From Thermococcus sp. 18S1 (GTDB lineage Archaea > Methanobacteriota_B > Thermococci > Thermococcales > Thermococcaceae): DNA of 64,000 nucleotides. The DNA lies in the NCBI RefSeq assembly GCF_012027645.1, contig NZ_SNUU01000001.1, forward strand, positions 496,001 through 560,000, read 5' to 3'. The notes beneath the pieces are model-generated. The model was not told the origin of the DNA and did not search any database. It was given only the letters and a program-made list of their open reading frames with translations. Each line of letters starts with the position of its first letter. The first letter of the stretch is position 1. The position numbers and the translations under genes are program-made. Shown here in pieces: positions 1 to 64,000 of the stretch.

Positions 1-44
1 CTCTTGATCCTCTTAATCTCCTCTGGGTCCACTTTCGTCTGCAT
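1..44 (-). CDS. Unidentified protein, N-terminal fragment only
   Basis: Only the first 14 codons lie in the window; the gene runs off the left edge on the minus strand. The start is an ATG preceded at a normal distance by a GGGGT ribosome binding site. The visible peptide is charged (MQTKVDPEEIKRIK) and has no diagnostic motif, so no function is proposed. It lies downstream of the Clp-fold protease on the same strand with a 138-bp gap. Confidence 0.5.
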   Translation of the reverse strand, partial: MQTKVDPEEIKRIK

Positions 45-182
45 CGCTCTTACCCCTCTCCCTTTTTAGAACAGCTGACCTGCTCAAACATTTCTGGACT
101 CAAAAAGGAATGATCAAATAAAAACTTTTTGGCCAAAATTCCCTCCACCGGAGAAAAACGGAAACACAAAAGGGAAAAGACC

Positions 183-1028
183 TCACTTGCCGACCTCACC
201 CCCCTGCGTGTACGGCATAAACTCCACAGTGCCCCTCTGCTTCGTCGGCTGCTTGTAGAGCTCCATAAGGGCGTAAACCTCCTCAGGAACGTCCGTGCTG
301 ACGTGGAGGCCCAGCTCCCTGGCCTGCTCATAGGTTATCGGATAGTCGTGCGTCCACCTGCCCTCGGTGAGCACTTTGGCAAGCTCCCGGGCCTTCTCCT
401 CGCCGTAGCGGTCCTTCAACAGGCTGTAAACGAAGTCGCGGACCTGGTTGATGGCCTTCTCTGCCACGTCCGCCAGAATAAGTGTCTGGTCGTCCACCTT
501 GTCAACGCCCTTCCTCTCGACTGCCCTGACGATGCTCGGTCCAGGGTACTGGCCGAGCTGCGGGTCAACCGGTCCCAAAACCGCATGTGGGTCCATTATT
601 ATCTTGTCGGCCGCGAGTGCTATTAGAGTTCCGCCGCTCATGGCGTAGTGGGGGACTATGACGCGCGTCTCAGCCGGGTGGTCGTGGAGCGCCTTCGCTA
701 TCTGGGTAGCGGCGAGGACTAGTCCTCCGGGCGTGTGTATTATGAGGTCTATCGGCCTGTCCTTGGGGGCCGAGCGGATGGCCCTGAGAACCTCCTCGCT
801 GTCCTCGACGCTTATGAACTTGTAGAAGGGTATTCCGAAGAGTCCTATGCTCTCCTGCCTGTGGATCATGGTTATTACCGTTGATTTTCGCTTTTCCGAG
901 AGCCTCTTGAGCAGCCTCGCCCTGGCCAGCTGCAGGCTCCTGTACTGAATCTGGGGCCACAGCAGGATGTACATGAAGAACAGCCACCACAGCAGCGAAC
1001 CGAAGAATCCGGTAGAGGCCTCTCCCAT
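183..1028 (-). CDS. Membrane-anchored Clp-fold serine protease (SDH/DUF114 family)
   Basis: A 281-residue protein of the serine dehydrogenase proteinase family (PF01972), related to SppA and ClpP. One hydrophobic segment at residues 7-27 should anchor it in the membrane. A ClpP-like core follows: HTPGG (about 98-102) fits the oxyanion loop, and AMSGGT (129-134) carries the likely nucleophile Ser131 at the N end of a helix. Proteins of this group cleave hydrophobic or membrane-associated peptides, and many work with a stomatin or NfeD partner, which is not visible here. The ATG is preceded by GGTGAT at good spacing. Function is inferred from fold and motif; the substrate is unknown. Confidence 0.85.
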   Translation of the reverse strand: MGEASTGFFGSLLWWLFFMYILLWPQIQYRSLQLARARLLKRLSEKRKSTVITMIHRQESIGLFGIPFYKFISVEDSEEVLRAIRSAPKDRPIDLIIHTPGGLVLAATQIAKALHDHPAETRVIVPHYAMSGGTLIALAADKIIMDPHAVLGPVDPQLGQYPGPSIVRAVERKGVDKVDDQTLILADVAEKAINQVRDFVYSLLKDRYGEEKARELAKVLTEGRWTHDYPITYEQARELGLHVSTDVPEEVYALMELYKQPTKQRGTVEFMPYTQGGEVGK

Positions 1029-1075
1029 GCTATCACCGAAGAAAGGAGGGAAGGGAGATATTTATAGAATTTGGT

Positions 1076-2023
1076 TCAGCCCTTTATAACCTGTGTTCCG
1101 GTCTTTCCTTCGAGGGCCTCAACGGCCCTGTCGAGCGCCGCTATGACGGCCCTCTCGCCGCCCCACTCCACGAAGCGCATAGCAGCTAAAACCTTCGGTC
1201 CCATGCTGCCCTTCTTGAAGTGCCCCTCCTCGTAGTACTTCCTGAGCTCCTCGACGGTGACCTCTCCAAGCCAGCGCTCGTCGGGTTTTCCGAAGTTTAT
1301 AGCTGCCCCGTTCACGTCGGTGAGGATCATGAAGATGTCCGCGTTTACCTCCTCCGCGAGCCTTTCACCCGCCAAATCCTTGTCTATGACCGCTTCTACA
1401 CCTTTAAGCTGGCCATCCTCCTCGATGACGGGAACTCCACCGCCTCCGCTGGTGATCACTATGAAGCCCTTCTCAACGAGGTCAACTATGACCGGCGCTT
1501 CAACGTGGCCCTTTGGATCGGGGCTCGGCACAACGCGCCTCCAGCCCCTGCCGGAGTCCTCCACGACGACCCAGCCCTTCTCCTCCGCGAGCTTTTTGGC
1601 GGTCTCCTCGTCGTAGAACGGCCCAACCGGCTTGCTCGGGTGCTGGAATGCCGGATCGTCCTTGTCAACGATGGTTTGAGTGACTATCGTCGCCACTGGC
1701 CTGTCTATACCGCGTCTCTTCAGCTCGTTCCTTATCGCCTGCTGTATCATGTACCCTATCTGTCCCTGGGTCATGGCTCCGGCCACGTCCATCGGCTGGG
1801 CCGGAATGCCGTGAGCGGCCTGGCCGGCGTCCATGTGGAGAAGGAGCGCCCCGACCTGGGGACCGTTACCGTGGGTGATTACAACCTCGTAGTCACCGTC
1901 AAGGATTATATCCACTATCTGCCTGGCCGTCTTCATGACGTTGGCCATCTGCTCCTCGTAGGTTCCCTTTTGACCGCGCTGGAGAATAGCGTTACCGCCC
2001 AAGGCTATTACAACCCTCTTCAT
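1076..2023 (-). CDS. arcC: Carbamate kinase
   Basis: Reversible transfer of phosphate between ATP and carbamate to give carbamoyl phosphate; in Thermococcales the enzyme has been discussed both as an ATP-making and a carbamoyl-phosphate-making activity. The protein (315 residues) has the typical amino acid kinase N-terminus ([10 protein letters not shown]), the HGNGPQVG nucleotide/carbamate loop and the conserved TSGGGGVPV segment, and its length is that of the family. An upstream GTG and ATG are in frame, but GGAGGTGAT lies at ideal spacing from the ATG at 2023, so that start is used. It is a single gene with no arginine deiminase neighbour, so a classical arc operon is not present here. Confidence 0.95.
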
Positions 2024-2167
2024 GAGCATCACCTCCGGGATGGATAGATACGCGGGGGAGGATAAAAACGTTCGTTAGGAGCCAGGGCTGTTCACTGGAA
2101 AAAGGTTCGGGGGGCGGGAAAATAAGTTGGCAAAGGTAAAGAATAGCAGCCCGAGAAGGCGCTCCCC

Positions 2168-3430
2168 TCAGAGGTACCACTCTGAGAAGCTTCCCAGCCC
2201 GAGCCTCTCAAGTGTCCTCATGACTCCCAGGGCGATGCCCTCGACCTCTATTCCTCCGGGCGGCTTGTACGCATCGCCGACGATGTAGACATCGCCTATC
2301 GGGAAGTCCTCAACGGTCTGGCCGCTGGCAACCCTGTTAACGGGATTCCCGTCGAGGTAGGTCTGGACGAGCAGGATTTCCCCTTCATCGTCGAGGTTCG
2401 GGAAGATGCGGTATATGTCCTCTACCCCCTTCCTCTGCTCTGCCTTGACGTTTCTGCTCTGGAGGGCGTGGTGGAGCATTATCAGGGTGTAGCCTTCCTT
2501 GGCGAGCTCCGGGCTCAGCGATGAAGGCTCGTTGTAGCCGTTTATCCTCTCGGTGTCGAGGGTGAAGACGACGGTGTTGCCTATCCTCGGCCCACCCTTG
2601 AGTGCCACGTTGTACTTTATGCCCTCGCTCGGCTTCAGCGAATCGACGCGCTTGAGGTACTCGCGGTCGAAGTTCTCCCTGCCGATCAGCTCGACGGTCT
2701 CCTTTATCCCGACGTTGGAAATGAGGACGTCGTAATTCAACTCGTCGCCGTCAGCGGTGATGACCCTCTTCGCCTCGGCGTCGATTTCAACGGCCCTCTT
2801 CCTCGTGATTATCCTTCCGCCGTTGCCGAGGATTATCGAACTCAGCGCCTCGGGAATCGACCTGCAGCCGCCCTTGACCAAGCCCGGCCCGCCCCACCTC
2901 AGGGCGGCCTTTATCTCCCTCGCCAGCTCTCCGGCAGGAACGTCCAAGACGCTGTCGGCCCAGCCGAGGAAGCTTTTGATGAAGAGGCCAACGAACTCGT
3001 TGTCGCCTATCCTTTCCCTTATCCACTCGCGGCCGCTCATCTCGGCCTCTTCTCCGGCTGGAAGTTTGTTCCTCTTAACGTCGAGAAGGAGCTTGGTTGC
3101 CCTGGCCTTCTCGGTGAAGCTCAGGTACTTCCAGCCATCGCGGTAGTGGAAGGTCTTCCCGCCGTAGAGGATCATGCCCTTCGGATTTGAGTTCACGATT
3201 TGAACGTCCGCGTTGAGGAGCTTGAGGAGGTGAGCCAGAGGCCCGTCCTCGCCGTGGGGGAGCATGTGGAAGGCCCCCGTCGATAGGCCGAAGCCATTAT
3301 AGCTTAAATTCGTGAAGCGGCCGCCGATGTAGGGTGACTTTTCGATGACGGTGACATCGTAACCGTTTTTGGCCAGGAACGAGGCCGTCAGAAGGCCGCC
3401 GATTCCGGAGCCTATTACAACTGCCCTCAT
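2168..3430 (-). CDS. FAD-dependent oxidoreductase, phytoene desaturase-like (COG1233)
   Basis: A 420-residue flavoprotein with an N-terminal Rossmann dinucleotide-binding motif (GSGIGG at 7-12, acidic residue Glu30 at the end of the second strand) and a C-terminal FAD motif around VYIVGDAYKPPGGIEVEGIA. The overall plan is that of carotenoid/retinoid and isoprenoid desaturase-like amine oxidase folds. No carotenoid genes are near, so the substrate could be another isoprenoid, for example a membrane lipid or quinone-like chain; this is only a guess. GTG at 3439 is an in-frame alternative, but GGGTGA sits 5 nt before the ATG at 3430. Confidence 0.8.
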   Translation of the reverse strand: MRAVVIGSGIGGLLTASFLAKNGYDVTVIEKSPYIGGRFTNLSYNGFGLSTGAFHMLPHGEDGPLAHLLKLLNADVQIVNSNPKGMILYGGKTFHYRDGWKYLSFTEKARATKLLLDVKRNKLPAGEEAEMSGREWIRERIGDNEFVGLFIKSFLGWADSVLDVPAGELAREIKAALRWGGPGLVKGGCRSIPEALSSIILGNGGRIITRKRAVEIDAEAKRVITADGDELNYDVLISNVGIKETVELIGRENFDREYLKRVDSLKPSEGIKYNVALKGGPRIGNTVVFTLDTERINGYNEPSSLSPELAKEGYTLIMLHHALQSRNVKAEQRKGVEDIYRIFPNLDDEGEILLVQTYLDGNPVNRVASGQTVEDFPIGDVYIVGDAYKPPGGIEVEGIALGVMRTLERLGLGSFSEWYL

Positions 3431-3494
3431 TTTTCTCACCCGAAAACCTGAGGAAAGAGGAGAATATAAGGGTTGTTCCTAAAAGGAAGAAAAC

Positions 3495-5453
3495 TCAGAG
3501 CCTCCAGTCCACACCGAGGGCCTCGCTGTAGGCGTCGAGAACCCTCTCCAGGTACTCCTTTGCCGTGCCGACCTTGTCGATTCTGAACTTCTCGGCCCAG
3601 CGCTCGTTTCCGAACTCCTCGCTTCCCGCTGAAACGAGGTCTATAACGCGCATCGAGTCCCAGAAGACCGGTGTGTAGCCCGCTTTCTTGGCGTACTCTA
3701 TGAGCCGCTTGATCTGCTTTCTGGCGTGCTCCTCCATGTCAACGTTCTCGCCGTAAGCGTCCATGAAGAGGGCCTTAAGGACGGGCTTCATCCAGCCCCT
3801 GTGGAAGCGGCACCAGCCGATGTTGTCGTACCAGAACTCCCAGAGGGCGCTGGCTATAATCTTGCTTGCAAGCTCCTCCGGCTCAAGGAAGACGCCGAAC
3901 TGGTAGAATGTCCAGTAACGACCCTGAATCGGGAGCGGTATGTAGTTGCCTATGGCCCAGTACATCGTCGGCGTCATCTCTCCGTTCTCGCCGAGCGGGA
4001 CAAAGACGCCGTAGTCCTTGAAGCTCTCACCGTACTTCAGCCTGTCCTTGAACCTCTCGTCAAAGATAACGCTGGCCTTCCTCTTGCCGAGGCCGATTAT
4101 CCCTGCTATCTCGTTCTCGGCGAAGGCCACGCGGTGTGCCAGTTCAGCCACGAGTTTGGCGTTGACCTCGCTCGCCTCCACCGGTCTCTCGAGGAGTGCC
4201 TCCTTCGTGAACTCCGGCTTTCCGCTTATGCCCACTTCCTCCGGCTTGAGCAGACCACGGTGAACGAGCTCAAGAACCCACGCTGCAGTTCCACCGAACT
4301 CTATGGCGTCGAAGCCCATTGCATCGGCGGCGTGGACGCTTATGTCGCTTGCCCTTAGGGAGATGCTTCCGCTCAGCGGCCCGTTGGCCTCGTAGGGCTC
4401 GTACTCGACGTGGTGGCCGCGGCGGTGCTTCTTACAGACCACCGGACACGGCTCGCCGCAGGTCGTCCAGTTCTTGGGCTTTATGGCCTCTTCGTTGAAA
4501 GGCTCCCAGTAGTGCTTCATGATGTTTTCGTGGATTTTTATGCGCTCCTCCTTTGGAATGTAGGGCATCCCCCAGTTTAGTATCGGAACGAAGTCGCCTT
4601 CGGCCGGGTAGTTGCCGCCGAAGGTTCCGCCGGTGTTGAGCTTGGGGTTGAAGCGGTACTTGGTCGTCTTCTCGGCTATTATCTCGTTGTACGGCTTCTT
4701 GTGTACGCCCTCGACGATGCCCTTGGAGGTCTTGAAGTTGCCGATGTCCTCGCCCGGGAAGCTCCTCCTCCTAGGCTTTCCTCCGAAGATTATTCCGACG
4801 ACGTTGTGGGCACGGAGGAGAACGCTTCCAGAGCCTCCGCGAGCCGCCCAGTCCTCGCTGCCTACGAGCCTCTCTCCCTTCCGCAGGGCCTGGGAGAATA
4901 TCGCGCCGTAGTTTGTGTTTAGAGCGGCGGGCCCAACAACGGCTATGCGGTATTCGAAGTCGAACTTATCGCCAAATGTATCGATGAGGTACTGTGTGAG
5001 GGCATAGACTCCTTCCTCCCCCTTGTAGCCCCTCCAGATTTCAACGACCTTCTCGAGGTCAATCTCGTGGAGCTCCACCCTTACGTTTTCGCCGTCGTTG
5101 TAGAGCAGAACCACGACGGGCTTCTCGGCCTTACCCTCGAAGGTAACGAAATCCACTCCAACGTTCTTGAAGGCGTAAGCAGCACCGCCCATTGCGGAGG
5201 GGAAGAGCGTTCCGTAGAGGGGGGAACGGAAGAAGAACATGAGCCTGTGGGCCCCGGGCAGGGTTGAGCCTGAGAAGGGCCCCATACCCATGACAACGAC
5301 GTTCTTCGGGTCGTAGGGTTCAAGGCCGTGGGTTTCGAGGCTCTCGTGAACCTCTATGCCGTAGTCTATAACCCCGTATACCCCATCCCTCTCCAGCTCC
5401 TCGCTCTCCACCTTCTTCTCGTCCAGATTGAGCCTGAGAATTGTGAACTTCAT
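3495..5453 (-). CDS. gor: Glyceraldehyde-3-phosphate:ferredoxin oxidoreductase (GAPOR)
   Basis: A tungsten-pterin enzyme of the aldehyde ferredoxin oxidoreductase family that oxidises glyceraldehyde-3-phosphate directly to 3-phosphoglycerate and reduces ferredoxin; it replaces GAPDH and phosphoglycerate kinase in the glycolytic direction in Thermococcales. The 652-residue length and sequence match the GAPOR subfamily closely: an N-terminal tungstopterin-binding half, and [4Fe-4S] ligands at Cys332, Cys336 and Cys340 (CGEPCPVVC). The fourth cluster ligand should lie in the C-terminal third. GTG at 5462 is in frame, but GGTGG precedes the ATG at 5453. The reduced ferredoxin can feed the Mbh hydrogenase at 56,016-64,000. 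Control is probably through the motif at 5470-5486. Confidence 0.95.
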   Translation of the reverse strand: MKFTILRLNLDEKKVESEELERDGVYGVIDYGIEVHESLETHGLEPYDPKNVVVMGMGPFSGSTLPGAHRLMFFFRSPLYGTLFPSAMGGAAYAFKNVGVDFVTFEGKAEKPVVVLLYNDGENVRVELHEIDLEKVVEIWRGYKGEEGVYALTQYLIDTFGDKFDFEYRIAVVGPAALNTNYGAIFSQALRKGERLVGSEDWAARGGSGSVLLRAHNVVGIIFGGKPRRRSFPGEDIGNFKTSKGIVEGVHKKPYNEIIAEKTTKYRFNPKLNTGGTFGGNYPAEGDFVPILNWGMPYIPKEERIKIHENIMKHYWEPFNEEAIKPKNWTTCGEPCPVVCKKHRRGHHVEYEPYEANGPLSGSISLRASDISVHAADAMGFDAIEFGGTAAWVLELVHRGLLKPEEVGISGKPEFTKEALLERPVEASEVNAKLVAELAHRVAFAENEIAGIIGLGKRKASVIFDERFKDRLKYGESFKDYGVFVPLGENGEMTPTMYWAIGNYIPLPIQGRYWTFYQFGVFLEPEELASKIIASALWEFWYDNIGWCRFHRGWMKPVLKALFMDAYGENVDMEEHARKQIKRLIEYAKKAGYTPVFWDSMRVIDLVSAGSEEFGNERWAEKFRIDKVGTAKEYLERVLDAYSEALGVDWRL

Positions 5454-5469
5454 GACTCCCACCCCTGTG

Positions 5470-5486
5470 TATCACTCCGAGTGTTA
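5470..5486 (-). promoter_or_regulatory. Thermococcales glycolytic motif at the GAPOR promoter
   Basis: TATCAC-N5-GTGTTA read on the plus strand matches the inverted-repeat consensus TATCAC-N5-GTGATA with one mismatch. The probable TATA box (CTTAAATATT, complement of 5501-5510) puts the transcription start near 5482, so the motif overlaps the start site. In T. kodakarensis, Tgr (TrmBL1 in Pyrococcus) bound downstream of TATA represses glycolytic genes during gluconeogenic growth, which fits GAPOR. Confidence 0.8.
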
Positions 5487-5620
5487 GTTTTGGGCTGAAG
5501 AATATTTAAGGCTTCCGATGGGCATATCAAGAAAGTTGGGCGGGAGGTTATAAAAACCTTAGCAATCCTGACGGCCGAAGAACGCTGCGGAAACCAGAGG
5601 AGAAAGGGAAAGATGGAAGA

Positions 5621-6748
5621 TCACTCGATCTTCTCAAACCTCTCCTCGAGCCTCTTGAGAACACCAGGGAGGGTGGTGTACTCCATGTCCTCCATCGGAA
5701 GCCTGTGAGGCTCAAACGGGCCGTGCCGGCGCATGTACTCCGCGATCTCAACGGCCTTCCGCCTGGCGTCGTCGAAGGCCGGGTCGTCGAAGAGGTCAAC
5801 CGGGCCAACGAGCTTTCCTTCCGGACTTATCTGCCAGCCGAGGGCGACGACGCGCGGCGGGCCGTCGAACCTCGTCGGGTTGGCCTGGTGCATCGCGACG
5901 GGCATTACCGGGCCGTTGTGGGAACCCCTCATCCATCCGCTGACGAGGTGCGGGAAGGCAAAGGGCTCGAGGACCTCACCGAGGGCAGGCAGTCCGCTCT
6001 GGGCGCGGACTATCGCGACGGGGTCGTCCTTCCCTATGTACTCGCCGGCTATCTCAAAGAGCTTCTCGGTGCTCACAACCGCGACCGGCTCGTCCTTGGC
6101 TATCTTGTGGCCCTCCTTCGGGAAGACGCGCTTGATGACGTAGCGGCTCTTGGCGCCGATGAGGGCAAGGAGATCGTAGACTTCCTCCGGGGTGCTGAGG
6201 ATAACGCGCTTGTGCTCCTTTATGTCCCAGACCTCGAAGCGGAAGCCCATGTGCATGTTCGGGTCTATGACGAGGCCGGCGGTGTTGAACGGATCGGCAA
6301 ACATCCTGAATATCGGCAGGTTGAATGCTCCCGGCTCGGTCTTGTCCATGTGGAACGTGACAACGGGCTCGCTCTTCCTGAGGGTTATCTCCATCTCGGC
6401 TATTCCCGGACCCATTCCCCTTATGTTGCCGCTGAAGGCGTCCTTGAGGAGGTCCTGGCCGGCCCCGTAGAGGCCGAGCTCCTTGGCGACCTTGGTGGCC
6501 TCCTCGAAGGCCTTCCATGCCAGGCCGTGTATCTCGGGGCTATCAACGCCCTTCCTGTGTGTCATGATGAGCTGAAGGTCATCGCCGCAGGTGGCGACGT
6601 AGAAGTCGATGATTGTTCCGTCCTCGACGGCCTTTGAGAGGACTTCCTCGGCCGTCTCGACGAGCTGCGGGTGCACCCTCGAGTGCCCCGGCCAGCCGCC
6701 GATGTCGGCCTTGATCACGCTGAGGGTTATCTTTTCTCCAACTGCCAT
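5621..6748 (-). CDS. fbp: Fructose-1,6-bisphosphate aldolase/phosphatase
   Basis: The archaeal bifunctional gluconeogenic enzyme that condenses dihydroxyacetone phosphate with glyceraldehyde-3-phosphate and then removes the 1-phosphate to give fructose-6-phosphate. The 375-residue protein is nearly full-length identical in layout to the Thermococcus enzyme. Visible catalytic residues by family analogy are metal ligands Asp15, His22, Asp56 and Asp57, and the Schiff-base lysine and tyrosine in EYIGKDD (Tyr237, Lys240). An in-frame TTG at 6754 exists, but GGTGG stands at the right distance before the ATG at 6748. It is next to GAPOR, so opposed carbon fluxes are encoded side by side from separate promoters. 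Confidence 0.97.
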   Translation of the reverse strand: MAVGEKITLSVIKADIGGWPGHSRVHPQLVETAEEVLSKAVEDGTIIDFYVATCGDDLQLIMTHRKGVDSPEIHGLAWKAFEEATKVAKELGLYGAGQDLLKDAFSGNIRGMGPGIAEMEITLRKSEPVVTFHMDKTEPGAFNLPIFRMFADPFNTAGLVIDPNMHMGFRFEVWDIKEHKRVILSTPEEVYDLLALIGAKSRYVIKRVFPKEGHKIAKDEPVAVVSTEKLFEIAGEYIGKDDPVAIVRAQSGLPALGEVLEPFAFPHLVSGWMRGSHNGPVMPVAMHQANPTRFDGPPRVVALGWQISPEGKLVGPVDLFDDPAFDDARRKAVEIAEYMRRHGPFEPHRLPMEDMEYTTLPGVLKRLEERFEKIE

Positions 6749-6796
6749 TGGCAACCACCGATAGCTTTAACCACTTTTATGCTTATAAAACGTTAA

Positions 6797-6813
6797 TATC
6801 ACCGTCGATGATA
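6797..6813 (-). promoter_or_regulatory. Thermococcales glycolytic motif upstream of the fbp TATA box
   Basis: TATCAC-N5-ATGATA on the plus strand matches TATCAC-N5-GTGATA with one mismatch. For fbp, transcribed leftward, the TATA box is TTTTATAAGC (complement of 6781-6790), so this motif lies just upstream of it. In this position the Tgr/TrmBL1 regulator is known to activate gluconeogenic genes, the reverse of its role at GAPOR. Confidence 0.8.
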
Positions 6814-6870
6814 CACAAAAAGGAGTCAAAATTCGGGGGGCCTAATGAGAGGGGCAGAAACGAAAGGGAC

Positions 6871-7107
6871 TCACTCGCAGATGTCAGTCCAACCAAACTG
6901 CTCTCTGGCCACCTTGATGAGGTTCTTGAGCTCCTCCTTCTTGATGTTGACGCTGGAGCTCGCGCCAACGAGGGCTATGATGCCGTGAACCTCCTCCTGA
7001 ACCTGAATCACGTCGTCGCTGACCCTGACTATGCGGAGCTCCCTCCTGGCGGTCTCGTCGTCGCTTATCTTGAACTTATCCTTACCGATAACAACGGGTT
7101 CCTCCAT
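6871..7107 (-). CDS. Conserved small hypothetical protein, 78 residues
   Basis: A short acidic protein beginning MEEPVVIGKDKFKI and ending in WTDICE. It has no signal peptide or membrane segment and is predicted to be a small alpha/beta protein. I do not recognise a characterised family; it resembles small proteins found beside fbp in other Thermococcales. An upstream in-frame start would add 18 residues, but GGTGATTGCT lies directly before the ATG at 7107. The gene is upstream of and in the same direction as fbp, about 120 bp away, with the fbp promoter between them, so it is likely a separate unit. Confidence 0.7.
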   Translation of the reverse strand: MEEPVVIGKDKFKISDDETARRELRIVRVSDDVIQVQEEVHGIIALVGASSSVNIKKEELKNLIKVAREQFGWTDICE

Positions 7108-7200
7108 AGCAATCACCAAAATATTTTTGTGAGTCAAAGTTAATAAAACTTCCGCAATCATAAAACTTATAAACCCGCCCCCGCTAAGGTTAAGCTGGAC

Positions 7201-7341
7201 GGGGGCATGGTGTAGCCTGGTCCATCATCGCGGGCTCCAGAGGTATGAGGACTTGCGGGTTTGCTGATTTGGGGATGAGCCTTTGGAGCTCTGACCCGGA
7301 GAAACCCGCGGACCGGGGTTCAAATCCCCGTGCCCCCACCA
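7201..7341 (+). tRNA. tRNA-Trp (CCA anticodon) with intron
   Basis: Acceptor strands GGGGGCA (7201-7207) and TGCCCCC (7331-7337) pair perfectly. The discriminator is A7338 and the CCA end is encoded (7339-7341). The anticodon stem GCGGG/CCCGC is formed by 7230-7234 and 7305-7309 after removal of a 63-nt intron (7241-7303). The anticodon CCA is at 7237-7239. The T arm contains GGTTCAAATCC. Exon-intron borders form a canonical bulge-helix-bulge: helix CTCC (7235-7238) with GGAG (7298-7301), flanked by 3-nt bulges AGA and AAA. Confidence 0.97.
7241..7303 (+). ncRNA. Box C/D guide RNA inside the tRNA-Trp intron
   Basis: The intron carries box C ATGAGGA (7245-7251), box D' CTGA (7264-7267), a degenerate C' (7275-7281) and box D CTGA (7291-7294). 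The D' guide (7255-7262) pairs with the start of exon 2, and the nucleotide opposite the fifth guide base (G7259) is C7305, tRNA position 39. The D guide (7284-7289) pairs with the anticodon loop, and the fifth base (G7286) faces C7237, position 34. This is the known archaeal arrangement in which the intron directs 2'-O-methylation of its own precursor at positions 34 and 39. Confidence 0.92.
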
Positions 7342-7604
7342 TTGAAACTTTTCTGGCGGAATGTTTCTGACTGTTCTCCAGGGCTTTTGTCGTAGATTGC
7401 ATGCTTTTTGAGATGGCTTTTTTGAGTGAGGTTTGCACTTTTAACTTGCTGAGTTTGGGGAGTGTTTTTTGTTTTTGAGCACCTTTGGACACCAAGTTGG
7501 AGAAAACTCTGCAGTCAAAGACGTCTCCACTAAGAATCGCTCTTCCAGTCGAATCCCAACAAAAACCCGCAAAAATTCAGAGAAATGCACGCCGGTGGCG
7601 TGCC

Positions 7605-8030
7605 TCACTTAAGCTTTTCCAGGATTATCGCGGGGCAGACCTTGGTGACGCCCTCCAGCCTGCCTATCTTGTTGGAGATTATGTCAGACAGGTCCTCCCC
7701 ATCCCTGGCCCAGACCTCGGCCATTATCATGTGATCACCGCTGGTCAGGTAAACCTCCCTCACAAAATCGAACTCCCTGAGCTTCTCGGCAACGTCAAAT
7801 ATCTTCTCGGGCAGCGTGTCAACACCCGTGAGGCTGACCAGGTTGTAGCCCAGTTTTGACGGGTCAACGACGACGGTGTACTGCTTTATAACCCCTGCCT
7901 CCTCCAGGGCCTTTACACGCTTCCTTACTGCGGTCTCACTTATACCCAGAACCTTCGCTATCTCCGTGAACGGAGTGCGGGCGTCCTTGGTGAGCATCTC
8001 GATTATGATGTTATCTCTCTCGTCAAGCAT
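7605..8030 (-). CDS. lrpA: Lrp/AsnC-family transcriptional regulator LrpA
   Basis: A 141-residue regulator with an N-terminal winged helix-turn-helix (residues about 1-60, motif [16 protein letters not shown]) and a C-terminal RAM ligand-binding/oligomerisation domain (about 65-141). It closely resembles Pyrococcus furiosus LrpA, including the end [14 protein letters not shown]; that protein represses its own gene. The ATG is preceded by GGTGATAA. It follows the RNA methyltransferase gene on the same strand after 69 bp, and an inverted repeat plus TATA box in that gap suggest its own promoter. Confidence 0.93.
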
Positions 8031-8065
8031 TTTTTATCACCTCTGTTTACCTCTATGCAGACCAA

Positions 8066-8094
8066 GTATATTAAGTTTTTGAACCCAGGGGTTC
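8066..8094 (-). promoter_or_regulatory. lrpA promoter with adjacent inverted repeat
   Basis: For lrpA, transcribed leftward, a TATA-like element (complement of 8066-8076, ATATTAAG) lies about 36 bp before the start codon. Directly upstream of it is the perfect inverted repeat GAACCC-AG-GGGTTC (8081-8094). Its position next to TATA suggests a regulator binding site, but I cannot say whether LrpA itself binds it. Confidence 0.45.
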
Positions 8095-8099
8095 TAAAA

Positions 8100-9353
8100 T
8101 TAAACCCCAAGTTTAAGTTTGACAACCGTCTCCACGTGGGGCGTGTGGGGGAACATGTCGATTCCCACCACAGCCTCTGGAGAGTAAACCCCTGCCAGTT
8201 CATCGAGGTTGGCCCTGAGGGTCTTTGGATTGCAGGAGACGTAAACGATGCTTTGCGGTTTGTCTTTTAAGATTTTCCTTATCAGTTTGGGATGCAATCC
8301 CGCTCTTGGCGGATCAACTATTACGGTATCGTATTCCGAAAGATTTTCAACATCCCTGTCCTGCCCAACCCTGAACACGGCGTCAACGCCGTTGAGCTCG
8401 GCGTTTTTATTCGCCATCTCCACCGCGAAGGGATTTATCTCGATTCCCTCAACGGAGAATCCCCTCTTGGCCAGATAGATGCCGAAGGTTCCAACTCCTG
8501 AGTACAGGTCAAGAACCCTCCCACCGTCAACGAGCTCCGCCACCCTGCGCACCAGGGTGACCGCCTGATGGCTGTTCGTCTGGAAGAAGCTGTTTGGATG
8601 GATTAGGTAGGTAACGTCATCGAGCCGCTCCCGTATGAACTCACTGCCCCAGAAGCGCTCTATCTCCCCGTAGGAGACGTCGCTCGGGGTCCTGTTCACG
8701 CTCCAGTACACCGAGTCCGCATAGTCAAAATAGTCGGGGAAGGACTCAGGGAGACTGCCCTCGGAGGTGACGAGGTTCACCATCAGCTCGCCCGTGAACT
8801 TGCCCTCACGGATGACGATGTAGCGCAAAAAGCCTTCGTTCTTCCGTATCTCGTACAGACTGGGCGCATGGTCCTCTATAAACTCCCTCAGGGAGCGGAG
8901 AACCCTCCCGCTGGATTCGCCGAAGACGGGGCACCACTCGATGTCAACCGCGTCCCACCACGTGCCGCGCCTCCTGAACCCAATTCCGTTCGTCGAAATG
9001 ACAACATCGATGCGGTTTCTGTGGCCGTAAATCACGGGCGATGGAATAACTTCGACGTCCATACCAAGAAGGGCCGAGAGCTTCTCCGCCTTGAACTCAA
9101 CCTGTCTCTCGTAGGGGATGTGCTGGAGAAGGCACCCGCCGCAGACTCCAAATCTGGGACACACCGGCTCCACTCTATGGGCTGAAGGTTCTACGACTTC
9201 AAAATCAGTGGCGGTTAGCTTTCGTTTTTTCTTCCGCCATTTTCTCACTTCAACAACGTCGCCGGGTGCGGTGAAAGGGACGTGGATTTCCCTCTTCCCC
9301 ACACGTACAATGCCCAGTCCCTCATGATCGAGCCTCTCAACGATTCCCCGCAT
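8100..9353 (-). CDS. RNA uracil-C5 methyltransferase (RlmD/TrmA-like, Fe-S)
   Basis: A SAM-dependent enzyme making 5-methyluridine in tRNA or rRNA. The 417-residue protein has an N-terminal OB/TRAM-like domain (about 1-55), an iron-sulfur cysteine cluster (CPRFGVCGGC, with a further Cys in EWCPVF), a Rossmann SAM motif (DLYSGVGTFG), the DPPRAG motif and the catalytic cysteine in SCNPKTL. Pyrococcus has two such paralogues, one for tRNA U54 and one for 23S rRNA, and I cannot tell from this sequence which one this is. The upstream in-frame ORF is longer, but GGAGGGTGGAGT immediately precedes the ATG at 9353. Confidence 0.88.
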   Translation of the reverse strand: MRGIVERLDHEGLGIVRVGKREIHVPFTAPGDVVEVRKWRKKKRKLTATDFEVVEPSAHRVEPVCPRFGVCGGCLLQHIPYERQVEFKAEKLSALLGMDVEVIPSPVIYGHRNRIDVVISTNGIGFRRRGTWWDAVDIEWCPVFGESSGRVLRSLREFIEDHAPSLYEIRKNEGFLRYIVIREGKFTGELMVNLVTSEGSLPESFPDYFDYADSVYWSVNRTPSDVSYGEIERFWGSEFIRERLDDVTYLIHPNSFFQTNSHQAVTLVRRVAELVDGGRVLDLYSGVGTFGIYLAKRGFSVEGIEINPFAVEMANKNAELNGVDAVFRVGQDRDVENLSEYDTVIVDPPRAGLHPKLIRKILKDKPQSIVYVSCNPKTLRANLDELAGVYSPEAVVGIDMFPHTPHVETVVKLKLGV

Positions 9354-9461
9354 ACTCCACCCTCCCCGATACGCTTTATAAACCTGCCCTTGGATACCTG
9401 CCAACCATGCTCACGGAAGGTTTATTTAGTTCGTTAACGTAACTAGTAACGGTGCCACCGA

Positions 9462-9677
9462 ATGTTCGGCAGGCGTAAAGATGCCGTGTATAAGATACTA
9501 GTCACAAAAAAGAGGGCGGTCGCCCTCCAGAGTCTGAGCGCTGAACTCGAAACACCCGCACCCGCGGTCTTTAGGGCCGTGAAGGAGCTGGAATCCGACG
9601 GTCTCGTTGAGGTCTTCTACGGCCAAGACAAGGCCGCCATAATGGTTCGCGCCAAAACAATAGGGGACTACATCTGA
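9462..9677 (+). CDS. Small winged-helix DNA-binding protein
   Basis: A 71-residue protein that is essentially one winged helix-turn-helix: an N-terminal helix, a HTH around residues 23-45 (LSAELETPAPAVFRAVKELE) and a beta wing (LVEVFYGQDKAAIMV). Such single-domain proteins usually act as transcription regulators. It is followed after 51 bp by the MinD-like ATPase on the same strand and may be co-transcribed with it. The start has GGTGCC 5 nt upstream. The target is unknown. Confidence 0.7.
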   Translation: MFGRRKDAVYKILVTKKRAVALQSLSAELETPAPAVFRAVKELESDGLVEVFYGQDKAAIMVRAKTIGDYI

Positions 9678-9728
9678 TCCCCATTCAATAATTTTCTTTT
9701 GGAATTAACGCAACCGGAGGCCTAGTTA

Positions 9729-10562
9729 ATGGTATCAATAGTCATCACAGGGAGGGGAGGTGCGGGAAAAACAACGATGAGCGCAAATCTGAGTACGTAC
9801 TTCTCACGGAGGGGCTACCGCTCGCTCGTCGTGGACGGTGACCTGTATCTCCCAAAGCTCGCCTTTCACTTCGGGATATACAACCCCCAGTACAACATCC
9901 ACACCCTTCTGAAGAATCCCAACATGAGGGTTGTTCAGGCGGTGTACCACGATCCCAGAACGGGCGTTGACATACTCCCGGGCAGCTCGAAGCTCTACGA
10001 CGTCATCAACCTGGATCAGAAAAGACTGAGGGAGATAGTGAGGGAGATTGGAACCAGATACAGGGTTACCGTAATAGACTCCCCCGTCGGCATACCATTT
10101 GACACCATCTCGACCTTCCGGCTCGCCCAGTACCAGCTCATCATAGTGGAGATAGAGCGCTGCCCGATACACTCCGTCCACAGGATGATCGAAAACGAGG
10201 TCGTGAAGCTTAAATCGCTGGGGGACGCGTACGGCCTCAAGGTCGGCGTGATACTCAACAAGGTGCGGGAATCGTCCCAAAGCGTGGACGATATAATCGA
10301 CTTCCTCGAGTACAGCGTGGACGTGCCCGTGGTCGGCGTCATACCCTTCGATCACAGGGTTCCCGAGGCGACGAACTACGGAAGGCCGGTCATCGACTAC
10401 GCGCCCCACACCAAGGCATCGCGGGCGATAGCCGAGAGCGGCGACATCCTGAACGACTGGATATTCGGAAGGGAGAAAAGAGAAGGTACACTCCACAGGC
10501 TCTACGAGGCGATAATCTCATTCCTCCGCTCCGGTCGAGTTCCTGCGGGCAAAAAGCTCTGA
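9729..10562 (+). CDS. MinD/ParA-like P-loop ATPase
   Basis: A 277-residue ATPase with the deviant Walker A motif of the MinD/ParA/Mrp group (GRGGAGKTT, 7-15), a switch/Walker B region ([13 protein letters not shown] and VTVIDSPVG) and an adenine-binding segment near LNKV. Members position protein complexes, DNA or surface appendages through ATP-dependent dimerisation. No membrane-targeting helix of bacterial MinD type is obvious and no MinE or ParB partner is adjacent. GGAGGCC precedes the ATG. Its 3' end overlaps the convergent pyrE gene by 45 bp. Cargo cannot be inferred. Confidence 0.8.
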
Positions 10563-11078
10563 AACCGTGACAAGGGGCATAAACCTGTACTTCTTCCCTA
10601 TCCTCTCGCCTGCCCCCTCTTCCCTGTCAACAACCACGCTTATGGCGACTATCTCAGCTCCAGCCTTCTCCAGAACCTCAGCGGCTTTCAGAACGCTCCC
10701 GCCGGTGGTCGTCACGTCCTCGACCAGGAGAATCTTCTCGCCGGGCTTTACCTCTCCCTCGATCTGGCTCCCCGTGCCGTGCCCCTTGGGCTTCTTGCGG
10801 ACTATGACGAGGGGCTTTCCGGTTTCCAGAGATAGGGCCGTCGCTATCGGCACGGCTCCAAGCTCCGGGCCGGCGACGCGGTCGAACTCTATGCCAAGCG
10901 CTCTGGCCTTCTCAGCCATCAGCCTCGCGATTATCCTCAGCGCCCCGGGATTCGTGGAGAGCTTTTTGACGTTGATGTAGTAGTCGCTCTCCCTGCCGGA
11001 GGTGAGGACGAAGCGGCCGAAGAGTATGGCTTCCTCGGAGAAGAACATGTCGATGAGCTGGCCTTTCATATCCCCCAT
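10518..11078 (-). CDS. pyrE: Orotate phosphoribosyltransferase
   Basis: Converts orotate and PRPP to orotidine-5'-phosphate in de novo pyrimidine synthesis. The type I phosphoribosyltransferase PRPP motif is clear ([12 protein letters not shown]), as are the orotate-site [11 protein letters not shown] loop and the N-terminal [17 protein letters not shown] segment. ATG at 11078 (GGGTG at 7-nt spacing) is preferred over GTG at 11087 or ATG at 11069, giving 186 residues; family alignments would allow 11069 too. The stop lies inside the 3' end of the convergent MinD-like gene. Confidence 0.95.
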
Positions 11079-11184
11079 TTTGAACACCCTTATGTAAATC
11101 TCTCGGCAGTTCCAAAGGAAAATCTACACGAGATTTAAAAAAGTTGGGGCCAACGTTAATAAGGGGAATGGTTGAGAAAATACC

Positions 11185-11928
11185 ATGCTCACGCCGGAAA
11201 AAGTCATCGAGTACTACTTCGGAATCATAACCGTAGTTGGCGGTCTCTCCGTTCTGCTGGCGGTCAAGTACACCCTCCGGAGATGGCGCTCCTTCCCGGA
11301 GAGCGGCTGGAAGGTTCAATCCTTCGCCCTCGGCATCCTCGGTCTGGTCGTGGCATCGTTCCTTGAGGCGCCCCTCCTGTTCCTCAATACGTGGATTGCG
11401 CTGGCCTTCGCGGCGGGGATAATCGAGGAGTCGGTGAAGCTCCTGCCCCTGAAGTTCTTCGGACACTCACCGGAATGGGAGAGGTGGAAGCTGGTCATCG
11501 GAGCGGGCCTCTTCCTGGGCGTTGTGGAGGGAATAATGTACACCGCGGGAATCTTCGCCCTGAACCAAGAACCGTACCTGGTGGCCGTTAGAATAGTGCT
11601 TATGGGACTGCACACCATATGGGCGGCCATTTCAGTCGGCTTCCTGCTCGGTGAGAGGGGATGGAAACGCTTCACGGGACTGGCCTTCTCGATGATAGCG
11701 CATGCCCTCTACGACCTCCCCTCCCTGGCGATGGTGGACGGCTACTCCGGAACCGTTGTGGCGTATCTGGCCGGACTCTCAACGGGCTTCCTTCTCGTGA
11801 CACCGCTGATGGCAAAGAAGGCCGCCGAGATGGCCGGGAGACTGGTTCCAGAGGAAGACGAAGAATCCAGCGAAGTTCAGGAAAACATTGAAGAAACGGG
11901 AGAAAACGAAGTCACCTCTTGGCCTTAA
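11185..11928 (+). CDS. PrsW-family intramembrane metalloprotease
   Basis: A 247-residue polytopic membrane protein with about seven hydrophobic segments and the PrsW/CPBP signature: Glu81-Glu82-x-x-Lys85 (IIEESVKLL), Glu115 (GVVEGIMY), His143 (MGLHTIW) and His173 (IAHALYD), the likely zinc ligands and catalytic residues. A highly acidic C-terminal tail follows from about residue 220. PrsW cleaves anti-sigma factors in Bacillus; archaeal substrates are unknown. The 3' end overlaps the convergent DNA ligase gene by 17 bp. The ribosome binding site is weak. Confidence 0.8.
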
Positions 11929-13591
11929 ACCGCTCCTGGAACTCGTAGAGCTGGGCTATGCGCTCGATAGTGTCCGCTTCCTCCGGACTCTTGTCCTCCC
12001 TCAAAGCGACGTAGCGCGGGAAGCGGAGGGCAAAGCCGCTCTCGTACTTCGGACTCTTCTGTATCTCCTGGTAGGTGACCTGGATAACGACCTTCGGCTC
12101 TATCTCGACGTACTTGCCCTCCTCACGGACTATGAGGGGCTTGAGCATCTTGGTGAACTCGGCCAGGTCTTCATCGGTAAAGCCGCTCCCGACCTTTCCG
12201 ACCGGGACGAACTCGCCGCTGTGGGGATCAAAGGCCGCAACCAGGAAGGAGCCGAGGAGATGCGCGCGCCTTCCTTCACCCCATTCGGCGCCTATTATAA
12301 CGAGGTCGAGGTCCTCCATCGTGGGCTTTATCTTGAGCCACTTCTTGCCCCTGTTTCCGGGCTCGTAAACCGAATCCAGACGCTTCGCCATCAGTCCCTC
12401 GTGGCCGAGCTCAAGGGCGCGCTGGTAGAACTCCTCCGCCTCGTCGGCGTTATCCGTGACAAGCTGTTCAGCCAGCCTTATCCGCTCGTTCGGGGAGATT
12501 ATTCCCTCAAGTTTTTCTCTGCGCTCGGAGAACGGGGTGTCTATCAGCCCCTCACCGTCAATGTAGAGGACGTCGAAGAGGTTCAGCTCCAGAGGGATTT
12601 TTTCCACCATCTCCTCGATGTTGTACTTTCTCCTGAAGCGCCTCAGCACGTACTGGAAGGGTCTGGGCTTTCCTTCCTCGCCCACGGCAACGAGTTCGCC
12701 CTCCACGATGGCCTTTTCAGCTTTTACGCTCTCAAGAACCGCCGAGACCACGTCGGGTATTGACTTCGTCACGTTCTCCAGCCTGCGGGAGTATATAACA
12801 ACCCTGTCGCCGTCCTTGTGGACCTGAACGCGTGCGCCGTCGTACTTTATCTCGAACGCCGCCTCTCCACCCATCTCTGCCAGAGCCTCCTTCACATTGG
12901 CCGCGTTCTGGGCAAGCATCGGTCTTATGGGCTTGCCCACCTGAATTCTGACCTTTGAGAGGCCCTCGTTGCCCTCAAGCTTGGCCACCTTCGCCACGTA
13001 TCCGAAGTCGCTCGTGAGCATGTAGGCCCTCTCGACGAGCTCGGCCTTGACTCCAAAGGCGCTCGCTATGGCGTCCCTCATGAGTCCCTCGGCAACGCCG
13101 GTTCTCATCGTTCCCAGAACCGTTCTGGCGAGGTACTTGCCCTCCTCGGGCTGTGCATCCATAAAGAGGTTGGCCAGGTACTTCAGCTTTCTGTCCTGAC
13201 TCCCCTGCCCGCTCGCCTCTGCTATCTTAATGAACGTGCCGTAAACACGCTTTATCGTGAGGGGCTGGGAGAAGAAGCTCTTCTGCTTTTTCTTCTTCAG
13301 GGCTAGGGCGACGCTCTCACCGAGGTCTCCGGTGTCCCTCACCGAGTTCTCTATCTCCCTCTCGGGAACGCCGGTTGCCATGGAAACGGCCTTTATGAGG
13401 AGTTTCTCGCCAACCCCAAGCTCTCTCTCATCCCAGTCGGGAAATACCTTTCCGAGAATGAGGTACGGTATTATCTCAAGGAGCTCATCGGGGGTTCTCT
13501 TCAGAAAATCGGAGACGAATCTCGTCTTGAGGGTCTTGAGTGTCGTTTTTTCAAGGCGTCTGTAAAGGTCGGCCAGTTCGGCATATTTCAT
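11912..13591 (-). CDS. lig: ATP-dependent DNA ligase
   Basis: Seals nicks in DNA replication and repair. The 559-residue protein has the archaeal three-domain plan: a DNA-binding domain (about 1-215), a nucleotidyltransferase domain with adenylated Lys249 in KYDGAR, and an OB domain with the closing conserved tail. QKSFF at 103-107 is the known PCNA-binding motif of Thermococcales ligases. GTG at 13600 is in frame, but the ATG at 13591 follows GGTGGTG, and homologues begin at the equivalent residue. It lies just downstream of the pantoate kinase gene on the same strand (42-bp gap). Confidence 0.97.
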
Positions 13592-13633
13592 CTTCACCAC
13601 CTGGACAGGTTAGGAAGAAGGAGATAAAAGGGT

Positions 13634-14536
13634 TTAGCCGACCCACCTTCCCACCACGGGCCTGCCCCCGTGGATTCCGGTCACATCGTAGGGCAGACCG
13701 AGATCGGCCAGGAGGTTCTTCGCTCCCTCGACCTCTTCCTTCCGGAGAAGGGCAAAGAGACCCCTGCCCAGCATTATCATGGAACCGGGATTTCTAAGTA
13801 CTCTATCAAGCTCCCCCGCCAGTTCAAGGAGCTCTCCGTTCAGAAGGCCCGTTTTCTCGGCGAATTCCCTCGCCAGAACCATCATCCTTTCCGGACTCGG
13901 CTCCCGGAGGAGCTTCTCAAGTGCCTCCTTTCCCTCGCGCTCTATGACCTTCACAACGTCGCCGTCCAGAACTTCCCTCGTTGATAGCCTTCCAAGAGGA
14001 ACCACGAGAACCCGGTAGTCCTCGAAGAAAAGGTTGTCAACGACACCAATTCCCGGGCCGCCCGCCTTAACGCGAACTTCTATCCCGCCGGCGAGCTGGG
14101 CTACGACGTCCCCGAGGCCGCCCCTGTTGAGGACCTCGTACTTGTGCGCTATCTGAGCGGCCCTAAGCCACGTCCCGCCGAAGGTGTAGCTTAACGCCAA
14201 GGCCGTCCCCAGGGCGCCGCCGGCGCTGTTGCCGAAGCCGTATCCGTTCGGAAAATCGAAGTACTGCCAGATTTCAACCTCTCCATGGAAATCCTCGGGA
14301 ACGAGTTCATCCGCGACGGAGTAGCTTATGATTGCCCTTTTCTTCTCAACCGGCTCGCCGTTGAAGGCTATGTGTACGTGCCTCTCAAGGGAGCCCTCCT
14401 CGACACTCGCGAAGACGTTGACACCCTTGTCGAGGTTCACCCCCGCCCCGAGGGAGCCTGCCCTGAGCGGGTCATCGTGAAAGGCCGGGATGAAAAAAGC
14501 CGTTATGTGAGCCGGAACGAAAGCCCTGACGAGCAC
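13634..14536 (-). CDS. Pantoate kinase (GHMP family)
   Basis: Phosphorylates pantoate to 4-phosphopantoate, the first of the two archaeal steps that replace bacterial PanC on the way to coenzyme A. The 300-residue protein has the GHMP ATP-binding loop (GYGFGNSAGGALGTALAL, about 105-122), an N-terminal VPAHITAFF motif typical of COG1829, and a late conserved GRGLFAL segment. The start is GTG with GGAGGTG 6 nt upstream. The partner phosphopantothenate synthetase is not in this window. Confidence 0.92.
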   Translation of the reverse strand: MLVRAFVPAHITAFFIPAFHDDPLRAGSLGAGVNLDKGVNVFASVEEGSLERHVHIAFNGEPVEKKRAIISYSVADELVPEDFHGEVEIWQYFDFPNGYGFGNSAGGALGTALALSYTFGGTWLRAAQIAHKYEVLNRGGLGDVVAQLAGGIEVRVKAGGPGIGVVDNLFFEDYRVLVVPLGRLSTREVLDGDVVKVIEREGKEALEKLLREPSPERMMVLAREFAEKTGLLNGELLELAGELDRVLRNPGSMIMLGRGLFALLRKEEVEGAKNLLADLGLPYDVTGIHGGRPVVGRWVG

Positions 14537-14605
14537 TCTCTCACCTCCGAGAAGAGGGTCGAACCTTTGCCTTTTAAAAGTGGCGAGAAAAGGAAAAGGG
14601 AAAGT

Positions 14606-16264
14606 TCACTCTTCAACCACGTATATCGGCACCTTGCCGTGGGGTATGCCGTACTTCTTGCCGTACCACTCGCTGAGGACGTACCAGGCAACAACCAGGA
14701 GCACCAGGCCAAGCGGAAGGAGTATCGCCCAGCTCCTGATACCGAGGCCAAAGAGGACGTAGAGCACCGCACCTATCGACGCGACGGTGAATGCGTAGGG
14801 TATCTGCGTGGTAACGTGGTCTATGTGGTCGGAACCGCTGAACATCGAACTCATGATGGTTGTATCGCTTATCGGGGAGCAGTGGTCGCCGAATATCGAG
14901 CCGGTGAAGGTGGCTCCGATGGTGGCGAAGACTATCTCGTTGACATGGCCGTTGGTGAAGGCGAGGCTGAGCTGGACACCGAGCGGGACCATGATGGCGA
15001 AGGTTCCCCAGCTGGTTCCGGTGGTGAAGGCGACGAACATCGCCGCGAGGAACATTATGAGCGGCATCCAGGGACCGAGGTCCTTCCCCAGGCCTGTGGC
15101 GAGGTCTATGATGTAGGTACCGGTTCCAACTGCATCGGCGGCGGTACCGAGGCTCCAGGCGAGGACAAGGATGGTGTTGGCGAAGAGCATCTGCTTCATT
15201 CCCCTGACGACGGTGTCCTCCCACTCCTCAATGTTCATCTTCTTCCTGCCGAGGAGCATTATGCTGGCGACGAGGACCATTGTGAAGCTTCCCCAAAGGA
15301 GCGCCGTTGCGGCGTCAGCCTCACGGAAGGACTCGATAAAGCTGTAGTTGAGGAAGTTGACGCTGAAGGGGTTCTCAAGCTCGGTCCACCACCCGAGGTC
15401 CTGGCTGTAGGCTTCAAGGTTCGCCGCACCCGTGTACCACAGGCCTATCATTGAAACGAAGACCAAGACAAGGATCGGTATCACGAAGTCCCAGAGGTTG
15501 CCTCCCTCTTTGGGCGTGCCGAGGTCGACCTCCGTGGTCATGAGCGGCTTGGCGCCGTCGCGGAGAACTTTGCCCTCAGTCCTGGCGCGCATCTCAGCCT
15601 TGAGCATGGTTCCGTAGTGCCTGTGAGTGTATGCAACTATCAGAACCAGAATTATCGCGAGTATCGAGTAGAACCTGAAGGGAACGCTGGAGAGCCAGGC
15701 ATCGTAGGAGTTGTAAGTGATTCCAAAGTTTTCGAATCCCGAGCCGATCATGGCCAGCTCATAGCCTATCCACGTCGAGATTAAGGCCAGACCGGCCACC
15801 GGAGCCGCCGTTGAGTCGTCTATGTAGGCCAGCATCTCACGGGAAACGCGGGTCCTGTCGGTGATGGGCCTCATGGTGTTGCCGACGATGATGGTGTTGG
15901 TATAGTCATCGAAGAACACGAGGACGCCCATTAACCATCCCAGAACCGATGCACCCCTGCTCGTCTTCACCCTCTTTGAAAGCGCCCTCGCCAGGGCATG
16001 GACTCCGCCCGACTTGTATATCAAACCGACGCCCGCACCGATGAGGAAGTCAAAGATGAGTATCCTCGCGTTCCAGTCATCGGTGACGCTGCCCACTATC
16101 CACTCCAGGGTCTGGGTCGTTCCAGTCACCGGATTCCAGCCTGCAATCATCAATCCACCAATCCAAACACCTGCGAACAGCGCCAAGACGACCCTCTTCG
16201 TCCATATCGCCAAGATAATAGCCACCAGGGGCGGCAGCAGAGACAGTATTCCAAAGTCCGACAC
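14606..16264 (-). CDS. Na+/H+ antiporter, NhaC family
   Basis: A polytopic membrane transporter of 552 residues with some twelve or more hydrophobic segments. The NhaC hallmark regions are present: a first helix SLLPPLVAIILAIWTKRV, the FFDDYTNTIIVGNTMRP loop with conserved acidic residues, and GDHCSPISDTTIMSS. Family members exchange Na+ for H+ or take up substrates with Na+; either would suit a marine Thermococcus that uses Na+ bioenergetics. The open frame extends 39 codons further, but GGAGGTG stands 5 nt before GTG at 16264, which starts the first membrane helix correctly. A palindrome lies just upstream. Confidence 0.9.
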   Translation of the reverse strand: MSDFGILSLLPPLVAIILAIWTKRVVLALFAGVWIGGLMIAGWNPVTGTTQTLEWIVGSVTDDWNARILIFDFLIGAGVGLIYKSGGVHALARALSKRVKTSRGASVLGWLMGVLVFFDDYTNTIIVGNTMRPITDRTRVSREMLAYIDDSTAAPVAGLALISTWIGYELAMIGSGFENFGITYNSYDAWLSSVPFRFYSILAIILVLIVAYTHRHYGTMLKAEMRARTEGKVLRDGAKPLMTTEVDLGTPKEGGNLWDFVIPILVLVFVSMIGLWYTGAANLEAYSQDLGWWTELENPFSVNFLNYSFIESFREADAATALLWGSFTMVLVASIMLLGRKKMNIEEWEDTVVRGMKQMLFANTILVLAWSLGTAADAVGTGTYIIDLATGLGKDLGPWMPLIMFLAAMFVAFTTGTSWGTFAIMVPLGVQLSLAFTNGHVNEIVFATIGATFTGSIFGDHCSPISDTTIMSSMFSGSDHIDHVTTQIPYAFTVASIGAVLYVLFGLGIRSWAILLPLGLVLLVVAWYVLSEWYGKKYGIPHGKVPIYVVEE

Positions 16265-16277
16265 GGTTTCACCTCCA

Positions 16278-16294
16278 ATGGGTTTCAAACCCAT
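16278..16294 (-). promoter_or_regulatory. Palindrome at the nhaC transcription start
   Basis: ATGGGTTT-C-AAACCCAT is a perfect 8-bp inverted repeat with a 1-nt centre. The likely TATA box (complement of 16301-16313, TTTATATATT) would place the start site near 16280-16285, so the palindrome overlaps it and ends close to the ribosome binding site. It looks like a repressor operator; an mRNA hairpin is the alternative. The 270 bp upstream of this, to 16572, show nothing I can identify. Confidence 0.5.
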
Positions 16295-16572
16295 AAATAT
16301 CGGCAATATATAAATTTTCCTGGAATATTTTTGACGTATCGTCAGCCCTTCGAAAATCCTGCTGAACTGCCATGAAGACAAATGGCACTACATGACCACC
16401 TTGGTGAACATTCCTGTTGCCCTGCATCATGAGATACCTTCAAGTACATTAATGCGCACCACCACCATAAAAACCTTTCTCAGAAAAAGCTTCACAGAAA
16501 TCCGGAAAGGCCTTAACAAAAGCCAGATGTTTCCCGTTCACTCGGAATAGTAATTGAAAGGTGAAGGGAGGT

Positions 16573-17160
16573 TCATAGTGAGGAACCTATGAGCTCCCCC
16601 AGCCTAAGGAAGTCCTTTCTGAGTTCCTCCTTTATGGGTGGCCGGTAGAGTGCGGCGGCCGGGTGATACATCGGCATTATGATTATCTTCCCAAAGAGGG
16701 TATGCGCCTCGAAGGTTTTTCCGTGTATCTTGCTTATGGGTTCGGGATCAAAGCCGAACTTCTCCAGGATGTATCTCATGGAGTGCCTGCCGAGAGGAAC
16801 TATAACCCTGGGTCGGATGACGTCTATCTGCCTGTCGAGGTAGGGGGAGCAGGCCTTTATTTCATCCTCCATCGGGTCGCGGTTCTCGGGCGGACGGCAC
16901 TTGACTATGTTCGTTATGTAAACCTCCTCCCGGGTGAGACCGATCTCCGCTAGAAGCTCGTCGAGTACCTTTCCCGCCCTCCCGACAAAGGGAAGCCCCT
17001 TCTGGTCCTCCCAGTAGCCCGGCGCTTCGCCGACGAACATCACCTTGGCGTCGTAGCTCCCGGAGCCGGGAACGGCGTTGGTTCTAAGGCTTCCAAGCCG
17101 ACATTTCTGACAGTCCCTTATGCGCTCCTCAAGCTTCCTCATGAGTTCTTCCTTCCCCAT
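16573..17160 (-). CDS. Uracil-DNA glycosylase, family 4 (Fe-S)
   Basis: Removes uracil formed by cytosine deamination, a frequent lesion at high temperature. The 195-residue protein shows the family-4 signature: four cysteine ligands of a [4Fe-4S] cluster (Cys17, Cys20, Cys88, Cys104), the catalytic motif GEAPG (44-48) and the DNA-binding motif MYHPAA near residue 162. The ATG has GAGGTG upstream. It follows the 116-residue hypothetical gene by 9 bp on the same strand, so they form an operon. Confidence 0.95.
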   Translation of the reverse strand: MGKEELMRKLEERIRDCQKCRLGSLRTNAVPGSGSYDAKVMFVGEAPGYWEDQKGLPFVGRAGKVLDELLAEIGLTREEVYITNIVKCRPPENRDPMEDEIKACSPYLDRQIDVIRPRVIVPLGRHSMRYILEKFGFDPEPISKIHGKTFEAHTLFGKIIIMPMYHPAAALYRPPIKEELRKDFLRLGELIGSSL

Positions 17161-17169
17161 GGGAGCACC

Positions 17170-17520
17170 TCATGAGAGCGTCTTCTGGGAGAGATAAGCT
17201 TTGAGGAACTCAACCCATGCGGTGTAGTAGCCCTTCTCGTACTCGTCCCTGAACTCGTGCTCGAGGATTCCTTGGAAGTGCTCGAGGAGCTTTTCCGCCT
17301 TCTCCCTGTCGTGCTCGCCGATGAGCTGGACTATGAGGGCGTTGGGGTCGTTGTCCTTTATGGCGCTCATGAAGCCGTTTATGGCCTTGCCGTAGCCCCT
17401 GCCCCACTCATCGGGGCCGGCCATCTTCTGAAGTTTCTCCAAGTGCGCCTTGGCCCTGGAAAAGTCCCGCTTTAGCAGAGCCCTCAGGAACATCTCCATT
17501 CGCATCTCTCTCGCCGGCAT
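17170..17520 (-). CDS. Conserved hypothetical helical protein
   Basis: A 116-residue, probably all-alpha cytosolic protein starting MPAREMRMEMFLRALLKRDF; no characterised domain is recognised. The frame is open for 80 more codons upstream, but that extension has non-coding character and GGTGG lies just before the ATG at 17520. It is the first gene of a two-gene unit with uracil-DNA glycosylase (9-bp gap), so a role in nucleic acid metabolism is possible but unproven. It is divergent from the tetraether synthase gene across a 185-bp promoter region. Confidence 0.7.
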   Translation of the reverse strand: MPAREMRMEMFLRALLKRDFSRAKAHLEKLQKMAGPDEWGRGYGKAINGFMSAIKDNDPNALIVQLIGEHDREKAEKLLEHFQGILEHEFRDEYEKGYYTAWVEFLKAYLSQKTLS

Positions 17521-17705
17521 TCTACCACCTCTCCAAGGATAGTATTGCCGGCTTTTAACGGTTTCCAAGATCGAGCGGTTCCGTGGGATACCCACATATG
17601 ACCCATACCTATGCAGGAAAATTTGCATATTTACGCAAAAGCTTTTATACCCCGGGATTGGAGAAATAAGCAGACAGAGAGAAGTCAAACGCAGGGGTGA
17701 AACCC

Positions 17706-19475
17706 ATGGCAGAAAGTGTTGGTGAAGTTCCAAGCGGCGAAAAAGAATTCGCTGAATCAAGCCGCAGGATAAGGGATATCATCGAATTCCCCGAGATAAA
17801 TGAGGAAGAGTTTGAACGCATGCTTAAGAGTGCAAGCAGGGCCTACGGAGGCCCCCTCCCCCACAGGACGTATTCTATCTGTCCTGAAACGAGGCGCGTT
17901 GTTCCCGCAGTCGTATGGGAGAACGATGGAAAGGTCTGGATAACCAAACGCTGTCCCGAAGGTATGATAACCGATGTTTATTACGAGAGCGTTGATCAGT
18001 ACTATCGCTTCCAGAAGTGGAAGTTCGATTTCAAGCTCATGAGCACAAACGTTGAGAACACCGGAGCGAACTGCCCCTTTGACTGCGGCATGTGCTCTAG
18101 ACACCGCTCCCACACGAACCTTATCAACATAGTTCTGACCAACAGGTGCAACCTGAGCTGCTGGTACTGCTTCTTCTACGCCAAGGAGGGCCAGCCCATA
18201 TACGAACCCACCCTTGAGCAGATACGCATGATGCTCCGCAACTCCAAGAGGCAGCACCCGGTTGGGGCGAACGCAGTCCAGCTGACCGGCGGCGAGCCCA
18301 CCCTCCGCGAGGACCTCATCGAGATAATTAAAATCGCGAAGGAGGAAGGCTACGACCACGTCCAGCTAAACACCGACGGAATAAAGCTCGCCTTCGAGCC
18401 GGAGCTGGTGAAGAAAATCCGCGAGGCCGGTGTCAACGTCCTCTACATGAGCTACGACGGCATGACCCCCCAGACCAACTGGAAGAACCACTGGGAGGTC
18501 CCGCTCATCCTCGAGAACGTCAGAAAGGCCGGCGGGCCGGGCATAGTCCTCGTCCCGACCACCATCAGGAACGTCAACGACCACGAGCTCGGCGCCATAA
18601 TCAACTTCGGCCTCAACCACATCGATATAATAAGGGGCGTCAACTTCCAGCCCATCTCACTCGTCGGAAGGGTTCCGAGGAAGGAACGCCAGCGCTTCAG
18701 GATAACGATCCCCGGGGCGATAGCGAGGATTGAGGAACAGACCAACGGTGCAATAGCCATGGAAGACTGGTACCCGATTCCGATAGCCGGACACATAGCG
18801 CGCTTCTTCGAGGCGTTCACGGGCTCCCGCTACTACATGACCAGCCACTATGGCTGTGGTGCCGCCACGTACATCTTCCTCGACCGCGAGAACAAGCGCG
18901 TTGTCCCGATAAGCAGGTTCCTCGACGTCGAGGGCTTCGTCGAGTACCTTGAAAGCAAGGCCGATGAGCTGGAGAACTGGAAGACCATGGGCAGGTTCCA
19001 GAAGCTCAAGCTCGGAGCCGAGATATTCATGAAGTTCCGCTCCTTCTATGACGACAAGTACGCCCCTGAGGGTATCAAAGTCCTCGACCTCATCAAGAAC
19101 GCGTTCATGTACGGCAACTACGACGCCCTCGGAAAGTTCCACACCAACGCCCTCTTCCTCGGGATGATGCACTTCATGGACGAGTACAACTACGACGTCG
19201 AGAGGGTCGAGCGCTGCGTTATCCACTACGCCATGCCCGACGGCAGAACGGTGCCGTTCTGTACATTCAACGTGATCCCCGAGCTCTACAGGGACAAGGT
19301 GCAGGCCCAGTTCAGCTACACCTGGGACGAGTGGAAGGCAATGCACCCAGACTGGGACTACCACGGGGACAAATACATCAGGACAAAGGAGTTCGTTGAG
19401 CGGATGAAGAACAGCGAGCTCTACAGGAAGACCTACATCGACATAGAGAACTACTTCGGCCCGAACACGAGGTGA
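17706..19475 (+). CDS. tes: Tetraether lipid synthase (radical SAM, Tes/GDGT-MAS)
   Basis: A radical SAM enzyme that joins the phytanyl chains of two archaeol lipids to make macrocyclic archaeol and GDGT tetraether membrane lipids. In 589 residues the sequence shows a cysteine-rich N-terminal part with CPFDCGMC (123-130), which binds an auxiliary cluster, the radical SAM triad CNLSCWYC (Cys148, Cys152, Cys155), the SAM motif GGEPT (195-199), and later cysteines for further auxiliary clusters. This pattern is that of the Methanocaldococcus MJ0619-type enzyme. A TATA-like CTTTTATA sits about 65 bp upstream, and GGGGTGA precedes the ATG at 17706. A small gene follows after 10 bp. Confidence 0.93.
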   Translation: MAESVGEVPSGEKEFAESSRRIRDIIEFPEINEEEFERMLKSASRAYGGPLPHRTYSICPETRRVVPAVVWENDGKVWITKRCPEGMITDVYYESVDQYYRFQKWKFDFKLMSTNVENTGANCPFDCGMCSRHRSHTNLINIVLTNRCNLSCWYCFFYAKEGQPIYEPTLEQIRMMLRNSKRQHPVGANAVQLTGGEPTLREDLIEIIKIAKEEGYDHVQLNTDGIKLAFEPELVKKIREAGVNVLYMSYDGMTPQTNWKNHWEVPLILENVRKAGGPGIVLVPTTIRNVNDHELGAIINFGLNHIDIIRGVNFQPISLVGRVPRKERQRFRITIPGAIARIEEQTNGAIAMEDWYPIPIAGHIARFFEAFTGSRYYMTSHYGCGAATYIFLDRENKRVVPISRFLDVEGFVEYLESKADELENWKTMGRFQKLKLGAEIFMKFRSFYDDKYAPEGIKVLDLIKNAFMYGNYDALGKFHTNALFLGMMHFMDEYNYDVERVERCVIHYAMPDGRTVPFCTFNVIPELYRDKVQAQFSYTWDEWKAMHPDWDYHGDKYIRTKEFVERMKNSELYRKTYIDIENYFGPNTR

Positions 19476-19485
19476 GGTGGTGGCG

Positions 19486-19788
19486 ATGAGCGAGAGGATT
19501 TACAACAAGACCCTTATCAGAATGAGCCTCAAGTTCCACAGGATAACCCCCGACGAGGCCCGCGCCAGGCAGTACGAGCTCCTCAAGGACGGACGGATAT
19601 GGAGGGCATTCATCAACGGCTACGCCCGAAACGGCTTCGTGGTCTTCGACGGCGAAGCTATCTCAAAGGAAGAGGTGCTCGAAAAGCTGGGGGACTTCGA
19701 GCCGGAGGTAGCCTCCGTCGAAAGGCTCACCGTCGCGGAGCTCGTGGAGTCCAGCTACTCATGGAACAACGTGATGGGAAGGGCGTGA
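19486..19788 (+). CDS. Conserved small protein co-encoded with tes
   Basis: A 100-residue soluble basic/acidic protein beginning MSERIYNKTLIRMSLKFHR, with no membrane segment, cysteine pair or recognised domain. It starts 10 bp after tes on the same strand, with GAGGTGGTG as its ribosome binding site, and no promoter is visible in the gap, so it should be co-transcribed with tetraether synthase. Co-expression suggests a role in lipid modification or assisting Tes, but this is inference from position only. Confidence 0.75.
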   Translation: MSERIYNKTLIRMSLKFHRITPDEARARQYELLKDGRIWRAFINGYARNGFVVFDGEAISKEEVLEKLGDFEPEVASVERLTVAELVESSYSWNNVMGRA

Positions 19789-19822
19789 AGCCCTCCATTC
19801 ACATTTAAAAAAGAAGTGGCGC

Positions 19823-21289
19823 TCAGATCAGTTCTATCCTGGCCCTTCCTTTCATATCCCCTTTCTCCAGCTCAAAGCCCACGATTCCGCTGAAGGAGTC
19901 CAGTTCGAGGATGTTCTTGCCGGCCCTGAGGTCGAACCTCTCGGCGACTGCCTCTCCCGCCGGAAGCGATAGGTCGTATTCATAGACGGTCAGCCGGTTG
20001 TCGTTGCTCAGGTAGAGAACCATCCTCAGCTCGCGGTAGCCGTCCAGGGGGATTCCGCCGAAGGTTCCGGCGCCAAGGCCTTTCGCAGCGCTCGGAAGCG
20101 CGAGCGGGAGGGAGAAACTCACCGCCGGCGGCCTCTCCTGAATTATCTTCTCGTCGAGAACCACTATGTCCCTGTTCCCCGTGTCGAAGGGCGTCGCCTC
20201 CGTCGCGCCCGTGTTGGGGGCGGTGTTGGTGGCAACGAGGAGCTTCCCGTCCATCTTCTCGATGCTCGTAACCCTGGCACCGAATGCCCCAACTATCCTG
20301 ACCATCGGCGGGGCGATGTAGAGAAGAACGCTCGGCCCAACGACGGTGTTGGTAGTTTTCCACTCGATTCCGGCATCCTGGGAGTCCGGCCTGTAAACCG
20401 CGTCGTGGTGGGCGTTGAATGCCGTCAGAATACCTCCGCCGACGTTTATCGCGTTCACCCTGAATGGAGCGTAGAAGGTGTAGAAGTCGAAGAGCCTGAA
20501 GAAGCTGAACTCCTCGCCCATGAAGGGATTCCCAGCCAGAACACCGCCCCTGACGAAGGCGAAGGCCCTGTTGTACGCCGAGGCCATGGCCCCGAGTTCG
20601 GGCCTTATGTACGGCCGCCCGTCGATGCTTCCGCCGGGCTTGAAGGTCTCCCATCTCCCCTCCACCAGGTCGAGGGCCCTGAACTCCCTCAGACCGCCGG
20701 TGAAGTTGTTCCCAACGCCAAAAAAGGCGGCATCGTGAACAGTGGTTCCCTTGGGGGCCGGGTCGTGAATAAGCGCCTCGGCCTTTCCGGTTCTCCTGTC
20801 GAGGGCGTAGACGCCGAGGTTTGCGTGCCCGTCCTCCCTGGCGAGGAGAAGCCTGTCGCCGTACGGATCGTAGAGTATATCGCTCACCTCTCCGGCCCAG
20901 TCGGTTTCGTGGTGAATCGAATCCTTCCAGAGGAGCTTTACAGTCCCCTCCTCGGTGTCGTAGACGTGGACGTGGGAGTACTTGTTGTGGAAGAGTATCC
21001 TCCTGTCCTCCCGGTAAACGGCCGGGGCATGAACCCAGCCGCCGAAGTATATGAACTCGTCAACGGTCTCGACCGCGTTGTAGGTGTCGCCGCCGCTCGT
21101 CGGGGCATCGCCGAGAAGGGTGAAGTCGTAGGTCTTTTCCTCGCCGCTCTTCAAGTCTATGAAGTGCGCCTCGGCCTCGAAGGCCAGCGTGAAGTAGAGC
21201 GTCCCGTTGTGATATTTCAGCCCGAATATTCCCCCGCTGCCCCACTCTGGACCGTAGCGACCCGGAAAACGGTAGTTCCTCATGAGCAT
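19823..21289 (-). CDS. DUF2139 protein, probable beta-propeller
   Basis: A 488-residue protein matching my memory of the archaeal DUF2139 family. Regularly spaced hydrophobic beta-strand patterns (for example LYFTLAFEAEAHFIDLKSG and HVHVYDTEEGTVKLLW) suggest a beta-propeller; no signal peptide or membrane segment is present with this start. No enzyme motif is recognised. The frame is open further upstream, but GGTGAT lies before the ATG at 21289; ATG 21283 is also possible. It is divergent from lrgA with 89 bp between the starts. Confidence 0.7.
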   Translation of the reverse strand: MLMRNYRFPGRYGPEWGSGGIFGLKYHNGTLYFTLAFEAEAHFIDLKSGEEKTYDFTLLGDAPTSGGDTYNAVETVDEFIYFGGWVHAPAVYREDRRILFHNKYSHVHVYDTEEGTVKLLWKDSIHHETDWAGEVSDILYDPYGDRLLLAREDGHANLGVYALDRRTGKAEALIHDPAPKGTTVHDAAFFGVGNNFTGGLREFRALDLVEGRWETFKPGGSIDGRPYIRPELGAMASAYNRAFAFVRGGVLAGNPFMGEEFSFFRLFDFYTFYAPFRVNAINVGGGILTAFNAHHDAVYRPDSQDAGIEWKTTNTVVGPSVLLYIAPPMVRIVGAFGARVTSIEKMDGKLLVATNTAPNTGATEATPFDTGNRDIVVLDEKIIQERPPAVSFSLPLALPSAAKGLGAGTFGGIPLDGYRELRMVLYLSNDNRLTVYEYDLSLPAGEAVAERFDLRAGKNILELDSFSGIVGFELEKGDMKGRARIELI

Positions 21290-21378
21290 GATATCACCAG
21301 GGGTGTTACGCGGCAGGAGCTTATTGACCTTTCGCATCACCCGGGACGCTTTTATACGGGAATACCTTAGATTGAAGC

Positions 21379-21726
21379 ATGAGGCCCTACCGCGGACTGG
21401 CGATAATATTCGGCTTCTACGCACTGGGTGAGTTCACGAGCTTTGCCCTCAACCTGACGGTTCCCGGGAGCGTTCTGGGAATGCTCTTCCTCCTGGGTTC
21501 ACTGCTCGTGGGCCTCATCAAACTGGAGTGGGTGGAAGGAGAGGCTGAGCTGTTCGTGAGGAACATGAGCGTCATGTTCATCCCTCCCGGCGTGGGGATA
21601 GTGACCTACCTCGGCCTCATAAGGAGCCAGGCCGTTCCGATATTCGTCGCATTGATACTGAGCTTCCTGATTACGCTCTTCGTAACGGCGAAGACCGTCG
21701 AGTTCCTCAGGAGGGGTGAGAAATGA
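21379..21726 (+). CDS. LrgA/CidA-family membrane protein
   Basis: A 115-residue protein with four hydrophobic segments. It has the CidA/LrgA look: a G-E-F-rich first helix, then VPGSVLGMLFLLG, and a conserved FIPPGVGI loop. In bacteria CidA/LrgA are holin-like proteins and LrgAB also act in metabolite transport (for example pyruvate or glycolate). It overlaps lrgB by 4 bp, so the two are translationally coupled. No clear ribosome binding site precedes the ATG. In an archaeon without murein, a small-molecule transport role is the more sensible inference. Confidence 0.85.
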   Translation: MRPYRGLAIIFGFYALGEFTSFALNLTVPGSVLGMLFLLGSLLVGLIKLEWVEGEAELFVRNMSVMFIPPGVGIVTYLGLIRSQAVPIFVALILSFLITLFVTAKTVEFLRRGEK

Positions 21727-22397
21727 ACCCGCTCGGAATAACGCTCACCCTCGTTGTATTCTACCTGTTCTCGGAGCTCCACTCCAGAAAGAGGGCCTTC
21801 TACACGAACCCGGTTCTCCTATCCATAATAACCATAGCGGCGGTTCTCAAGTGGTTCGGAATCCCCTACGGGAGCTACATGGACAGCGCGGTTATACTCA
21901 AGTTCCTTCTCGGGCCGGCGGTGGTGAGTTTGGCGGTTCCTGTCTACAAGGGCAGGGAGACCATAAAGGCCTACGCGAGGGAGATAACGCTTGGAATAGC
22001 CGCCGGCGGGACGGTTGCAATCCTGAGCGCGTTCTACATCGCCAAACTCCTGGGCGGTAGCGAGGAAGTTCTCCTGAGCATAGCCCCGAAGAGCGTTACC
22101 ACCGCCATAGCGATCGGCATAAGCGAAAAGATAGGCGGCATTCCAGCCTTAACCGCGGTTCTCGTGATACTCACGGGGCTCCTCGGCAACGCCTTCGCCC
22201 CGGAGCTGCTCGGCCTCATCAGGGTCAGGGACAGAATAGCCAGAGGCCTGGCGACGGGTGTGAGCTCCCACGGCCTCGGAACGGCGAGGATAATACTGGA
22301 AGACGAGCTCGCCGGGGCTGTCAGCGGTCTGGCAATGGCCCTGAACGGCGTCTTCACGTCACTCCTGCTACCCTACCTTATCGAAGTCCTCAAGTAG
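21723..22397 (+). CDS. LrgB-family membrane protein
   Basis: A 224-residue polytopic protein of the LrgB/YohK family, with about six or seven hydrophobic segments and the characteristic SIAPKSVTTAIAIGIS and SSHGLGTARI motifs. It forms a two-gene operon with the LrgA-like gene (ATGA overlap), the usual pairing in bacteria and plants, where the pair exports or imports small organic acids. The 3' end overlaps the convergent tfx gene by 30 bp. Confidence 0.9.
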   Translation: MNPLGITLTLVVFYLFSELHSRKRAFYTNPVLLSIITIAAVLKWFGIPYGSYMDSAVILKFLLGPAVVSLAVPVYKGRETIKAYAREITLGIAAGGTVAILSAFYIAKLLGGSEEVLLSIAPKSVTTAIAIGISEKIGGIPALTAVLVILTGLLGNAFAPELLGLIRVRDRIARGLATGVSSHGLGTARIILEDELAGAVSGLAMALNGVFTSLLLPYLIEVLK

Positions 22398-22802
22398 GCA
22401 CTCGCTTATCCTGAGCCTGTCCTTGGCGTCAAGGAAGAGTGTGAAGTCACGCTTCGCTATCCTGTCGCTTATCGGGGCGTGCTCCACAAGAAAAGCGATT
22501 ATCTCCGCCGTGCTGTACGGCACCTTCACCCCCAGCTCGTCGGCCTTCAGGAAGAGCCTCTCCGGAACGTTGAATATGTCCTCTCCAGTCTTCACGTCGA
22601 CGCTTATCTTGGAGTTTATCTGCTCCCAGATCAGGAGGGTGTTTCTGGCCTTCTCGATCTTGTCAAGGGCGCGCCTCTCGAGGATGCTTATGTTGGCCCG
22701 GCTCGTTCCGAGCATCTCGGCTATCTCGCTCTGTTTGAGGCCCCTGGCGCGGAGCCTGAGAATTTTAATCTGCTGCTCGGTTAGAAAGCTCCCCTTCCCC
22801 AT
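22368..22802 (-). CDS. Tfx-family DNA-binding protein
   Basis: A 144-residue protein with an N-terminal helix-turn-helix (about 8-55: LTEQQIKILRLRARGLKQ and AEMLGTSRANISILERR) followed by the Tfx C-terminal domain (KADELGVKVPYSTAEIIAFL). In methanogens Tfx binds downstream of the formylmethanofuran dehydrogenase promoter. Its target in Thermococcus is unknown. GTG at 22811 is in frame, but GGTG precedes the ATG at 22802. Confidence 0.88.
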   Translation of the reverse strand: MGKGSFLTEQQIKILRLRARGLKQSEIAEMLGTSRANISILERRALDKIEKARNTLLIWEQINSKISVDVKTGEDIFNVPERLFLKADELGVKVPYSTAEIIAFLVEHAPISDRIAKRDFTLFLDAKDRLRISECLLEDFDKVG

Positions 22803-22959
22803 TTTAAACACCAGAGTTTAACAACACGCCAAAGGTTAAAAGTTTTTCTCGGTACCCCTCGCACGGGATACATCAAATACGCCAAAAACTACCCGCTCAG
22901 AATCGTACAGCCGGGAGAACATCGCAGTTGAGAACTTTCAGAAGGGGAGAAGTTTCTGG

Positions 22960-23037
22960 TGGTCCCGCGGCCCGGATTTGAACCGGGGACCTGCGGATCT
23001 ACAGTCCGCCGCCGCTCCCAGGCTAGGCTACCGCGGG
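22960..23037 (-). tRNA. tRNA-Tyr (GTA anticodon)
   Basis: On the minus strand, CCCGCGG (1-7) pairs with CCGCGGG (66-72); discriminator A and an encoded CCA follow. The anticodon stem GCGGA/TCCGC holds the loop CTGTAGA, anticodon GTA. The T arm is CCCGG-TTCAAAT-CCGGG. The C1-G72 pair is the archaeal/eukaryotic tyrosine identity element. There is no intron. A fortuitous extra GGT/ACC would extend the acceptor by 3 bp beyond the mature ends. Confidence 0.95.
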
Positions 23038-23107
23038 ACCTCTGCCCGTTCCATAGTGCCCCGGGTAGGTTTATAAATTTTTCTCCTGATTTAGTGGGGG
23101 TGGGAGC

Positions 23108-23689
23108 ATGAAGCTGTACGAACCGGTCACGCTCGCGATGCCCCTCGCGAAGAGGATCGGCGAGCTTATACTTGAGAAGGGCCGTCTTCCAGAGGGGGAC
23201 GAAATCAGGGAGTTCATGAGGGAGTTCGGCCTCGAGGAGAGCTGTCTCGACAGGGGGATGGCGGTATACAGGACAAAGTTCCTGGTCACCCTCGCGTTCC
23301 CGCGTGGAGAGAACGTCGTCATCGATGTCATATCATCCAGCGGGGAGCTGAGCGACGCCCTCGAGGTCATAGCGTACAGGGATAGGGAGCTGGGTGCCTT
23401 CGTCGTGGAGATACTGCCCGCCAACGACCTCGAGTACGAGGGCAACATCGGGATAGAACCGATAATCATAGACGAGAAGACCCTCGAGCCGGAGAGCAAC
23501 CCCGTTCTCGGTCACTTCGAGGAGGATAAGGAGGGGCTCTTCCTCGTCATAGACCGCGAGACCTACTCGAGGTGGAGGGAAAACGGCGACCCCCACACCT
23601 GCCCGATATGCGGCGGAGAGCTTGCCTGGAAGGGGGAGAAAGCCTACTGCCGGGACTGCGGCTACGGCGTGAGGGTGGTGAGAGAATGA
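23108..23689 (+). CDS. Conserved hypothetical protein with C-terminal zinc ribbon
   Basis: A 193-residue soluble protein. Residues 1-155 form an unrecognised alpha/beta domain with a central strand-rich part (FLVTLAFPRGENVVIDVIS). The C-terminus holds a compact zinc ribbon, CPICGG...CRDCG. The gene overlaps the following aldolase by 4 bp, with ATGA coupling, so the proteins are co-expressed; a regulatory or chaperone role for the aldolase is possible but not supported by any motif. The start has GGGGGTGGGAGC directly upstream. Confidence 0.75.
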   Translation: MKLYEPVTLAMPLAKRIGELILEKGRLPEGDEIREFMREFGLEESCLDRGMAVYRTKFLVTLAFPRGENVVIDVISSSGELSDALEVIAYRDRELGAFVVEILPANDLEYEGNIGIEPIIIDEKTLEPESNPVLGHFEEDKEGLFLVIDRETYSRWRENGDPHTCPICGGELAWKGEKAYCRDCGYGVRVVRE

Positions 23690-24246
23690 GCAGGGCCATA
23701 AAAACCCAGCTCGTGAAGTACTCCCGGCTGGCCCACGAGAGGGGACTCACGGCCGCCTTCGGCGGAAACCTGAGCATCAGAAAGGGAAACCTCGTCTTCA
23801 TCAAGGCCACTGGAGCCGTCATGGACGACATGACGGCCGAACAGGTCGCCGTAATCGACATGAGCGGAAGGCAGGTCTCCGGGGTGAGGCCGTCGTCGGA
23901 GTACAGGCTCCACCTCGCTGTTTACAGAACGAGGCCCGACGTCAGAGCAATAGCCCATCTGCACCCACCGTATTCCATCGTTGCCTCGACTCTGGTGGAG
24001 GGCGAACTGCCGATAATAACCCCCGAGGCCGAGATTTACCTCAAAAGAATTCCGATAGCACCTTTCAGACCCGCCGGGACGGAAGAGCTGGCGGAGGTTA
24101 CCTCTGGGGCCCTCCAGAACTCGGACGCGGCGATAATGGCCAAGCACGGCATAGTGACCGTAGGGAAGACCCTCAGGGAGGCGTTCTACAAGGCCGAACT
24201 CGTCGAGGAGAGCGCGAAGCTCTGGTACATGGGCAGAAAAGTGTGA
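23686..24246 (+). CDS. Class II aldolase (fuculose-1-phosphate aldolase-like)
   Basis: A 186-residue zinc aldolase of the AraD/FucA family: glycine-rich FGGNLSIR near residue 26, the substrate loop KATGAVM, zinc-binding histidines in HLHPP and a later KHGIVTVG. These enzymes cleave sugar 1-phosphates by retro-aldol reaction. A methanogen relative makes lactaldehyde for F420 synthesis; in Thermococcus the physiological substrate is unclear. The start overlaps the stop of the zinc-ribbon gene (ATGA). Confidence 0.85.
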   Translation: MSRAIKTQLVKYSRLAHERGLTAAFGGNLSIRKGNLVFIKATGAVMDDMTAEQVAVIDMSGRQVSGVRPSSEYRLHLAVYRTRPDVRAIAHLHPPYSIVASTLVEGELPIITPEAEIYLKRIPIAPFRPAGTEELAEVTSGALQNSDAAIMAKHGIVTVGKTLREAFYKAELVEESAKLWYMGRKV

Positions 24247-24305
24247 GCCCCCAGTTCCTTTATTCCTCCAGAAAACGCAGGGAAATGAGCGTAAAAAGAA
24301 AACGC

Positions 24306-24557
24306 TCACTTGACCTGCTCAAGGGCACCGAGGACCTCCCAGATGATCGTCCTCGTGTGCATCGGCATGTTCGGGTCCTCGCTTATCTCCTCAAGGATCG
24401 CTATGGCATCGGCGGCCCTGACGGCCGGCTCCTTGCTCTCGTCCAGGAGGGCCTCGATGGCCTGCTCGGCGGCGCGTCTTATGTTCCTGGGAACAACGGT
24501 GTCCTGAACGACCTGCTCCTTGAGAACCTGCACGATCTGGCCGATGAGCTCGCTCAT
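24306..24557 (-). CDS. UPF0147 family protein
   Basis: An 83-residue all-helical protein ([20 protein letters not shown]...), matching the archaeal UPF0147 family in length and sequence ([25 protein letters not shown]). The pattern of paired helices is HEAT-like. Function is unknown, but the family is strongly conserved in Euryarchaeota. GGGGTGAT precedes the ATG. Confidence 0.9.
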
Positions 24558-24672
24558 TCTATCACCCCCTTTTCTAAAGAATTGTTACTAAAACCTTCCC
24601 GGATTATCTTAAGCTTTCCTAACTAAAAAGCTTTTCGGTCAACGTCGAAATCGGGGAAGGAAAAGGGCTGAC

Positions 24673-25200
24673 TCAGAACTCAACGCCCCTCCTGGCGAGG
24701 ATACCCCTCTGGTAGGGGTGCTTCACCTCCCCCATCTCGGTGACGTAGTCGGCCAGCTCAAAGAGCTCCTCCGGGCAGTAGCGGCCGGTCAGGACGAGTT
24801 CGGTGTGAGGGGCTTTGTTCCTGATGAGCGCCTTGACCTCCTCGACGTCGAGCATTCTGAAGCCGAGGGCGACGCAGATTTCGTCGAGAATCACCAAATC
24901 CCACTCGCCGCTCGAGACGACCTCTTTCGCGCGCTCCAGCGCTCTCTTTGCAGCTTCTATGTCGTCGGGCTCGGGCTCCCCGTGGACGAACTTGGGTAAA
25001 CCGAAGGACTCTATAACTGCACCGCACTCGGCTATCTTCTTCTGCTCGCCGTAAACGTCCGGCGCCTTCATAAACTGGAGGATGATGACCTTCCCGCCAG
25101 AGCCGAGCATCCTGACGGCTAGGCCAAAGGCTGCCGTGGTCTTTCCCTTCCCGTTGCCAGTGTAGATGTGAACCAGTCCGAGCTTGTCTTTCCAGGGCAT
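24673..25200 (-). CDS. cobO: Cob(I)alamin adenosyltransferase (CobO/BtuR type)
   Basis: Transfers the adenosyl group of ATP to cobalt(I) corrinoids to make adenosylcobalamin forms. The 175-residue protein starts with the IYTGNGKGKTTAAFGLA P-loop (about 12-28), includes VILDEICVAL (Walker B-like) and ends with the family motif MGEVKHPYQRGILARRGVEF. No other cobalamin genes are adjacent, consistent with salvage. It marks the left border of the AT-rich restriction island. Confidence 0.93.
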   Translation of the reverse strand: MPWKDKLGLVHIYTGNGKGKTTAAFGLAVRMLGSGGKVIILQFMKAPDVYGEQKKIAECGAVIESFGLPKFVHGEPEPDDIEAAKRALERAKEVVSSGEWDLVILDEICVALGFRMLDVEEVKALIRNKAPHTELVLTGRYCPEELFELADYVTEMGEVKHPYQRGILARRGVEF

Positions 25201-25270
25201 GTGGGTTCACCGAGGTGGATATAATTGCCAGGGGTTTTAAGGCATTTCCATTTTCAGATTCCCATCCGTG

Positions 25271-26773
25271 TTACTTAAGAAGCCCCACAAGGTTGACTTC
25301 AAAGGATTCACTATTCAAAGGTAGCAAATTCACGTAGAACACATTTCCATCATCCTCGGGCTTGATTATGGGTATTTTGAGCATCTCAATTCTACCAGGA
25401 TAAATTAACATGCCCTCCATAGATGCCCCCTCAAAATAATCAAAATCTCCCAAGTCGAGGACATAGCCCAGAACTTTATACAATGATTCCAACGGTGGAA
25501 GACGTCCATTCTTGTCAATTCTAAACTTCACATCCCCCAACAAGACCTTCTTAGGCTTATCTTCTCCCTTCTTAGAGACCAAAATCACTAGATCTGGCTT
25601 AATGGACATTCTATTAACATAGCCAACAAGCTTCATCAAACTTCCCATGTAGAGAGAGTCCGTTTCAGGGTTAAATTTCAACTCCCAAACAATAGTTACT
25701 ACTAAGTCGTCTCTTTCTAATGCAAATACTGCCTTAGTTCTTCTATTGAAGTATTCCTGATCATTTAGAATTATACCTTCATCTGAAAGCCTGAAGCCCT
25801 GCTCCATGAGCCCCTTAATAATCCTCCAAACAGCCCATGTCTCATAAATTGTGGCAAAGTTTAGTAAAGGATACTGAATGCCATCTTCAATGTTTTCAAG
25901 GATAGTTTTAGAGAACACTATCTTCACAAGTTCATTGTAAACTCTAAAGACCTCCGCATAATAGGGATTCTGCTGTGTAATGAGCCTCTCTTGTATCATT
26001 GCCAAATCCTGTGGAGCCTCACAAAAGAATTCCCATAGGTGGTAACTATCAATAAATCTCAAAGCACGATTTTGTAATGCATTAACCCGGTTTACTAAAT
26101 CAACATCAGTTATGACATGCTTTAAAAGCTCGCTCTCGATAATCACATAGTAAAAAGACTGGAACAGCATCCTATTTAATAGGGTGTCATATGTCACAGA
26201 GCGCTTGTTGAATGGATGATATGGTGAAACTAGGTCAGAATATGAGTATCTAATCCCAGAACCGAACCTCGACTGCATAGTTAGCATTTCTTTATGGATT
26301 GGCCCACGCAAAAAGAGCTTTGTACCATGTTCCTCCAGCATCTTCAGATAATGCTCAAGAGCTACAACAAGGAAGTAAACACTTCTTTCATATTCTCTTA
26401 TAACGATCTTGAACGCATGATATGTCTGTATGTCCTTGACCTCTCTCACAATAAACGAGACAAAGTTCCCGATATCATGAAGCACCGTCTTCCGGATGAA
26501 CTCCTTCCCCTCCTCAGGACTATACTCCTGAGGGAACAGTTTATGGGGAATTACAACGAAACTACGAGTCTCGTGGGGTTTTTCTATTGTCAGTGTTCCA
26601 AACAAGTCCCTGAGTGAGATTGTAACTGTCCCGTTAACGATTTTAACTTTATTAGATTTGCTAAACTCTCTCAAAGGCTTTCCGTTGATCTTCACTACGT
26701 CCAGCAACTTTAATGGGATATTATAATCAGTGTCCCAGATAGGACGCGGATCATTCAAACGCTCTGAAGGCAT
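25271..26773 (-). CDS. McrC-like nuclease subunit (DUF2357 + PD-(D/E)xK)
   Basis: A 500-residue protein that fits the McrC/DUF2357 group. Residues 1-300 are a mixed region typical of the McrC stalk; the C-terminal 180 residues contain a PD-(D/E)xK nuclease core with Pro393-Asp394 (KPDLVIL) and Asp414-Val-Lys416 (GDVKF), plus a preceding Glu364-Leu-Lys (VWELKF) and a later helix with Lys433. It would cut DNA when driven by the McrB-like GTPase encoded just upstream. The start lies inside the mcrB 3' end (23-bp overlap) with GAGGTT 6 nt before the ATG. Codons are A/T-rich compared with flanking genes, suggesting horizontal transfer. Confidence 0.82.
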   Translation of the reverse strand: MPSERLNDPRPIWDTDYNIPLKLLDVVKINGKPLREFSKSNKVKIVNGTVTISLRDLFGTLTIEKPHETRSFVVIPHKLFPQEYSPEEGKEFIRKTVLHDIGNFVSFIVREVKDIQTYHAFKIVIREYERSVYFLVVALEHYLKMLEEHGTKLFLRGPIHKEMLTMQSRFGSGIRYSYSDLVSPYHPFNKRSVTYDTLLNRMLFQSFYYVIIESELLKHVITDVDLVNRVNALQNRALRFIDSYHLWEFFCEAPQDLAMIQERLITQQNPYYAEVFRVYNELVKIVFSKTILENIEDGIQYPLLNFATIYETWAVWRIIKGLMEQGFRLSDEGIILNDQEYFNRRTKAVFALERDDLVVTIVWELKFNPETDSLYMGSLMKLVGYVNRMSIKPDLVILVSKKGEDKPKKVLLGDVKFRIDKNGRLPPLESLYKVLGYVLDLGDFDYFEGASMEGMLIYPGRIEMLKIPIIKPEDDGNVFYVNLLPLNSESFEVNLVGLLK

Positions 26774-28364
26774 GATTCAACCTCTCCAAGGCTTTTTGAG
26801 CCCGATACAACTTATACCTCTCAAGCACTCTAGAGACTTCCCGGAATCCAATATCATTTTCAAAGAATGGCAGAAGGATACTGATTACAGATTCTTCTAT
26901 GGCCTCTTCAGGTTTCTCGAAATTATCTGAGAACAGTATTAAGTCCTTTAGTATCCCGATACCAAGCTCTTTTATCTCGTTGATCTCTGAAAATATTGAA
27001 AATAAGGTCCAGGCAACACCATATCTCTCTTCATTCGATGCATTGTACTCAATTAGGGTCAGGAATCGGTTGAAGTTTTGTTTCAAGTATTCAATTATCT
27101 CCTCAGTTGTTGTTATCTCTATGAATCTAAACCTCCTTCTAAGCGCATCTCCAAGTTTAAACAGAAATGTCTTGTCATAGATATTCAGAGTCCCTATAAT
27201 CCTGAAAAACTCCAAGACATCCCTCAGTTCGTCTTCGCTAAGAGCAATGTCACTCTCTGCCTGAAGAATATGCATTATAGTTCTTACATCTTGTATTCTA
27301 TGCTCTTTCTCAAGATACGTAAAGAAAATGCCAAGTGCGGTGTCAATTTGAGTCCTGTTAATCTCATCTAAAATCAAAACTTTCTTCCCTATTAGAGCGT
27401 TTATCAAGTATCTTGGTTCTTTTTTATAATACAGAATCCCCTCATTATTTGTTTGGGGAGTTATCCTTGCCACTAGATCAAAGAAATCTGTACCGCTGTG
27501 AACAGTATATAACAGATATCCATTTCCACCATGTCTCTTGGAGTATTCAGCCGCTAGTATTTTTGCTAAGATCGTTTTTCCACTACCCGGCGGGCCATAG
27601 AGTATAACATTCTTACCTCTTTCAAGTTCGTTAAGTGCAACAGTCAGTTCCCGATGATAGAGTACCGATATGAAGTCTGGAAAAGATTTAGCGTTCTCAC
27701 TGGCAATTGCCTCTTCTGTTTCCCCCACATCATCTAAGTCGCCCAAGGGAACAAATAGCACTCGTATCTTTTCAAGAATACTCTCAACACGTGAGATGTC
27801 CTGTATTGGCTTAACACTACCCGGGCCAAAGTTCTCCTGGATAATGTCCCGTTCATCCAAGAGTGAAAGCGATTCCAATATCCTCCTAACAGTAACTCCA
27901 TCTTTCTGAGAATACGCCTTTGCTAGTGACTCGGTAATCTTAGGCTCAATCATTTTGAGATTTTCAAAAACCTCTTCACTTAGTGCGATGACTTTAATTT
28001 GAAGACGATATGGCCATAATCCTGTTCCTTCAAGTTCAGCCGGCCAGTATTTTGTGGTATCTTTAAGCTTCTTGGAAACTATACCTATCCCAAATATTCC
28101 ACTAATCTCCTTTTTGTCCCGGGTTTTCTTATTGGTTCTTAAAAGAATCACATCTCCAACCTTAATGCCGTTATAGTACTTCTCCTTATCCAACCCCCAC
28201 ACGATATACTTCTTGTTGGTTTCATACACTCTTGCAACGTTATGAAAATAGTCAACAAGACTCCATCTCCAGTGAAGTTTAGTGCCTTGTAAAACATATA
28301 CACCACGAGCATTGCTCCGAATGTCTTTCTTAAGAATTTCCATAGATTCTATTTTATCCGTCAT
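26751..28364 (-). CDS. McrB-like AAA+ GTPase with N-terminal EVE/YTH-like domain
   Basis: The motor and reader subunit of a modification-dependent restriction system. Residues about 20-125 look like an EVE/PUA-type modified-base reader (KYIVWGLDK, KVGDVILLRTNKK, FGIGIVSKK, YWPAEL). A linker follows, then an AAA+ domain: Walker A GPPGSGKT (257-264), Walker B LILDEINR (330-337), the McrB-type sensor segment LNIYDKTF (393-400) and arginines in RRRFRF (409-414). The N-terminal domain of McrB from Thermococcus gammatolerans is known to be YTH-like and to bind N6-methyladenine DNA; this protein has the same layout. The gene overlaps mazG by 11 bp and the nuclease gene by 23 bp. The ribosome binding site is weak, fitting translational coupling. 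Confidence 0.85.
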   Translation of the reverse strand: MTDKIESMEILKKDIRSNARGVYVLQGTKLHWRWSLVDYFHNVARVYETNKKYIVWGLDKEKYYNGIKVGDVILLRTNKKTRDKKEISGIFGIGIVSKKLKDTTKYWPAELEGTGLWPYRLQIKVIALSEEVFENLKMIEPKITESLAKAYSQKDGVTVRRILESLSLLDERDIIQENFGPGSVKPIQDISRVESILEKIRVLFVPLGDLDDVGETEEAIASENAKSFPDFISVLYHRELTVALNELERGKNVILYGPPGSGKTILAKILAAEYSKRHGGNGYLLYTVHSGTDFFDLVARITPQTNNEGILYYKKEPRYLINALIGKKVLILDEINRTQIDTALGIFFTYLEKEHRIQDVRTIMHILQAESDIALSEDELRDVLEFFRIIGTLNIYDKTFLFKLGDALRRRFRFIEITTTEEIIEYLKQNFNRFLTLIEYNASNEERYGVAWTLFSIFSEINEIKELGIGILKDLILFSDNFEKPEEAIEESVISILLPFFENDIGFREVSRVLERYKLYRAQKALERLNHAFRAFE

Positions 28365-28722
28365 GTCCCATCAACTCCGTATACTTCACATATTTACCTT
28401 TTACGGCGTCTATTGGATACTTCTTCTCATTCATCTTGAGCTTATCTAAAATAGCAGTTTCAAGTTCAATACCCAGTTCATTTGCCAGTAAGAACAAGTA
28501 TATAGCAACATCGGCAAGTTCTTCCTCAACTTCTTTTCTCTTAGCAGGGTTTTGGATAAGTTCCATGATTTCATGATCCTCTTGCCACTGGAAATGTTCA
28601 AGTAACTCCCCAAGTTCCACTACAAGGGATATGGCTAGATTCCGTGGAGTATGATATTTTTTCCAGTCTCTATCATCCCTGAATCTAACTATCATTGAGG
28701 TCAATTCCTGTATAGTCTTCAT
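28354..28722 (-). CDS. MazG-like nucleoside triphosphate pyrophosphohydrolase
   Basis: A 122-residue all-alpha NTP pyrophosphatase of the MazG/RS21-C6 kind. The metal-binding signature is split between ELGELLEHFQW and EVEEELADVAIYLF (EExxE...ExxD type). Such enzymes hydrolyse NTPs or dNTPs, including modified ones, and are common in phage-defence loci and phages. It is the first gene of the AT-rich operon: TATA-like ATGCATAAAAATTT about 35 bp upstream and GGAGATC before the ATG at 28722. It overlaps the McrB-like gene by 11 bp. Confidence 0.85.
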   Translation of the reverse strand: MKTIQELTSMIVRFRDDRDWKKYHTPRNLAISLVVELGELLEHFQWQEDHEIMELIQNPAKRKEVEEELADVAIYLFLLANELGIELETAILDKLKMNEKKYPIDAVKGKYVKYTELMGHDG

Positions 28723-28873
28723 GATTGATCTCCAAGAAAGTGTGTTACTGTAGAAATTTTTATGCATATCGGTTTTGATTCAGTCCACCCAGACGCCAAT
28801 TAACAAAGCCAAACGAACTCGAATTCAAGCCCCTAGAGTTAACCGAGCCCCACTTAAAAGTTAAAGAAAGAAC

Positions 28874-29242
28874 TCAATTGAACCCAATCTGCTTGAGGAG
28901 CTCCACGACCCTGTTGAAGGGCTCGGCGAGAACCTCCTCGTCCCAGAACTCGTCGGGAACGGCCATCTTGGCGTGAACCTTACCCCCATCCTCGTACAGG
29001 AGCAGGTGGCATGGAGCAACCATGCCGATCTCCTCGTTCCTCTTCCAGAGCTCATAGAAGATTTTAGCGTTGCAGAGGCCGAGTGTCTTGTACCTCGGCA
29101 TGTCAATGCCGAGCTTGTTCTTCACGACAGCAGTGAAGTCCTGCTCCCAAACAACGGCGAAACCGGCCTGCGGGAGGACCTCCTTCACCTTGGCCTCGGC
29201 CTCATCGAAAGACCCATTAAACACTAACCTGGCCTCAATCAT
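28874..29242 (-). CDS. DUF302 family protein
   Basis: A 122-residue soluble protein of the DUF302 fold: MIEARLVFNGSFDEAEAKVKEVL, then KNKLGIDMPRYKTLGLCNAKIFYEL and the conserved APCHLLLYED segment. The single cysteines in LCN and PCH are the family's conserved ones. The biochemical role is unknown. GGGGTG precedes the ATG. The G+C-rich codon use returns here, marking the right edge of the restriction island. Confidence 0.85.
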   Translation of the reverse strand: MIEARLVFNGSFDEAEAKVKEVLPQAGFAVVWEQDFTAVVKNKLGIDMPRYKTLGLCNAKIFYELWKRNEEIGMVAPCHLLLYEDGGKVHAKMAVPDEFWDEEVLAEPFNRVVELLKQIGFN

Positions 29243-29490
29243 TTAATACACCCCCATCTGCCCCGTTAAATCCAGGTACTACATTTTATCCAGGGTATTA
29301 AGCTGACGGGCAGAAGAGAGTGGAGATTTCTAAATTTATAAATTTTTCGTGTAAGTTTATTGTCTTAGTAGAATAAAAATTTATTACCATAACACAAATT
29401 AATATGATCCTCCTCCACTAGCCGGGCAATATGGTTTAATATCGAAACAAATAGCACATGATTAAGTTCGACATCCACATCCAAGAAAGA

Positions 29491-29511
29491 TTCACCAAAA
29501 GTTCGTAGCTC
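29491..29511 (+). repeat. Dispersed repeat, copy 1 (CAAAAGTTCGTAGCTC element)
   Basis: Twenty-one bases identical to 31867-31887. A 14-base core also occurs inverted at 32102-32115. This copy stands alone in the gap between DUF302 and tRNA-His. Confidence 0.8.
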
Positions 29512-29806
29512 TCCTTAAATTTGAACATGCGCGAGTACAATCAGTCTTTTGAACTGTTTCACACTTATTCTGGCGTTTGGAGGGCGCCTTGAGAGAGCGA
29601 AACGCTATAGAGTGGCCAATTGGGAAGTAAACCCACCTAAGAATCAAGCACGTCAGAATTACACGCCATCTTTCCCTCAAAGTTGAACCCCGAGAAAGTC
29701 CCCCTTAAAGTTGCCATTAAGAGTGCATCCAACCAAAAAACGACCATTGAATTCAGAGATTGTTACTACAAAAGAACCCCCTGGATAAGAATCACGAAAT
29801 CGGATC

Positions 29807-29828
29807 AAACTTTGCACAGGCAAAGTTT
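29807..29828. repeat. Inverted repeat next to tRNA-His
   Basis: AAACTTTGC (29807-29815), loop ACAG, GCAAAGTTT (29820-29828). Nearly the same unit occurs at 31784-31804 and 32121-32140. It lies just outside the tRNA-His 3' end, on the downstream side of that gene. Confidence 0.8.
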
Positions 29829-29832
29829 CTTA

Positions 29833-29910
29833 TGGGGCCAGGGCCGGGATTTGAACCCGGGCTAGGGGATCCACAGTCCCCTGTGCTAACCAGGCTACAC
29901 CACCCTGGCC
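29833..29910 (-). tRNA. tRNA-His (GTG anticodon)
   Basis: On the minus strand an encoded G(-1) precedes GCCAGGG, which pairs with CCCTGGC; position 73 is C and the CCA end is encoded. G(-1):C73 is the histidine identity pair. The anticodon stem GGGGA/TCCCC carries loop CTGTGGA with anticodon GTG. The T arm is CCGGG-TTCAAAT-CCCGG. There is no intron. Confidence 0.96.
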
Positions 29911-30051
29911 ATTTCCAGCTAAACCTTTTGGGTTAGCTTTATAAAGTTTTCGACAGAAGGGGCTGAAAGAGGAAGCTGAGACCTTTTACTTACCCCAACC
30001 CCCGCTTAACGGCGCTTTCGCGGGAATCAAGAATCGTCCGGAGGTTTCGAC

Positions 30052-30690
30052 ATGAAAGCCAAACGTGAAGCCCTTGTGAGCCTCTTCACGGCTATGAGGG
30101 AAGGAAAGGTTGACACGGATATAATCGATCACCTCCTGCTCATCAACTCGATAAGGGGAATCTACACGACCTCCTCCTGCTCCGGCAGGATCGGCATAAT
30201 GGAGGAACCGGACCTCGGGGCCAAACCCCTCGCGAGGTGGCTGATAAAGGTTCACAGGCCGATGGAGTTCGAGGAGGCAAGGGTGGCCCTGAGAAACGCA
30301 GAGAAGGGCATCATATTCCTCAAGAGCCAGCCGCCCATATTCCACGTCGTCGCCGAGGACGTGGAGAGGGCAAAGAAACTCCACGAGCTCGGTTTGGCCT
30401 CAGGCTTCAAATACACCACCTTCAAGGTAGTCTCGAAGCGCTATCTAGTGGAGATAAACGCCACGGAGTACCTGACGGCACCGCTCGGCAGGGATGGAAG
30501 GATATTCGTGGACGATGAGTACCTCAGTTTCGCCGTTGACCTCGGCAACGACATGCTGAGACGGAGCAAGGGCCGGCTGCCCCGGCTCGAGGGGAAATTC
30601 AGGGCACTGAGGGAGGAGCTCGGCGAGGATGAACTGTTCTACGAGCTGGCGGAGCGATATATGATAGAAGAAAACTGGAAGCTACCTTAA
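30052..30690 (+). CDS. taw3: tRNA-Phe wyosine methyltransferase Taw3 (TYW3 family)
   Basis: An SAM-dependent enzyme of wyosine synthesis that N-methylates the 7-aminocarboxypropyl-demethylwyosine intermediate at G37 of tRNA-Phe. The 212-residue protein has the TYW3 signature near the N-terminus (IRGIYTTSSCSGRI, about 34-47) and conserved KPLARWLIKVH and GFKYTTFKVVSKRYLVEI segments. GGAGG precedes the ATG at good spacing. It lies between tRNA-His and the convergent lipoate ligase gene (1-bp gap between stops). Confidence 0.93.
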   Translation: MKAKREALVSLFTAMREGKVDTDIIDHLLLINSIRGIYTTSSCSGRIGIMEEPDLGAKPLARWLIKVHRPMEFEEARVALRNAEKGIIFLKSQPPIFHVVAEDVERAKKLHELGLASGFKYTTFKVVSKRYLVEINATEYLTAPLGRDGRIFVDDEYLSFAVDLGNDMLRRSKGRLPRLEGKFRALREELGEDELFYELAERYMIEENWKLP

Positions 30691-30691
30691 A

Positions 30692-31441
30692 TCACCGGCT
30701 CTCGTTCCACTCAGGATTTCCATATTTCTCCTCCACCAGCCTCTCGGCGAGCTCCAGCTCATAGTCGGTGAGCCCACCCTCCTCAGGCTCAAAGGCACTG
30801 AAGAAGCTCTCCTTGAGCAGCTCGTAGGCCTCCCAGCGGTTCAGATTTATGCCCTCGCGCTCCAGCGTTGTTACCCTCTCCCAGATGCTCGAAACGCCCT
30901 TGTCAGCGAGCTTGGCCTTGGAGACCCTGAGAACCCTTCCGAGCACCTCAACGCGCGTGGAATACATGAACGTGCCGTGCTGCAGGATGACCCCCTTCCG
31001 CCTCGTCTGTGCGGAGCCGCTGATTTTTTTCCCGTTGGCAACGATGTCGTTCAGGCCGGAGAAACCCGCCTCAAGGCCGAGCTCTTTCAGCGCATCAACC
31101 AGCGGGCCGGCCAAATAGCGATAGCTGCTCTCAACGTTCCTGAGCATTGGGTGGTAGTCCTCGCCGACAACGACGGAGTAGGTTATCTCACCGTATTCGT
31201 CGTGGAACACCGAGCCGCCGCCGGTAATCCTGCGGACGACGGGGATTCCGAGCTTCCGTGCCTCGTCGAGGTTGACGTCGTGGACAACGCTCTGGAAGCG
31301 GCCTATGGTCACGGAGCTCGGCGAGAAGGCGTACAGCCTGACCGTGTCAGGAACCTTGCCCTCCATCCTGGCCCTCATTATAGCCTCGTCTATGGCCATC
31401 TGGACCTCGGGCCTTGCAACTATGAGCGGGATGAACCTCAT
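30692..31441 (-). CDS. Lipoate-protein ligase A-like protein
   Basis: A 249-residue member of the biotin/lipoyl protein ligase fold. The lipoate-binding motif RRITGGGSVFHDEYGEITYS (about 70-89) is clear, with the later conserved lysine in NGKKISGSAQ and HGTF. In archaea lipoate ligase is usually split into LplA (this domain) and a separate LplB C-terminal domain; no partner lies nearby. It attaches lipoate or octanoate to carrier proteins such as the glycine cleavage H protein. GGTGGTGCC precedes the ATG. Confidence 0.88.
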   Translation of the reverse strand: MRFIPLIVARPEVQMAIDEAIMRARMEGKVPDTVRLYAFSPSSVTIGRFQSVVHDVNLDEARKLGIPVVRRITGGGSVFHDEYGEITYSVVVGEDYHPMLRNVESSYRYLAGPLVDALKELGLEAGFSGLNDIVANGKKISGSAQTRRKGVILQHGTFMYSTRVEVLGRVLRVSKAKLADKGVSSIWERVTTLEREGINLNRWEAYELLKESFFSAFEPEEGGLTDYELELAERLVEEKYGNPEWNESR

Positions 31442-31484
31442 GGCACCACCAGGGTTAAAAAGTTAGAAGTGTTTTTAAGCCCAG

Positions 31485-31542
31485 CGATGATGACGCCCAA
31501 GCCCTTCCGAGGAAACGATGAGGAGAGCGGTCACCACTGAGC
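31485..31542 (+). ncRNA. Candidate box C/D sRNA
   Basis: In the gap upstream of the lipoate ligase gene, plus strand: box C ATGATGA (31487-31493), 13-nt guide, D' CCGA (31507-31510, one mismatch to CTGA), 7-nt spacer, C' ATGAGGA (31518-31524), 12-nt guide GAGCGGTCACCA, and box D CTGA (31537-31540). Outer GC dinucleotides fit the terminal stem. Predicted targets by the fifth-base rule are the G at position 5 of UGGUGACCGCUC (D guide) and the third G of AAGGGCUUGGG (D' guide). A TTAAAAA element about 30 bp upstream could be its TATA box. I could not check the guides against rRNA. Confidence 0.6.
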
Positions 31543-31545
31543 AAC

Positions 31546-31561
31546 CTTTGCTTGCGCAAAG
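31546..31561. repeat. Inverted repeat CTTTGC-TTGC-GCAAAG
   Basis: A 6-bp stem with a 4-nt loop just downstream of the candidate C/D sRNA. It is a variant of the AACTTTGC/GCAAAGTT family found at 31784 and 32121 and might serve as the sRNA's 3' boundary. Confidence 0.6.
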
Positions 31562-31783
31562 CTTGACCAAAAGGGGTTACTGTTAAAGAAAACCCCGATG
31601 CATGCTCTCAAAAAGGCCTCTACGATATTCAGGTTTGCGTTAAAGTGGGCCCATGTATGGGCGTTTTACTCCCAATCCAGCGCCCGTTGGTCGCTTAAAA
31701 CAGCAAAACTACTGTAATGAGAGGATAAAACGAGCAAACCCAATACAAAGAGACAATTACAAAAAAGCATGCCAGCTTTGATG

Positions 31784-31848
31784 AAACTTTGCCTAGCAAA
31801 GTTTCCTAACGTGGGGCAGAGCCCCACTCCGGGGGTTTGAGAGTACAG
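31784..31848 (+). repeat. Composite repeat, copy A
   Basis: Three units in order: AAACTTTGC-CTA-GCAAAGTTT (31784-31804), GTGGGGC-AGA-GCCCCAC (31811-31827) and the 19-base CGGGGGTTTGAGAGTACAG (31830-31848). The last two recur in the same order and spacing at 32235-32272; the first recurs at 32121 and 29807. Confidence 0.85.
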
Positions 31849-31869
31849 GAAGCTTTTGGAAAAAGCTTC
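31849..31869. repeat. Inverted repeat GAAGCTTTT-GGA-AAAAGCTTC
   Basis: A perfect 9-bp stem with a GGA triloop, directly abutting copy A on the left and running into the dispersed 21-bp element on the right. Confidence 0.85.
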
Positions 31870-31887
31870 ACCAAAAGTTCGTAGCTC
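31867..31887 (+). repeat. Dispersed repeat, copy 2 (CAAAAGTTCGTAGCTC element)
   Basis: Identical over 21 bases to 29491-29511, about 2.4 kb away on the other side of tRNA-His, taw3 and the lipoate ligase gene. The core is inverted at 32102-32115. Confidence 0.85.
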
Positions 31888-31983
31888 CTTTCAAGGCTCC
31901 GGATGCAGTGGATTTCGCTAGTTACAGAAGCTAAAATGGAGGCCCATTACAGACTTTCAATATCACCAAGGGGTTTTCTTTCG

Positions 31984-32000
31984 GACGCCCTTCGGGCGTC
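31984..32000. repeat. Inverted repeat GACGCCC-TTC-GGGCGTC
   Basis: A perfect 7-bp G+C-rich stem with a TTC triloop, isolated in the AT-rich middle of the repeat region. Confidence 0.8.
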
Positions 32001-32101
32001 TATTTAGGCAACCCCAATCAAAGAGGCCATTTTTCAGAAGGCTCAGGAGAAAAAACAGCCAGATATTGGAAATCAACACCCCCAAAGAAGAAGATAAAAA
32101 G

Positions 32102-32165
32102 GAGCTACGAACTTTGATCAAACTTTGCGCAGGCAAAGTTCTGGGGGTGTGGGGGCGGAGCCCCC
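32102..32165 (+). repeat. Composite repeat, copy B
   Basis: Inverted core GAGCTACGAACTTT (32102-32115), then AACTTTGC-GCAG-GCAAAGTT (32121-32140), then GGGGGC-GGA-GCCCCC (32151-32165). The order [CAAAGTT palindrome]-[G/C-rich triloop palindrome] is as in copy A. Confidence 0.85.
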
Positions 32166-32191
32166 CGGAGGATTAAGGAATAAGGAAGGTG

Positions 32192-32208
32192 GGGAAACGT
32201 AGTTTCCC
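32192..32208. repeat. Inverted repeat GGGAAAC-GTA-GTTTCCC
   Basis: A perfect 7-bp stem with a GTA triloop between copies B and C. The same loop occurs in the palindrome at 32235. Confidence 0.85.
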
Positions 32209-32234
32209 AGGTTTTTAGAGAAAAACGGGGTTTT

Positions 32235-32272
32235 GTGGGGCGTAGCCCCACATCGGGGGTTTGAGAGTACAG
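32235..32272 (+). repeat. Composite repeat, copy C
   Basis: GTGGGGC-GTA-GCCCCAC (32235-32251) followed after 2 bp by the 19-base CGGGGGTTTGAGAGTACAG (32254-32272), the same pair and spacing as in copy A at 31811-31848. Confidence 0.88.
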
Positions 32273-32280
32273 AGAGATAA

Positions 32281-32295
32281 GGGGGCGGAGCCCCC
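32281..32295. repeat. Inverted repeat GGGGGC-GGA-GCCCCC
   Basis: A perfect copy of the palindrome at 32151-32165, the last of the array, about 65 bp from the 3' end of the signal peptidase gene, where it could also act in transcript termination. Confidence 0.85.
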
Positions 32296-32360
32296 TTGTC
32301 TTTCGTAGGGTCAGGGGCCGATTAGTTCCTCATCGCACCGCTCGGCCACCTACCCTCACA

Positions 32361-32837
32361 TCATCCCAGGCCCAGGTTCTCCCTGATTTCAAGGGGGATG
32401 AGGCCTATCTTCGGAAGCACCAGCAGGGCCTTGTCCTCGACGGCGTAGGCCGGGACGCACGGCACCATCCCGTAGGGGGTCGGGTATTCGGGGTCGGGGG
32501 CCCAGTTGTTGTCGCCCCAGGTGAGGAAGCACTTCTCTGTCTTGCCGCCGAGGTTCACCTCGCTTATCCCCCTGACGCGGTGGATGATGGGATACTCATA
32601 GCCGGGACGCTTGTAGACGATGACGTCATTGATATGGACATCGTCGATGTTCTCCTCGCTTATGCCCTCCAGCAGGACGACGTCCCCGCGGTAGAAGACG
32701 GGCTCCATCGAGCCGCTGACGACTATGACGAGGGGAGAGTCGGTGTGGAGCGCAACCTTAAGGCCGAACTGAAAGATGAAGACAACTATGACTGCTATCA
32801 GCACCCATGCTAGATCCTTTTTCCACCCGTCCTCCAT
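32361..32837 (-). CDS. Signal peptidase I, archaeal/ER type
   Basis: A 158-residue membrane protease that removes signal peptides from exported proteins. One N-terminal membrane helix (about 10-30) is followed by the S26B motifs: VSGSMEPVF with nucleophile Ser, IIHRV with the His that replaces bacterial Lys, and WGDNN with Asp. GGAGG lies 7 nt before the ATG at 32837, so a 19-residue upstream extension is rejected. The start overlaps the 3' end of the DUF531 gene by 28 bp, implying co-transcription. A second, more divergent signal peptidase is at 52,270. Confidence 0.9.
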   Translation of the reverse strand: MEDGWKKDLAWVLIAVIVVFIFQFGLKVALHTDSPLVIVVSGSMEPVFYRGDVVLLEGISEENIDDVHINDVIVYKRPGYEYPIIHRVRGISEVNLGGKTEKCFLTWGDNNWAPDPEYPTPYGMVPCVPAYAVEDKALLVLPKIGLIPLEIRENLGLG

Positions 32838-33367
32838 CTCAGAGCCTCCATGAGGGTGCTTATCCTCGCGGGAATGGCACCGATGGCGGTGCACGTTTCG
32901 AGGCTCACCCTTTTTCCAGTTATGTCCATGTGGTAGCGGGCGGTCTTAAAGATTTCCTTGGGGAGGCCGTGTCGCCCGAGGCCCACCAGGAGGAGAAAGC
33001 TCTCACCGCGGAGGGCGCGTTCGGCGAGCTCAACGGGCGTTATCTCTTTCTCATCGCTTGGCTTCCTGGTGGTGGCAACGGGTGTTCCGAACTGCGGCGG
33101 AAAACCCCGCCTGGGAAAGTCCAGAAGGTGGAAGCGGTTCCCCTCAGCCAGTTCCATTAGGTACCTGCCACCCTCGCCTATCGTAGTGTGGCCGCTTATC
33201 TCCTCCGCCACATCGATCGGCCTGCCCTCGAAGGGAAAGCCCACCAGGGCCAGGTGGAAGCCGTAGGCATAAGCTATAGGCCCCGCTCGGGCTATGGCGC
33301 GCAGGTGTGCCTCATGGAGCCTCTTGGGGTCGTAGGTGTTGTACAGGGCTATCGTCAGCATTGCCAT
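32810..33367 (-). CDS. DUF531 family protein
   Basis: A 185-residue archaeal protein of the DUF531 family (MLTIALYNTYDPKRLHEAHLRAIARA near the start; LLLVGLGRHGLPKEIF and SLETCTAIGAIPARI later). The glycine-rich LVGLGRHGLP and the C-terminal SLETCTAIG loop resemble the SAM-binding knot of SPOUT methyltransferases, so an RNA methyltransferase role is plausible but unproven. No good ribosome binding site is seen; ATG 33367 or 33361 may be the start. It is divergent from the helical-repeat gene (55 bp). Confidence 0.78.
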   Translation of the reverse strand: MAMLTIALYNTYDPKRLHEAHLRAIARAGPIAYAYGFHLALVGFPFEGRPIDVAEEISGHTTIGEGGRYLMELAEGNRFHLLDFPRRGFPPQFGTPVATTRKPSDEKEITPVELAERALRGESFLLLVGLGRHGLPKEIFKTARYHMDITGKRVSLETCTAIGAIPARISTLMEALRWRTGGKRI

Positions 33368-33422
33368 GGGCGATGTAACCAACAAACCTTTATAAGGATT
33401 TAGAACGAATTAAAAAGTTAGT

Positions 33423-34502
33423 ATGGCGACGCGAGAAGAAATAGAAATGCTCATTCAGAGGGGGTACTACGATGAGGCCCTCTCGAAGATCGGGGAGTTA
33501 AGCGACCCCATAGACAAGGTGGAACTTCTCACGGACCTGGCCATAGCCATCCACCGCCGCGGTGGGCCGGAGGAATGGATACCCGGAACCATAGAGGACG
33601 CCATGTACATAGCCAAGAAACTGAAGGATCCGGCCCAGAAGGCCGTGGCGTACTCCATCATCGCTTCCGCCCTCGGGATAATCGGCTACGAGGAGGACGC
33701 GGTAGATTTCTTCGGCAGGGCGCTGGATGCGACCGACAACATAAAGAATCCAATAGAGAAGGGCACCGTCCTCTCAACCCTCGCGTATCATCTGGCCATC
33801 GGCGGCTATCCCGAGAGCGCCCTCGACGTTTTCAACGTCGCCTTTGATACAATAATTGGAGCTGAGATGAGCTACCCCCACAAGGTGGACGGTATCATAC
33901 GCATAGGAGAGCTGATGGAGAGGGCGGGGGACGCGCTCCCCTCCAGCAAGGCCCTGGAGTTCTACAGAATGGCGTTCGATATATTCGACAAGCTCCACGT
34001 CAACCAGCGGGCGGCGGTCGTTGAGAAGAAGATAGAGCTGGTGAACACGGTCCACGAGGTGGGACTTCCGGAGGTCAGGGAGTCCCTGCTGGAAGGAAGG
34101 TACCACTACGCACTCGCGCTCATAGAGAAGAAGTACAGCGGAGTTGCAAGGCTCATCGGTGAACTCGAGGTCGCTCTCTGGATGAAGCGCATGAACAACC
34201 TTGAGTACATGGACGTCGTTGACAGCGCCTTCAAGAGATGTGAAAACCCCATATTCACCGAGGCTAACGTCCAGAGGATAGCGAGGCTCCTGACCGAACT
34301 TGGAAGCTTGAAGAGGGCCCTGGAGTTCGCGAGGGAGATAAAGGATATCCACAAAAAGAGCGAGGCGCTTAGGGCCATCGCCGTGGAACTGGCCAAGAGG
34401 CATGAGTTTGAAGATGCGAGGAGGCTGGTCGAGAGCATCCCCGATCCCGAGGTGAAGGCGGAGGCACTCACCGAGATAGTAACAATGGAAGAGAGCACCT
34501 GA
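33423..34502 (+). CDS. Helical-repeat (TPR-like) protein
   Basis: A 359-residue cytosolic protein made of repeated helix pairs with TPR-like spacing, e.g. GYYDEALSKIGELSDPIDKV, GYEEDAVDFFGRALDATDNI, GYPESALDVFNVAFD and SLKRALEFAREIKDIHKKSEA. These form protein-protein interaction solenoids. No catalytic motif or membrane segment is visible. It starts without a clear ribosome binding site after a TATA-like CTTTATAAGG, so the transcript may be leaderless or short-leadered. The dipeptidase gene follows after 9 bp, probably in the same transcript. Confidence 0.75.
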   Translation: MATREEIEMLIQRGYYDEALSKIGELSDPIDKVELLTDLAIAIHRRGGPEEWIPGTIEDAMYIAKKLKDPAQKAVAYSIIASALGIIGYEEDAVDFFGRALDATDNIKNPIEKGTVLSTLAYHLAIGGYPESALDVFNVAFDTIIGAEMSYPHKVDGIIRIGELMERAGDALPSSKALEFYRMAFDIFDKLHVNQRAAVVEKKIELVNTVHEVGLPEVRESLLEGRYHYALALIEKKYSGVARLIGELEVALWMKRMNNLEYMDVVDSAFKRCENPIFTEANVQRIARLLTELGSLKRALEFAREIKDIHKKSEALRAIAVELAKRHEFEDARRLVESIPDPEVKAEALTEIVTMEEST

Positions 34503-34511
34503 GGTGTCGCT

Positions 34512-35447
34512 ATGATATTCGACGCCCACTCGGACCTTCCGACACTCATCCACGACGAGAGACTAAACGGAAGGAGCCTCGTGCTGGAGAGGAACTTCGA
34601 GAGGTTCTTCGGTCCCTGGGTTAGGGCAAGGGTTATGGCCATCTGGACGCGGCCGGAGAGAAGGGGAGACGCAACGGCCTACGGTTTTGAGGTTCTGAAC
34701 TCCCTGATAAAGGACATCGGGGAGAGCGAGCGCTTTGAGCTGGTCACAACCGTCGATGAGATGAAAAATGCCATCGGAAACGGGAAGGTCGCCCTGTGGC
34801 TCAGCCTTGAGGGCGGGGAGCCGATAGGGGAGAGCCTTGATCTGCTGGAGCTCTTCCACCGCCTCGGCTTGAGGGTTCTGACGCTCACCTGGAGTCTGAG
34901 GAACGCCATAGCCGACGGGGTCTTTGAGAGAACGGGTGGTGGACTGACGAATTTCGGCGTTGAAGTCGTCGGAAAGGCCGAGGAGCTCGGGATACTGCTT
35001 GACCTCAGCCACATCAACGACAGGGGCTTCTGGGACGCCCTGGATGTTACGGCGTTCCCGGTTATAGCATCTCACTCCAACGCGAGGAAGCTGTGCGACC
35101 ATCCACGGAACCTGACGGACGAGCAGATAAAGGCGATAGCGGAGAGGGGCGGCGTCATAGGTGCAGTCGCCATCCCGAGCTTTATCAACAGAGAACAGCC
35201 AACGCTGGAGAGGTACGTGGAGCACATAGCTTACATGGTCGATCTGGCAGGCTACCGCCACGTTGGGCTCGGCTTCGACTTCGTTTACTACCTCCGCGGC
35301 TGGAGCGGAAGGAGCGTTGAGGGCTTCGAGGACGAATCGAGGATACCCTACCTGATAGAGAGGCTCTCGGAGACCCTCAGCGAGAAAGAACTCGAGGCGA
35401 TAACCTTCGAAAACTTCGAGCGCGTTTTTGAGCGGGTCGTGGGTTAG
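34512..35447 (+). CDS. Membrane dipeptidase-like metallopeptidase (M19)
   Basis: A 311-residue TIM-barrel dipeptidase of family M19. Zinc ligands are recognisable: FDAHSDLP at the N-terminus (His-x-Asp), the bridging Glu in LSLEGGEP, His in LLDLSHIND and His in VIASHSNARKLCDHPRNL, with GLGFDFVY near the end. No signal peptide is present, so it is cytosolic and probably degrades L/D or L/L dipeptides during peptide fermentation. GAGGTG precedes the ATG, 9 bp after the helical-repeat gene. Confidence 0.92.
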   Translation: MIFDAHSDLPTLIHDERLNGRSLVLERNFERFFGPWVRARVMAIWTRPERRGDATAYGFEVLNSLIKDIGESERFELVTTVDEMKNAIGNGKVALWLSLEGGEPIGESLDLLELFHRLGLRVLTLTWSLRNAIADGVFERTGGGLTNFGVEVVGKAEELGILLDLSHINDRGFWDALDVTAFPVIASHSNARKLCDHPRNLTDEQIKAIAERGGVIGAVAIPSFINREQPTLERYVEHIAYMVDLAGYRHVGLGFDFVYYLRGWSGRSVEGFEDESRIPYLIERLSETLSEKELEAITFENFERVFERVVG

Positions 35448-35488
35448 GTTTTTATTCCCCGCCCACCAGCACGGCACGGTGAGAGAGC

Positions 35489-36349
35489 ATGGAGGAACTC
35501 TACTTCTTGACATCAGGAGACGCGAGAAGACTGCTCTTCGCGAAGGGCGGAGCGAGGCTCAACCTTGACCTGAGGAAAACCAACCGTTCGTGGCTGGTAA
35601 CCCTCGACGGGGACGGGTTCATATTCCCAGATGGGACCAGGGTCGAGAGGGACGTCATCGAGAGGATCGCGAGGGACGAGGGCAGCGTTTACTTCGTGAG
35701 GAATGGGAGGGTTTACAAGGCCGCCATCGCTGGGGAGGGCTTCTACAAACTCGTTCCGACGATTCCGCCGACGATTGAGATAAACGGCATCAGAATGCAC
35801 AGGACGAAGGAAGTGAACCCCCTCCAGGACACGAGGAACAAGGTGAACGCGGTCAAGCCGAAGGAGGGAGAAACGGTTCTTGACACCTGCATGGGGCTCG
35901 GCTACACAGCGATAGAGGCCTCGAAGCGCGGAGCTTACGTCATAACCATCGAGAAAGACCCCAACGTGCTCGAACTGGCCAGGATAAACCCCTGGAGCAG
36001 GGAGCTCTTCACGGGCGGAAAGGTGCAGGTCATACAGGGCGATGCCTTCGAGGTCGTGAAGAAGTTCAAGGACGGGAGCTTTGACGTGGTAATCCACGAC
36101 CCGCCGCGCTTTTCCATGGCCGGACAGCTCTACTCCGAGGAGTTCTACCACGAGCTGTTCAGGGTTCTCAAACCCGGCGGGAGGCTCTTCCACTACGTCG
36201 GCAACCCCGGAAAGAAATACCGCAGAAAGGACCTGCAGAAGGGTGTCATGGAGCGGTTGAGGAAGGCGGGCTTCGTCGGGGTTAAGCGCGTCGAGGAAGC
36301 GCTCGGCGTTGTGGGGAGAAAACCCGAAAAGGGAAGAGGGAAGGATTAA
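35489..36349 (+). CDS. Predicted SAM-dependent methyltransferase (COG2521)
   Basis: A 286-residue protein with an N-terminal beta-rich domain (about 1-115) and a C-terminal Rossmann methyltransferase: motif I ETVLDTCMGLGYTAIEA, acidic Glu in VITIEKD, and motif IV VIHDPPRFS. The DPPR-type motif IV points to methylation of a nucleobase in RNA or DNA, or of an amino group; the substrate is unknown. GGTGAGAGAGC precedes the ATG. The stop overlaps the convergent membrane hydrolase gene by 4 bp. Confidence 0.82.
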   Translation: MEELYFLTSGDARRLLFAKGGARLNLDLRKTNRSWLVTLDGDGFIFPDGTRVERDVIERIARDEGSVYFVRNGRVYKAAIAGEGFYKLVPTIPPTIEINGIRMHRTKEVNPLQDTRNKVNAVKPKEGETVLDTCMGLGYTAIEASKRGAYVITIEKDPNVLELARINPWSRELFTGGKVQVIQGDAFEVVKKFKDGSFDVVIHDPPRFSMAGQLYSEEFYHELFRVLKPGGRLFHYVGNPGKKYRRKDLQKGVMERLRKAGFVGVKRVEEALGVVGRKPEKGRGKD

Positions 36350-37746
36350 ATCCCTCCGACCTCCTCCATCTCCTCGAAGGCTTCGAGGTTCGTGTAGTAG
36401 TCCATGAGCTCTGAGATTTCCTTTCTGAGCCTGAAGCTCCTGACAATCGCTATTCCAAAGCCCATTATCGACGGCCAGGCCAGGAGGAGCAGCAGCTTGG
36501 CGTCGCTTATCGGTATGGCCCTCGGGTTGGTGAAGCGGTTGAAGTTCCATATCATGAAGGCTATCATCAGCCAGGCCGTTGAGAAGTTGGTAAGCCCGCT
36601 GCCGCTCTCACCGAGCTTGAAGCCCGGGACGACGTCCTTGGTGATGGGCGGGAGGAGGTTGCTTCCCATGAAGCCGAGCTGGTCCTCGAAGACGTGCAGC
36701 CACTGACCTATCATCGAAGCGAGTGCAAGCTCGGTCGCGTGCTCGTAGCCAATCAGCCTGAAGAAGGCGAAGACGACGAGGCCTATTATCATGCCCATCG
36801 TGAGGGAGTGGCTGAAGCCGTGGTGCCAGGGCAGGAACCTGTCCTTGACGACCGTCTTGCCCTTGAACTGGGCCCTCCTGAAGGCTATCTCCGGGCCCGA
36901 GAAGGAGTCTATCCTGGTGGGCTTGGGATAGGTCTTAATGAAGGGCACGCCCACCTTGGCTATGCCGTATTTCCTGTACTCGGGAACGTCACCGCCTATC
37001 GCGACCCCTCCGGGCGTTACTATCGGCCCCATCTCGACGCGGACTTCCCTCTTGGGCGGGTCGAGGTGAACCCAGAAGCGCCTGTAAACGTCGCCAGGAA
37101 GGCGAATGTTGTGTATCTTGACTATCCTCTCGCCCTCGCGGTAGGCCTCCTCGATGGCCTTCGCTATGGTGTCCGCTATGCCCTGCGGGTGGGGGGCATC
37201 GCTGACGACGAGCTTGAGCGAGCCGTCCTCCTCCACGTCCACGTAGCCGAAGACGAGCAGCTTCTTGCCCTCCTCGATCTTCCCGAACTCCTCCTCGAAG
37301 AACTCATAGTCGTCCCCGAAGGCCTCGACGGTTATCTTCCCGGTTCCGTCGTTGAGCGTGAAGACTATGCTGTTGTAGCTCTCCGTGACGGTCTCCTCGC
37401 TCCCGTCCTCGCGGAGAACCCTGTAGGAGACCTTCCCGGAGCCCTTGACGAGTATACCCTCCACAGTTCCCTCAATGGCAAAGAACTGGTAGCGGTTTTC
37501 CTCGCTCAGCTCGCTGATTTTGACTAGCTTCGGCGCATAGTGCTTCTTCTCGTCCCAAGGGGCAGGGTCTATCTCGTAGTCCCTCCTCGCCAGGAACTTT
37601 CCGAACTTGAAGTCCACGAAGTCGGGGAAGTAGGCGGCGGCAGCCGCTATGACCGGAATGAGTATGCCGAGGCGCAGATCGCCGACGAGGGCGGCGAAGA
37701 AGGTCGCCGCCGCGAGGCCCGAGATGTAGTGGGTGAACCCTCTCAT
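36346..37746 (-). CDS. Membrane metal-dependent hydrolase (DUF457-like) with inserted OB domain
   Basis: A 466-residue membrane protein. Hydrophobic segments at about 10-40 and in the last 180 residues carry histidine/aspartate motifs like those of the DUF457/YdjM hydrolase group (THYISG, YFPDFVDFK, WHHGFSHS, WLHVFEDQ). Inserted at about 80-185 is an OB-fold-like domain (FFAIEGTVEGILV, VFTLNDGTGKITVEAFG, LLVFGYVDVEEDGSLKLVVSD), similar to the repeats of the exported protein at 39,081. It follows the TctA-like gene with 6 bp between, so it is the third gene of that operon. Substrate unknown. Confidence 0.7.
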   Translation of the reverse strand: MRGFTHYISGLAAATFFAALVGDLRLGILIPVIAAAAAYFPDFVDFKFGKFLARRDYEIDPAPWDEKKHYAPKLVKISELSEENRYQFFAIEGTVEGILVKGSGKVSYRVLREDGSEETVTESYNSIVFTLNDGTGKITVEAFGDDYEFFEEEFGKIEEGKKLLVFGYVDVEEDGSLKLVVSDAPHPQGIADTIAKAIEEAYREGERIVKIHNIRLPGDVYRRFWVHLDPPKREVRVEMGPIVTPGGVAIGGDVPEYRKYGIAKVGVPFIKTYPKPTRIDSFSGPEIAFRRAQFKGKTVVKDRFLPWHHGFSHSLTMGMIIGLVVFAFFRLIGYEHATELALASMIGQWLHVFEDQLGFMGSNLLPPITKDVVPGFKLGESGSGLTNFSTAWLMIAFMIWNFNRFTNPRAIPISDAKLLLLLAWPSIMGFGIAIVRSFRLRKEISELMDYYTNLEAFEEMEEVGGI

Positions 37747-37752
37747 CTTCCA

Positions 37753-39075
37753 TCACCCCAGTCCGAGCAGGTGCATGAAGTAGCCGGTGTGGCCTGTCAT
37801 GCTGATGAGCACTGGCAGGATAAGTCCGCCAAGGCAGTAGCTCCTTCTGGTGTTGAAGGCGGCCGCCATGAGTCCTATCGCCGTCGAGACGAAGAGCACC
37901 GCCAGACCCATCGGACCGGTGAGGAGGTAGGAGATTACCACCAGCGTCACTGCGACCACGTAGGAGAGCTTCTTGATGTGGACGACGTTGAAGCTCTTGG
38001 CAAGGAACCTGGAGAGGTAGTAGGTGAAGATGAAGCTTATGCCCGCGCTGAGCAGGATAACGCCTATCGCGGCCAGGTATTCGGCGTAGCTCTTAGGGGT
38101 GTAGATTGAGCTGACGAGCCAGGCAGCGGCTCCCCTCGTGAGCCTCAGCTGGGGCAGGAATAGGAGCGTGAAGGCTCCGACGTAGTAGATGACCCTGTTC
38201 ACACCCTGGCTTATGATGAAGGCGTCGTCTCCGCGCTGGCTGGTCATGTGGCCGGCAACGAGCGCACCCATTCCGCCGGTGATTATCGGATAGACCGCGG
38301 CTATCGTTCCTCCCAACGCTCCGCCGAAGCTGGCCTTGAGGGTGTTGTAGAGGCCGCTCTCGACCCTGTCGTCGGGAACCTGCTCGAGCATCGGCGGGTT
38401 GGAGAGTATGTTGAGTATCACCCAGGACATTCCGAAGAAGCCGATGAACATCGGGGTCAGCCTGGTGTAGGCGCTCGTCGTCGGCAGGAGGTTGGTGTTC
38501 ATGACTACGAAGCCCAGGATGCCTGAGAGGAAGAACACCAGGACTCCGCCAAGTATCTGCCTCCAGGCCAGCCAGAGCCTCTCCGCCGGAGTTCTCCCGC
38601 GGTCGCCTTCCTTGGGCCACTCGCTCATGAACATGAAGACCACTATAGCGACGAGGAAGTAGGTTATGTAGGGACTGGTCGCCTGGTAGATTGGGGGCAG
38701 AACCCTCGGGAAAATGAAGAGGGCGCCGATGACAAGGAAGAGCGTTCCGGCCACAGCTCCGATGAGGTAGAGCAGGACCGCCTCGTGACCTCTACCAAGG
38801 AGCAGGTAGCGCTGTGTGGGGAAGAGGAGGAAGACCGCGCTCTCGTCGGCGACGCTGAAGTAGACGCTGGAAATCGCGCTCACGTATGCGTAGGCCACTA
38901 TGGCACCGATGGCGAAGAAGGGGAAGGCCTGGACGGGCATCAGCTCGCCGACGCCGAAGACTGCCACCAGTAGGGCCATTATGTTGAATATGTGGAAGCC
39001 AGGAATCCACGATATAAGCGCCCCGAAGAGCACCCCCGCGAGGGACCAGATTAAAAGTTCGGAGAGGGGGAGCAT
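37753..39075 (-). CDS. TctA-like polytopic membrane protein (COG1784)
   Basis: A 440-residue membrane protein with about ten to twelve hydrophobic segments and the archaeal TctA-like family pattern: an early IPGFHIFNI motif, LPTTSAYTRLTPMFIGFFG, and a central ASFGGALGGTIAAVYPIITGG. TctA is the large membrane subunit of tripartite tricarboxylate transporters, but no TctB or TctC is present. Instead the partners are OB-repeat proteins, so the cargo is probably different. GAGGTGA lies 5 nt before the ATG at 39075; an in-frame GTG at 39084 would overlap the upstream gene. Confidence 0.75.
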   Translation of the reverse strand: MLPLSELLIWSLAGVLFGALISWIPGFHIFNIMALLVAVFGVGELMPVQAFPFFAIGAIVAYAYVSAISSVYFSVADESAVFLLFPTQRYLLLGRGHEAVLLYLIGAVAGTLFLVIGALFIFPRVLPPIYQATSPYITYFLVAIVVFMFMSEWPKEGDRGRTPAERLWLAWRQILGGVLVFFLSGILGFVVMNTNLLPTTSAYTRLTPMFIGFFGMSWVILNILSNPPMLEQVPDDRVESGLYNTLKASFGGALGGTIAAVYPIITGGMGALVAGHMTSQRGDDAFIISQGVNRVIYYVGAFTLLFLPQLRLTRGAAAWLVSSIYTPKSYAEYLAAIGVILLSAGISFIFTYYLSRFLAKSFNVVHIKKLSYVVAVTLVVISYLLTGPMGLAVLFVSTAIGLMAAAFNTRRSYCLGGLILPVLISMTGHTGYFMHLLGLG

Positions 39076-39080
39076 GGCCA

Positions 39081-42053
39081 TCACCTCACCTCGATGCAGT
39101 CGCCCCTGTAGGGGATGACCTCAACCGTCCCCTTGTACTCGTCCACGTAGCCCGCTATTCTGACCGTCTGGCCCTCGCTGAGATCCGGCTGGGCGACGCT
39201 CTTCGGTATGAAGATAACCAGCTCCCCGCTTCCGTCGTCGATGGTCAGCTTGACGAAGCTCTTGCCGGTGTAGACATCCTTGATCGTTCCCTCAACGACC
39301 ACGGTCGTTCCGAGGATGTCGAGGGTGACGTCGCCCGTCCTTAGTTCCTCCGCCGGAACGGCTTTGAGGACGGTCATGGAGACCACCTGACCGGCGTCGG
39401 CGTCGTAGGTTATCCTCAGCGTGCTCCCAGTTCCCGCTTCCCTCGGGTCCGGGAGGAGGTCGCGCGAGACCGGCAGCTCGGCGCTTCCGGTGGAGTCGTG
39501 GATCTTTATGACGTAGCCATCCTCGTAGCTCAGCCCGTCCCAGGTTACCGTGAGGTTCACCCTTCCTGTGACACCGGAGAGCTCCGAGACCTTCACCTCT
39601 CCGATTCCCGCGGTTCCTCCGGAGGGCTTCTCCGCCGCCACGACCGCATCGAGGTCGTAGACGATAATCTCCACCTCGCCGTTGTACTCGTCCACGTAGC
39701 CAGCAAGAAGCACCGTCTTGCCTTTCTCGACGCTCAGGTTGGCGCCGCCGGGTATGAAGACAGCTATTCCACCGCTTCCGTCATCTACGGTCAGCTTGAG
39801 GTTGCTTCCGAGGGTGAAGACACTCGAAACCGTTCCGTTCACGGCCACCGTCTTGCCCTTCATCGAGAGGTCCACCGAGCCGGTCTTGAGGATCGGCGAG
39901 GGCTTAGCCCCGGTGACGTTCAGCGCGGTTATCCTGCCGGAGAGCGGGTCGGCTATCACCCTCAGTGTGCTGCCCGTTCCGGCGTTGAGCGGGTTGGGCA
40001 GGAGGGAGCGCTCGGCAAGCAGGGTTGCGCTTCCGGTGGAGTCGTGGAAGGTCAACGCGTAGTCGGGCTTCTGGTAGGCAATCGAGTCCCAGGTGACCGT
40101 CAGGAGGAGTGGCTCCGCCGCGGTCTTCAGGTCGGAGACGGTGCCCTCAACCGGCCCGGCCTGCTGAAGCTTCTCAATCGCGGCCGGGTTGAAGAGCACC
40201 ACCTCCGGCTCGTCGCGGTAGATTTCAACGTATCCCCCGATCTGCACCATGTCTCCCTCGGCCGGGACGTAGGTCAGCTCGTTGGCGGTCGAGCGCGGTA
40301 CGAAGACCGGGAGGTTGCCGACGACTATCTTGAGGTTGCCGCTGAGGTTGGCCACGTCCGTGACCTTGCCGACAACAGCGACGAGCTGTCCCTCCATCTC
40401 CGCGGTGACCTCGTCGGGCTTGAGGGGAATCGGGACTACGGACACCTCAACGGTGAGGTTCTCACCCTTCACAAGGCTTGGGCTCTTGACCAAGCCCCTT
40501 ATGAGCACCTGACTGCCGGTTCCTGCCTCGAGCGGGTTGAGGTTGAGAAGAGCCTCCCTCGGGAGAGAGGCCTTAACGCCGTCCACGGTGATGTAGTAGG
40601 TGCCGTTGGCGTAGGTTACCCCCTCGATCGAGCCGGCGAAATCGACGAGCTGATCCTCGTAGTCAGCGAGCTGGGCCGCGGTGACCTTCGGAAGCTCTAT
40701 CTCCTCCGATGAGAGCGGCTCTCCGAGGGCCCTCATTCCTTCTCCAGTGTAAACGACCACCTCGAGCTTTCCGCGGTACTCCTCGAGGTAGCCGGCAACC
40801 TCGACTCCAAGGCCAACTTTAAGCTGAGCCATCGTCTCGTTGGAGAGCTCCGCGAGGGCGGCGGAGGGGATGAAGACGTCCAGCCTTCCGGTTCCGTCGT
40901 CGATGACGAGCTTGAGGTTCGAGCCTATCCTATCGACCTCCTCGAGGTTGCCCTTCACGGCCGCTATCGAGCCGCGCATGTCCAGGGTCAGGACGCCGAC
41001 CGGCTTGAACTCGGTTTTAACGGGCTTGACGACCTCCAGGTAGGCCGCAACGAGCCTGCCGTCGTCTCCCATTCTTCCCGCGACCTTAACCGTGCTCTCG
41101 CTCGATGCGTTGAAGGGGTTGAGGTTCGCGAGAACGTCCCTCGGGACGAGGGCGTCGAGATAGCTGCTTCCGTCGGTGATGGTCAGCACGTAGCGGCCGT
41201 TCTCGTAGGTTATTCCAGCTATGGAGCCCTCAACGGCCATGACCATTCCGGGATAGTTGGGTGCCTCGCCTATCGAGACGACGGGGGCTTCCTCGATCGG
41301 CGTAACCGCGAGCTGGGTGAGGTTCCTGACGACTATCTCCGGTGAGGTGCCCTTGTAGAGGTAGACTATTCCCGGGGCGTAGAGAGTGTCACCGACCTTG
41401 ACGGAGAGGTTGTTGAAGACGAGCAGAACCCTCGGGACGAGCACGGAAACGAGGGACTCACCGGTATCGACGGTCATCAGGTAGCCGGAGCTGACGTTGG
41501 AGAACTCGGTGACGATGCCCTCAACGGCCACGTAGGAGCCGCTCATGTTGGCGTTGAGGGACTTGACGAGCGGCGGGTTATCGGAGTAGAGTTTCGAGCG
41601 GAAATTCAGGCCGTCGAGGTACTGGAGCATCGAGTAGGTGTAGGTCTCCCTCACGCGGAGCTGGACTTCAGCCGTCACCTCGTCGCCGGGGAAGGGGACC
41701 AGACCCTTCCGTATCATCTCATCGGCGAGCGGGGAGTAGACGCGGACGTCAATCTGCCCGGTTCCGTCGTCCACCGTGAAGGTGAGGCTGAGCTTTCCGC
41801 CGGTCTGGGAGACGTAGGGGACGGTGATGACGGTTCCGTTTATCCTGACGACGGCGTAGTTCATCAGGTAGTTGCCGTAGACGTCGCTCACCCTAACGAG
41901 CGGGGCCTGTGCACTCTGGGCAGCAACGAGCAGAACGGCAACACCGATTACAGACAGAAGAATCGAGAGGTATTTGAGCCTCGATACGTTGAGCTTCTTC
42001 TGCTCCTTGAGGCCGTGGTAGTAGAGCTTTTTCTCACCCTTCTTTTCCGACAT
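39081..42053 (-). CDS. Exported, membrane-anchored protein of about ten OB-fold repeats
   Basis: A 990-residue protein. A short basic cytosolic N-terminus is followed by one hydrophobic helix (about 27-47), then an extracellular chain of about ten OB-like units of 70-90 residues. Typical strands recur, such as LKLTVDDGSGGIAVFIP and VLLAGYVDEYNGEVEIIVYD near 760-805 and LTIDDGSGELVIFIP near 940. A second variant, starting VTWD and ending GTGSTLRI, occurs at about 650 and 830. OB folds bind nucleic acids or sugars; ligand unknown. GGAGG precedes the ATG. It heads an operon with the TctA-like and OB-containing hydrolase genes. Confidence 0.78.
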   Translation of the reverse strand: MSEKKGEKKLYYHGLKEQKKLNVSRLKYLSILLSVIGVAVLLVAAQSAQAPLVRVSDVYGNYLMNYAVVRINGTVITVPYVSQTGGKLSLTFTVDDGTGQIDVRVYSPLADEMIRKGLVPFPGDEVTAEVQLRVRETYTYSMLQYLDGLNFRSKLYSDNPPLVKSLNANMSGSYVAVEGIVTEFSNVSSGYLMTVDTGESLVSVLVPRVLLVFNNLSVKVGDTLYAPGIVYLYKGTSPEIVVRNLTQLAVTPIEEAPVVSIGEAPNYPGMVMAVEGSIAGITYENGRYVLTITDGSSYLDALVPRDVLANLNPFNASSESTVKVAGRMGDDGRLVAAYLEVVKPVKTEFKPVGVLTLDMRGSIAAVKGNLEEVDRIGSNLKLVIDDGTGRLDVFIPSAALAELSNETMAQLKVGLGVEVAGYLEEYRGKLEVVVYTGEGMRALGEPLSSEEIELPKVTAAQLADYEDQLVDFAGSIEGVTYANGTYYITVDGVKASLPREALLNLNPLEAGTGSQVLIRGLVKSPSLVKGENLTVEVSVVPIPLKPDEVTAEMEGQLVAVVGKVTDVANLSGNLKIVVGNLPVFVPRSTANELTYVPAEGDMVQIGGYVEIYRDEPEVVLFNPAAIEKLQQAGPVEGTVSDLKTAAEPLLLTVTWDSIAYQKPDYALTFHDSTGSATLLAERSLLPNPLNAGTGSTLRVIADPLSGRITALNVTGAKPSPILKTGSVDLSMKGKTVAVNGTVSSVFTLGSNLKLTVDDGSGGIAVFIPGGANLSVEKGKTVLLAGYVDEYNGEVEIIVYDLDAVVAAEKPSGGTAGIGEVKVSELSGVTGRVNLTVTWDGLSYEDGYVIKIHDSTGSAELPVSRDLLPDPREAGTGSTLRITYDADAGQVVSMTVLKAVPAEELRTGDVTLDILGTTVVVEGTIKDVYTGKSFVKLTIDDGSGELVIFIPKSVAQPDLSEGQTVRIAGYVDEYKGTVEVIPYRGDCIEVR

Positions 42054-42068
42054 GAGCAGACCTCCGGA

Positions 42069-42617
42069 TTATTTGACGTAGCAACCCAGTTGATGGATGC
42101 TCTTTTTAACGCTTTCGTGCCAAAGAACGGCAGAGGTGGGCAGATATGGCCAAAATGCATCGTTACTTTTTTGTCTCGAAAAATATGCACCCAACCAGCT
42201 TTTGATAGAGAGTATACACAGCAGTCCCCAGCAGGAACGAACGGACAAGCATGACGTAAAAGCCACACCAAAAATAGCACACCGTAGTTCCTGCAATTGA
42301 AACCGCCTGAGATTGAACTTATGAAAGCCACCCATTAGTGTAATCAAGGGATAACAAGCACCAGCACGGCAAAGTCCCGAGGAGGCACTCCTGTTTTCCA
42401 CAGGAAGACCAGCGTAGCACCCGGAGTAGCAGTGTGGGATAGACGAGTTCATAGTTCCCTGATAGCAAAGACCTCCCGAAATACCGTCATAACGAACCTC
42501 CACGAGGAGGAGGGCCTCTATGGCACAAGGATAACGCTGGGCGAGTTCCGTAATTCCGAACACCGTGAGAGCCCAGAGGGGAGAGGTATAAAGAACAAAA
42601 AGAAGAAGCCTTTTCAT
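42069..42617 (-). CDS. Doubtful ORF, possible degraded or orphan membrane protein
   Basis: An open frame of 182 codons fills the gap between the S9 peptidase and the OB-repeat gene. It begins with a signal-peptide-like MKRLLLFVLYTSPLWALTVF and is unusually rich in Cys, Ser and Trp. There is no clear ribosome binding site and codon use is unlike neighbouring genes. A TATA-like GTTAAAAAGAG inside its 3' end (42100-42112) fits a promoter for the OB-repeat gene. A different frame is also open across the 3' half. It may be a decayed gene or chance; treat as unproven. Confidence 0.2.
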   Translation of the reverse strand: MKRLLLFVLYTSPLWALTVFGITELAQRYPCAIEALLLVEVRYDGISGGLCYQGTMNSSIPHCYSGCYAGLPVENRSASSGLCRAGACYPLITLMGGFHKFNLRRFQLQELRCAIFGVAFTSCLSVRSCWGLLCILSIKSWLGAYFSRQKSNDAFWPYLPTSAVLWHESVKKSIHQLGCYVK

Positions 42618-42663
42618 CGTCGGTCATCATCTCTTGGAAGAGTGAAAGGTCAAAGGGAAGTCA

Positions 42664-44541
42664 CTATTCCTTGTCTGGACTTCCTTTCATCACCTTCTCG
42701 ACGTCGAAGCCTTCCTCGTACTTCTTGAGCTTGCGCTCGAAGAACTCGATAAAGAGCTTGTAGCGCTTTGCACGGTGCTTCGGGCTTCCGCGGATGCTGT
42801 GGCCGTGGGCGCCGCGCTTGAATATCGCTATGTATGCCTCCTTGCCCATGTCCTTGAGCACGTTGTAGAACATGATGCTCTGGTCGAGAGGACAGCGGTA
42901 GTCCTCCAGCGAGTGGATGAGCAGTATCGGGGCCTTCACGTTCTTCGCGTAGAACAGCGGGCTGAGCTTCCGGTAGTTCTCGTTCTCCAGCGGATTTGGT
43001 CCGATGACTTCAACGTCGTACCAGAGGCCGATGTCGGAGAAGGCGTAGCTGGTGAGCCAGTAGCTTATGCCGTTCTCGCTTATTCCCGCCTTGAAGAGGT
43101 CGCTCTGGGTCAAAGCCCAGTTGGTCATGAAGCCGCCGTAGCTTATGCCCGTTATTCCCACACGCTCCCTGTCGGCTTGAGGCTCAAGTTTAAAGAACTC
43201 CTCGATTCCAGCCATTATGTCCTCGAAGTCCTCTAAGCCGGTCCTCCCAAGGACGCGCAGTGCGAAGTCCTCGTCGTAGCCGTTGCTGCCGCGCGGGTTG
43301 ACAAAAACGACGTAGTAGCCCTTGCTCGCCATGAGCTGCATCTCGTAGACGAAGCGGTGCCCGTACATCCCCTTGGGCCCGCCGTGGACGAAGACTATCA
43401 CCGGAGCCTTCTCGTTCTCCTTCAGCTCGGGCCTGAGATACCAGCCGTCTATCTCAAGGTCCTTGCTCCTGAACCGGAAGTGCCTCGGTTCGAAGGTCTT
43501 GAGCCGGTCGAATATCGGACCGTTGTAGTCGGTTATCTGCCTCAGCTCGCCGTCGTAGAGGTAGAGCTCGGCGACCCTCGTCGCGGTCGCTATCAGCAGA
43601 ACCGCCCTGCCATCGTGGACGTCGAAGCCGTAGACCCAGTGGTCGCCGGCAACGATTCTCTCGGCCTTCCCGTCCCAGAGCCAGAGGTTCACCCTGCCGG
43701 CATCGGGTGTCAGGAAGTAGACCTTCCCACCGTCCAGCTTGGCGTCGTAAACATCTAGCGGGCCTTCGTAGACCGGTTTGAGCTCGCCGTCCCAGATGTA
43801 GAGCCACTCGTGCTCGCTGAGGTACTTCTTCTCCTTCTTGCCCCCCAGGAGGATTCTCTCCCCATCGGAATCTGCCGCCGCGAAGGAAACGCGCTCGAAG
43901 AGCTTCTCCTCCTCGCCGTCCCTCCAGAGGTAGATGTCCCAGAACTTGAATAGGGCCGGCTTGCTTCCCTCGCGGTGCGGGACGTTGACGAGTATGGAAT
44001 CGCCGTGCCACATTCCGCTCGAAAACCTCGGCTTCTCAAACTGTTCGAGTATCTCCTCGCTCTCCGTGTCGAGAACCCAGAAGGTCGTTTTCTCCCCGTC
44101 GAAGAAGCCCATGTTGTCGAACCAGGCCGGAACGTCGTCGTCGAAGACGAAGTCCTCGTCGTCCCTCCTCTTGAAGCCCACAACCAGGAGCCTCCTTGAA
44201 TCGTCGTTCCACTGCATCGAGCGGACGTTCTTGGCCGACAGAACCTTCTTGGCGCTCAGGGTCTGAACGTCAGCCACCCATATCTCGCTCTCCTTCTTCT
44301 CCTCGTTGGGACGCATGAAGGCGAGCTTTTTGCCGTCGGGCGAAATCCTCGGCATGGAGGCATTCTCGATGAAGCGCCTCGCCCAGGTTTCCAGATCCTC
44401 AACCACTACAGTGCTCTCGTACCTGTTGTCCTTCATGTTGGCCTTGGTGAGGGTGTAGGCAACGAGGTTCCCCCTTATCCTGGGGTCGCCCAGATAGGCG
44501 AACTTAGAAAAGGTCTCATGGTTCCATTCGATGTTGCTCAT
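42664..44541 (-). CDS. Acylaminoacyl-peptidase (prolyl oligopeptidase family S9)
   Basis: A cytosolic serine peptidase of 625 residues. An N-terminal seven-bladed beta-propeller (about 1-365) gates an alpha/beta-hydrolase domain (about 370-610). The catalytic triad is visible as Ser in TGISYGGFM, Asp in HSLEDYRCPLDQ and His in RGAHGHSIRG; HGGPKG marks the oxyanion region. Its length is that of the Pyrococcus acylaminoacyl-peptidase. It trims N-acylated or short peptides. GGTGATAGC precedes the ATG. Confidence 0.92.
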   Translation of the reverse strand: MSNIEWNHETFSKFAYLGDPRIRGNLVAYTLTKANMKDNRYESTVVVEDLETWARRFIENASMPRISPDGKKLAFMRPNEEKKESEIWVADVQTLSAKKVLSAKNVRSMQWNDDSRRLLVVGFKRRDDEDFVFDDDVPAWFDNMGFFDGEKTTFWVLDTESEEILEQFEKPRFSSGMWHGDSILVNVPHREGSKPALFKFWDIYLWRDGEEEKLFERVSFAAADSDGERILLGGKKEKKYLSEHEWLYIWDGELKPVYEGPLDVYDAKLDGGKVYFLTPDAGRVNLWLWDGKAERIVAGDHWVYGFDVHDGRAVLLIATATRVAELYLYDGELRQITDYNGPIFDRLKTFEPRHFRFRSKDLEIDGWYLRPELKENEKAPVIVFVHGGPKGMYGHRFVYEMQLMASKGYYVVFVNPRGSNGYDEDFALRVLGRTGLEDFEDIMAGIEEFFKLEPQADRERVGITGISYGGFMTNWALTQSDLFKAGISENGISYWLTSYAFSDIGLWYDVEVIGPNPLENENYRKLSPLFYAKNVKAPILLIHSLEDYRCPLDQSIMFYNVLKDMGKEAYIAIFKRGAHGHSIRGSPKHRAKRYKLFIEFFERKLKKYEEGFDVEKVMKGSPDKE

Positions 44542-44658
44542 AACGCTATCACCGGCCTATCATGGGCATCAAAGTATATAAGCTTAACTATCGTGTGCAG
44601 TAACAAACGTGAGAAGGTTTAAAAGGTCATCGCCGATAGCGGGGGGTCAGGTGGAAGC

Positions 44659-44985
44659 ATGAGGGAGGAGCACGGGGTTGGAATCATACTAGGCCTGGGG
44701 ATATTCATCTCAATGGCGTTCAGAACCTACGCGGGGGTAACAATAGCCGCCGTCGGGATACCCCTCTACCTCGCGTACGTCGCCCGGCAGCAGAACATCC
44801 TGGCAAAGTCCCGGCTCTACGACAGGGATCTCTTCCTGATGATGGCGATAGCCGTGGCCGTGATACTGGCCTTTGACTACCTATGGGACCCGAGGATGGG
44901 CCTCATAGCGATGGCAATCGCGATACCCCTCCTGGCCCTCTACGCGGATAGGCTAAAGGCGAGAAAGAAGGCTCAAGAGGCCTGA
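44659..44985 (+). CDS. Small membrane protein of unknown function
   Basis: A 108-residue protein with four predicted membrane segments (about 8-24, 26-45, 57-76, 79-96) and a basic cytoplasmic tail (DRLKARKKAQEA). No family is recognised. AGGTGGAAGC stands before the ATG, and a TATA-like element (GGTTTAAAAGG) lies some 40 bp upstream. Its last 33 bp overlap the 3' end of the convergent kinase gene. Confidence 0.75.
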   Translation: MREEHGVGIILGLGIFISMAFRTYAGVTIAAVGIPLYLAYVARQQNILAKSRLYDRDLFLMMAIAVAVILAFDYLWDPRMGLIAMAIAIPLLALYADRLKARKKAQEA

Positions 44986-45600
44986 GAGCCTCCCGGTTCT
45001 CTTGTAGTTCCGCACCTCCTCCCTCATCTCCTCCAGAAATGCCCGGTCCACCCCGAATTTCTCCCGAACCCGGCGCGAGATGCGGTTATCGTTCAGGAAC
45101 ACCATGGCCATCGCGGAGGTGAGGTTCTTCGGCTTCCTCCAGCCGGACTTTTCGAAATCTATCAGCCAGACCCTCTCGCCGACTATTATATGCTTTCCTC
45201 CCTGAATCTGACCGTGGTCGAGGCCAAGCCTGTCGAGAAGAGCGGTTTTCTCAACTATCTCAAAGATGTGCCGTTTTTCGATGTCCGCGTGGAGGATTAT
45301 CTCCCCGGCCGCGAACTCCCGAACAAGATACTCCAGGCCCTCAAAGACGCCGTAAGCCACGAGCGGTGGGGTTATCCCGAATGGCTCCACCGCGCGGATG
45401 ATTTCAGCTTCCCTGGCGAAGTTCTGCCTCGGGGAGTCCGGCCGCTGGAGCTTAATGATGACGTTTTTTTCATTTAAGTGGGCGCAGAAGATGAGACTCG
45501 TGGTTCCCTTGGCGTAGGGCCGAATCTCCTCAAATCCAAGCGATTTCAGGCGGGAGTAAAACCGCTCCAATTGAGCTTCGCTTATCAAGTGGTCGAACAT
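44953..45600 (-). CDS. Predicted Ser/Thr protein kinase (COG2112, small RIO-like)
   Basis: A 215-residue minimal protein kinase. Visible motifs: the glycine-poor N-lobe YAKGTTSLIF, catalytic lysine in NVIIKLQRP, Glu in NFAREAEIIRAV, the HxD-like LGLDHGQIQGG and a DFG-like LIDFEKSG. This matches the archaeal COG2112 group, related to RIO/Bud32-type kinases. The longer open frame upstream is rejected because GAGGC sits directly before ATG 45600 and the extension overlaps the opposite RAM-domain gene. Substrate unknown. Confidence 0.82.
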   Translation of the reverse strand: MFDHLISEAQLERFYSRLKSLGFEEIRPYAKGTTSLIFCAHLNEKNVIIKLQRPDSPRQNFAREAEIIRAVEPFGITPPLVAYGVFEGLEYLVREFAAGEIILHADIEKRHIFEIVEKTALLDRLGLDHGQIQGGKHIIVGERVWLIDFEKSGWRKPKNLTSAMAMVFLNDNRISRRVREKFGVDRAFLEEMREEVRNYKRTGRLSGLLSLLSRL

Positions 45601-45652
45601 ATGCCTCGATAAGCTTAAATACTCCGAAGATAAAATACTTTTGGTGATAGCC

Positions 45653-45880
45653 ATGGTGACGGCTTTTATTTTGATGGTGACGGCCGCTGGAAAGGAAAGG
45701 GAAGTTATGGAGAAGCTTCTGGCCATGCCGGAGGTTAAGGAGGCTTACGTGGTCTATGGCGAATACGACCTCGTCGTAAAGGTCGAAACCGACACCCTCA
45801 AGGACCTTGACCAGTTCATAACCGAGAAGATAAGGAAGATGACCGAAATCCAGATGACCTCGACGATGATAGCTATCTGA
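45653..45880 (+). CDS. Stand-alone RAM (Lrp/AsnC ligand-binding) domain protein
   Basis: A 75-residue protein consisting only of the RAM domain (beta-alpha-beta-beta-alpha-beta) of Lrp/AsnC regulators, without a DNA-binding domain: MVTAFILMVTAAGKE, AYVVYGEYDLVVKVE, MTSTMIAI. Such proteins bind amino acids and can assemble with full-length Lrp proteins to alter their oligomers. GGTGATAGCC gives the start at 45653. It is divergent from the small kinase gene (52 bp). Confidence 0.9.
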   Translation: MVTAFILMVTAAGKEREVMEKLLAMPEVKEAYVVYGEYDLVVKVETDTLKDLDQFITEKIRKMTEIQMTSTMIAI

Positions 45881-45910
45881 TTCTCTCATTCTTCGTTCTT
45901 CCGTTCTCCA

Positions 45911-47140
45911 TTATGTCAACACTCCTTCTGAGGCCTCATCCTCCCAGAGCAGGGCAAAGCCCACGCTCAGGAACACCATCGTGACGACGGGGGCCAAAAA
46001 CCACCACCATCTGCCCGCGTACAGGGCGTTCTGATTGAGGCCCTCCAGTATGAACGAACCCCAGTTGTCGCTGGGGATCATGTTGAAGAACCCCAGTATC
46101 GCCACCAGCGCGACGACCTTGGGGAACAGCAGGCTGAAGTGGCTCAGGGCGTAGGGGATTACAGGCCTCAGGATATGCCTCCTGAGAATGTGGAAGTCGC
46201 CCGCCCCCAGCGCCCTCGCCGCGGCAACGTGCTCCTTAACCTTCTCCTGGACCACGAAGCCCCTGACCGCGCTCCCGAACTTGCCCGCGAGCAGTAGGGC
46301 CAGTATCAGGGCCAGGGTTCCGGTGCCTATCTCCCTGCTCATCGCTATGCCCGTCGTCGAGAAGGAGAATATCATCAGCATAGCCAAAGGAAGGACCGGG
46401 AGCGCCCCAAGGGAGTTCAGCAGGCCCTCCAGAAGAATCACGAGCCTGTTCCGGTAGTAGCCCGCGAGGAGGCCGAGGAGGAGGCCGATGACGACCACGA
46501 GGGCCGAGACCTCGAGAGACACGAGCAGGGTACTCCGACCGGCGAGGACGAAGCCCACCCAGAGGTCGCGGCCGTAGGAGTCCGTGCCCAGGAGACCGTA
46601 GGAGTCGCCGAAGACGGTGGCCTCAACCGGGCCAGAGGACTCGACCTCGAGAGTGTAGTCCCCCTCTAGAACCTGACCGTCGTAGCCCATAAAGAGGAGC
46701 TGGGTGGGCGTGAAGAGGGGCCTGCTCTCCGGACCGTAGCCGAGGGACTCGGCGAAGTCGTAGGCGTCGGCCGCGAGGATTGGGTTGGAGTTCACGCTCG
46801 TTCTCCCGTCCACCTCCACGGGGCCGAGGACAACGGAAAGGCCATCGGGGCGGCGAACCACGAGCCTGACCGTCGAGTCGCCCTCGAGCATTATGTTCCC
46901 GGGAACCGCGTCTCCGACTGAGAAGGTCATCGAGAAGTTCGTTCCGGAGGATTCAAGGGTTTTGAAGCCGGAGGGGAGCCAGATGGGCCGGGCGTTCCGG
47001 GGGTAGTCGTTCCAGTAGGGCAGGTAGTTCCAGTTGGCGGCCTTTTCAGCGGGCACCATTACGCCAACGGGCAGGACCGCGAGGAACATCACCAGCATTA
47101 TCAGCGCAATTCCGGCCTTCGCTTTGGCGTCAAGCCTCAA
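45911..47140 (-). CDS. ABC transporter permease, dipeptide/oligopeptide type (DppC-like)
   Basis: An inner-membrane permease of about 409 residues. One N-terminal helix is followed by an unusually large extracellular insertion (about 35-195) before the transport core, which has five hydrophobic segments and the EAA-loop motif (AARALGAGDFHILRRHILRPVIPY) that docks the ATPase. It overlaps the DppB-like gene. TTG at 47140 has GGAGGTG at proper spacing; GTG at 47149 is the alternative. No substrate-binding protein or ATPase gene is adjacent. Confidence 0.8.
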   Translation of the reverse strand: MRLDAKAKAGIALIMLVMFLAVLPVGVMVPAEKAANWNYLPYWNDYPRNARPIWLPSGFKTLESSGTNFSMTFSVGDAVPGNIMLEGDSTVRLVVRRPDGLSVVLGPVEVDGRTSVNSNPILAADAYDFAESLGYGPESRPLFTPTQLLFMGYDGQVLEGDYTLEVESSGPVEATVFGDSYGLLGTDSYGRDLWVGFVLAGRSTLLVSLEVSALVVVIGLLLGLLAGYYRNRLVILLEGLLNSLGALPVLPLAMLMIFSFSTTGIAMSREIGTGTLALILALLLAGKFGSAVRGFVVQEKVKEHVAAARALGAGDFHILRRHILRPVIPYALSHFSLLFPKVVALVAILGFFNMIPSDNWGSFILEGLNQNALYAGRWWWFLAPVVTMVFLSVGFALLWEDEASEGVLT

Positions 47141-48137
47141 CGCCGCCACCTCCGGGGGCGAGGAGTTCCGACAGGGCAGTAACCGCCAGAAGGACGAAGA
47201 AGTTCACCACCATGAAGACCGCCAGGGGGTAGAAGAAGACGTCCGGGTCGAGGGTGTAGAGGTCACCGGATATGCGGAAGCCCCACTGGAGCATCTTGCC
47301 GAGGCCGAAGAGGCCGAAGAAGGCATCGACCACGAGGGCGAGCGTCGAGACCTCGACGAAGTGCTGGAAGAGGAAGCCGAGGAAGGACGGCATGACCGCA
47401 CGGAGGGCGTGTCTCTCGACCCTGCGCTCCGGCAGTCCCATCGCCCTCTTGGCGCGCACGTACTCCTTCCCGAACTCGTCCCGGAGGAGTATCACCAGGG
47501 CCTCGACGAACTCCCAGAGGGCGACGATGACTATGGAAATCAGCGGGAAGGCCATGTAGGCGAGGTTCCTGGCGAGGGAGGTAGAGGAGCCGAGGCCGTT
47601 TATCAGGTAGTTGGGGAGCGCGCTCATTATGATGAGGAGCGAAAAGAGCGCCGCCACGGCCCAGACCGGGAGGCCGTTGAAGACCCTGGCGAGAAAGCGG
47701 ACGGTAGAGCGAAGGCGCCTCTTCCTGAGGGAGAGCTTCGCCAGCGGGAAGCCGATGAGGACTATGATAGCCTCCGCGAGGAGAATAAGCGCCAGCGTCC
47801 TGGCCACCATGAGCCACCTTGGCACGGGGTAATCGTAGTCCGGCTCGAGGAGGGAGTGGTAGAGCACGTAAAGCCCGGCCTGGAGGGGGTTCATCGCGAG
47901 GGTCGGGTAGTCCTTCGGGGCCACGAAGCTCATGTAGTAGTCGTAGGGGTCCATTCCCAGGGAGCTCGCGTTGGCCTCTATCACCGCCCTCTCCGCCGAA
48001 GGAAGAAAGCTGAACTCCATGTCGGCCCGGTAGAACTGGTAATCCTTTATTCCGATGCCAGATATAAGCGCCACGAGGAGGAGAAGGAGGAGGTAGTTGA
48101 GGAGGGCGCGAGCGACTGACGTCCCGAAGGGGCGCAT
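47130..48137 (-). CDS. ABC transporter permease, dipeptide/oligopeptide type (DppB-like)
   Basis: A 335-residue permease with a first helix (10-28), an extracellular loop of about 80 residues and a five-helix core with EAA-loop sequence (VRAKRAMGLPERRVERHALRAVMPSFLGF). It forms a heterodimer pore with the DppC-like product encoded downstream (overlapping genes). The usual TLRxxxG-type first-helix motif of DppB is weak, so this is a divergent pair. The solute-binding protein and ATPases must be encoded elsewhere. Confidence 0.8.
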   Translation of the reverse strand: MRPFGTSVARALLNYLLLLLLVALISGIGIKDYQFYRADMEFSFLPSAERAVIEANASSLGMDPYDYYMSFVAPKDYPTLAMNPLQAGLYVLYHSLLEPDYDYPVPRWLMVARTLALILLAEAIIVLIGFPLAKLSLRKRRLRSTVRFLARVFNGLPVWAVAALFSLLIIMSALPNYLINGLGSSTSLARNLAYMAFPLISIVIVALWEFVEALVILLRDEFGKEYVRAKRAMGLPERRVERHALRAVMPSFLGFLFQHFVEVSTLALVVDAFFGLFGLGKMLQWGFRISGDLYTLDPDVFFYPLAVFMVVNFFVLLAVTALSELLAPGGGGVEA

Positions 48138-48192
48138 GAGGTTAGTACTCAGAACAGTTTAAAAATCTTATCATGAAAAAAGAATAAATGAT

Positions 48193-48867
48193 TCACTTGT
48201 TCATCATGAGCCTTATCCTCTCGGCCGCATCCTTGGCCTTGTCCGAGATGTTGCTGAGGGTTCTGGCGATGTTGAGGATGTAGAACCCGTCACCCCAGCT
48301 CATCGAGTCGGCGTTCTCGAAGATCAGCTGCATGAGCTTCGTGTCGAGGCCGTCTATCTTGTTCTCAACGCTCTCTATCTGCCTGATTATCTCGTACTCC
48401 CGTTCTATCTCGCCTTCGGTGAAACCGCTCTCTATAACGCGGTCCATCTGGACTATGGCCTCGTGGACGAGCTTTGCGGCCTTAATGCTCTCCATGCCCA
48501 TCTCAAGGATTATATCCTTGGCCTCCGTCGGGACGCAGTCGGGCTTCTTGACGAGCAGCCACTTGGCGGTATCCTCGGCGGCATCCGCCACCTTGTCCTG
48601 CATGTGGAGGTAGATTATAACGTCCTCCCTGGCGACTGCCATCATGAGCTTCGAGCTGAGGGAGTCCCTTATCTCCTCCTTTATCCTGTCCGCAACGTCC
48701 TCTAGCCTGTCCACCTCGATTGCGAACTCCCTCATGCCCTCGTAGTCGCACGCGTACCACGCCTGAAGCGCCTTCTCAAGCGTTTCAACTGTGCTGAGCA
48801 CGACGTCCGCGTGCTTTATGAGGGGTTTGAATGGGCTCTTCGCGAAGAGCTTCGTCCATACCTGCAT
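48193..48867 (-). CDS. DUF47 (PhoU-like) family protein
   Basis: A 224-residue all-helical cytosolic protein of the TIGR00153/DUF47 family, a PhoU-like bundle with metal-binding acidic residues (RLEDVADRIKEEIRDSL, QDKVADAAEDTAKWLL). In many prokaryotes DUF47 is encoded with a PiT transporter and regulates or supports phosphate uptake. The ATG is 4 bp after the PiT stop on the same strand, so they form an operon. Confidence 0.92.
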   Translation of the reverse strand: MQVWTKLFAKSPFKPLIKHADVVLSTVETLEKALQAWYACDYEGMREFAIEVDRLEDVADRIKEEIRDSLSSKLMMAVAREDVIIYLHMQDKVADAAEDTAKWLLVKKPDCVPTEAKDIILEMGMESIKAAKLVHEAIVQMDRVIESGFTEGEIEREYEIIRQIESVENKIDGLDTKLMQLIFENADSMSWGDGFYILNIARTLSNISDKAKDAAERIRLMMNK

Positions 48868-48871
48868 GCTA

Positions 48872-50092
48872 TCACCCCACGATCATAAGGATCTTGAATA
48901 TGGCCGCGCTTATCAGACCCGCGACCGGAACGGTAACGAACCAGGAGATTATTATATCCCTAACTATGTCCTTGTTTATTGCCTTTACTCCCCTCGCGAG
49001 GCCTATTCCTATGACCGCTCCAACCACCGTGTGGGTCGTCGAGATGGGCAGCCCAAGCCAGCTGGCGGCGAGGACAACGGTTGCCGCTGAAAAGTCGATG
49101 GTGAAACCGCGTGTGTTGGTGAGCTCGGTTATCTTCTTGCCGACCGTTTCCATGACCTTGTAACCGTAAGTGGCGACACCGACGGCTATGCCCAGACCTC
49201 CAAGGGCCAGAATCCATCTCGGGACAGGTACCTCCATGCCGCCGAGACCCATGGTGGCCACCGCATAGACGGCCGCGACCGGGCCGATCGCGTTGGCGAC
49301 GTCGTTGGCGCCGTGGGCAAGGGCAACGTAGCCGGAAGTAACCACCTGCGCCTTCTTGAATATCGCCTCAACGCCGATGAAGGGGTCGCTGCTGGGGAAG
49401 CGGAGCTTTATCAGGAGGTACGTTACCGCGAACACGATTATGCCCAGCGGGACGCCATACATCAAAACTCCAGTCTTGAGGTCATTTCCGTGGAGAACCT
49501 TGATGTAGAACATGGTTCCAATGACGACGAACGCCAGCCCAATCCAGAACGGGGACCATATCCTGGCGCTCCTGACTGGATCCTTTCTCTCGAAGATGCT
49601 CTTCGTGAATGCCTTGAAGATGAAGTATGCCATTATGGCGCCGATTATTGGTGAGAGAATCCAGCTGAGGACGACCTGGCCCATCTTGCCCCAGTTGACT
49701 ATCGCGGTGCCGGCGTAGACTATTCCGTAGCCCGCTATTCCTCCTATGATAGAGTGGGTGGTCGAGACCGGCAGGCCGAACTTCGTCGCGATGAGGAGCC
49801 ATATTGTCGCGGCCAGGAGAGCCGCCACGGAACCGTAGATGAGAACGTTCGGGTCGGTTATCATCGTCGGGTCAAGGATGCCCTTCCTTATTGTCTCGGT
49901 AACGCTCTTTCCAAAGAAGTACGCGCCCGTGAACTCAAGAACGCCGGCTATTATGACCGCCTGCTTCGGGGTTATCGCCTTTGCACCGACGGCAGTGCTC
50001 ATGGAGTTCGCAGCGTCGTTGGCACCTATCGCCCAGGCCATCGAAAACCCTAGCACTACAGTTATCAGTAGCCATACGTCCACACTCACCAC
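48872..50092 (-). CDS. Inorganic phosphate transporter, PiT family
   Basis: A 406-residue permease with two inverted PHO4 repeats: GANDAANSMSTAVGAKAIT near the N-terminus and AHGANDVANAIGPVAAVYAV in the second half, plus paired PVSTTHSIIGG and PISTTHTVVGAVIGIG motifs. These import phosphate, probably as a metal or Na+/H+ symport. The start is one of several GTG codons (50092, 50089, 50083), with GAGG upstream. It is operonic with DUF47, and 98 bp downstream of a damaged secreted phosphoesterase gene that would release phosphate. Confidence 0.93.
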   Translation of the reverse strand: MVSVDVWLLITVVLGFSMAWAIGANDAANSMSTAVGAKAITPKQAVIIAGVLEFTGAYFFGKSVTETIRKGILDPTMITDPNVLIYGSVAALLAATIWLLIATKFGLPVSTTHSIIGGIAGYGIVYAGTAIVNWGKMGQVVLSWILSPIIGAIMAYFIFKAFTKSIFERKDPVRSARIWSPFWIGLAFVVIGTMFYIKVLHGNDLKTGVLMYGVPLGIIVFAVTYLLIKLRFPSSDPFIGVEAIFKKAQVVTSGYVALAHGANDVANAIGPVAAVYAVATMGLGGMEVPVPRWILALGGLGIAVGVATYGYKVMETVGKKITELTNTRGFTIDFSAATVVLAASWLGLPISTTHTVVGAVIGIGLARGVKAINKDIVRDIIISWFVTVPVAGLISAAIFKILMIVG

Positions 50093-50189
50093 CGAACCTC
50101 AATAAGGGGTGACATATAAATATCTTGCCGCAGTAGAATATAGCTAGCTACCATGCACTATATAGACCTAAATAGAATAAAGAGAAAAG

Positions 50190-51808
50190 TCAGGACTCAA
50201 CCTTGATGGGTTCGACACTTATGTTTCCATCGGCGCCCATTCCCAGCCTGACGTAGTGATAGAAACCTCCTTCGTCCGGTTTTGCGTAGAGGGGAGCGCC
50301 TCCAGCACCGGTCACTATGTAGTGGACTCCATCCATGGTTCCATTCCAGAACATGTGGATGTGGCTGAAGATTCCAAAGGCGTTGTACTCCCTCATCAGC
50401 CCCAGCAGCCTCTCGCCGTCGGTGGGTTCATGCCGTGGTCGCCGTTCGGCCTTGGATCCTTGGGTGGAGCGTGCATCACTATCACCGGCCTCTTGCCCAT
50501 CGCTTTGGCGCTCTCAAGCTCGTTCTGAAGCCAGCTCCACTGCTCGTCGCTCAGCCCGTAGTCGTTTTCGATGTTGTTCATGAATATGTAGTAGTAATCC
50601 CCGAGGACGAAGGAATAGTCCGTTGGGCCGAAGAGCTGGTGGTAGACGTTTATGCCCTCCCCGCGGTACTCGTGGTTTCCGACGGCTATGAAAATCGGCT
50701 TGTTCCACTTCCATTCCTTCATAAGCTCGCCCCACTCGTCAACCTTGCCCGAATAGACCAGGTCTCCGCCGTCTATCACAAAAACCGCGTTATTCTCGTT
50801 CATCCTGTCCCTCAGCGCCAGGAAAACCTTCGGAACCTCCGTGCCGCCGTCAGGTCTGTGGTCACCGAAGGCAAAAACCGTGTAGTCTCCAACATCCTTT
50901 GGAACGACGCTGAAGGAGGTCTCCGAGGTCGTTATCTTAACCCACGTGTCGCCGGTCTCGGCCCCCTCAGGGAGGTTCAGAACCGAGGGGTTGGTGTTCT
51001 CGATGACGTAGGTAAGTGTAGCGCCGGTCCCGTCTTTGACCTCCACGCTGACGTTGAAACCAAGGGCATGGATGTAAACCGTGGAGCCGTTGACGAGCCT
51101 GATAAAGCCGCCCTTCACTGTGACGTTCTCGCCATCAACGATGCGCCAGTAGTATATGAACGGCTCCCTGCTCCTGAAAGAGCCGAGGTACCAGTGTTCA
51201 CCGTCGTCAGGAATTCCGTTCCAGTTGTTGTCCCCAATGACCTTGAGGAGAATTCCCTCAAACTCGCCGCTTCTCAGAACATCCTCCGTCCTGAGGGATG
51301 CCCCGTTCCTGAGCTCCATTGCGTATTCGATGGCCGCACCAGCGCCAGCCTTGCTAGTACCGGTGAAGACGAAGTACGCCTTTCCATCCTTATTGAAGGC
51401 CGCAAAAACGCCCTTGTCTTTTCCAACGAACTTGACGCCGAACTTGTAAACTATGTAGCCAAAATAGTCGTTGACCGTTATCAGTATCGGCTTTCCTCTG
51501 AGCAACTCCCTCGCATCGGCGGGGGACAGTATCGCAACGCCCCCATCGTACTGGCTCGCCGGCAGTATCTGGGCGTTCGGGAAGTAGTGCTTGGCCAAAT
51601 CCTCGTAGCCCTCGCTGACGTAAACCCTGGAAGCGTCGGCAAGGCTACTCCACTGGGCCAGAACCTGTCCTTTCTCGTAGCTCCCGAAGTCTATTCCACC
51701 GGAAGGCGAGGTAGATGTGGTTGAAGTCTCCGTTGGGGTGCTCTGGCTTATGCATCCAGACGCCAGCACGATGAAAACCAGGAGAATTCCAAAAACGGCT
51801 TTCCTCAT
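50190..51808 (-). pseudogene. Lipoprotein metallophosphoesterase with a frameshift
   Basis: The N-terminus is a lipoprotein signal ending in a lipobox (VLASGC), so the product is a cell-surface phosphoesterase. A first domain of about 250 residues precedes a calcineurin-like domain with GDHRPDG, GGDLVYSG, GNHEYRG and MHAPP. The reading frame is then broken at about 50421-50428: a one-base loss within CCCACC sends it to an early stop at 50396. The next frame continues directly with TDGERLLGLMREYN, the metal-binding SHIH motif and a normal C-terminus to 50190. Either a recent mutation or a sequencing error; without repair the last metal-binding histidines are lost. Confidence 0.85.
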
Positions 51809-51916
51809 TGCGTTCACCTTCCGAAAAATTGGCGCGGAAGCTTAAAGCACTTTTGATTGGCATCACGAACTCGGCAGATTTAAATAGCCCGAGGCCGAAA
51901 GTATTTCGGTGGTACC

Positions 51917-52273
51917 ATGTTCGTCGGACACTACACCGAGGTCCCCGAGAAGGACACCGGTTTTGAGGGAGTGACGATAAGGTGGCTCGTTTCTCCAAAG
52001 CTTGGGGCGAAGAACTACGCGATGCGCTACTTCGTCCTCAAGAAGGGCGCGGAGATACCGCTCCACGACCACGACTGGGAGCACGAGATATTCATCGTGA
52101 AGGGAGAGGGAATCATAACGAACGGAAAGGAAGAGTTCCACGTCAGGGAGGGCGACTTCCTCTACGTCCCACCCAACGAGTCCCACGGCTACAAGGCAAC
52201 CGGAGAAACGCTGGAATTCCTATGCATAATCCCTGCCAAGAGGGAGGCCATTCCTGAGGACGAGTGGGCTTAA
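51917..52273 (+). CDS. Cupin-domain protein
   Basis: A 118-residue single-domain cupin with the metal-binding motif 1 LHDHDWEHEIFIVKGEG and motif 2 GDFLYVPPNESHGYKATG (His/Glu ligands). Small cupins of this type act as sugar-phosphate isomerases, dioxygenases or binding proteins; no substrate can be assigned. GGTGG lies before the ATG and TTTAAATAG about 35 bp upstream is a good TATA box. Its stop overlaps the convergent signal peptidase gene by 4 bp. Confidence 0.88.
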   Translation: MFVGHYTEVPEKDTGFEGVTIRWLVSPKLGAKNYAMRYFVLKKGAEIPLHDHDWEHEIFIVKGEGIITNGKEEFHVREGDFLYVPPNESHGYKATGETLEFLCIIPAKREAIPEDEWA

Positions 52274-52842
52274 TGGCGCCGGTAGTAATGAACCTTTATT
52301 TTCTTCCTTCTCAGAGCGACGAGGTCTGCCTTTCTGGATTTTGAACGCAGGGGTTCCTCCTCGAGCAGGAGCCAGGCCAGGTCGTACGCGAGGGAGGCGA
52401 TAACTATCAGAAAGAGACCCAGAACTATCAGAGGTGTGTAGTACCAGATAACGCCTATCATTGGGATAACAAGAACTACTCGACCGATTACCTGCTTCGG
52501 ATACACCTTCCAGGGATCAGTGTAATTCCTATTGTCTCCCTTGGTTATGTAGTAATAGCCACTAGTTGGGTCTAACTTTATTCCAACGATCCGGTGGGCT
52601 ATTTGATAAGTGGAATTGCCAATCTCAATGCGATAGAGAATGACATCGCCTATCTGGATGTCTTTTGAAGAGACGGGCTTCGTTATGACGAGATCATTAG
52701 GGTTTATATCCGGCTTCATTGAGTCGGTCAAAATAACCACATACTGAAAGCCAAAGACAAAATGGAGAACCACTATTACGACCACGAAAGCGAAGAGAAG
52801 ATACGAGATGATTGAGAGAACATCGAGATGACGCTTTCTCAT
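52270..52842 (-). CDS. SipW-like signal peptidase I
   Basis: A 190-residue S26B peptidase with one helix at each end: an N-terminal membrane anchor (about 10-32), the catalytic Ser in TDSMKPDINPND, His in IAHRI, Asp in KGDNRNYTD, then a second membrane segment (VIWYYTPLIVLGLFLIVI) and a basic cytosolic tail. The two-helix plan and divergent sequence resemble SipW-type enzymes that process dedicated secreted proteins. It is A/T-rich in codon use and lies 260 bp downstream of a small secreted protein gene on the same strand. GGTGGTG precedes the ATG at 52842. Confidence 0.85.
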   Translation of the reverse strand: MRKRHLDVLSIISYLLFAFVVVIVVLHFVFGFQYVVILTDSMKPDINPNDLVITKPVSSKDIQIGDVILYRIEIGNSTYQIAHRIVGIKLDPTSGYYYITKGDNRNYTDPWKVYPKQVIGRVVLVIPMIGVIWYYTPLIVLGLFLIVIASLAYDLAWLLLEEEPLRSKSRKADLVALRRKKIKVHYYRRH

Positions 52843-53101
52843 CAGCACCACCTAACTAAAGTTACACTCAACACCCATTCCAGGATTTCACTAGATGTAC
52901 CTTAAATATCGCACAATATAAACCCCATCAACATAGGCTAAAAGGTTGACGGTACCAAAGACAGCGTTCGCCTCCCAAATCTTATCAAAAACCATTTGCA
53001 GCAAGCCAATGAGAGAACCATGATGAATCTACCGTTGATGAAATGACGTGTCATGGAAAGAATGTTCAAAAAAGCCGGTAGAAAAAATTCAAGCTAAGGG
53101 A

Positions 53102-53536
53102 TCAAGGCCCAACAAGAACTATGGCCACCTTGTCTATACCAGATCCAATCGCTATTGGAGTGTCAAAGTTTATCGTGTAGGTAGTGCCTGCAGTAAGACT
53201 ATTTGAGAGGGTAACCGATTTGACCGTCGTCGGAGCAGTGTTTGGATTAGTGGGATCATCACCGCTTGCGTAGACCTTTACAATGATTCTCGTCCCTGTA
53301 GGGAGATCCTGATCAAAAGTCACCTTCACTCCTGCAACGTAGTCAGGATTGGTTGCGAGCTCCCAGTCAACGTCAGCTTGAGAGACTCCACCAGGGACAT
53401 CAACTAATACAGGGCCTCCTGCCCCTATACTCTGAACGCTCACTGTAATTGCCGGAACAGCCAGCGCCGTTCCTATCAGTGCCAGCGCGAGTGCGAGCGC
53501 CAGTGGAATTAACCTCTTCTTATTACTCCTTCTCAT
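53102..53536 (-). CDS. Small secreted beta-rich protein, possibly TasA/AbpA-like filament subunit
   Basis: A 144-residue exported protein. A basic N-terminus and a hydrophobic stretch (LIPLALALALALIGTALA) give a standard signal peptide with a likely cut after the AVPA segment. The mature part, about 120 residues, is predicted all-beta: ITVSVQSIGAGG, YVAGVKVTFDQDLPTGTRIIVKVYASG, TVKSVTLSNSLTAGTTYTINF, DKVAIVLVG. It has no cysteines and is Thr/Gly/Val-rich, like SipW-processed TasA and archaeal bundling pilins. GGAGGTGA is 6 nt before the ATG; TATA at about 53583-53594. Assignment to a filament family is inference from pattern and from the neighbouring SipW-like peptidase. Confidence 0.6.
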   Translation of the reverse strand: MRRSNKKRLIPLALALALALIGTALAVPAITVSVQSIGAGGPVLVDVPGGVSQADVDWELATNPDYVAGVKVTFDQDLPTGTRIIVKVYASGDDPTNPNTAPTTVKSVTLSNSLTAGTTYTINFDTPIAIGSGIDKVAIVLVGP

Positions 53537-53708
53537 CCTGATTCACCTCCAGCATGAAGGATTTGCTTATATGCTTGCATAGAAGTATAAATAGTTTTCG
53601 AATGCAAACCTAATTGGTTCACCCTTGGATATTGTAAGTTCTACAATGAAACCCAAAACCCGTTAGACATCCCACAACAACTATTGAATACTCCCCAAGA
53701 AAGATACC

Positions 53709-54986
53709 TCAGCGGAGGGACGTACCCTTAAGGTACGTCGAACCGGCCCATTCGACCCGAGCCCGCAGGAATTCGCCGGGTTCACCGGAATCGAGAATTA
53801 TATCCTTGTAGTTGAAAGTCCTAGCTTCAACACCGCCCTTCTCCCCGGCCCCATGGACGAGAACCTCCACAGTCCTGCCGAGGTAGGCACGGTTTATCTC
53901 GTGGGCTATCTGAAGCCTGAGCCTGTGAAGGGCCCTTGAGCGTTCCTTGACCCTCCAGCCGGGAATCTGCTTCCATCTGGCCGCTATCGTGCCGGGTCTC
54001 GGCGAGTAGCGGGAAACGTTTATCTTGTCCGGCCGGACGCGCTTGATGAGCTCAACAGTGTTCTCAAAGGCCTCATCGCTCTCCCCCGGAAAGCCCACTA
54101 TGATGTCCGTATTGAGGTTCAAATCACGAACTTTCTTACGAAATGTTCGAACTATCTCCTCGAACTCTTCCACAGTGTACGTTCTCCCCATTCTCCTGAG
54201 AACCTCATCGTCGCCGCTCTGAACGGGCAGGTGGAGGAACTTGTAGACCTTCTCGTCAAGATAAACGTCAACGAGGTCATCCAGTATCTTTATCGCATGG
54301 TTGGGGTTCATCATGCCGACCCTAATCCTGAACTCACCCTCTATGGCCGTTATCTCGTCGAGAAGCTTGGCTAGATTCGTCCCGATGTCGAAGCCATAGC
54401 AGCCGGTGTCCTCGCTCGACAGCTGGATCTCCTTGTATCCCCTGGCAAGGGCATCCTTAACCCACCTGACGACGAGCTCCGGTTTGTAGCTCTTCAGAAC
54501 GCCTCTGGCGAAGCGGGTTGCGCAGTAGGTGCACCCGTTGAGACAGCCCTCGCTTATGGGCACAACGAAGGCAACGCCGTTTTTCCAGAGGCGGGGAAGT
54601 TCGAGTTTATCGAGGTTCCTCTCACGCCAGCCCTCAACGCTCACCAGCTTTCCGCCGCGCTCCGCTACGCTTATCGCCTCAGCTATCCTGTCTATGCTCT
54701 TGACGCCGAGTATTCCAGAAACGCGGGGGTCTATTACATCGGGGTTAACGTGGGGCAGGCAGCCGGTGACGATTACCCTCTTGCCCGCATCGAGGAGCTC
54801 CTTTATCCTCTCACGCATGTGCTTCTCAGTTGGATCCTTGACGGCACAGGTGTTCACCACGACGTAATCGGCAGTTTCGGGGCTCTCCACCAGCATATAG
54901 CCCGCACTAACCAGAAGGGCCTCCATCATCTCCGCATCGGCCCTGTTCCTCGTGCACCCGTAGGTCTCGACGTGAACCCTTACCAT
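53709..54986 (-). CDS. tRNA t6A37 methylthiotransferase (eMtaB/CDKAL1 type)
   Basis: A radical SAM enzyme that adds a methylthio group to t6A at position 37 of tRNAs reading ANN codons. In 425 residues: the UPF0004 domain with cluster ligands Cys11, Cys47 and Cys76, the radical SAM motif CLNGCTYC (Cys148, Cys152, Cys155), and a C-terminal TRAM RNA-binding domain (about 365-425). GKRVIVTGCLPHV and TDIIVGFPGESD are family signatures. A TATA-like TTTTTAAAC at about 55009-55017 lies so close to the ATG that the transcript is probably leaderless. Confidence 0.94.
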   Translation of the reverse strand: MVRVHVETYGCTRNRADAEMMEALLVSAGYMLVESPETADYVVVNTCAVKDPTEKHMRERIKELLDAGKRVIVTGCLPHVNPDVIDPRVSGILGVKSIDRIAEAISVAERGGKLVSVEGWRERNLDKLELPRLWKNGVAFVVPISEGCLNGCTYCATRFARGVLKSYKPELVVRWVKDALARGYKEIQLSSEDTGCYGFDIGTNLAKLLDEITAIEGEFRIRVGMMNPNHAIKILDDLVDVYLDEKVYKFLHLPVQSGDDEVLRRMGRTYTVEEFEEIVRTFRKKVRDLNLNTDIIVGFPGESDEAFENTVELIKRVRPDKINVSRYSPRPGTIAARWKQIPGWRVKERSRALHRLRLQIAHEINRAYLGRTVEVLVHGAGEKGGVEARTFNYKDIILDSGEPGEFLRARVEWAGSTYLKGTSLR

Positions 54987-55039
54987 CGGTGGGCGCTCTG
55001 GGAAGGGGTTTAAAAAGGGTGCGGTTCAGGTTTGGGAAC

Positions 55040-55339
55040 TCACACAAAACCTATCATGCTCAGGAGCATGAAGAGAGCAGCGAAGAGAAAAAGGGCCACG
55101 AACGTTAGTTTTTCCCGTATCCAGTCGTGGGGCCTGTTGTAGTGCCGCATAACGAAGAACGAAAGAGAGCAGACTATCAGGACCGGAACCAATGCCGAGA
55201 CGGCTATGAAAAGCGCACCGGGGAGGTAGCGGTCGATACCAGATGTATCGAGGAGCGCCACCGTCCAGTAGAGCATGAGGGGTGACAGAAAAACCAGGGC
55301 TCCAACTGTAACTCCAATCACTATGGAGTCCTCATCCAT
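55040..55339 (-). CDS. Small membrane protein of unknown function
   Basis: A 99-residue protein with three predicted membrane helices (about 6-28, 41-63, 77-97) and a short loop with charged residues (RHYNRPHDWIREK). No family is recognised and no motif suggests transport or catalysis. GGTGGTCCC stands before the ATG. It lies 53 bp upstream of the methylthiotransferase gene on the same strand, but that gene has its own promoter. Confidence 0.72.
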   Translation of the reverse strand: MDEDSIVIGVTVGALVFLSPLMLYWTVALLDTSGIDRYLPGALFIAVSALVPVLIVCSLSFFVMRHYNRPHDWIREKLTFVALFLFAALFMLLSMIGFV

Positions 55340-55418
55340 GGGACCACCAGGAAAATCTTGGTCAATGCATTAAAAACGTCTCGCAAAAGGCGGCATGTAA
55401 GAATAAGAGGAAAAAGGA

Positions 55419-55631
55419 TCAGATGACTTCGCCAAAGGCGAACTTCCTCTTGACCGAGTTAATGACGATCTCAACCTCGTCGCCGACCTGGGTGTTCGGG
55501 ACGAATATAACGAAGCCCTTTATCTTGGCGATACCATCGCCACCCTTTCCAAGGCTCTCAATCCTAACTCTATACCTTTCTCCAACCTTAACAGGGGCTT
55601 CGTAGCCACCGCCAAATCCATCTCCATACAT
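55419..55631 (-). CDS. TRAM-domain RNA-binding protein
   Basis: A 70-residue protein consisting of a short Gly/Tyr tail ([17 protein letters not shown]) and one TRAM domain ([52 protein letters not shown]). Single-TRAM proteins of archaea bind RNA and act as chaperone-like cold/heat response factors. A TTG-initiated extension is open, but GGTGTTAGAT precedes ATG 55631. TATA (CTTTATATACC, complement near 55711-55721) lies about 85 bp upstream. Confidence 0.9.
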
Positions 55632-55865
55632 ATCTAACACCAACTCTTTCAACTTTCAGGGCTCCCTCGAAAGACTCCGAGAAGAGTCCCATTGGGAACT
55701 CATCTCGAGGGTATATAAAGCTTTGGGTAATTTTTACGCCCCTAAAGTCACTAAAAGGCTGTTTCAGGCCATAGGAGGGCACTGATGCAGGATTTTCCAG
55801 AGAACACATCCCTCCAACGCCCGATCGAGGAAGACCTTGGCGCAGGTGTTCGCGGGCAGGTAATT

Positions 55866-55890
55866 AACCTATGGTTAATAACAAAGGGTT
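55866..55890 (+). promoter_or_regulatory. Extended SurR-type operator of the mbh operon
   Basis: The sequence reads AAC-N5-GTT-N3-AAC-N5-GTT: AAC 55866-55868, GTT 55874-55876, AAC 55880-55882, GTT 55888-55890. GTT-N3-AAC-N5-GTT is the known extended consensus of SurR, the redox-responsive regulator that activates hydrogenase genes in Pyrococcus when sulfur is absent. It lies about 38 bp upstream of the TATA box, a position suited to activation. Confidence 0.88.
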
Positions 55891-55926
55891 AGGTACCTTT
55901 GTTTTCAATTCTAAGCTTCAAAAAAC

Positions 55927-55936
55927 CCTTTTAAGA
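55927..55936 (+). promoter_or_regulatory. mbh operon TATA box
   Basis: CCTTTTAAGAG with purine-rich sequence just upstream fits an archaeal BRE/TATA element. It predicts transcription from about 55958 and a leader of roughly 55 nt before mbhA. Confidence 0.6.
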
Positions 55937-56015
55937 GAATTTTTTCTATGGTAAGCGGAAATCCGGGAAAATGAAGCCGAGATAAGGTTGTAAACCAAAA
56001 GTGGGGGGACGTACA

Positions 56016-56516
56016 ATGGGTTTCATCCCTGTATTCATTTGGTCATTCGTGCTCTGGCTTGTGCTGACAGCGGGCAGCAAGGGTATGCTGTGGAGTCCAG
56101 AAGAGCTCGTCGCGGGAGTGGTGTTCTCGGGGATAATCGCTTTCACGACGAAGGACGTCATAGGCGAGAAGGCATCCCGCTTCCTCAACCCGGCGAAGTG
56201 GGTCGGCTTTGTGGTTTACTCCATCGGCCCGCTCTTCTGGGGCATGGTCAAGGCGAACCTCGACGTTGCCTACCGCGTCATAACCGGCAGGATAAAGCCC
56301 GGAATCGTCCGCGTTCCGGTCGATCTCGAAAACGACGCCCAGTACACGATACTCAGCAACTCGATAACGCTCACCCCGGGAACGCTCACGATAGACGCAT
56401 GCCCGGAGGAGAAGGCCCTCTACGTCCACTGGATAAACGTCACCGAGAAGGAGCCGGAGAGCTCCGAGGTCATAGCGGGTTCATTCGAAAAATGGGCGAG
56501 GAGGCTGGGAAGATGA
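56016..56516 (+). CDS. mbhA: Mbh subunit A, MnhE-like
   Basis: A 166-residue membrane protein homologous to subunit E of Mrp Na+/H+ antiporters, with three N-terminal hydrophobic segments and a soluble alpha/beta C-terminal part (LSNSITLTPGTLTIDACPEE is the family's hallmark). It is the first gene of the 14-gene membrane hydrogenase operon and part of the sodium-translocating module. GGGGGG lies 7 nt before ATG 56016; an upstream in-frame ATG at 56001 lacks a site. Confidence 0.93.
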   Translation: MGFIPVFIWSFVLWLVLTAGSKGMLWSPEELVAGVVFSGIIAFTTKDVIGEKASRFLNPAKWVGFVVYSIGPLFWGMVKANLDVAYRVITGRIKPGIVRVPVDLENDAQYTILSNSITLTPGTLTIDACPEEKALYVHWINVTEKEPESSEVIAGSFEKWARRLGR

Positions 56517-56776
56517 TAGCACCTGAGTTCTTCTATGCCGCGGTCATAGTCATGATCGGAGCATTCCTGGCGCTGCTCAGGGTGTTCTTCGGCCCCAGCG
56601 TGCCGGATAGGGTCGTTGGAGTGGACACCCTCAACACGCTCATCGTTGCCGGAATGGTTCTCCTCGGAGCGGCCTACGACAGGACGATATACATCGATAT
56701 CGCCATCGTCTACGCCCTTCTGAGCTACGTGGGAACCCTGGCCATAGCCAAATACCTCCAGGGGGGATTGGAATGA
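56513..56776 (+). CDS. mbhB: Mbh subunit B, MnhF-like
   Basis: An 87-residue protein with three membrane helices, homologous to Mrp subunit F (GPSVPDRVVGVDTLNTL is diagnostic). The ATG overlaps the mbhA stop (ATGA), a coupling seen through most of the operon. It belongs to the Na+/H+ antiporter-like module of Mbh. Confidence 0.92.
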   Translation: MIAPEFFYAAVIVMIGAFLALLRVFFGPSVPDRVVGVDTLNTLIVAGMVLLGAAYDRTIYIDIAIVYALLSYVGTLAIAKYLQGGLE

Positions 56777-57144
56777 GTGCAGTCACTTACGTCATCTACG
56801 CATTCCTCACGATAAACATAGTCTTCAACCTGCTGGGCAGCTTCTCGCTCCACAGGTTCCCGGACGTCTACACGAGACTCCACGGAGCGACCAAGTGCAC
56901 CACCTTCGGAACGATATTCGCGGTTCTGGCGGTGGTGGTTCACGCCGCCTACCAGCTCCACCTCACCGGAGACCCCAAGTACCTCCAGATGGCGCTTCAC
57001 AGCCTCGTTGCCCTCATCGCGTTGCTCCTCACGAACCCGACCGGGGCCCACGCGATAGCCAAGGCGGCCCATCTGAGCGGCTACAAGCCTGTCAAAGCCG
57101 TCATTGACGCCTACGAGGACAAGCTCAGGGGTGGTGCCGAATGA
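56773..57144 (+). CDS. mbhC: Mbh subunit C, MnhG-like
   Basis: A 123-residue protein with three membrane segments and the MnhG signature (RFPDVYTRLHGATKCTTFG, then LLLTNPTGAHAIAKAAH). It completes the E-F-G trio of the Mrp-like module. Starts at ATGA overlap with mbhB. Confidence 0.93.
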   Translation: MSAVTYVIYAFLTINIVFNLLGSFSLHRFPDVYTRLHGATKCTTFGTIFAVLAVVVHAAYQLHLTGDPKYLQMALHSLVALIALLLTNPTGAHAIAKAAHLSGYKPVKAVIDAYEDKLRGGAE

Positions 57145-57407
57145 ACGCCCTTTCGATGGATATGGTCATACAGTTCGGAATACTCCTCGGTGTGCTGGTG
57201 GCGGCCTACATCACGATAACGATGAGAGACCTGCTCAGCGCGGCAATAGCTTCCGCCGCCATGAGTCTGCTCCTCAGCCTGGAGTTCTACATGCTCCACG
57301 CGCCGGACGTAGCGATAGCCGAGGCCGCGGTCGGAGCCGGCGTCGTTACGGCCATAGTAGTGTATGGAATAGCCAAAACGGAGAGATGGGAGCGTGAGGG
57401 ACCATGA
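57141..57407 (+). CDS. mbhD: Mbh subunit D (DUF4040)
   Basis: An 88-residue, three-helix membrane protein of the DUF4040 family, corresponding to part of the C-terminal region of MnhA (LHAPDVAIAEAAVGAGVVTA). It overlaps mbhC by 4 bp. Together with mbhE it supplies what is one fused segment in Mrp antiporters. Confidence 0.92.
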   Translation: MNALSMDMVIQFGILLGVLVAAYITITMRDLLSAAIASAAMSLLLSLEFYMLHAPDVAIAEAAVGAGVVTAIVVYGIAKTERWEREGP

Positions 57408-57706
57408 AGAGGACTTTCGGAGCTCTCGCACTGCTGTTCCTCCTGGGAGTGCTGCTCGTCGTTGCGAGCCCCTCAACCGGAATAAAGTTCGGCCTCGGCG
57501 GCGAGGACTGGAAGGCCTACCGCTACACCGACCAGTACTACATAGACCACGGTGTTGAGGAGGTAGGCGGAACCAACATAGTTACGGACATAGTGTTCGA
57601 CTACCGTGGCTACGATACCCTCGGAGAGGCAACGGTTCTCTTCACTGCCATAGCAGGAGCGGTTGCACTTCTCAGGCCCTGGAGGAGGGATGAGGATGAA
57701 GAGTGA
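57404..57706 (+). CDS. mbhE: Mbh subunit E
   Basis: A 100-residue protein with an N-terminal helix, an extracytoplasmic segment and a C-terminal helix (GTNIVTDIVFDYRGYDTLGE then TAIAGAVALL). The NxVTxIVFDYRGYDTLGE pattern is that of the MnhA/B junction proteins. ATGA overlap with mbhD; overlaps mbhF by 11 bp. Confidence 0.9.
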   Translation: MKRTFGALALLFLLGVLLVVASPSTGIKFGLGGEDWKAYRYTDQYYIDHGVEEVGGTNIVTDIVFDYRGYDTLGEATVLFTAIAGAVALLRPWRRDEDEE

Positions 57707-58142
57707 CATGGGACTCATAGTCAAAACTACCGCGAGAGCTACCATCCCGCTCATAGGAATCTTCGGCGCCTACGTGGTCTCACACGGTCACCTCACTCCG
57801 GGAGGTGGCTTCCAGGGAGGAGCGACCATAGCCGGAGCCGGGATACTGTTCCTCATAGCCTTCGGGCTTGGTGAGATGAAGAGGCGCTACAACCACCACC
57901 TCTACTCGGCCCTCGAAGGTCTGGGCGGCCTGGTATTCCTCGGAGCGGCCATGCTCGGCCTCGGCGTGGCGTTCTTCTACAACACGCTGTGGCAGGGTGG
58001 GCCGGTCTTCAACGGTCAGCCAGGAACGCTGCTCTCGGCGGGTTACCTGCCGATAATGAACCTCGCCGTGGGACTGAAGGTCTTTGCGGGACTGGTCAGC
58101 GCGATGGTTGCCATAGCAGCGTTCAGGAGGTGGAACGAATGA
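57696..58142 (+). CDS. mbhF: Mbh subunit F, MnhB-like
   Basis: A 148-residue protein with four membrane helices and the MnhB motif HGHLTPGGGFQGG. ATG 57696 is 7 nt after GGAGG and matches the start of the Pyrococcus protein (MKSDMGLIVKT); ATG 57690 is too close to that site. The start overlaps mbhE. Confidence 0.92.
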   Translation: MKSDMGLIVKTTARATIPLIGIFGAYVVSHGHLTPGGGFQGGATIAGAGILFLIAFGLGEMKRRYNHHLYSALEGLGGLVFLGAAMLGLGVAFFYNTLWQGGPVFNGQPGTLLSAGYLPIMNLAVGLKVFAGLVSAMVAIAAFRRWNE

Positions 58143-58498
58143 TACCCTTCCAGTTCATCACTGCCTTCCTGCTGATAGCCATGGGAATCTACGCCCTCCT
58201 CTACAAGAGGAACCTCATCAAGCTCATACTGGCCCTCAACATCATAGATGCCGGCATACACCTGCTCCTCATAAGCTTCGGATACCGCATAGAGGCAGGC
58301 CAGATACCGACGGCACCAATCTACACGGGCTACGAGACCGTAAAGAGCGCAATGGTCGCCCCGATTCCGCAGGCGCTCACGCTCACCAGCATAGTCATCG
58401 GGGTCTGCGTTCTCTCGCTGGCGATGGCCCTCACGATAAACGCCTACAGGCACTACGGAAGCCTCGATGTTAACAAGCTCAGGAGGTTGAGAGGATGA
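58139..58498 (+). CDS. mbhG: Mbh subunit G, MnhC/NuoK-like
   Basis: A 119-residue protein with three membrane helices related to NuoK and MnhC: ITAFLLIAMGIYALLYKRNLIKLI, with a conserved NIIDAGIHLLL segment and VAPIPQALTLTSIVIG. It belongs to the ion-pumping core. ATGA overlap with mbhF. Confidence 0.93.
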   Translation: MIPFQFITAFLLIAMGIYALLYKRNLIKLILALNIIDAGIHLLLISFGYRIEAGQIPTAPIYTGYETVKSAMVAPIPQALTLTSIVIGVCVLSLAMALTINAYRHYGSLDVNKLRRLRG

Positions 58499-60036
58499 AC
58501 GGGCTGATCCCATACCTCATCATAGTCCCGCTCCTTGGAGCATTCGCACTGCCCATAGTCGGCCTCGCGGGAAGGAAGGCCAGGGAGCTGTGGGCGATAC
58601 TCATCACCGGCATCACCCTCGGCGTCGCGGCCGGACTGTTCAAAGAAGTCTGGGAGAGCGGCGAGATACTGGTCTACACCCTCGGAGCGAAGGGGCCCCT
58701 TGGAAACGGAGTTCCGTTCCCGATAAGGATAGTCTGGGAGGTAGACCTGCTGGGCGCACTCTTCGCCCTGATGGTGACCTTCATAGCCTTCGTGGCCGTG
58801 CTCTACTCCAGCGAGTACATGAGGCACGACACCGGGCTTGAGAAGTACTACGCCCTGGTCCTCGTCCTCGAGGTCGGCATGCTCGGCATAGCCATAACCG
58901 GGGACCTGTTCAACTTCTACGTCTTCCTGGAGATAATGAGCATAGCGAGCTACGCCCTCGTTGCATTCAGGAACGACACCTGGGAGGGCATCGAGGCGGG
59001 CATAAAGTACATGTTCGTCGGCTCCCTCGCCAGCTCGTTCATCCTCCTCGGCATAGTACTCCTCTACGGCCAGTACGGAACGCTGACTATGGCATATCTG
59101 GCCAAGATGATAGCCGAGAACCCGACTTTCACCGCCAAGGTGGCCCTCGGCCTCCTCGCGGGCGGACTGCTCTTCAAGAGCGGCGCCGTTCCGGTGCACA
59201 TGTGGCTCTCAGATGCTCACCCGGCGGCACCGAGCTCGATCAGTGCCATGCTCTCTGGTCTCGTCATCAAGATAGGCGGCACCTACGCCCTGGCGAGGCT
59301 CGCCTTCAGCGTCTTCAGCGCCGGAATCAGCACCAAGACTATCGGTTGGATAATCATATTCTTCGCCTGCGTGACCCTCATAGTCGGAAACGCGATGGCG
59401 GTGATACAGACCGACATGAAGAGGCTCTTCGCCTTCTCCAGCGTCGGCCAGATAGGCTACATCCTTCTCGGCATAGGAATCGGCCTTGCCGCGTACGGAA
59501 GCGACGTCGGCCAGGTCGCCCTTGCCGGAGCGATATACCACACCGTGAACCACGCGATAATGAAGGCCCTCCTGTTCCTCGTCGCGGGAGCGGTCATACA
59601 CCAGCTCGGAACCAAGAACCTCAACGAGCTGAGCGGAATAGCCAGGAAGATGCCGGTCACGAGCTTTGCATTCCTGGTCGGCGCGGCCGCGATAATTGGC
59701 CTTCCGCCGCTCAACGGCTTCGCGAGCAAGTGGCTCATCTACGAGAGCTCGGCACTCTTCAACCCGTTCCTCGCGGCGGTAGCGGTCATAGGCACGGCAT
59801 TCTGTACCGCCGCCTACATCAGGGTGCTCTTCACGTTCTTTGGAAGGCCGAGCGAGAGGGTCATGAACGCGGAGGAGCCAGGAAAGGCCATGCTCGTGCC
59901 GATGCTCATACTGGTGGTGGCAATAATCATCATGGGGCTCTTCCCATGGGCCATCAGCGACAAGGTCATGCTTCCGGCGGCAAAGACTCTGGAGAACTTA
60001 GGGGCTTACGTTTCGGCGGTGCTGGGGGGTGCGTGA
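58495..60036 (+). CDS. mbhH: Mbh subunit H, MnhD/NuoL-M-N antiporter-like
   Basis: A 513-residue antiporter-like subunit with about 14 membrane helices. Key residues of the family are visible: Glu in NFYVFLEIMSIASY on helix 5, Lys in GLLFKSGAVPVHMWL on helix 7, His in YHTVNHAIMKALLFL and Lys on helix 12 region (FASKWLIYESS). This is the subunit thought to move protons in response to electron transfer. ATGA overlap with mbhG. Confidence 0.95.
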   Translation: MNGLIPYLIIVPLLGAFALPIVGLAGRKARELWAILITGITLGVAAGLFKEVWESGEILVYTLGAKGPLGNGVPFPIRIVWEVDLLGALFALMVTFIAFVAVLYSSEYMRHDTGLEKYYALVLVLEVGMLGIAITGDLFNFYVFLEIMSIASYALVAFRNDTWEGIEAGIKYMFVGSLASSFILLGIVLLYGQYGTLTMAYLAKMIAENPTFTAKVALGLLAGGLLFKSGAVPVHMWLSDAHPAAPSSISAMLSGLVIKIGGTYALARLAFSVFSAGISTKTIGWIIIFFACVTLIVGNAMAVIQTDMKRLFAFSSVGQIGYILLGIGIGLAAYGSDVGQVALAGAIYHTVNHAIMKALLFLVAGAVIHQLGTKNLNELSGIARKMPVTSFAFLVGAAAIIGLPPLNGFASKWLIYESSALFNPFLAAVAVIGTAFCTAAYIRVLFTFFGRPSERVMNAEEPGKAMLVPMLILVVAIIIMGLFPWAISDKVMLPAAKTLENLGAYVSAVLGGA

Positions 60037-60037
60037 A

Positions 60038-60385
60038 ATGTTTGGATACTGGGATGCACTCTACTTCATCTACGTCTTCGCCATAGGCCTGCTCATCTCG
60101 TACGTCCTCTACAAGTGGGCCGAGCGCTCCAGCACGGGGACGAGGAGAGCCGGCGATGGAACGAAGATATTCCTCAGCGGTGAGGACCAGGACGAGGTTA
60201 TTCCGCAGTTCGAGCATTTCCAGGGCTACGTCACCGGAAGGCACGTCATGTGGGGCCTCATAAGGGGAATCCACAGGATGTTCCTAATCTTCCGCAGGGA
60301 GCACACCGGCCTGCTGAGCGACTACATCAGCTACCTGCTCGTCACGACCGCGATAATCGTGGGGGCACTGATAGTTTGGGGTTGA
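60038..60385 (+). CDS. mbhI: Mbh subunit I
   Basis: A 115-residue protein with one helix near each end and a soluble loop between them (FLSGEDQDEVIPQFEHFQGY). In the Pyrococcus Mbh structure this subunit bridges the antiporter-like and hydrogenase modules by a lateral helix. The start 60038 is 1 bp after mbhH; GGGGGGTG lies a few bases upstream. Confidence 0.9.
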   Translation: MFGYWDALYFIYVFAIGLLISYVLYKWAERSSTGTRRAGDGTKIFLSGEDQDEVIPQFEHFQGYVTGRHVMWGLIRGIHRMFLIFRREHTGLLSDYISYLLVTTAIIVGALIVWG

Positions 60386-60398
60386 GGAGGTGAGAGTT

Positions 60399-60926
60399 AT
60401 GGCCATCAAAGTTCATGCCCAGGAAACGCACGCGAGTGGTTCCAACCCCTCGGAGCGCGAGAGGCTTGAGAGGGAGATATCCAAGCTCTGCAGATACATA
60501 GGGCGCTCACCCTGGGTGTTCCACGTGAACAGCGGCAGCTGCAACGGCTGCGACATCGAGATAATAGCCGCGTTAACGCCGAGGTACGACGCCGAACGCT
60601 TCGGTGTGAAGCTCGTCGGAACGCCGAGGCACGCCGACATACTGCTCGTGACCGGGCCCGTGACCGATCAGAGTCTCGAGAGGGTCAAGCTGGTCTACGA
60701 GCAGACGCCGGACCCCAAGGTCGTCATAGCCGTCGGAGCCTGCCCCACCGGCGGAAGCGTGTTCTTCGAGAGCCCGTTCACCAACGCGCCGCTGGACAAG
60801 CACATTCCCGTGGACGTCTTCGTGCCCGGCTGCCCGCCGAGGCCCGAGGCGATACTCTACGGAGTCGTGCTCGGCCTGCAGAAGCTGATAGAGAGAATTG
60901 AAGGTAAGGAGGGGAGCAAAGAATGA
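60399..60926 (+). CDS. mbhJ: Mbh hydrogenase small subunit J (NuoB-like)
   Basis: A 175-residue electron-transfer subunit carrying the proximal [4Fe-4S] cluster, with ligands Cys48 and Cys51 (SCNGCD), Cys115 (GACPTGG) and Cys145 (PGCPPRP), the NuoB pattern. It passes electrons from MbhN to the NiFe site in MbhL. GAGGAGGTGAG precedes ATG 60399; an upstream GTG at 60390 is less likely. Confidence 0.95.
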   Translation: MAIKVHAQETHASGSNPSERERLEREISKLCRYIGRSPWVFHVNSGSCNGCDIEIIAALTPRYDAERFGVKLVGTPRHADILLVTGPVTDQSLERVKLVYEQTPDPKVVIAVGACPTGGSVFFESPFTNAPLDKHIPVDVFVPGCPPRPEAILYGVVLGLQKLIERIEGKEGSKE

Positions 60927-61447
60927 ACGTTGACGAGTTCGTTAAGGTCTTTGGCGAGAGGTTCCCCGAGGCGGAGGTAAGGGTGAGCGAGAACAAGATG
61001 CCCCACCCGAAGAGGCGCATCTGGGTCGAGATAGACAGGGAGAGGTTCCACGACGCCATGAAGTTCATCAAGGAGCTCGACCCTAAGGCCCAGTTCTCCA
61101 TCATAATAGGGATAGACGCCGGCGACAGACTGCTCGCCAAGTACCACATGGAGATGTTCTGGGAGGATGGGGAGAGCCTGTCGCTCGTCATAGGCACGAG
61201 CGTCCCCAAGGATGACCCCAAGCTGCCAACGGTCACGGACATCTTCCCGAGCGCGCTGCCATACGAGAGGGAGAACCAGGAGTTCCTCGGCCTGCTCTTT
61301 GAGGGAATCCCCGACCCAAGGAGGCTCTTCCTGCCCGACGACTTTCCGGAGGGAATCTACCCGCTGAGGCTCGATGAGACCGGGATCAAGCCAGAGATGG
61401 TGAAGAACGCCGGCCACCCGTACAAGATAGGGGGTGCAAAGAAATGA
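60923..61447 (+). CDS. mbhK: Mbh subunit K (NuoC-like)
   Basis: A 174-residue soluble subunit related to NuoC, with the conserved region FPSALPYERENQEFLGLLFEG and the C-terminal tail that contacts MbhL. It stabilises the peripheral arm. ATGA overlaps with both mbhJ and mbhL. Confidence 0.94.
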   Translation: MNVDEFVKVFGERFPEAEVRVSENKMPHPKRRIWVEIDRERFHDAMKFIKELDPKAQFSIIIGIDAGDRLLAKYHMEMFWEDGESLSLVIGTSVPKDDPKLPTVTDIFPSALPYERENQEFLGLLFEGIPDPRRLFLPDDFPEGIYPLRLDETGIKPEMVKNAGHPYKIGGAKK

Positions 61448-62739
61448 ACGGAAAGCTTGAGTACTGGGTTAAGATACCCATCGGACCCATTCACCCCGCA
61501 CTGGAGGAGCCCGAGAAGTTCATCATCACGCTCGACGGTGAGAGGATAATCAACGTTGACGTCAAGCTCGGCTACAACCTCAGGGGCCTCGAATGGATAG
61601 CCATGAGGAGGAACTACATCCAGATACTCTACCTAGCGGAGAGAATATGCGGAATCTGTTCCTTCTCCCACAATCACACCTACTCCCGGGCCGTTGAGGA
61701 GATGGCTGGCATCGAGGTGCCGGAGAGGGCCGAGTACATCCGTGTGATAATCGGAGAGCTGGAGAGGATCCACTCCCACCTGCTCAACCTCGGAGTCGTT
61801 GGACACACCATAGGCTACGACACCACCCTCCACCTCAGCTGGCTCGCCCGCGAGCGCGTCATGGACATCCTAGAGGCCATCGGCGGCAACAGGGTCAACT
61901 ATTCCATCAACACCATCGGCGGTGTGAGGAGGGATCTGGAGGAGAAGCATATCAGGGCCATACTCGACATGATAGAGAACTACAGGAACGAAATCATGCC
62001 CAAGATAGAGGAGATATTCCTCTACGACCCAACGGTTGAGGCCCGCTTAAGGGACGCTGGAGTTATTCCAAAGAGAATCGCCATCGAGTACAGCGCCCAG
62101 GGACCGACCGCCAGAGGAAGCGGCGTGAAGAAGGACGTCCGCTACAACGAGAAGCTGAGCGTCTACCCCGACCTCGGCGTGAAGCCGATAACGCCCAAGG
62201 AGTTCACCGGCGTTGTCAAGGGAGACGTTTTCGACAGGATGGTGGTCCGCGTTGGAGAGCTCTGGCAGAGCATGGAGCTCATTGAGAGGGCCATAGACCA
62301 GATGCCGGAGGGCAAGATAAAGGCCGTTCCAAAGGACAACACCCTTCTGTTCCAGCTCAAGAAGGCCGAGGGGGAGGGAATAGGCAGGTACGAGGCGCCG
62401 CGCGGTGAGCTCATCCACTACGTCATGGGTCAGAAGGGCAAGGACGTTCCGGCGAAGTGGAAGATGCGTGAACCGACCTTCCCTAACCTGTTCGCGATAG
62501 CCAGGGCGCTTGTCGGCGAGCAGGTGGCGGACGTTCCCGTCGCGATAGCCTCGATAGACCCGTGCCTGAGCTGTACGGATAGGGTTGCTGTCATAGACAC
62601 GAACACCGGAAGGAAGAAGGTCCTCACTGAGAGGGACCTCCTTAAGCTCTCCATCGAGAAGACGAGGGAGCTAAACCCGAACGTTAAGGCAAAGCCCGAA
62701 GTTGTTGGAGTAGGCTGCCCGAGGGGTGGTGTCCTATGA
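61444..62739 (+). CDS. mbhL: Mbh NiFe hydrogenase large subunit L
   Basis: The 431-residue catalytic subunit. Both NiFe-binding motifs are intact: Cys69/Cys72 (RICGIC) and Cys374/Cys377 (DPCLSC). This separates a true H2-evolving Mbh from the related sulfur-linked Mbs/Mbx complexes, whose large subunit has lost part of this set. SFSHNHTY after the first motif is typical. About 54 residues follow the last cysteine. ATGA overlaps with mbhK and mbhM. Confidence 0.97.
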   Translation: MNGKLEYWVKIPIGPIHPALEEPEKFIITLDGERIINVDVKLGYNLRGLEWIAMRRNYIQILYLAERICGICSFSHNHTYSRAVEEMAGIEVPERAEYIRVIIGELERIHSHLLNLGVVGHTIGYDTTLHLSWLARERVMDILEAIGGNRVNYSINTIGGVRRDLEEKHIRAILDMIENYRNEIMPKIEEIFLYDPTVEARLRDAGVIPKRIAIEYSAQGPTARGSGVKKDVRYNEKLSVYPDLGVKPITPKEFTGVVKGDVFDRMVVRVGELWQSMELIERAIDQMPEGKIKAVPKDNTLLFQLKKAEGEGIGRYEAPRGELIHYVMGQKGKDVPAKWKMREPTFPNLFAIARALVGEQVADVPVAIASIDPCLSCTDRVAVIDTNTGRKKVLTERDLLKLSIEKTRELNPNVKAKPEVVGVGCPRGGVL

Positions 62740-63725
62740 ACGTCCTCTACGCAACGCTCGGATTCCTGGGAATTTACGCTTACGTATCCTTCGCTTCACT
62801 GCTCTGGGGAGGCATAGACAGGAAGCTGGTTGCGAGGATGCAGCGCAGGATGGGCCCCCCGCTGCTCCAGCCGTTCTACGACTTCCTGAAGCTGGTGAGC
62901 AAGGAGTCCATAATTCCAAGGGACGCCAACAAATTCTTCGAGCTGGCCCCCGTACTGGCCCTCGCCACCTCCATCGCCCTGCTCGCATACACCCCACTCG
63001 GCTTTGAACCCATCTTCGGAACCAAGGGCGACGTGATACTCTTCATCTACCTGCTGACCCTAATCGGCTTCCTCAGGGTCGTCGGTGCCGTTAGCTCGGG
63101 CTCTCCCTACGCCCAGATAGGCGCCCAGAGGGAGATGATAATCCTCGTCTCCAGGGAGGGGCCGATGATGCTGGCCCTCTTCACCATACTCTGGCGCCTC
63201 AGCGACCTCGGCGTTACAAAGCCGTTCAGCATGGGCACCTTCTACGAGCACAACGTCTGGGAGCTCGGGACGCCGATGAGCATAATAGGGGCAGTGGTAC
63301 TCCTGCTCGTCTTCCTCGCCTGGCTCGCCAGCGAGATTGAGGTCGGCTACTTCGACATCCCCGAGGCCGAGACCGAGCTCGCCGAGGGAACGATGGCCGA
63401 GTACAGCGGAAGGCACCTGGCCCTCTTCGAGCTGGCCAACGCAATAAAGGCCTTCGTGAGCGCGAGCCTTGTCGTGGCGATATTCTTCCCGTGGGGGCTC
63501 TCGGGCTACATCGGGCTCACGGGGTTTCCTGCGGTTGTCATAGACCTGCTCTTCCACACCCTCAAGGTCTTCGCCGTGCTCTTCGTGAGCATGAGCGTCT
63601 TCAGGGCGGTGACGGGAAGGCTCAGGATAAACCAGGCGGTGAGCCTGTTCTGGACCAGGATGCTTCCGGCGGCAATAGTGGGAGCACTGCTGCTGGCAAT
63701 AGACACCCTGGGGGTGGTGGCATGA
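62736..63725 (+). CDS. mbhM: Mbh subunit M (NuoH-like)
   Basis: A 329-residue membrane protein with about eight helices, the anchor of the hydrogenase arm. NuoH features: RMQRRMGPPLLQPFYDFLKL near the N-terminus and the acidic loop EVGYFDIPEAETELAEGTMAEYSG. It links MbhJ/L to the ion pumps. ATGA overlap with mbhL. Confidence 0.95.
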   Translation: MNVLYATLGFLGIYAYVSFASLLWGGIDRKLVARMQRRMGPPLLQPFYDFLKLVSKESIIPRDANKFFELAPVLALATSIALLAYTPLGFEPIFGTKGDVILFIYLLTLIGFLRVVGAVSSGSPYAQIGAQREMIILVSREGPMMLALFTILWRLSDLGVTKPFSMGTFYEHNVWELGTPMSIIGAVVLLLVFLAWLASEIEVGYFDIPEAETELAEGTMAEYSGRHLALFELANAIKAFVSASLVVAIFFPWGLSGYIGLTGFPAVVIDLLFHTLKVFAVLFVSMSVFRAVTGRLRINQAVSLFWTRMLPAAIVGALLLAIDTLGVVA

Positions 63726-64000
63726 GGGTCCCACCGACGCTCTCAGCCGTGCTGAGCAACCTGTTCAAGAAGCCGGCAACCAACCCGTTCCCAGCCAGCG
63801 ATCCGGTTCCGACTCCAGAGGGCTTCAGGGGCAAGCTCGTCTACTATCCCGACAAGTGCGTTGGCTGCAGGCTCTGCGTCATGGTCTGCCCGGCGGGGGT
63901 TATAGAGTACGTTCCAGAAGTCAGGAAGGTCACCTTCTGGCTCGGAAGGTGCGTCTTCTGCCAGCAGTGTGTGGACGTCTGCCCCGTGAAGGCCCTGGAG
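63722..64000 (+). CDS. mbhN: Mbh subunit N (NuoI-like ferredoxin), 3' end outside window
   Basis: The first 93 codons of the ferredoxin-like entry subunit. Two classical [4Fe-4S] motifs are complete: Cys46-Cys49-Cys52-Cys56 (CVGCRLCVMVCP) and Cys77-Cys80-Cys83-Cys87 (CVFCQQCVDVCP). It takes electrons from reduced ferredoxin and passes them to MbhJ. The start overlaps mbhM (ATGA); the gene continues beyond the window. Confidence 0.95.
   Translation, partial: MRVPPTLSAVLSNLFKKPATNPFPASDPVPTPEGFRGKLVYYPDKCVGCRLCVMVCPAGVIEYVPEVRKVTFWLGRCVFCQQCVDVCPVKALE

Follow-up and report, generated by a model that had tools for sequence, protein, structure and literature searches.

A compact AT-rich island (positions 25249–28834, unstranded) in the window, the 64,000-nucleotide stretch of Thermococcus sp. 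18S1 DNA analyzed here, contains only three genes, mazG, mcrB and mcrC. They encode a DCTPP1-type MazG, a reader fused to an AAA+ motor and a PD-(D/E)xK nuclease. We interpret the island as an acquired operon for modification-dependent restriction (Type IV, McrBC-like), in which a dedicated nucleotide-pool enzyme would serve as the self-protection partner; we give this reading an even chance of being correct. The role of MazG would then most likely be to clear modified dCTP, protecting host DNA from self-cutting.

The insert is 3.6 kb in size, has exact ends and is located between cobO and DUF302. At the left border, homology to genome G041 stops at 25248; at the right border, homology to G034 and G014 begins at 28835. 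The site is empty in G041, where cobO adjoins DUF302 with no operon between them. All three genes are on the minus strand and consecutive genes overlap, by 11 bp (mazG/mcrB) and 23 bp (mcrB/mcrC). The open reading frame coordinates match the arrangement given in the initial annotation, which had also described an A/T-rich block between the G+C-rich cobO and DUF302. A GC scan bears out the latter: the three genes have GC contents of 38.5–40.0% (56–61% in the flanking genes) and GC3 of 39–45% (75–85% in the flanks), and are the three lowest in GC among the 66 window ORFs of at least 100 aa (mean 56.4%, SD 5.0). These observations support the operon as an acquired, foreign AT-rich island. No flanking repeats or integrase were found at its ends. 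A tRNA-His is located 1 kb from the island.

The mazG gene (28354–28722, minus strand) encodes a 122-residue protein of the all-α, DCTPP1-type dCTP pyrophosphatase family, with a C-terminal GKYVKYTEL tail; its match to PF12643 (E = 2e-19) agrees with the MazG pyrophosphohydrolase originally assigned to the operon. The ATG start at 28722 coincides with the start of the homologue in genome G021 and is preceded, at a distance of 7 bases, by a GGAG Shine-Dalgarno-like motif (28730–28733, minus strand), while an alternative in-frame ATG upstream, at 28767, is not conserved. The best PDB match is DCTPP1 (6sqw, E = 3e-24), and RS21-C6 is also matched (2oie/2oig, 7e-19). The ExxE...ExxD catalytic residues and the cytosine-pocket Trp/His of DCTPP1-type MazGs are present, and E36, E39, E68 and D71, as well as W20, H24 and W46, are invariant in 13 aligned sequences. 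Housekeeping MazG paralogues are found in nearly every Thermococcales genome and have the same pocket residues, so the substrate specificity of the operon MazG is not readable from sequence. The five operon MazGs of Thermococcales form one clade (support 93/83), apart from 28 housekeeping paralogues. Among Thermococcales sequences, the KYTEL tail occurs only in these five and is absent from the 28 housekeeping proteins; a KYT[ED]L tail is also present at the C-terminus of human DCTPP1 and, thus, is not operon-specific. Human and mouse DCTPP1-type enzymes are known to hydrolyze dCTP and C5-modified dCTP; 5-methyl-dCTP is hydrolyzed better than dCTP by DCTPP1, and DCTPP1 knockdown leads to a 2.8-fold increase in 5-methyl-dCTP and a roughly threefold increase in global DNA methylation (PMC4491611, PMC7162842). 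By analogy with these enzymes, the substrate of MazG may be a modified dCTP.

The mcrB gene (26751–28364, minus strand) encodes 537 residues, in which a putative N-terminal reader is fused to a McrB-type AAA+ motor (AAA_5, PF07728, E = 6e-15). The motor (residues 240–537; 26754–27647, minus strand) is the part common to G021 McrB, over which the two proteins are 81% identical; their N-termini are unrelated. PDB matches include T. gammatolerans McrB (TgMcrB; 6ut3, E = 5e-15) and E. coli McrB (6hz4, 8e-9). The hallmarks of AAA+ McrB proteins, namely Walker A, a Walker B of the DEINR form and the NxxD signature, are all present: the window protein has GPPGSGKT at 257, LILDEINR at 330, GTLNIYDK at 391 and ALRRRF at 407, and the same motifs are found in G021. 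The signature GTLNIYDK departs from the MNTADR of PF10117-type relatives, which makes a preference for GTP uncertain. The reader core (residues 47–141; 27942–28226, minus strand) appears EVE-like by three profile comparisons, in line with the EVE/YTH-like reader initially proposed: PH1033 (1wmm, E = 2.9e-4), NCBIfam PRK00809 over residues 49–141 (2e-8, below the cut-off of that model), and a Thermococcales PF01878 set in HHalign (probability 88.6%, E = 2.6e-6). The Pfam EVE model PF01878 itself gave no match to this N-terminus, and a single-sequence AlphaFold prediction gave no usable fold (pLDDT 35). The window reader is nearer to EVE (PH1033) than to the YTH-like domain of TgMcrB. VcaM4I binds 5mC/5hmC through its EVE domain (PMC7897488), and the TgMcrB-type reader is reported to bind N6-methyladenine DNA (PMC7641849). 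The initial annotation had drawn its parallel with the latter. This reading was set aside for the window protein, whose reader is nearer to EVE and for which 5mC/5hmC is, by analogy, the better guess.

Directly downstream, mcrC (25271–26773, minus strand) encodes the 500-residue nuclease partner. Its predicted PD-(D/E)xK core (residues 308–422; 25508–25852, minus strand) contains the nuclease motif PD...DVK (PD at 393–394, D414-V-K416). Of the DUF2357/PD-(D/E)xK nuclease originally described, the PD-(D/E)xK part is supported by PDDEXK_7 (PF04411, E = 3e-5), whereas DUF2357 had no Pfam match at E values up to 1. The protein is 79% identical to G021 McrC. The canonical McrC family, PF10117, has no match in the window genome, and HHalign of the window McrC against the PF10117-type McrC of loci L071–L073 gave a probability of 0.3%. 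Judged by these profiles, the nuclease is of the PF04411 type, not the canonical PF10117 type; we describe the system as McrBC-like, not canonical McrBC, since it is without a PF10117 McrC. An Archaeoglobus provirus nuclease (gp02) was considered as a relative of McrC and rejected (no significant BLAST match; HHalign 0.3%).

The mazG-mcrB-mcrC trio is present in the window and in four further Thermococcales, with the genes overlapping or nearly so. Conservation of MazG adjacency had been set beforehand as one of the points on which the combined system would stand or fall, and its recurrence supports a fixed addition of MazG to an EVE/YTH-type McrB and McrC. Across the five operons one MazG clade is kept, while the reader is swapped (EVE or TgMcrB/YTH-like; the G021 reader is of the TgMcrB type, matching 6p0f with E = 0.006), as are the motor and nuclease (PF04411 or PF10117, the latter with E values of 1e-58 to 1e-65). 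The EVE reader type was found four times in 94 genomes, each time beside mazG. A PF12643 MazG lies near only 3 of the 45 PF10117 McrC matches in the order; most McrBC systems, therefore, work without MazG, and the idea that MazG is general McrBC equipment was rejected. Scans of genome contigs and viral contigs revealed no relatives of the window McrB, McrC or EVE reader outside Thermococcales, but the genome-contig scans also missed known Thermococcales copies and near records may be excluded from such scans; this negative result is not evidence of absence.

The neighborhood survey suggested by the initial annotation extends the MazG-reader-nuclease pairing to phages and plasmids. In phages and in a Peribacillus plasmid, a related MazG lies immediately ahead of YTH/EVE-like reader-HNH nucleases, the same linkage is found on Priestia plasmids, and elsewhere a related MazG abuts MrcB_N-HNH nucleases. 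In IMG/VR, 10 of 12 loci have MazG immediately ahead of the reader-HNH nuclease; of the other two, one retains a remnant of MazG and one is truncated at the end of the contig. A MazG-only query retrieved 38 viral loci; it carries an ascertainment bias, as most of the MazGs from which it was built, apart from that of the Priestia plasmid, had first been found next to readers. An adjoining reader-HNH gene was found in 34 (17 of them one near-identical lineage), MrcB_N-HNH in one and PUA-like-NOV_C in another. Dereplication at 70% identity left 11 lineages with reader-HNH, two with another reader-nuclease and two with neither, i.e. a reader-nuclease neighbor in 13 of 15. In a fold search, the phage reader resembles the TgMcrB N-terminal domain, VcaM4I (hit 3) and PH1033. 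Some haloarchaeal reader-HNH relatives of the reader are without mazG, indicating that mazG is dispensable. No published description of the MazG and reader-nuclease pairing was found in the literature searched.

In the mechanism we propose, the EVE-like reader at the N-terminus of McrB would recognize a modified base, for which a C5-modified cytosine is the most plausible candidate, and the AAA+ ring would translocate DNA and drive the PD-(D/E)xK McrC to cut. The DCTPP1-type MazG would hydrolyze dCTP-like triphosphates with the same modification (5-methyl- or 5-hydroxymethyl-dCTP) to monophosphates. The modified base, salvaged for example from degraded viral DNA, would thereby be kept out of the host chromosome and self-cutting prevented, making MazG the immunity partner of the putative defence system. 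The earlier suggestion that MazG alters nucleotide pools is better recast as one in which a DCTPP1-like enzyme sanitizes the pool. The G021 reader, being of the TgMcrB type for which N6-methyladenine binding is reported, fits a dCTP-type enzyme less well. Tentatively, and with less confidence than for the mechanism proposed above, a general class of modification-dependent restriction may exist in which every reader-nuclease is paired with a DCTPP1-type hydrolase. This hydrolase would be its immunity protein, excluding the targeted modified base from the dNTP pool, and the pairing would hold for any reader (EVE, YTH-like, MrcB_N, PUA-like) and any cutter (two types of McrBC, two types of HNH, NOV_C).

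The chief rival, which we consider unlikely, is an offensive one: MazG would destroy the modified dNTPs made by modified-genome viruses, leaving the virus with either unmodified DNA, exposed to ordinary restriction, or modified DNA, exposed to McrBC. Viruses that pre-make modified dNTPs exist (T4-type phages). The same linkage and enzyme-family evidence would fit this reading, and MazG is among the predicted, unvalidated defence domains (PMC13092281). However, MazG would have to be expressed strongly enough to keep ahead of viral synthesis, this analysis identified no hyperthermophilic archaeal virus whose DNA is fully modified, and an attack of this kind does not particularly account for the association of MazG with nucleases that cut modified, not unmodified, DNA. 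It is distinctly improbable, in our estimate, that MazG instead drains dCTP on infection as a second, abortive effector, like the dCTP deaminase and dGTPase defences; enzymes of the family do accept dCTP as substrate (PMC7162842), but MazG has no sensor or regulatory domain, and a constitutive, thermodynamically ordinary housekeeping fold would make a poor toxin.

MazG could instead regulate McrB or the reader, either by binding as an antitoxin or by acting as an assembly factor, and its catalysis would then be incidental. Translational coupling of the genes would suit such a role, and the KYTEL tail of reader-linked MazGs, absent in the 28 housekeeping ones, could be a docking site. Given that the catalytic residues are invariant, that human DCTPP1 shares the tail, and that the MazG family is paired with three or four types of reader and with motors and nucleases that are unrelated, leaving no common binding surface evident, we hold this to be just as improbable as dCTP depletion. 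Least probable is that mazG is a passenger, located next to mcrBC by accident or as common cargo of defence islands. Same-clade MazGs without a reader neighbor do occur on Paenibacillus, Enterococcus and Hymenobacter replicons, but the linkage outlasts swaps of reader, motor, nuclease and chromosomal site and recurs in two domains of life, with genes that overlap or lie a few bases apart.

Type IV restriction enzymes lack a methyltransferase partner, which raises the question of how their hosts avoid self-damage from modified bases entering the chromosome. A dedicated enzyme clearing modified dNTPs would be a direct and testable answer. If the general class exists, its members, spread over archaea, bacteria, plasmids and phages, would tell self from non-self at the level of the nucleotide pool and not through a methyltransferase. 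The exchange of readers and cutters with retention of the nucleotide enzyme amounts to a modular natural experiment, in which MazG can serve as a marker of further systems. A function would also be assigned to a MazG group that is so far only a predicted defence domain (PMC13092281).

Among known systems, T. gammatolerans McrBC (6ut3, 6ut5, 6p0f, 6p0g) has the closest solved motor; its AAA+ McrB shares Walker A, DEINR and NxxD motifs and likewise bears a reader of the PUA superfamily. The N-terminal domain of TgMcrB is matched by the G021 reader, whereas the window operon differs in its nearer-EVE reader, PF04411 nuclease, GTLNIYDK in place of GTMNTADR, and added mazG. EVE-McrB fusions were reported in nearly 300 genera by Bell et al. 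2020, who never mention MazG; a comparable nucleotide-hydrolase link is provided there by MutT pyrophosphohydrolases that adjoin SauUSI homologues (PMC7641849). The EVE-HNH endonucleases VcaM4I, TspA15I and CmeDI have the same reader-HNH design as the phage and plasmid partners, but their description mentions no MazG, gene neighborhood or operon (PMC7897488), and the phage readers found here are nearer to the TgMcrB domain. CoCoNuTs are likewise Type IV systems related to McrBC and contain YTH-like domains, but are RNA-directed coiled-coil nuclease tandems nearly absent in archaea, with MazG not mentioned (PMC11090510); no coiled-coil, HEPN, Hsp70 or SmpB-like domains of this kind were detected in the three proteins (Pfam, E up to 1). 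DCTPP1 and RS21-C6 share the catalytic residues and C-terminal tail of the window MazG, but DCTPP1/RS21-C6 is a cellular housekeeping enzyme with no nuclease linkage.

The three genes, mazG (28354–28722), mcrB (26751–28364) and mcrC (25271–26773), lie on the minus strand, and their coordinates and overlaps of 11 and 23 bp were reproduced as first annotated. Two features back the mazG start at 28722: a GGAG motif and the start position of the homologue in G021, another Thermococcales genome. MazG matches PF12643, with human and mouse DCTPP1/RS21-C6 dCTP pyrophosphatase as its closest PDB entries. McrB contains every AAA+ motif of McrB, including a variant GTPase signature (GTLNIYDK), while McrC keeps PD...DxK and matches PF04411, with no match to PF10117. 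The initial annotation also assigned an EVE/YTH-type reader to the N-terminus of McrB. In profile comparisons this region resembles EVE (PH1033, E=2.9e-4; PRK00809, 2e-8; HHalign probability 88.6%), but the curated Pfam EVE model did not match it. Single-sequence structure prediction of the region gave no usable model. The nearest solved relatives of the McrB motor are of the T. gammatolerans type.

The operon occupies an AT-rich island in this 1.99 Mb genome, as had been proposed. GC content is not uniform: it falls to 39–40% at 25–29 kb, the three genes rank lowest in GC among the 66 window ORFs, and their GC3 is ∼40%, compared to 75–85% in neighboring genes. Alignment to relatives places sharp borders at 25249 and 28834, and in G041 (same order) cobO adjoins DUF302 at the same position with nothing in between. 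The G021 operon is equally AT-rich and has a different chromosomal location. The island represents a horizontal acquisition. A search for flanking repeats found none.

In G034, other large genes (1275 and 683 aa; L171 2937–9938) sit at the DUF302-side site; in G014, genes of 1225 and 1304 aa lie there with a standalone PH1033-like EVE protein (L172 1549–10291). Defence genes may have a hotspot in this cobO/DUF302/tRNA-His region. In the window, positions 29243–29832, which lie between DUF302 and tRNA-His (29833–29909), are also AT-rich, contain no convincing gene and are largely conserved in G034.

Among 94 Thermococcales genomes, close McrC relatives were found only in G021, where identity to the window is 75% for mazG, 81% for the mcrB motor and 79% for mcrC. 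The McrB N-terminus of G021 is unrelated to that of the window and matches the T. gammatolerans McrB (TgMcrB) reader (6p0f, E=0.006), with an Archaeoglobus provirus protein as the second row. A MazG-family search revealed three further mazG-mcrB-mcrC trios (G041, G009 and G007), whose readers are of the window type (34–37% identity) and which have larger motors and a PF10117 McrC. Since G021 shares the motor and nuclease with another reader, and these three share the reader with another motor and nuclease, mazG has stayed constant while reader and motor/nuclease recombined around it. Four genomes have the EVE reader type, all with mazG, while a MazG of this type lies near only 3 of 45 PF10117 loci. 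The operon MazGs form one clade (93/83), separate from 28 housekeeping MazGs, which lack their C-terminal KYTEL tail.

The supposed fixed association with MazG thus recurs in four other genomes, and it extends to phages and plasmids. A search with the G021-type reader gave 12 IMG/VR contigs, in all of which the reader is the N-terminus of a ∼330-aa protein ending in an HNH nuclease; MazG is directly upstream in ten, a remnant is present in one, and the twelfth contig ends there. Some contigs carry nearby terminase genes and are therefore phages or prophages. One phage reader-HNH model (pLDDT ∼90 over residues 1–180) gave matches to the N-terminal domain of TgMcrB (E=8e-7), to VcaM4I and to PH1033. 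A Peribacillus plasmid encodes mazG, reader-HNH and two cytosine methyltransferases, and a Priestia plasmid mutT, MrcB_N-HNH and mazG, with a 4-bp overlap. In the converse MazG-only query, reader-HNH was the next gene at 34 of 38 loci, a query biased towards MazGs first met beside readers and redundant (17 of the 34 positives are one near-identical lineage); after dereplication, 13 of 15 lineages were positive. L183 adjoins MrcB_N-HNH, L211 adjoins PUA-like-NOV_C, and two loci have neither. Some of the phage readers at these loci are also matched by the window's own EVE profile (E ∼1e-5). MazGs without a reader-nuclease neighbor also occur.

Several further arrangements were observed. A second HNH nuclease of ∼215 aa is encoded divergently, ∼100–150 bp upstream of mazG and reader-HNH in phage loci (L199 2194–2844; same position in L196, L198–L200, L202–L204, L206 and L209), which gives such prophages two adjacent candidate restriction nucleases. 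One phage has a second, distant MazG-family gene (L117 1165–1491, E=4e-6) with no adjacent reader, a useful internal contrast. In Halalkalicoccus (haloarchaeal) and Priestia plasmids, a Schlafen group 3 helicase gene follows MazG (L166 3995–6237; L162 3983–6237), possibly another recurring pair. The Archaeoglobus profundus pleomorphic provirus (L115, BK065154.1, 4380–8516) encodes reader-AAA, PD-(D/E)XK and DUF4268 proteins in a row, a McrBC-like system whose reader is a relative of the G021 one.

The EVE domain of VcaM4I binds 5mC/5hmC (PMC7897488). DCTPP1 favors 5-methyl-dCTP over dCTP (Km 85 vs 152 µM), and when DCTPP1 is lost, 5-methyl-dCTP increases, as does DNA methylation (PMC4491611). 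The adjacency of a reader targeting modified cytosine and an enzyme removing modified dCTP suggests that one base is seen at two levels: the reader would recognize it in DNA and trigger cutting, while MazG would destroy it in the nucleotide pool, as modified dCTP. The simplest benefit would be to keep the nuclease from cutting the host's own DNA, as no methyltransferase able to mark self belongs to these systems. Alternatively, MazG may attack the modified dNTPs of a virus. The main tension for the two-level mechanism is G021, where a reader of the TgMcrB type, reported to bind N6-methyladenine (PMC7641849), lies beside MazG; either reader specificity differs or the substrate range of MazG is broader. 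The initial observation is confirmed, and its interpretation is largely upheld.

The open-access literature searched contains no description of MazG with McrBC, EVE or modification-dependent nucleases, although a subscription paper could have one; MazG is absent from the EVE and CoCoNuT censuses, and DefensePredictor lists it as a predicted, unvalidated defence domain. The component parts are already known, while the conserved MazG-reader-nuclease pairing and its implication appear to be new. Judged by its sequence, the window operon probably represents a variant form of Type IV restriction.
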